Positions 1 to 12,862 of a DNA stretch of 12,862 nt are shown here, piece after piece (within the stretch, counting starts at the first letter, position 1; each line of letters starts with the position of its first letter). Both the position numbers and the translations under genes were made by a program. The notes beneath the pieces are model-generated. The model ran no database searches. It worked only from the letters and a program-made list of their open reading frames with translations, and was not told the origin of the DNA. This DNA comes from an uncultured Clostridia bacterium (GTDB taxonomy: Bacteria > Bacillota > Clostridia > Oscillospirales > CAG-272), in the NCBI GenBank assembly GCA_937914815.1, contig CALDMI010000301.1, positions 1 to 12,862 on the forward strand. The letters run 5' to 3'.

Positions 1-108
1 GTGAAATTAAACAATTCAGAACGGGTCGTGAATACAAAGTTCACTAATATGACGGTAGTTCTGCATATTTATTCATGACAATGTGCAGAGAAAATGCGGG
101 GTACGGAC
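1..108. other. Intergenic start of window
   Basis: No gene is supported. The sequence is AT-richer than its surroundings. CAGAAC (17-22) with GTTCTG (58-63) and GTGAA (28-32) with TTCAC (40-44) could form nested stems, possibly the end of an upstream transcript. Confidence 0.3.
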
Positions 109-137
109 TTGAAAGAGTGCCACGGAAATGGTATAAT
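109..137 (+). promoter_or_regulatory. Sigma-A promoter of the mutarotase gene
   Basis: The -35 TTGAAA (109-114) and -10 TATAAT (132-137) are separated by 17 bp, and TG at 129-130 makes an extended -10. Transcription should begin near 144. This leaves a leader of about 60 nt before the ATG at 205 and rules out the upstream in-frame ATG at 94 as the start. Confidence 0.85.
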
Positions 138-204
138 GAGAGACGCCGGGCGGCGCACATGCGCGGCAGGGCACAGATACGGGGCAAATAAGGAGCATTT
201 TTAT

Positions 205-1206
205 ATGGAAATTTCGCTTTTCGGGACGCTCTCGGGCAGGGAGGTACGCAGATATACCCTCTGTGGGGAGGGAATAGAACTGTCGGTGCTGGATTACGGC
301 GCCGCGGTGCAGAGCCTCGTTGTCGATGGGGTGGAGACGGTTATGAATTTCGATACTCCGGAGGACTACCGCGACAGGGGCGGATATGTCTGTCTCGCCG
401 TCGGCAGGGTGGCAAACCGGATAGCGGGGGCTGAGTTTTCCATAGGGGATAAAAAATACTCCCTCGCAAAGAACGAGGGAGAAAATCAGCTGCACGGCGG
501 ATTTTTCGGTTTCAGCAACAGGTTTTATGACGCGGAGGAGCATGACGGCACACTGCGGCTATCAGCGATACTCCCGGACGGGGAGGACGGCTACCCCGGG
601 AACATGCGGCTGAACATTGACTTTTCGGTCTCGGGGCGGAGCGTTATGATAAAGTACACCGCGACCTCCGACAAGGACACCGTCTTTGCCCCGACACATC
701 ATTTCTACTTCAATCTGAACGGGGCGGCAGGGCGCGCCGGCACACAGCCGCTCGCGATATACTCCGACGGGTATATTCCTGTCGACGGGGAGCTGATACC
801 GCTCGGGTTTGTCGCCCCGGTCGCGGGCGGAGAATACGATTTCCGTGCGGCGAGGACGCCAAAGAGAGGTGGCGGCGGGATATACGACTGCTGCTTTGTC
901 CTCCGGGACGCTCATGCGGCGACGCTTACGGGGAACAAGAGCGGGATAAAGCTTGACATATATACCGACATGCCGGGGCTTCAGTTATACACGGGTGCCG
1001 CCCTTTCGGAGAAATCGGAGGGCGAAACGGGGAACGGCGCGGAGAATGAAACAGAAAACGGCGCGCCGCATCGCTCCGGCATCGCGCTCGAGCCGCAGTA
1101 TATACCGAACGCGGTGAACATGCCGGACTTTGAGACTCCGCTTCTCCCGGCGGGAGAAACGGCAGAGCACTATATAAAGCTCTCATTCTCTCACGACTGT
1201 AAATAA
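205..1206 (+). CDS. galM: Aldose 1-epimerase (galactose mutarotase)
   Basis: This cytoplasmic enzyme should interconvert the alpha and beta anomers of galactose or glucose, the first step feeding the Leloir pathway. The 333-residue length is normal for GalM. Family landmarks are visible: GRVANRI at 67-73, the catalytic-type His in QLHGG (H97), THHFYFNL with H166 as probable general acid, and LEPQYIPNAVN with E296 as probable catalytic base. No signal peptide is seen. The start at 205 is chosen because AAGGAG lies at 190-195 with good spacing and the promoter sits between it and the earlier in-frame ATG at 94. One oddity is a Gly/Glu/Asn-rich stretch at about residues 269-290, just before the catalytic Glu loop. 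It is monocistronic, with no other sugar gene nearby, and converges on the ABC operon. Confidence 0.93.
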   Translation: MEISLFGTLSGREVRRYTLCGEGIELSVLDYGAAVQSLVVDGVETVMNFDTPEDYRDRGGYVCLAVGRVANRIAGAEFSIGDKKYSLAKNEGENQLHGGFFGFSNRFYDAEEHDGTLRLSAILPDGEDGYPGNMRLNIDFSVSGRSVMIKYTATSDKDTVFAPTHHFYFNLNGAAGRAGTQPLAIYSDGYIPVDGELIPLGFVAPVAGGEYDFRAARTPKRGGGGIYDCCFVLRDAHAATLTGNKSGIKLDIYTDMPGLQLYTGAALSEKSEGETGNGAENETENGAPHRSGIALEPQYIPNAVNMPDFETPLLPAGETAEHYIKLSFSHDCK

Positions 1207-1229
1207 TTATTTACATATATGAAAACAGA

Positions 1230-1295
1230 AAAAGCGCCGGAGCGGCGGATAAATGTAAATTTGACTTTACAAAATCCTGCTGTTCCGGCGCTTTT
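1230..1295. terminator. Bidirectional intrinsic terminator between convergent genes
   Basis: AAAAGCGCCGGA (1230-1241) pairs perfectly with TCCGGCGCTTTT (1284-1295). The long loop has a further small stem, GTAAA (1254-1258) with TTTAC (1265-1269 region), and partial pairing of GCGGCGGAT with ATCCTGCTG. A-tracts and T-tracts flank both sides, so it can end mutarotase transcription on the plus strand and the ABC operon on the minus strand. Confidence 0.85.
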
Positions 1296-1314
1296 GCGCT
1301 TTTTACTTTTTTCT

Positions 1315-2229
1315 TTACTTCTTTCTTTTCTTTTTCGCCATAAGGAGGTTCAGGGCGACATAGAGGGCTATAAATACTGCGGTTGAAATTGCGAGTATCG
1401 CATACATTCCGCCCATGCTGACGGCGTCCTCGCCCGCCATGAAGTGAATGTTACAGTCGACGCTGTCGCGTATCGCGTCCACGACCTCGGGCGGGAAGCC
1501 ATCGTCGCTCATCTTCTCGAACACCCCGCGCATTGCGGGATTGTGAAGAAGACTTGTGCCGTAGGTCCCGGGGAGGAGGGAGAGAAATTTCTGAAGCCCC
1601 ACAGGGAAGTTCGACATAGGCATATATGCTCCGCATATAAAGCCGTAGCCCGCGCTCACCACCGTTCCGACGGCGGAAGCCTGCCCGTCTGTGGACAGGA
1701 AGAAGTTGACGCAGGAGGCGAGGGCTGTGCCGAACATGGTTAAGAGAAACACATCGAGGAGCACGAGAAATACATCGGCGACAGAGAGATACCAGCCGAC
1801 GGCGGCGAGGTAGACAAAGCACACGGCACACGCCGCATAGGTTACAATCAGGGTGGATATGAGGGTGGATATGTAGTAGCTGAGCCCGAGTATTTCGGGC
1901 TTCACCGGGGTGACGGTGAGGTCGGCGCGCGCGCCGGTCACCTTGTCGTGTATCATACCGAGAGAGGAGCAGAACGCGACGGTCACACAGCTGACGGCGA
2001 GGAGCGCCGAGACGAGCTGCCCGCCGACACAGCCGTTAAGAACGGAGTCGGAGACGGTAGCCCCCGCGGCGGCGAGTGCCGAGCGGAACGAGTCGTCGTA
2101 GACCTTCTTTAAGAAGGTTGCATAGAGGACAAGGAGTATCATAGGGGTGATGAGAGAGGAGAAAAATCTTCCCTTATCCTTGAAATACAGCTTTACATTG
2201 CGCTTTGTGAGTGCTATGAGCTCGGTCAT
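1315..2229 (-). CDS. ABC-2 type transporter permease
   Basis: This is a 304-aa integral membrane protein of the ABC-2 exporter class (DrrB/NodJ-like). About six hydrophobic segments are visible, near residues 22-40, 70-92, 118-142, 152-173, 186-206 and 274-297, after a short basic N-terminus typical of these permeases. The tail is very basic (KKKRKK). Its ATG overlaps the stop of the upstream ATPase gene as ATGA (2226-2229), so the two are translationally coupled and presumably form one exporter. The substrate cannot be read from sequence. Drug, antimicrobial peptide or polysaccharide export are all known for the family. It is the last gene before the terminator at 1230-1295. Confidence 0.9.
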   Translation of the reverse strand: MTELIALTKRNVKLYFKDKGRFFSSLITPMILLVLYATFLKKVYDDSFRSALAAAGATVSDSVLNGCVGGQLVSALLAVSCVTVAFCSSLGMIHDKVTGARADLTVTPVKPEILGLSYYISTLISTLIVTYAACAVCFVYLAAVGWYLSVADVFLVLLDVFLLTMFGTALASCVNFFLSTDGQASAVGTVVSAGYGFICGAYMPMSNFPVGLQKFLSLLPGTYGTSLLHNPAMRGVFEKMSDDGFPPEVVDAIRDSVDCNIHFMAGEDAVSMGGMYAILAISTAVFIALYVALNLLMAKKKRKK

Positions 2230-3140
2230 TTTTCATCACCTCCGGTGAGCTTCTTTCCGGTCGCGGAGAGAAAGACATCGTCCATCTTGCCCTTCGTTAT
2301 TTCATAGTCGCGGAACATTTCCGGGTGCCGGATTATAAGGTCGGTTGCCGCCGCCGTGTCCGGGACGGCTATTCTCGCGGCGTCGCGTATCATCTCATAC
2401 GGGAGACCGAGCGACTTTACGCTCTCCTCGGTTATTCCGTATATCGTCACAAAGTCGCCGGTGTACTTGTTTTTGAGTTCGAGCGGCGTCCCCTCGGCGA
2501 CTATGCGCCCGCTGTCGAGTATTATGACATATCCGGCGTCCGCCGCCTCCTCCATATAGTGGGTGGTGAGAAAGACGGTGAGCCCGTCCTCCCGCCGCAG
2601 CCTGTCGAGCACCTGCCAGAGGAGCTCGCGCGTCTGGGGGTCGAGCCCGGTTGTCGGCTCGTCGAGAATGAGCAGGCGCGGTCTGTGCAGGAGGGCACGC
2701 GCTATGTCTATTCTCCGTCTCTGTCCGCCGGACAGCTTACCGAGCGGGCGGGTGAGAAGATTTTCAAAGTCGAGCATACGGGCGAGCTCGGAAATTCGCG
2801 CTTTCGCCTCCGCGCCGTGCAAACCGTAGAGCGCCGCGCGGCTCTCAAGATTGTCGCGGACGGTGAGCTCGCGGTCAAGGGCGGAGTACTGAAAGACGAC
2901 TCCGATACTCCGTTTTACCCCGTCGGGGTCCCGGTCCATGTCACAGCCGCAGACCTCGACAGTGCCGCCGTCCTTCTCGAGCTGACCGCAGATTATGTTT
3001 ATCGTCGTGGATTTTCCCGCACCGTTCACACCGAGAAAGGCGAAGAGCTCACCCTCCTTGACGCGAAACGACAGGTCGTTCACCGCGTGTATGTCGCCGA
3101 AGGACTTTGTGAGATGTTCGATTTTAATAAGGTCGTTCAT
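2226..3140 (-). CDS. ABC-2 type transporter ATP-binding protein
   Basis: This 304-aa nucleotide-binding subunit powers the exporter encoded with the next gene. All catalytic motifs are intact: Walker A GVNGAGKST at 37-45, Q-loop Q84, signature LSGGQ at 136-140, Walker B LLILDEP at 156-162 with catalytic E161, and H-loop H194. A C-terminal extension of about 80 residues follows the roughly 220-residue ATPase domain, as in DrrA-like proteins (CcmA/DrrA class). A ribosome site AAAGGA precedes the ATG. It lies 63 bp after the flavodoxin-domain gene with no terminator between, so it is probably in the same transcript, and it overlaps the permease start by ATGA. Confidence 0.95.
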   Translation of the reverse strand: MNDLIKIEHLTKSFGDIHAVNDLSFRVKEGELFAFLGVNGAGKSTTINIICGQLEKDGGTVEVCGCDMDRDPDGVKRSIGVVFQYSALDRELTVRDNLESRAALYGLHGAEAKARISELARMLDFENLLTRPLGKLSGGQRRRIDIARALLHRPRLLILDEPTTGLDPQTRELLWQVLDRLRREDGLTVFLTTHYMEEAADAGYVIILDSGRIVAEGTPLELKNKYTGDFVTIYGITEESVKSLGLPYEMIRDAARIAVPDTAAATDLIIRHPEMFRDYEITKGKMDDVFLSATGKKLTGGDEK

Positions 3141-3203
3141 GCTTTATCCTTTCGTTTTATCTTCGTTTATCCGTTTGATTATTTCGCTTTTGTTGTCATG
3201 CCG

Positions 3204-4148
3204 TTATTTTGCTTTTGCATGCTCCGGATTTTCTTTCGCCGCATTGCGGAAGACCCCGGTGTGACAGCGGATGTTCCTTGTTACCGTACCGTGAGTTCCG
3301 AGGAGGGCGTCCATCTCTCCGCTCACATTCGTGTACTCGCCGCGCGTGTGGTGGAGGATTATGTAGTCGGGGGTCTTGATTTTTCCTGCCGCCGCACGGC
3401 AGAACGCGCGTACAGGGGGACAGAGCGAGAATACCCATACAGGGGTGCATATCGTCACATGCTCATATTCCGTAAGGTCTGGGATTGTGTCCTCAATAGG
3501 CATATCCCACCTGTGCATGCCGAACCTCCCGCACCAGAGAAAGCCGAGGGTACCCTCCGTTCTCTCGGTTGCCTTTATCTCATAGAGGACGGCGCCCGTG
3601 CGGTCCGCCTCCTCATACGCCGCGCGGCGCACATATCCCATGCGGGAGAAGAAAACGACGAGGCGGCGCGGGTCGCGCCCGATCCCCGGGTAGTCGGATA
3701 TATTTACGGTATAGGTCTCCTGCTTTAAGAATATCCACGCGGCATATCCGGTCGCCGCCTGTATAAATCCGAAGATAAAATAAATCGTCGACATGAAGTT
3801 CGGCGGGAACATGTAGAACTGAATACATATCCAGAGCATGAGCGTAATGCCGAATATACCGCCGAGGACGACCCCGGCGCGCTTTTTCATAAAGAGGAGC
3901 ACCGCCGCCGTGAGGTTTGTCAGCCCATTGACGATAAGCAGGGCTATGCCGGAGAAGGTCAGGTCGCAAAAGAGAATATCGGAGAACGGCAGGACCGAAA
4001 AGTATGGGAGCATGGCGTCCATGCCCATTGCCTCCCCGCTCGGGTCAATGAGCATGCCGAGCGCGCCGAGAACAGCGCCGAGCCCGATAAAGAGCGTCCA
4101 GAAGATGAGAGCCCGCCGGGCGTGTATAAATCTTGAGTGATTTTTCAT
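3204..4148 (-). CDS. Four-TM protein with C-terminal flavodoxin-like domain
   Basis: The 314-aa product has two parts. The N-terminal half holds about four hydrophobic segments (near residues 14-34, 62-86, 92-112 and 118-141). From about residue 162 a flavodoxin-like domain begins with the beta-strand LVVFFSRMGY and contains TPVWVFSLCPPVRAF (235-249), which matches the flavodoxin 'P-x-W...PPVRAF' segment. The phosphate-binding loop reads SRMGYV where flavodoxins have SRTGNT, so FMN binding may be weak or lost. The domain should face the cytoplasm, suggesting a membrane-anchored electron carrier, but no partner is evident. AAGG lies about nine bases before the ATG, and the gene has its own promoter. 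It is first in an operon with an ABC-2 exporter, and its link to export is unknown. Confidence 0.8.
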   Translation of the reverse strand: MKNHSRFIHARRALIFWTLFIGLGAVLGALGMLIDPSGEAMGMDAMLPYFSVLPFSDILFCDLTFSGIALLIVNGLTNLTAAVLLFMKKRAGVVLGGIFGITLMLWICIQFYMFPPNFMSTIYFIFGFIQAATGYAAWIFLKQETYTVNISDYPGIGRDPRRLVVFFSRMGYVRRAAYEEADRTGAVLYEIKATERTEGTLGFLWCGRFGMHRWDMPIEDTIPDLTEYEHVTICTPVWVFSLCPPVRAFCRAAAGKIKTPDYIILHHTRGEYTNVSGEMDALLGTHGTVTRNIRCHTGVFRNAAKENPEHAKAK

Positions 4149-4244
4149 ATAAAAATGCCTTGCCTTTTGTGCCCGCCGGGGCGCATTGCAGAGCTGTGTT
4201 CCCGCCGGGAAAGCTTATATTTTTGTCAGAGATTTGCATATATT

Positions 4245-4272
4245 ATTATATTCAAAAACGCGCCCGTGTCAA
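4245..4272 (-). promoter_or_regulatory. Sigma-A promoter of the flavodoxin/ABC exporter operon
   Basis: On the minus strand a perfect -35 TTGACA (4267-4272) and perfect -10 TATAAT (4245-4250) are 16 bp apart. Transcription should start near 4238, giving a leader of about 90 nt before the ATG at 4148. Confidence 0.8.
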
Positions 4273-4415
4273 GGGAATATTAAAACTTCCCGCCGGAGGG
4301 CGCCGCCGCCCGTCCCGCCTGTCGCAGGTTATGAGCGCCGCGCCGCGGCGCGGCTGCCCGACATCGCTCCCGAGGCGCGAACGGCACGCCCCACACGGTG
4401 CGCAGAAGATACAGG

Positions 4416-4441
4416 AAAACCCCGCCGAAAAGCGGGGTTTT
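4416..4441 (-). terminator. Intrinsic terminator of the phosphorelay/solute-binding operon
   Basis: AAAACCCCGC (4416-4425) and GCGGGGTTTT (4432-4441) form a perfect 10-bp stem with a six-base loop. It lies about 55 bp after the stop codon of the solute-binding protein gene and ends in a T-tract on the minus strand. The symmetry means it could also work on the plus strand. Confidence 0.88.
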
Positions 4442-4496
4442 GTAAATAATTATTTGCTTTTGCACGGCGTGCACCTTTGAAACGACGCCCGGCGCG

Positions 4497-5789
4497 TCAG
4501 CCCTTTATCTTTTCAATAAAGCTGCGGAGTGCCTCGCCGGCTGTCGCGACGTCTCCCGCTATAAATTCTCTCATGGAATTTTTGAGGATAGTTCCGTACC
4601 ATGCGGGTACCTTGCCGGTAAAGGTTACTGAGAGCTCTGTCTTTGCGCCCGCGAGGTTATCATATCTCGTGCCGGATGAGACCTTGGCGACCGAGGGTAC
4701 ACCCTTGACCGACGCCATTGTGTTGAGCTCGTCCTGCCTTGCCATAAAGCGGAGGAACTCGACGGCGTAGTCCTTTACATCGCTGTTCTTGTTGACGGCA
4801 AAGCCGTACCACGGCTCTATGTACTCATGCGCACCGTTATCTCCCGAGGGGGTGTAGATAAATTCATAGGAGAACGGGTTTTCTTTGAAAGCCTCGGACT
4901 TTGACTCGCGCTTTTTTGTCCCGCTGAAATTCTCGGTGTCGCAGACCCAGAACGGGACATCGCCCTCAAAGAATTTGAGTATTGCGCCGTCGTAGTTGTT
5001 CTCGGGGTATTCGGCATTTATTTCGGAGGAGAAGTACCCGGCATTTCTCAGCGTGTCGATACGCTCATATATCACCTTGAGCGCTGCGGCGCCTGCCTCA
5101 TCGGCGGAATTTACAGCGGCAAGAAGTTCTGTGTCGGAGTCAAGAATAGCCATGCCCATCTGATAGAAGAGCTTACTTACCGCAGAATCGGGACCCTGAA
5201 CCGGTGTGTAGCCCTTTCCTTTAAGAGCTTCAAGGACGGTGAGAAATTCCTGCCACGTTGTCGGGACAGAGAGCCCCTCCTTTTCAAGGAGAGTCTTATT
5301 GACCGCCATTCCGCATGCCGCAAGGCTCATGGGCAGGGAATAGAGGACGCCTTCAATTTTGTTTCCCTCAATAACCTTTTCCATAGCCGCGCCGGTATCG
5401 ACGCCCGCCGAGATAAGGTCGACGAGGTTGTCCGTGTAATAGCCTCTGACATTCGATGTCATGACAATATCTATTAACGGGTTGTTTGCGAGGAAGTCCT
5501 CGGAGCTCGTGTCATTGTAGCTGGCGTAGTCTATCGTGACATTCGGGTAAAACTCGTTGAAGTGGTTTATCACCTGGTCGAGAGCCTCGAAGTTTCCGAA
5601 GAAGGACGCGACATCAACGGTTACGGTTGCCTCTGTGTCGAGCCTCGGCACAAAGGCGGTGTTTTCGGCATTGTCCTTTCCGGGGTTGGGCTTGTCCGTG
5701 TTGTTGTCCGTTGGGGTGCAACCCGCCAGGGCGGAGAGGAGAAGCAAGAGCGCCGTTATGAGCGATGTGAGTTTCGTTGTTCGTTTCAT
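4497..5789 (-). CDS. Extracellular solute-binding lipoprotein (family 1 type)
   Basis: This 430-aa protein should be a surface lipoprotein that binds a small solute, most often a sugar in this family. The signal peptide has KR-x-TK, a leucine-rich core and lipobox LAGC with Cys24 as the lipidated residue. A polar linker (about 25-50) follows, then a mature domain with the characteristic NHFNEFYPNVTIDY segment (about 75-88), as in UgpB/MalE-like binding proteins. GGAGG lies ten bases before the ATG. The start overlaps the kinase stop as ATGA (5786-5789), so synthesis is coupled to the kinase. No permease or ATPase of an importer is adjacent; the ABC genes further left are exporter type under a separate promoter. 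I infer a sensory role, delivering ligand to the kinase's extracellular domain, but an orphan importer component using permeases elsewhere is possible. Confidence 0.9.
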   Translation of the reverse strand: MKRTTKLTSLITALLLLLSALAGCTPTDNNTDKPNPGKDNAENTAFVPRLDTEATVTVDVASFFGNFEALDQVINHFNEFYPNVTIDYASYNDTSSEDFLANNPLIDIVMTSNVRGYYTDNLVDLISAGVDTGAAMEKVIEGNKIEGVLYSLPMSLAACGMAVNKTLLEKEGLSVPTTWQEFLTVLEALKGKGYTPVQGPDSAVSKLFYQMGMAILDSDTELLAAVNSADEAGAAALKVIYERIDTLRNAGYFSSEINAEYPENNYDGAILKFFEGDVPFWVCDTENFSGTKKRESKSEAFKENPFSYEFIYTPSGDNGAHEYIEPWYGFAVNKNSDVKDYAVEFLRFMARQDELNTMASVKGVPSVAKVSSGTRYDNLAGAKTELSVTFTGKVPAWYGTILKNSMREFIAGDVATAGEALRSFIEKIKG

Positions 5790-8029
5790 TTTTTATTTGC
5801 CTCCGGTTTATTTTTGTTATTCTGAATTTCTTTCGTCCTTGCGAGTAGCAGGCGTATGGTGGTGAGCACCTTGTCTATCTGTATCGGCTTTGAGATATGG
5901 GCGTTCATGCCCGCGTCGATACACTCCTGCACATCCTCGGCAAAGGCGTCTGCCGTCATTGCCGCTATCGGAATGTGCCGGAGGTCCTCGCGCTCGGATG
6001 CGCGGAGCTCGCGCGTCGCGTCAAGACCGTTGAGATACGGCATCTGCACATCCATAAACACGAGGTCGTAGGTACCCGGGGCGGCGGCAAGAAGAAAATC
6101 AACGCACTCGCGCCCGTTTTCCGCCCGGTCGCAGACTATGCCGTATTCGGTCAGGAGGGTATTTATTATCTCCCAGTTTATGTCGTTGTCCTCGGCGATA
6201 AGTATCCGGAGCCCGAGGAGATCGCTGTTCGCGCTCTCGTCTTGCTCGCCCATCTTCGGGACCTCGTCCTCCGTCACCGTCCTCAGCGGGATGCGGACCG
6301 TGAATGTGGTCCCGACGCCGAGCTCGCTCTGACAGTCTATTGTGCCGTCCATGAGGTCGACCATGTGGCGTACTATCGCGAGCCCGAGCCCGGTGCCCTC
6401 GGTTTTGTCGACGCGCGCGTCGGACACGCGGGCAAAGGACTCATACATCGTTTTCTGAAACTCGGGGCTCATGCCGGTGCCGTTGTCGGCAATCACGCAT
6501 ACGAGCGTGACCCTCTTGTCATCGAGCGGCTCCTCGCTCACAGTGAGCCTGACCCTGCCACCCGCCTTCGTATACTTTACTGCGTTGTTCAGAAGATTTA
6601 GGTATATCTGCGTCAGGCGGAGCCTGTCGCCGACGAGGTTCTCGCTCGGCAGCTCGCCTGTTTTGCTCTCAAATGAGAGACCGTGCCCCGTCGCCTGTGA
6701 GCGGGTGAGACTTTCGAGATTTGAGATGAAGAGCCTTATATTGAACGGCTCGGGATTCAGCTGTATCTTCCCGCTCTCGACGCGGGAGATTTCGAGTATA
6801 TCGTTTATGAGCGTCAGGAGGTGGTTGCCGGAGACGGTGATTTTCGCGAGACATTCCTTGACATACTCCGGGTCGTCCATTCTGCTTTGCGCGAGCTCCG
6901 TCATGCCGAGCACGGCATTGAGCGGGGTGCGTATGTCATGCGACATAGTGGAGAGGAAGCGGGTCTTTGATCTGTTTGCCTGATCTGCCGCCTTTGCCGC
7001 CGCGCGGAGCCGCTTGTTTATGACGAGAATGTACCCGACATCGAGAATAATGAGAAGAAACATCGCCGCGGCGACGACATAAACGATAGATATTCCGTCG
7101 GCTTCGGCGGCGAGGGAGGATACCGGGATATATCCGAGGATGTCCGCATCCTCAAAGTCGCCGAGCTTTGAGTAGTACCAGTAGCAGGACTGCCCCTTGG
7201 AGTCCTTCAGGGTAAGGAGCCCGTGCTCCTCTGTTTTTATTGGTGCGAGGACCTCGTCCGCACCGTAGTAATCGTCGGCGAAGTTATAGAAGCGGATAAA
7301 CTCAACAAAGTTTTCGGAGCGCATGGAGCTTGACGGCACTATATAGTCGCCGCCCGTCGTTATCATGCCTACCTGCGCGGTCTGATAGCTCGTCGGGAAG
7401 AGCCAGACGCTCTTTATGCTGTCAAGCGGGATAACCCGGAGGAGAAGATAATCCTTGTCCGCGCCGTCGTCTGTGCTGACGGTGACCCGTGTACCGACGC
7501 TGATGACCCGACGCCGCTCCTCCTTTATCAGGTAATTGCAGAGTATGGAGGCTTTGCCGTCGAATATATTCTGTGCGGCTCTTATATTTGCCCCGACATA
7601 CAGGTCATCGGATATCGCCATTAAGTTGCTGATTTCTTTATAGTAGGATATGGAATTGCTCCCGTTTGTATATACGGAGCTCCACGCATCGTAGGTGTCC
7701 ATATCCACAATATGCGCCACGGACGGTGTGTCTTTATCTATCGCATGGATATAGGACAGCGCCTCGTCGAGCGTCATTTGCTCACTTTCTATATATGCAG
7801 CCCATGCCTCCGCACTCTCGAGCTCGGTTGTGAGGTACTGCGCGGAGATCTGCTTCATGGTTTCCATGGTGTTGCAGAAGTTCACGAGTGCGTCCTCTTC
7901 ATTCTGTCTGTTGATATCGTCCTGATAATTAATGGAAAACAGGACTACCGAGACTATGAGCACTACGTTGCATAGAATGAGCAGAGCTATCGCTATATAT
8001 TTTTTTGTATTACTGATTTTCTCCGCCAT
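5786..8029 (-). CDS. Hybrid sensor histidine kinase with extracellular sensor and REC domain
   Basis: This 747-aa membrane kinase starts a multistep phosphorelay. Order: TM1 (about 11-33), an extracellular domain of about 280 residues that is probably double-Cache-like, TM2 (about 314-337), and a short linker. The HisKA dimerisation domain has phospho-accepting His364 in STMSHDIRTPLNAVLG. The ATPase domain has an N box at LNLLNNAVKYT (N482), DNGTG at 515-519 and GTGLGL at 545-550. A C-terminal receiver has acidic residues E613/D614, phospho-acceptor D660 (VFMDVQMP), T692 and K714. All catalytic positions expected for autophosphorylation and intramolecular transfer are present. AAAGGAAG precedes the ATG. 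The gene follows the HPt gene by 47 bp and overlaps the solute-binding protein gene. The ligand is unknown. Confidence 0.94.
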   Translation of the reverse strand: MAEKISNTKKYIAIALLILCNVVLIVSVVLFSINYQDDINRQNEEDALVNFCNTMETMKQISAQYLTTELESAEAWAAYIESEQMTLDEALSYIHAIDKDTPSVAHIVDMDTYDAWSSVYTNGSNSISYYKEISNLMAISDDLYVGANIRAAQNIFDGKASILCNYLIKEERRRVISVGTRVTVSTDDGADKDYLLLRVIPLDSIKSVWLFPTSYQTAQVGMITTGGDYIVPSSSMRSENFVEFIRFYNFADDYYGADEVLAPIKTEEHGLLTLKDSKGQSCYWYYSKLGDFEDADILGYIPVSSLAAEADGISIVYVVAAAMFLLIILDVGYILVINKRLRAAAKAADQANRSKTRFLSTMSHDIRTPLNAVLGMTELAQSRMDDPEYVKECLAKITVSGNHLLTLINDILEISRVESGKIQLNPEPFNIRLFISNLESLTRSQATGHGLSFESKTGELPSENLVGDRLRLTQIYLNLLNNAVKYTKAGGRVRLTVSEEPLDDKRVTLVCVIADNGTGMSPEFQKTMYESFARVSDARVDKTEGTGLGLAIVRHMVDLMDGTIDCQSELGVGTTFTVRIPLRTVTEDEVPKMGEQDESANSDLLGLRILIAEDNDINWEIINTLLTEYGIVCDRAENGRECVDFLLAAAPGTYDLVFMDVQMPYLNGLDATRELRASEREDLRHIPIAAMTADAFAEDVQECIDAGMNAHISKPIQIDKVLTTIRLLLARTKEIQNNKNKPEANKK

Positions 8030-8076
8030 GTGTCACACTTCCTTTCGCCGGCGGCTTTGTATCTCTCCGGTGTCTG

Positions 8077-8427
8077 TTATTCCGCGTCGGATATGGCGGC
8101 AATGAGAGCGTCGTATTCCGATTTTACCGCCGAAAAAAGAGCCTCCGAGCGGTCGGTGAACTTCCTCGGACGCAGGTCCTCTGTCAGCTCGCTCGCCGTG
8201 GTGAAGAGGCGGTCAAACCCGAGATTTGAGCACACGCCCTTTAAGGTGTGCGCCGCGCGGAAGGCTGCCTCCGCGTCGCCCTCGGAAAATCCGCGCGCGA
8301 GATTTCCGAAGGTCGGGTCGCCCGCAAATTTCATAACGAACCGGCGTATCATGTCCTCGGAGCCGAGGCGAGAGAGGACGGCGTCATAGCTTCCGCCGAT
8401 TTTTCCGTAAAGCTCTTCAAGATTCAT
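8077..8427 (-). CDS. Stand-alone histidine phosphotransfer (HPt) protein
   Basis: The 116-aa cytoplasmic protein is a single HPt domain. The motif RAAHTLKGVCSNLG matches the family, with His60 as the residue that would carry the phosphoryl group between receivers. Length is normal for a free-standing HPt. GGAG lies about eight bases before the ATG at 8427. It sits between the GGDEF/HD-GYP gene (35-bp gap) and the hybrid kinase gene (47-bp gap) in the same direction. This strongly suggests it moves phosphate from kinase receiver D660 to D346 in the GGDEF-REC-HD-GYP protein. That route is inferred from gene order, not shown. Confidence 0.92.
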   Translation of the reverse strand: MNLEELYGKIGGSYDAVLSRLGSEDMIRRFVMKFAGDPTFGNLARGFSEGDAEAAFRAAHTLKGVCSNLGFDRLFTTASELTEDLRPRKFTDRSEALFSAVKSEYDALIAAISDAE

Positions 8428-8443
8428 TTTTATATCTCCGTTC

Positions 8444-8458
8444 CCGCCGATACGGCGG
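8444..8458 (-). other. Small hairpin between the GGDEF/HD-GYP and HPt genes
   Basis: CCGCCG (8444-8449) and CGGCGG (8453-8458) form a perfect 6-bp stem with a three-base loop in the 35-bp intercistronic gap. No T-tract follows on the minus strand, so it is not a good terminator for this operon. It could influence mRNA processing or stability. Confidence 0.4.
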
Positions 8459-8462
8459 ATTT

Positions 8463-10388
8463 TTATTTTATTTCTCCGTTTTCGTCCTTGACGATAAAGT
8501 CCTTTATATCGTCAAGACATTCAAGGAGCAGGGGATTGAACTGTCCGCACTCGCCCCGCATTATCATATCTATCGCCTCGCCTGCGGTGTACGGGTCCTT
8601 GTAGACCCGCTTTGCGGTCAGGGCGTCGTAGACATCCGCGAGGGAGACGACCTGCGCGGCTATCGGTATCTCATCACCGCGGAGCCCACGTGGGTACCCC
8701 TTGCCGTCGTATTTTTCGTGGTGGCAGAGGCAGATGTCGCGGGCATAGCGGACGAGGGGCTCGTTTCTGTACTCCCTGACATTCATGACCATCTCCGCGC
8801 CTATGACGGTGTGCCGCTTGACCTCTTCAAATTCCTCGGGGGTGAGCTTTCCGGGCTTACTTAGTATCGCCGGGGATATCCCTATCTTGCCGATGTCGTG
8901 GAGGGAGGATGCCGTGGTGATGAGGTAGACATCCCGCTCGCCGAGACCGTAGGCAGAGGTCTTTTCACGAAGGCGTATAAGCAGCAGCTCGGTTATCTTA
9001 TTTATATTTGAGACGTGCGCGCTCCCCATGCCGGGCTGATATTCCGCGACCTGGCTGAGGATATCGACGAGAATCCGGCTGTTCTTCTCCTTTTCAAGTA
9101 TCTCGTTTGATACCGTGGAGATGAGGCGACGCTGCTTTTCGTAGAGATTGATAGTGTTGAGCACCCGGCGGTAGACCACCTTCGTGTCGAACGGGCGGGA
9201 TATGAAGTCGGAGACACCCATTTCATACGCGCGCCGTATCGTCTCGCCGGATTCGTCGCCGGTTATGGTTATCACCGGGATATCCTCAATGAGGTGTCTG
9301 TCCGCCATGTAACGGAGGACGGCAAAGCCGTCTGTCCCCGGCATCATGATGTCGAGGAGTACGACGGAGATACGGGTGCCGTATTTTTCGAGCTTACGGA
9401 TACATTCCTCGCCCCCCGCCGCCTCCATAATATTGAATTCGTTTCCGAGTATGGAGCGGAGAATATCGCGGTTGAGCTCGGAGTCGTCGACTATCAGGAT
9501 TGTCGCGCTGCTCTTTTCCTCCGTGATCTTGCCGTCCCTGTCGGTGACTATTACATTCTTGTCGACCTTTGCCTTGTAGAGCAGTCGGTCGGCACGGGAG
9601 ACGGCGGCGTGTACGGTTTCGTTTTCGCACATCGTTGCGCCTATGCTCGCCGTCAGGCGGATGCCCTCATATCCCGGGAGAGCGATGCTGTCGATATTCT
9701 TGAGCATGCGCCGGAGTATCGTTTCAAACCCGTTTTCGCGCACCCCGGGCATCACTATGAGAAACTCGTCTCCGCCGTAGCGGACGATTCTGTCGGAGGG
9801 GCGGATATCCCGCCGTACCTCCCGGGCAAACGCGGAGAGCACCGCGTCTCCCGCCGCGTGACCGTAGACGTCGTTATATACCTTGAAGTCGTCGAGGTCT
9901 ATCATCGCGACCCCGGCGCTGATAACCGAATTTTTGAGTTTCTCCTCGTAAAAGCGGCGGTTGTAGATACCGGTCATGACATCGGTATAGGTTTTTTCGT
10001 AGTACTCGTTTATCCGGGAGAGAAGTTTTTCCTCTGCCGTCAGGTCGACGAAGCTGTCGCGCTCAAATTCGCGGAGCAGCTCCATGACACAGCCCTCGCC
10101 GTCCACCTCTATATATCGGGAGATGACCTGATAGACTCCGTCGTGTGAGAATTCAAGTTTTACGGCGTCGCGCTTTGTGAGGTACGCCTTTGCGGAGACG
10201 CAGTTGTCGCAGGGCTCGTCCCTGTGCCAGAAAGAGTAGCAGGGGCAGGACTGCCCGGAGAGCTCGTCCTTTGTGCATATCCCGGCTATCTGGTTTCTCC
10301 GCAGGACGCGGACTACCGAGAAGACCTTGCGGAAGAATTTTATCTCCTCATCAAGCTCCTCCGGGGTCAGAATGTTCGGGTTTTCCAC
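8463..10388 (-). CDS. GGDEF - receiver - HD-GYP cyclic di-GMP enzyme with N-terminal Cys-cluster domain
   Basis: This 641-aa soluble protein combines synthesis and breakdown of cyclic di-GMP with a receiver. The N-terminal region (about 15-115) is PAS-like, with Cys48, Cys50, Cys60 and Cys63 (CPC...CDNC) and Cys38 nearby, suggesting metal or redox sensing. The GGDEF domain (about 130-285) has an intact GGDEF at 205-209, DLDDFK at 164-169, and an RPSD inhibitory site at 196-199. The receiver (about 296-415) has D301/D302 and phospho-acceptor D346, but Arg398 in ISRPF where most receivers have Lys. The HD-GYP domain (about 430-620) keeps H497-D498, H526, H556-H557, GYP at 564-566 and D585. Translation starts at GTG (10388): AAGGAA is well placed and the nearby ATG codons are out of frame. 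It is the first gene of the phosphorelay operon and probably its output. Confidence 0.93.
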   Translation of the reverse strand: MENPNILTPEELDEEIKFFRKVFSVVRVLRRNQIAGICTKDELSGQSCPCYSFWHRDEPCDNCVSAKAYLTKRDAVKLEFSHDGVYQVISRYIEVDGEGCVMELLREFERDSFVDLTAEEKLLSRINEYYEKTYTDVMTGIYNRRFYEEKLKNSVISAGVAMIDLDDFKVYNDVYGHAAGDAVLSAFAREVRRDIRPSDRIVRYGGDEFLIVMPGVRENGFETILRRMLKNIDSIALPGYEGIRLTASIGATMCENETVHAAVSRADRLLYKAKVDKNVIVTDRDGKITEEKSSATILIVDDSELNRDILRSILGNEFNIMEAAGGEECIRKLEKYGTRISVVLLDIMMPGTDGFAVLRYMADRHLIEDIPVITITGDESGETIRRAYEMGVSDFISRPFDTKVVYRRVLNTINLYEKQRRLISTVSNEILEKEKNSRILVDILSQVAEYQPGMGSAHVSNINKITELLLIRLREKTSAYGLGERDVYLITTASSLHDIGKIGISPAILSKPGKLTPEEFEEVKRHTVIGAEMVMNVREYRNEPLVRYARDICLCHHEKYDGKGYPRGLRGDEIPIAAQVVSLADVYDALTAKRVYKDPYTAGEAIDMIMRGECGQFNPLLLECLDDIKDFIVKDENGEIK

Positions 10389-10438
10389 ATCTGTTTCCTT
10401 CTTTCCATGAAAATGCCGTCGCGGTCAGGATTCGCGCG

Positions 10439-10476
10439 AAAAAAGACCAGCAATCGGCTATACCCGACTGTTGGTC
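10439..10476 (-). terminator. Intrinsic terminator 50 nt upstream of the GGDEF/HD-GYP start (possible attenuator)
   Basis: On the minus strand GACCAACAGTCGG (10476 to 10464) pairs with CCGATTGCTGGTC (10457 to 10445) around a six-base loop, giving a 13-position stem with one wobble and one mismatch, followed by six T (10444-10439). No promoter is seen between it and the GTG, so the operon must be transcribed through it. Confidence 0.8.
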
Positions 10477-10482
10477 TATCAG

Positions 10483-10626
10483 CTATCTATACAGTTGATA
10501 CCACCCCATTGCCACGCATAACGAATTGATGAGCCGTCCGTGCCGGGCAAGGGAACCGTCGCACATGCGGCAGAATACTATCTCTCCGCCGGGCGTGACA
10601 GCTCCTTTGTCAACCTGAATTCTCAT
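10483..10626 (-). CDS. Possible 47-aa small protein in the operon leader
   Basis: A 47-codon frame runs from ATG at 10626 to TAG at 10483-10485, ending six bases before the terminator stem. The product has a CRMC pair (Cys19 and Cys22), a basic middle and an aromatic end (GWYQLYR). A GTG at 10689 in the same frame would add 21 residues but lies on a strong hairpin. No convincing ribosome site precedes the ATG. It may be a real small protein with its own terminator, a leader peptide, or chance reading of a structured RNA. I do not recognise a family. Confidence 0.3.
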   Translation of the reverse strand: MRIQVDKGAVTPGGEIVFCRMCDGSLARHGRLINSLCVAMGWYQLYR

Positions 10627-10780
10627 AAAATGCAGAATACCCGCCGCGCGGTGGGGGGTGTGCCGCGCGTGTCCCCCGGGTATTTGCACCGGTGATTGAG
10701 CAGCCGCTCAATGTTTTTGTGATAAGATTTCGTGATGATTTTTCTCAAGTGCAGATATCGGAGTGATATATTATGTATGT

Positions 10781-10809
10781 AGTGTAGCACAAAATATATG
10801 ATATGTCAA
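10781..10809 (-). promoter_or_regulatory. Sigma-A promoter of the phosphorelay/c-di-GMP operon
   Basis: On the minus strand a perfect -35 TTGACA (10804-10809) is 17 bp from -10 TACACT (10781-10786), which carries an extended TGC just upstream. The sequence further upstream is very AT-rich (10810-10910), like an UP element. Confidence 0.85.
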
Positions 10810-10915
10810 TACAATATGCACAATTTATGATATTTTTTGAGATATATTTGATTTTAGTATAATATTTTGATAGAATATAGTATAATTTTGAAAAGGGAAT
10901 ATTGTGTAAAAAATG
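10810..10915. other. AT-rich block upstream of the operon promoter
   Basis: This stretch is far richer in A and T than the rest of the window and holds no gene. TAGTATAAT occurs twice in direct orientation (10855-10863 and 10878-10886). A weak plus-strand promoter is conceivable but no good -35 is present at the right spacing. It may act as an UP element for the leftward promoter. Confidence 0.5.
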
Positions 10916-10940
10916 TGCTGGTGGGCACCGCGGGGAGGCT

Positions 10941-11023
10941 CGGAATTTCACCGCAGGTGAATATCCGCCTGCGCTTTGCGCGGCAGAGCTCGGTCGATTT
11001 GAGGGGTGACGCAATACAAAAGG
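10941..11023 (+). repeat. Partial copy (A) of the 145-bp intergenic repeat
   Basis: The right 60 bp (10964-11023) match the ends of copies B and C, including GCTCGGTCGATTTGAGGGG and TGACGCAATA, with one substitution and one extra base. The left part keeps GGAATTTC and AATATCCGC but replaces the large internal hairpin by a short one, TTCACC-GCA-GGTGAA. It therefore looks like a short-form variant or deletion derivative in the same orientation. Confidence 0.8.
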
Positions 11024-11160
11024 TATGTGACAGTCGCATTCAGCGCAGACCGAAAAGCCCATGCGGCTTTTTCTGCCGCCGTTTTCGCCCTCTGCCGTAC
11101 GCTTGTACGGCGACGAGTACGAAAAACGACGACTCTGCATCTGACTGCGGCTGTCACATA
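11024..11160. repeat. 137-bp inverted-repeat element (MITE-like or structured RNA)
   Basis: The ends TATGTGACAGTCGCATTCAG (11024-11043) and CTGACTGCGGCTGTCACATA (11141-11160) are inverted repeats matching at 18 of 20 positions. Inside are GCAGA/TCTGC (11045-11049 with 11134-11138), AAAAGCC-GGCTTTT (11053-11071) and a perfect 7-bp hairpin GCCGTAC-GTACGGC (11094-11111). The whole can fold into one branched hairpin. TA at both outer ends is compatible with a TA target duplication. No transposase frame fits inside. Confidence 0.7.
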
Positions 11161-11180
11161 ATGAGATAGCCGGGGCAAAG

Positions 11181-11325
11181 AAGCGGAATTTCGCTTTGCG
11201 AATATTCGCTCGCCCTGCGCCTTGCAAGCGAGCTTGCAGATCTTCGGGCGGCGAATGCGGACCGAATCCGCCTGCGCTTTGCGCGGCGGAGCTCGGTCGA
11301 TTTGAGGGGTGACGCAATAAAAAGG
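11181..11325 (+). repeat. 145-bp intergenic repeat, copy B
   Basis: This copy matches copy C, 176 bp further right, at all but about four of 145 positions. It holds a 12-bp palindrome GCGAATATTCGC (11198-11209), a large hairpin closed by TTCGC-CGCCC with GGGCG-GCGAA, a TGCAAG-CGAG-CTTGCA tip, and a second hairpin around GCGCTTTGCGC. A degenerate terminator-like hairpin follows (ACCCC...GGGGT, 11328-11344). Confidence 0.9.
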
Positions 11326-11356
11326 GCACCCCCCGAAATGGGGTAAAGACAGGAGC

Positions 11357-11501
11357 AAGCGGAATTTCGCTCTGCGAATATTCGCTCGCCCTGCGCCTTG
11401 CAAGCGAGCTTGCAGATCTTCGGGCGGCGAATGCGGACCGAATCCGCGCGCGCTTCGCGCGGCGGAGCTCGGTCGATTTGAGGGGTGACGCAATAAAAAG
11501 G
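11357..11501 (+). repeat. 145-bp intergenic repeat, copy C
   Basis: This is the second full copy, in the same orientation as B and separated from it by 31 bp. Three of the four differences fall in one hairpin, where GCGCGCTTCGCGC replaces the B version; both can still pair. The right end runs into the tRNA-Cys terminator stem (11495-11533). Confidence 0.9.
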
Positions 11502-11533
11502 TATACCCCCGATGAACGGGGGTATACCTTTTT
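11495..11533 (-). terminator. Intrinsic terminator downstream of tRNA-Cys
   Basis: AAAAAGGTATACCCCCG (11495-11511) and CGGGGGTATACCTTTTT (11517-11533) form a perfect 17-bp stem with a five-base loop, one base after the tRNA CCA end. On the minus strand it ends in a T-tract and terminates the tRNA. Its symmetry would also allow plus-strand termination. Confidence 0.92.
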
Positions 11534-11534
11534 A

Positions 11535-11609
11535 TGGAGGCGCCACTCGGAATCGGACCGAGGAATAAGGGTTTTGCAGACCCGTGCCTTACCGCTTGGC
11601 TATGGCGCC
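11535..11609 (-). tRNA. tRNA-Cys (anticodon GCA)
   Basis: The 75-nt RNA folds as a cloverleaf: acceptor GGCGCCA with TGGCGCC, T stem CTCGG/CCGAG, and anticodon loop CTGCAAA with GCA (plus-strand 11575-11577). The discriminator base is U, as expected for cysteine tRNA, and the 3' CCA is encoded (11535-11537). The outermost anticodon-stem pair appears mismatched. It is a single tRNA with its own promoter and terminator. Confidence 0.95.
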
Positions 11610-11622
11610 TTATTGCCTGTAT

Positions 11623-11651
11623 ATTATATCAAAGGGTTGCGCTTTTGTCAA
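11623..11651 (-). promoter_or_regulatory. Consensus promoter of tRNA-Cys
   Basis: On the minus strand a perfect TTGACA (11646-11651) and perfect TATAAT (11623-11628) are exactly 17 bp apart. The -10 ends 13 bases before the mature 5' end, so only a few bases of 5' leader need removal. Confidence 0.93.
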
Positions 11652-11706
11652 TAGCTTTTTGAGTTTTTGTTCTGATTTGCCGGATTTGTCTTTCTACGAA
11701 AAAGAT

Positions 11707-11735
11707 TTGCTTTTTTATCCGGCACATGCTACAAT
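11707..11735 (+). promoter_or_regulatory. Promoter of the lipoprotein gene
   Basis: TTGCTT (11707-11712) and TACAAT (11730-11735) are 17 bp apart, with TGC before the -10 making it extended. Start is predicted near 11742, about 90 nt before the ATG at 11832. It diverges from the tRNA-Cys promoter. Confidence 0.75.
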
Positions 11736-11831
11736 ATATTATATGTACGGGCGGTGTTTATTATCACCGGCTTTGATATGCTCCGCGGCGCGGGCTTCGG
11801 CTGTCGGATTTGCGGGGCACCGGGAGGTTAT

Positions 11832-12818
11832 ATGAAGAAGATTTTTATGTCGCTCACCCTTATATTTTCGCTCCTGTTCGTGGTTTTGTTTTCCGCCGGG
11901 TGCAACGGTGGCGGGGGCACGGAAGAGCCCATAGTGTCGGAGGAGTGGAAGTTTGACAGCGAGGTACACTGGCACCCGTGTATCAATAGCGACGAAAAAT
12001 TCGATGTCGCGCCACATTCCTATATAGAGGGCGACAGCGTGAGATGCCATATCTGCGGGTACCGGCGGGAGTATACCGATGAGGAGAAATTTGCCGAATG
12101 GAAGGCGGGCGTGCTCGCCACTATCGGGTATACCGGCGACTATTCGACCGATTATGTAAGAGACAATCCCGGCGCGGACGGCAAAATATCCGGGAGACAG
12201 CTTTTTCGCGAGAGCCGCTCCGGCTCACGCTTCTTCTGCGAGGACGCGCGCTATATGGGCGACATAACGAAAGAGACGCCGGACGAGCGGAGGCTCTCGG
12301 CGATAATGTCCGTCGCTGACGGCGGATTTATCCTATATACCGAGGAAGGGGAGGGCGGAGCCCTGAAAACCGGCAGAGAGAGCTGTTCTGCAGAGACTGC
12401 CGTCGCGCTCGCTACCTGCCCGCCGCTCTCCGCGCTCGAAGGCACGGGGCTCGAGACCATCCGCGGAATAGAGGATGTCACGGGGCTGCGCGCGGCGCTC
12501 GCCGCGGCTTTTTCGGGGCGTGAGCTTGAGAGCGTCTCCCTTGTCCGAAACGGCGACGGCTCCGTCACCATGCGCGCGCACTACCTCGGCAGTAACACCG
12601 ACGAGAGGATAACCGAAGATGACTACATCAGGACCGATTACGACATCACAATATCCGTGACCGTCTCCGACGGCAGGGTCTCCATGACCTCATACAGCTA
12701 TGACATAAAGAAGGTTTATACCGACCGCACCGACCTCTCCGGAGGTATGTTCATGACCGTCAGGGTGTCCTATTCGTTCGACGAGGCGGGGTATAGCGAA
12801 ATAACAAAGCGTGCGTAA
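11832..12818 (+). CDS. Predicted lipoprotein with His/Cys metal-ribbon-like motif
   Basis: The 328-aa product begins with a lipoprotein signal: MKK, a hydrophobic core, and SAGC with Cys24 (Ser at -3 is not the usual Leu). A Gly-rich linker follows. Residues about 45-80 carry HWHPC, an H about 16 residues on, and CHICGYRREY. This pattern resembles the HWHxC...CxxCGY segments seen in many clostridial secreted proteins and could bind zinc. The rest is probably a beta-rich extracellular domain of unknown function. GGGAGG precedes the ATG at short spacing (four bases after GGAGG). The in-frame ATG at 11754 lacks a ribosome site and would bury the signal peptide. It is monocistronic as far as the window shows. 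Function is not recognised. Confidence 0.85.
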   Translation: MKKIFMSLTLIFSLLFVVLFSAGCNGGGGTEEPIVSEEWKFDSEVHWHPCINSDEKFDVAPHSYIEGDSVRCHICGYRREYTDEEKFAEWKAGVLATIGYTGDYSTDYVRDNPGADGKISGRQLFRESRSGSRFFCEDARYMGDITKETPDERRLSAIMSVADGGFILYTEEGEGGALKTGRESCSAETAVALATCPPLSALEGTGLETIRGIEDVTGLRAALAAAFSGRELESVSLVRNGDGSVTMRAHYLGSNTDERITEDDYIRTDYDITISVTVSDGRVSMTSYSYDIKKVYTDRTDLSGGMFMTVRVSYSFDEAGYSEITKRA

Positions 12819-12862
12819 AGCTATTGGCAAAAAATCAGAGATTTTCAGAGACAAAAATCGCA
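12819..12862 (+). other. Region after the lipoprotein gene at the window edge
   Basis: A short AT-rich hairpin, AAAATC-AGA-GATTTT (12831-12845), follows the stop codon. It is too weak and lacks a clear T-tract within the window, so a terminator cannot be claimed. Confidence 0.25.

What the first reader, a model, noticed from the sequence alone, without database searches (positions are those of the whole stretch)
4497..10388. Solute-binding lipoprotein built into a phosphorelay that ends in a cyclic di-GMP enzyme
Four consecutive genes encode a lipoprotein ligand binder, a hybrid kinase with a large extracellular domain, a free HPt, and a protein with GGDEF, REC and HD-GYP. Seen directly: every phosphotransfer residue needed is present (H364 and D660 in the kinase, H60 in HPt, D346 in the effector), and there is no importer permease or ATPase in the operon. 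Family knowledge: periplasmic binding proteins signal to hybrid kinases in LuxP-LuxQ and TorT-TorS. Inference: this is a Gram-positive analogue in which nutrient or signal binding outside the cell sets cyclic di-GMP levels.
Basis: partly seen in the sequence, partly recalled or inferred. Interest (0 to 1): 0.72.

Follow-up and report, generated by a model that had tools for sequence, protein, structure and literature searches.

The report
Binding-protein-gated phosphorelay controlling cyclic di-GMP
A solute-binding protein anchored outside a probably Clostridia-like cell is encoded with a membrane sensor kinase, a phosphate-carrier protein and an enzyme predicted to make and break the messenger cyclic di-GMP, and comparison with related genomes suggests that it works as a sensor rather than as part of an importer.

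Summary
In detail: minus-strand genes for an effector (GGDEF-REC-HD-GYP), HPt, hybrid kinase and solute-binding lipoprotein, with the four named phosphotransfer residues and no importer genes in the window. Comparison supports the core idea. In all 37 related loci examined the binding protein sits next to a kinase of the same ectodomain family (one lone REC gene between them in one locus). Of 344 order-level genomes, 22 carry both, one only the kinase, none only the binding protein. Importer permeases were found in the flanks of 3 of 37 loci, never beside the binding protein. The ectodomain looks dCache-type, as in LuxPQ and HptSA. In 21 of 37 loci an HPt and a REC-bearing cyclic di-GMP enzyme lie within 6 kb, in three architectures counting the window's. 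HPt plus effector also occurs alone, so the window joins two separately conserved modules. Ligand, docking, phosphotransfer and effect on cyclic di-GMP are untested. Binding-protein-gated kinases in Gram-positives are already known (HptSA, CuaDSR); what seems new is this family's wiring through an HPt to cyclic di-GMP. A new variant of a known kind.

The parts
8463..10388 (-). Effector: N-terminal domain with a four-Cys motif, GGDEF with I-site, receiver (D346), HD-GYP
   Evidence: homologues
8077..8427 (-). Free HPt, phospho-accepting H60 (HTLKG)
   Evidence: (Pfam Hpt 41 bits, cut-off 24.6); next to effector homologues
5786..8029 (-). Hybrid histidine kinase: TM - dCache-type ectodomain - TM - HisKA (H364) - HATPase - REC (D660)
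4497..5789 (-). Solute-binding lipoprotein (sugar-type SBP_bac_1/8 fold), lipobox Cys24; start overlaps the kinase stop by 4 bp
4416..4441 (-). Terminator-like hairpin after the binding-protein gene (11 pairs)
   Evidence: consensus match only
10781..10809 (-). Promoter-like site TTGACA-17-TACACT, about 390 bp upstream of the effector start
   Evidence: consensus match only
10389..10790 (-). Long leader, folds better than 100 shuffles (z -2.9), with a terminator-like hairpin at 10451-10470; no Rfam match

Best explanation
The operon encodes a binding-protein-gated multistep phosphorelay with a cyclic di-GMP output. The lipoprotein captures an extracellular solute (a sugar or oligosaccharide, guessed from its fold) and docks on the dCache-type ectodomain of the kinase, in the manner of LuxP on LuxQ or HptA on HptS. 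Docking of the loaded or empty form sets kinase versus phosphatase activity. Phosphate passes H364 -> D660 -> HPt H60 -> D346 of the effector, and phosphorylation of that central receiver shifts the balance between its GGDEF (synthesis) and HD-GYP (breakdown) halves. Shown here: domains, motifs, gene order, conserved kinase-binding protein pairing, recurrent HPt plus receiver-bearing cyclic di-GMP enzyme. Inferred: one transcript, ligand, docking, phosphotransfer, and the direction of the output.
For: Pairing: in 37 of 37 loci, all found through the binding protein, the next domain-bearing neighbour is a kinase with the same ectodomain family (in L040 a lone REC gene lies between). Reciprocal presence in 344 order-level genomes: kinase ectodomain in 23, binding protein in 22, 22 shared, one match each; Fisher P 8e-34 (not corrected for kinship). 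Distances of the two proteins agree (r 0.96 over 58 pairs, 0.90 within the window's clade of 26). Importer permeases in 3 of 37 flanks, none adjacent. Output: an HPt and a REC-bearing cyclic di-GMP enzyme occur within 6 kb in the same 21 of 37 loci; HD-GYP domains within 6 kb in 20 of 35 genomes against 1.1 expected from their density. L025 repeats the window's order with REC-GGDEF-EAL as effector. In G003, which has the pair but no local HPt, the single Hpt match in the genome precedes a GGDEF-REC-HD-GYP homologue of the window's effector. Ectodomain: two-lobe model, pLDDT 79-96 by block, dCache_1 in 4 of 22 members, best 1.9e-6.
Against: No binding, interface or phosphotransfer was tested. 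13 of 37 loci show no cyclic di-GMP domain within 6 kb and three more only receiver-less ones (nine loci have less than 6 kb on one side). The close relatives L001-L003 lack a local HPt. G879 keeps kinase, HPt and REC-HD-GYP with no binding-protein gene at the locus and no genome match, so the kinase may work alone. G003 has eight hybrid kinases, this one included, for one HPt, so the output arm may be a shared hub. The effector receiver has Arg for the usual Lys. L024 and L071 have importer genes 2.5-6 kb away, each with a binding protein of its own. Most of the REC-HD-GYP loci are close kin. Neighbouring binding-protein and kinase genes are not always partners: AgtS and AruS are not activated by their neighbours (PMC11113362, passages).
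Confidence: 0.65

Rival explanations
1. Shared hub: the binding protein does gate the kinase, but HPt + effector is a common output fed by many hybrid kinases, so this operon is one input of several and the ligand only tunes cyclic di-GMP. (This overlaps with the best explanation; it differs on whether the wiring is exclusive.)
For: HPt + effector occurs without the sensor pair: 7 of 11 loci of close effector homologues from 245 genomes have an adjacent HPt, and G053 has it with no match to the ectodomain (an empty search without a positive control). G003 has one Hpt match and eight hybrid kinases.
Against: In the window and in 21 of 37 relatives HPt and a REC-bearing enzyme lie within 6 kb of the pair, suggesting dedicated wiring.
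Confidence: 0.4
2. The dCache ectodomain binds a small ligand directly and the binding protein is accessory, delivering ligand or merely co-transcribed.
For: G879 keeps an open kinase frame with no binding protein found; dCache domains commonly bind ligands directly (established knowledge, recalled); in CuaDSR the kinase can sense without CuaD, less efficiently (PMC10384115, passages).
Against: 22 of 23 genomes with the kinase keep the binding protein, and it has many invariant positions across 37 aligned relatives.
Confidence: 0.25
3. The lipoprotein is an ordinary importer component using a permease encoded elsewhere, and its place beside the kinase is incidental.
For: Its fold is that of sugar-importer binding proteins such as RafE and MsmE; binding proteins away from permease genes are known (PMC9602780, passages). 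Three of 37 loci have importer permeases in the flanks.
Against: Pairing with the kinase in 37 of 37 loci, including two with the gene order reversed (L004, L064). In two of the three loci with permeases the importer set has a binding protein of its own (L024, L071).
Confidence: 0.05

Closest known systems
LuxP-LuxQ-LuxU (Vibrio harveyi)
   Same: Separate binding protein in complex with a double-PDC ectodomain of a kinase (PMC8534201, passages); hybrid kinase relaying through a free HPt, LuxU (recalled)
   Different: Gram-negative; LuxP is a ribose-type binding protein and LuxU feeds a transcription regulator (all recalled); here a lipoprotein of SBP_bac_1/8 type and an enzyme output
HptA-HptS (Staphylococcus aureus)
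   Same: Binding protein in complex with a double-PDC kinase ectodomain in a Gram-positive (PMC8534201, passages; Gram status recalled)
   Different: Senses glucose 6-phosphate (PMC8534201, passages); kinase without REC, DNA-binding regulator, no HPt, no cyclic di-GMP enzyme (recalled)
CuaD-CuaS-CuaR (Ruminiclostridium cellulolyticum)
   Same: Clostridial sugar-binding lipoprotein that binds the kinase ectodomain and is encoded beside it (PMC10384115, passages)
   Different: CuaS ectodomain described with seven helices A to G and a beta sheet, no predicted domain; AraC-type regulator controlling an importer operon (same passages); no phosphorelay to cyclic di-GMP is mentioned there
Hk1-Rrp1 (Borrelia burgdorferi)
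   Same: Kinase with REC and Hpt domains and a proposed binding-protein-like sensor, paired with a GGDEF response regulator (PMC4013479, passages)
   Different: Binding-protein domains (SBP_3 type) are part of the kinase; here a separate lipoprotein of another family and a dCache-type ectodomain
NspS-MbaA (Vibrio cholerae)
   Same: Separate binding protein controlling cyclic di-GMP (listing and starts of abstracts)
   Different: NspS acts directly on a membrane GGDEF-EAL enzyme (recalled), with no kinase or phosphorelay

Membership tests
SBP-dependent sensor kinase system (LuxPQ/HptSA/CuaDSR kind) | Binding-protein gene conserved beside the kinase gene | tested here: met
   37 of 37 loci, one with a REC gene between; 22 of 23 genomes with the kinase
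SBP-dependent sensor kinase system (LuxPQ/HptSA/CuaDSR kind) | Binding protein contacts the kinase ectodomain and changes its activity | not testable with these tools
   No complex prediction or assay available
LuxQ/HptS-type double-PDC (dCache) ectodomain | Two-lobed alpha/beta ectodomain between two TM helices | tested here: met
   Model: long helix then two alpha/beta lobes, block pLDDT 79-96 over residues 11-300 (whole-model pTM 0.48); dCache_1 in 4 of 22 members, best 1.9e-6, but not in the window's own sequence; two hydrophobic segments
LuxQ/HptS-type double-PDC (dCache) ectodomain | Structural match to a solved double-PDC ectodomain | tested here: inconclusive
   The 50 rows shown of the Foldseek and VIA-align lists are filled by the kinase and REC parts; the ectodomain profile's only PDB sequence hit has E 0.5
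TorT-TorS | All-helical kinase sensor domain | tested here: not met
   Predicted ectodomain is alpha/beta; TorS is listed as all alpha-helix (PMC8534201, passages)
Importer binding protein (MalE/RafE kind) | Permease genes next to the binding-protein gene | tested here: not met
   BPD_transp_1 in 1 of 37 flanks (L072, 6.2 and 7.2 kb away); 20 of 20 control permeases from one genome found another of the set. BPD_transp_2 found in L024 and L071, each set with its own binding protein; the screen for that type was weak (one search missed L071)
Hk1-Rrp1 | Binding-protein domains fused into the kinase | tested here: not met
   Separate genes in the window; no SBP domain precomputed for the 120 listed kinase homologues
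Multistep phosphorelay | HisKA-REC-HPt-REC with all phosphate-carrying residues | tested here: met
   H364, D660, H60, D346
Multistep phosphorelay | Phosphate actually passes along these residues | not testable with these tools
   Needs purified proteins
Bifunctional GGDEF/HD-GYP enzyme | Catalytic motifs intact in both halves | tested here: met
   GGDEF, RxxD I-site, HDIGK, HHEKYDGKGYP; activity not testable here

The most novel reading that the evidence does not exclude
A dedicated, so far undescribed family of signalling systems in Clostridia: a surface lipoprotein that has left transport altogether, gates a dCache hybrid kinase, and through an HPt drives interchangeable cyclic di-GMP enzymes (HD-GYP, EAL, or a GGDEF-REC-HD-GYP whose central phosphorylated receiver toggles one protein between synthesis and breakdown), giving these bacteria a direct line from an external carbohydrate to the lifestyle messenger.
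Probability: 0.45. Interest if true: 0.72.

Novelty: new variant of a known kind. Interest (0 to 1): 0.56.

Why it matters
The 2022 review of cyclic di-GMP sensing says that of the binding-protein clan's 27 domain families only one had been studied in these networks (PMC8846402, passages), and the binding-protein survey counts about 10 characterised cases of a binding protein activating a sensor kinase (PMC9602780, passages). If right, this family offers a discrete sensor for an external ligand, with a soluble part that can be purified and screened, and ties that ligand to cyclic di-GMP, which in many bacteria governs the switch between movement and attachment (established knowledge). The change of output enzyme behind one sensor pair also makes it a natural experiment on phosphorelay modularity.

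Tried and rejected
Importer component: rejected on neighbourhood, with the exceptions L024, L071 and L072 told above. TorTS-like helical sensor: rejected on the predicted fold. Leader as a cyclic di-GMP riboswitch: no Rfam match at E up to 1; left as an unexplained structured leader. Fold search of the whole kinase showed only kinase and REC hits in the 50 rows listed, so the dCache assignment rests on the model's topology, which I read by eye from the listed elements, and on Pfam hits to 4 relatives. Contig-length matching for the effector gave only 12862 (the window itself), 6272 and 119407 shared with the kinase list, and 12862 and 12702 with the binding-protein list, so linkage of effector and pair within the window's own clade could not be measured; that L001-L003 lack it speaks against it being general there. 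Literature searches for this family listed no paper whose title or abstract start describes it; only the held open-access library was searched.

Limits on the counts. The 37 loci come, each from a different genome or record. L006 and L007 (Bacteroidales, 31% over about 90 residues) were dropped before the count; L028 duplicates L003. L005's pair is in fragments and L004's kinase is in two overlapping frames; both are counted as adjacent and neither was mended. Alignments used 37 of 120 listed binding proteins (of 1407 found), 44 of 120 listed kinases (of 309 found), and for the ectodomain the window plus 21 of 35 unbroken locus kinases. In some searches only the five or six best candidates per genome were scored, so more distant copies may be missed; E limits differed (1e-25 and 1e-10). 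One search listed only part of the HD_5 matches; the 20 of 35 combines for G835. One of the 20 (G900) is a receiver-less HD-GYP. The 22 metagenome pairs are paired by shared contig length (22 of the 34 shared lengths besides the window's), an inference. HPt calls rest on blastp to four seeds; I ran Pfam on proteins of eight of these 21 loci: Hpt is over the cut-off in six (L022, L025, L026, L040, L063, L064) and just under it in L027 and L042 (23.9 against 24.6 bits). L078's REC-HD-GYP was masked and confirmed. Permease control: 20 of the 74 BPD_transp_1 matches of one genome, with frames chosen by hydrophobicity; the earlier version used only six.
Full report
What is in the window. Four ORFs lie on the minus strand, effector first: 10388-8463, 8427-8077, 8029-5786 and 5789-4497. 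Gaps are 35 and 47 bp and the last two genes overlap by 4 bp, so one transcript is likely (inference). A promoter-like site lies about 390 bp upstream and a terminator-like hairpin of 11 pairs follows the last gene (consensus matches only). Pfam assigns GGDEF, Response_reg and HD_5 to the first; Hpt to the second; HisKA, HATPase_c and Response_reg to the third; SBP_bac_8/SBP_bac_1 to the fourth. The effector also has an intact I-site and HD-GYP residues, so both activities are plausible. Its receiver carries Arg where most receivers have Lys (recalled), but so do 107 of 120 listed homologues, which makes it a family trait and not decay.

The sensor pair is a real unit. A profile of 37 binding proteins and a profile of 22 kinase ectodomains were searched against an order-level sample of 344 genomes, by its handles the same one. 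The first matched 22 genomes (E <= 1e-25; weakest hit 6e-69), the second 23 (E <= 1e-10; weakest 1e-110). All 22 are shared, with one match per genome; only the best few candidates per genome were scored. In each of 37 loci found through the binding protein the two genes are neighbours, with one lone REC gene between them in L040 and the order reversed in L004 and L064. In the protein database 35 contig lengths, the window's included, are shared between the 120 best kinase and 120 best binding-protein hits, against 3 and 2, the window's included, for the effector list. Pairwise distances of the two proteins correlate (r 0.96 over 58 pairs), as expected of genes inherited together. The clearest mismatch between the two trees is L064, whose kinase groups with the REC-HD-GYP-linked kinases and whose binding protein groups with L020 and L025: a likely partner exchange inside the family. 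The L040/L063 and L041/L065 pairs also move between the trees.

The binding protein does not look like part of a neighbouring importer. A BPD_transp_1 permease occurs in the fetched flanks of 1 of 37 loci (L072, 6.2 and 7.2 kb away). As a sensitivity check, 20 of 20 control permeases from one genome found another member of the set at the same cut-off. That genome, G861, shows 74 such domains, none of them within 12 kb of its binding protein. Two more loci have BPD_transp_2 permeases in the flanks: L024 (4.8 and 5.8 kb away) and L071 (2.5 kb away), in both cases with an ATPase and a different binding protein of their own. The screen for that second type was weak, since the L024 seeds missed L071, so 3 of 37 is a lower bound; nine loci have less than 6 kb on one side. 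The lipoprotein's fold is that of sugar and oligosaccharide binding proteins, so a carbohydrate ligand is the first guess, by inference only.

The ectodomain. The model has a long first helix and two alpha/beta lobes between two membrane helices, which is the dCache layout (recalled); 4 of 22 family members hit dCache_1, best 1.9e-6, though not the window's own sequence. LuxQ and HptS, which work with LuxP and HptA, are listed as double-PDC sensors, whereas TorS is listed as all-helical (PMC8534201, passages). So LuxPQ and HptSA are the better mechanical models. No solved double-PDC structure was seen in the rows shown.

The output. In 21 of 37 loci an HPt (free, or fused to the kinase's end) and a receiver-bearing cyclic di-GMP enzyme lie within 6 kb, and they are the same 21 loci. 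The enzyme is REC-HD-GYP in 19 and REC-GGDEF-EAL in two (L022, L025); the window adds GGDEF-REC-HD-GYP. L025 keeps the window's order, all on one strand. HD-GYP domains lie within 6 kb of the binding protein in 20 of 35 genomes, where their genome-wide density (263 in about 106 Mb) predicts 1.1. These counts are not corrected for kinship and many of the REC-HD-GYP loci are close relatives, but three enzyme architectures beside one sensor family are hard to explain by a single inherited neighbourhood. Against this, 13 loci show no cyclic di-GMP domain within 6 kb and 3 (L020, L024, L066) only receiver-less ones.

Two modules. G003 has the sensor pair on one contig and, on another, its single Hpt match directly before a 646-aa GGDEF-REC-HD-GYP protein 49, 49 and 56% identical by domain to the window's effector. 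In a class-level sample of 245 genomes, 11 had close effector homologues (E <= 1e-100); 7 of these have an HPt beside them, including both full-length ones, and G053 shows no match to the ectodomain (the last search was empty and had no positive control). The window therefore joins a conserved sensor module to a conserved output module. G003 also has eight hybrid kinases that match across kinase and REC, this one included, so the HPt may be a shared hub, as LuxU is in Vibrio (recalled). G879 keeps kinase, HPt and REC-HD-GYP with no binding protein found, so the binding protein may be dispensable in places.

Against the literature. Binding proteins that switch on sensor kinases are known, about ten characterised cases (PMC9602780, passages), and in Clostridia CuaD binds CuaS (PMC10384115, passages). 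Binding-protein control of cyclic di-GMP is known in NspS-MbaA (listing and starts of abstracts) and, with the binding domain as part of the kinase, proposed for Hk1-Rrp1 (PMC4013479, passages). Three searches for the present arrangement listed no paper describing it. A caution: neighbouring binding-protein and kinase genes are not always partners (PMC11113362, passages). I therefore call this a new variant of a known kind: a stand-alone lipoprotein of the sugar-importer type wired through a hybrid kinase and HPt to cyclic di-GMP.

The window's own organism is not known; no whole genome is held for it. Its named relatives are Kineothrix, other Lachnospiraceae, a Ruminococcus and another Eubacteriales bacterium, so Clostridia, and with it the Gram-positive label, is an inference.

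Noticed in passing
L123 (G879:C1:1579000-1598000), 6795-10912: Kinase, HPt and REC-HD-GYP of this family with no binding-protein gene found; a natural test of whether the kinase works without it.
   Followed up: partly
L064, 8720-12881: Binding protein and kinase come from different branches of the family and the gene order is reversed: an apparent partner exchange.
   Followed up: partly
G003: L135 6526-8827; kinases listed: One Hpt match against eight hybrid kinases in a genome, suggesting that many kinases converge on one HPt and one cyclic di-GMP enzyme.
   Followed up: partly
window 8463-10388, N-terminal ~120 residues of the effector: A C-x-C...C-x-x-C motif present in 100 of 120 listed effector homologues, perhaps a metal or redox site that adds a second input.
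   Followed up: partly
window 10389-10790: Long structured leader with a terminator-like hairpin before the effector gene (fold z -2.9), no Rfam match; possible attenuator.
   Followed up: partly
window 10963-11512: Direct repeats (two copies of 156 nt at 95%, three of 61 nt) between the operon and tRNA-Cys at 11535-11609.
   Followed up: no
L005 196-2893: The kinase-binding protein pair is in fragments in an uncultured Ruminococcus MAG; decay or assembly error. Described only, not mended.
   Followed up: no
L040 5364-15800: Enlarged version of the cluster: two GGDEF genes, a lone REC between kinase and binding protein, another REC protein, a REC-HD-GYP and a second, free HPt.
   Followed up: partly
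L024 8749-13480 and L071 11563-14326: Complete ABC importer sets with their own binding proteins near the kinase-binding protein pair; whether they import the sensed solute is unknown.
   Followed up: partly
window 3204-4148 and 11832-12818: An ORF with a weak, below-cut-off flavodoxin match, and an ORF with a lipoprotein-like start and no Pfam match.
   Followed up: no
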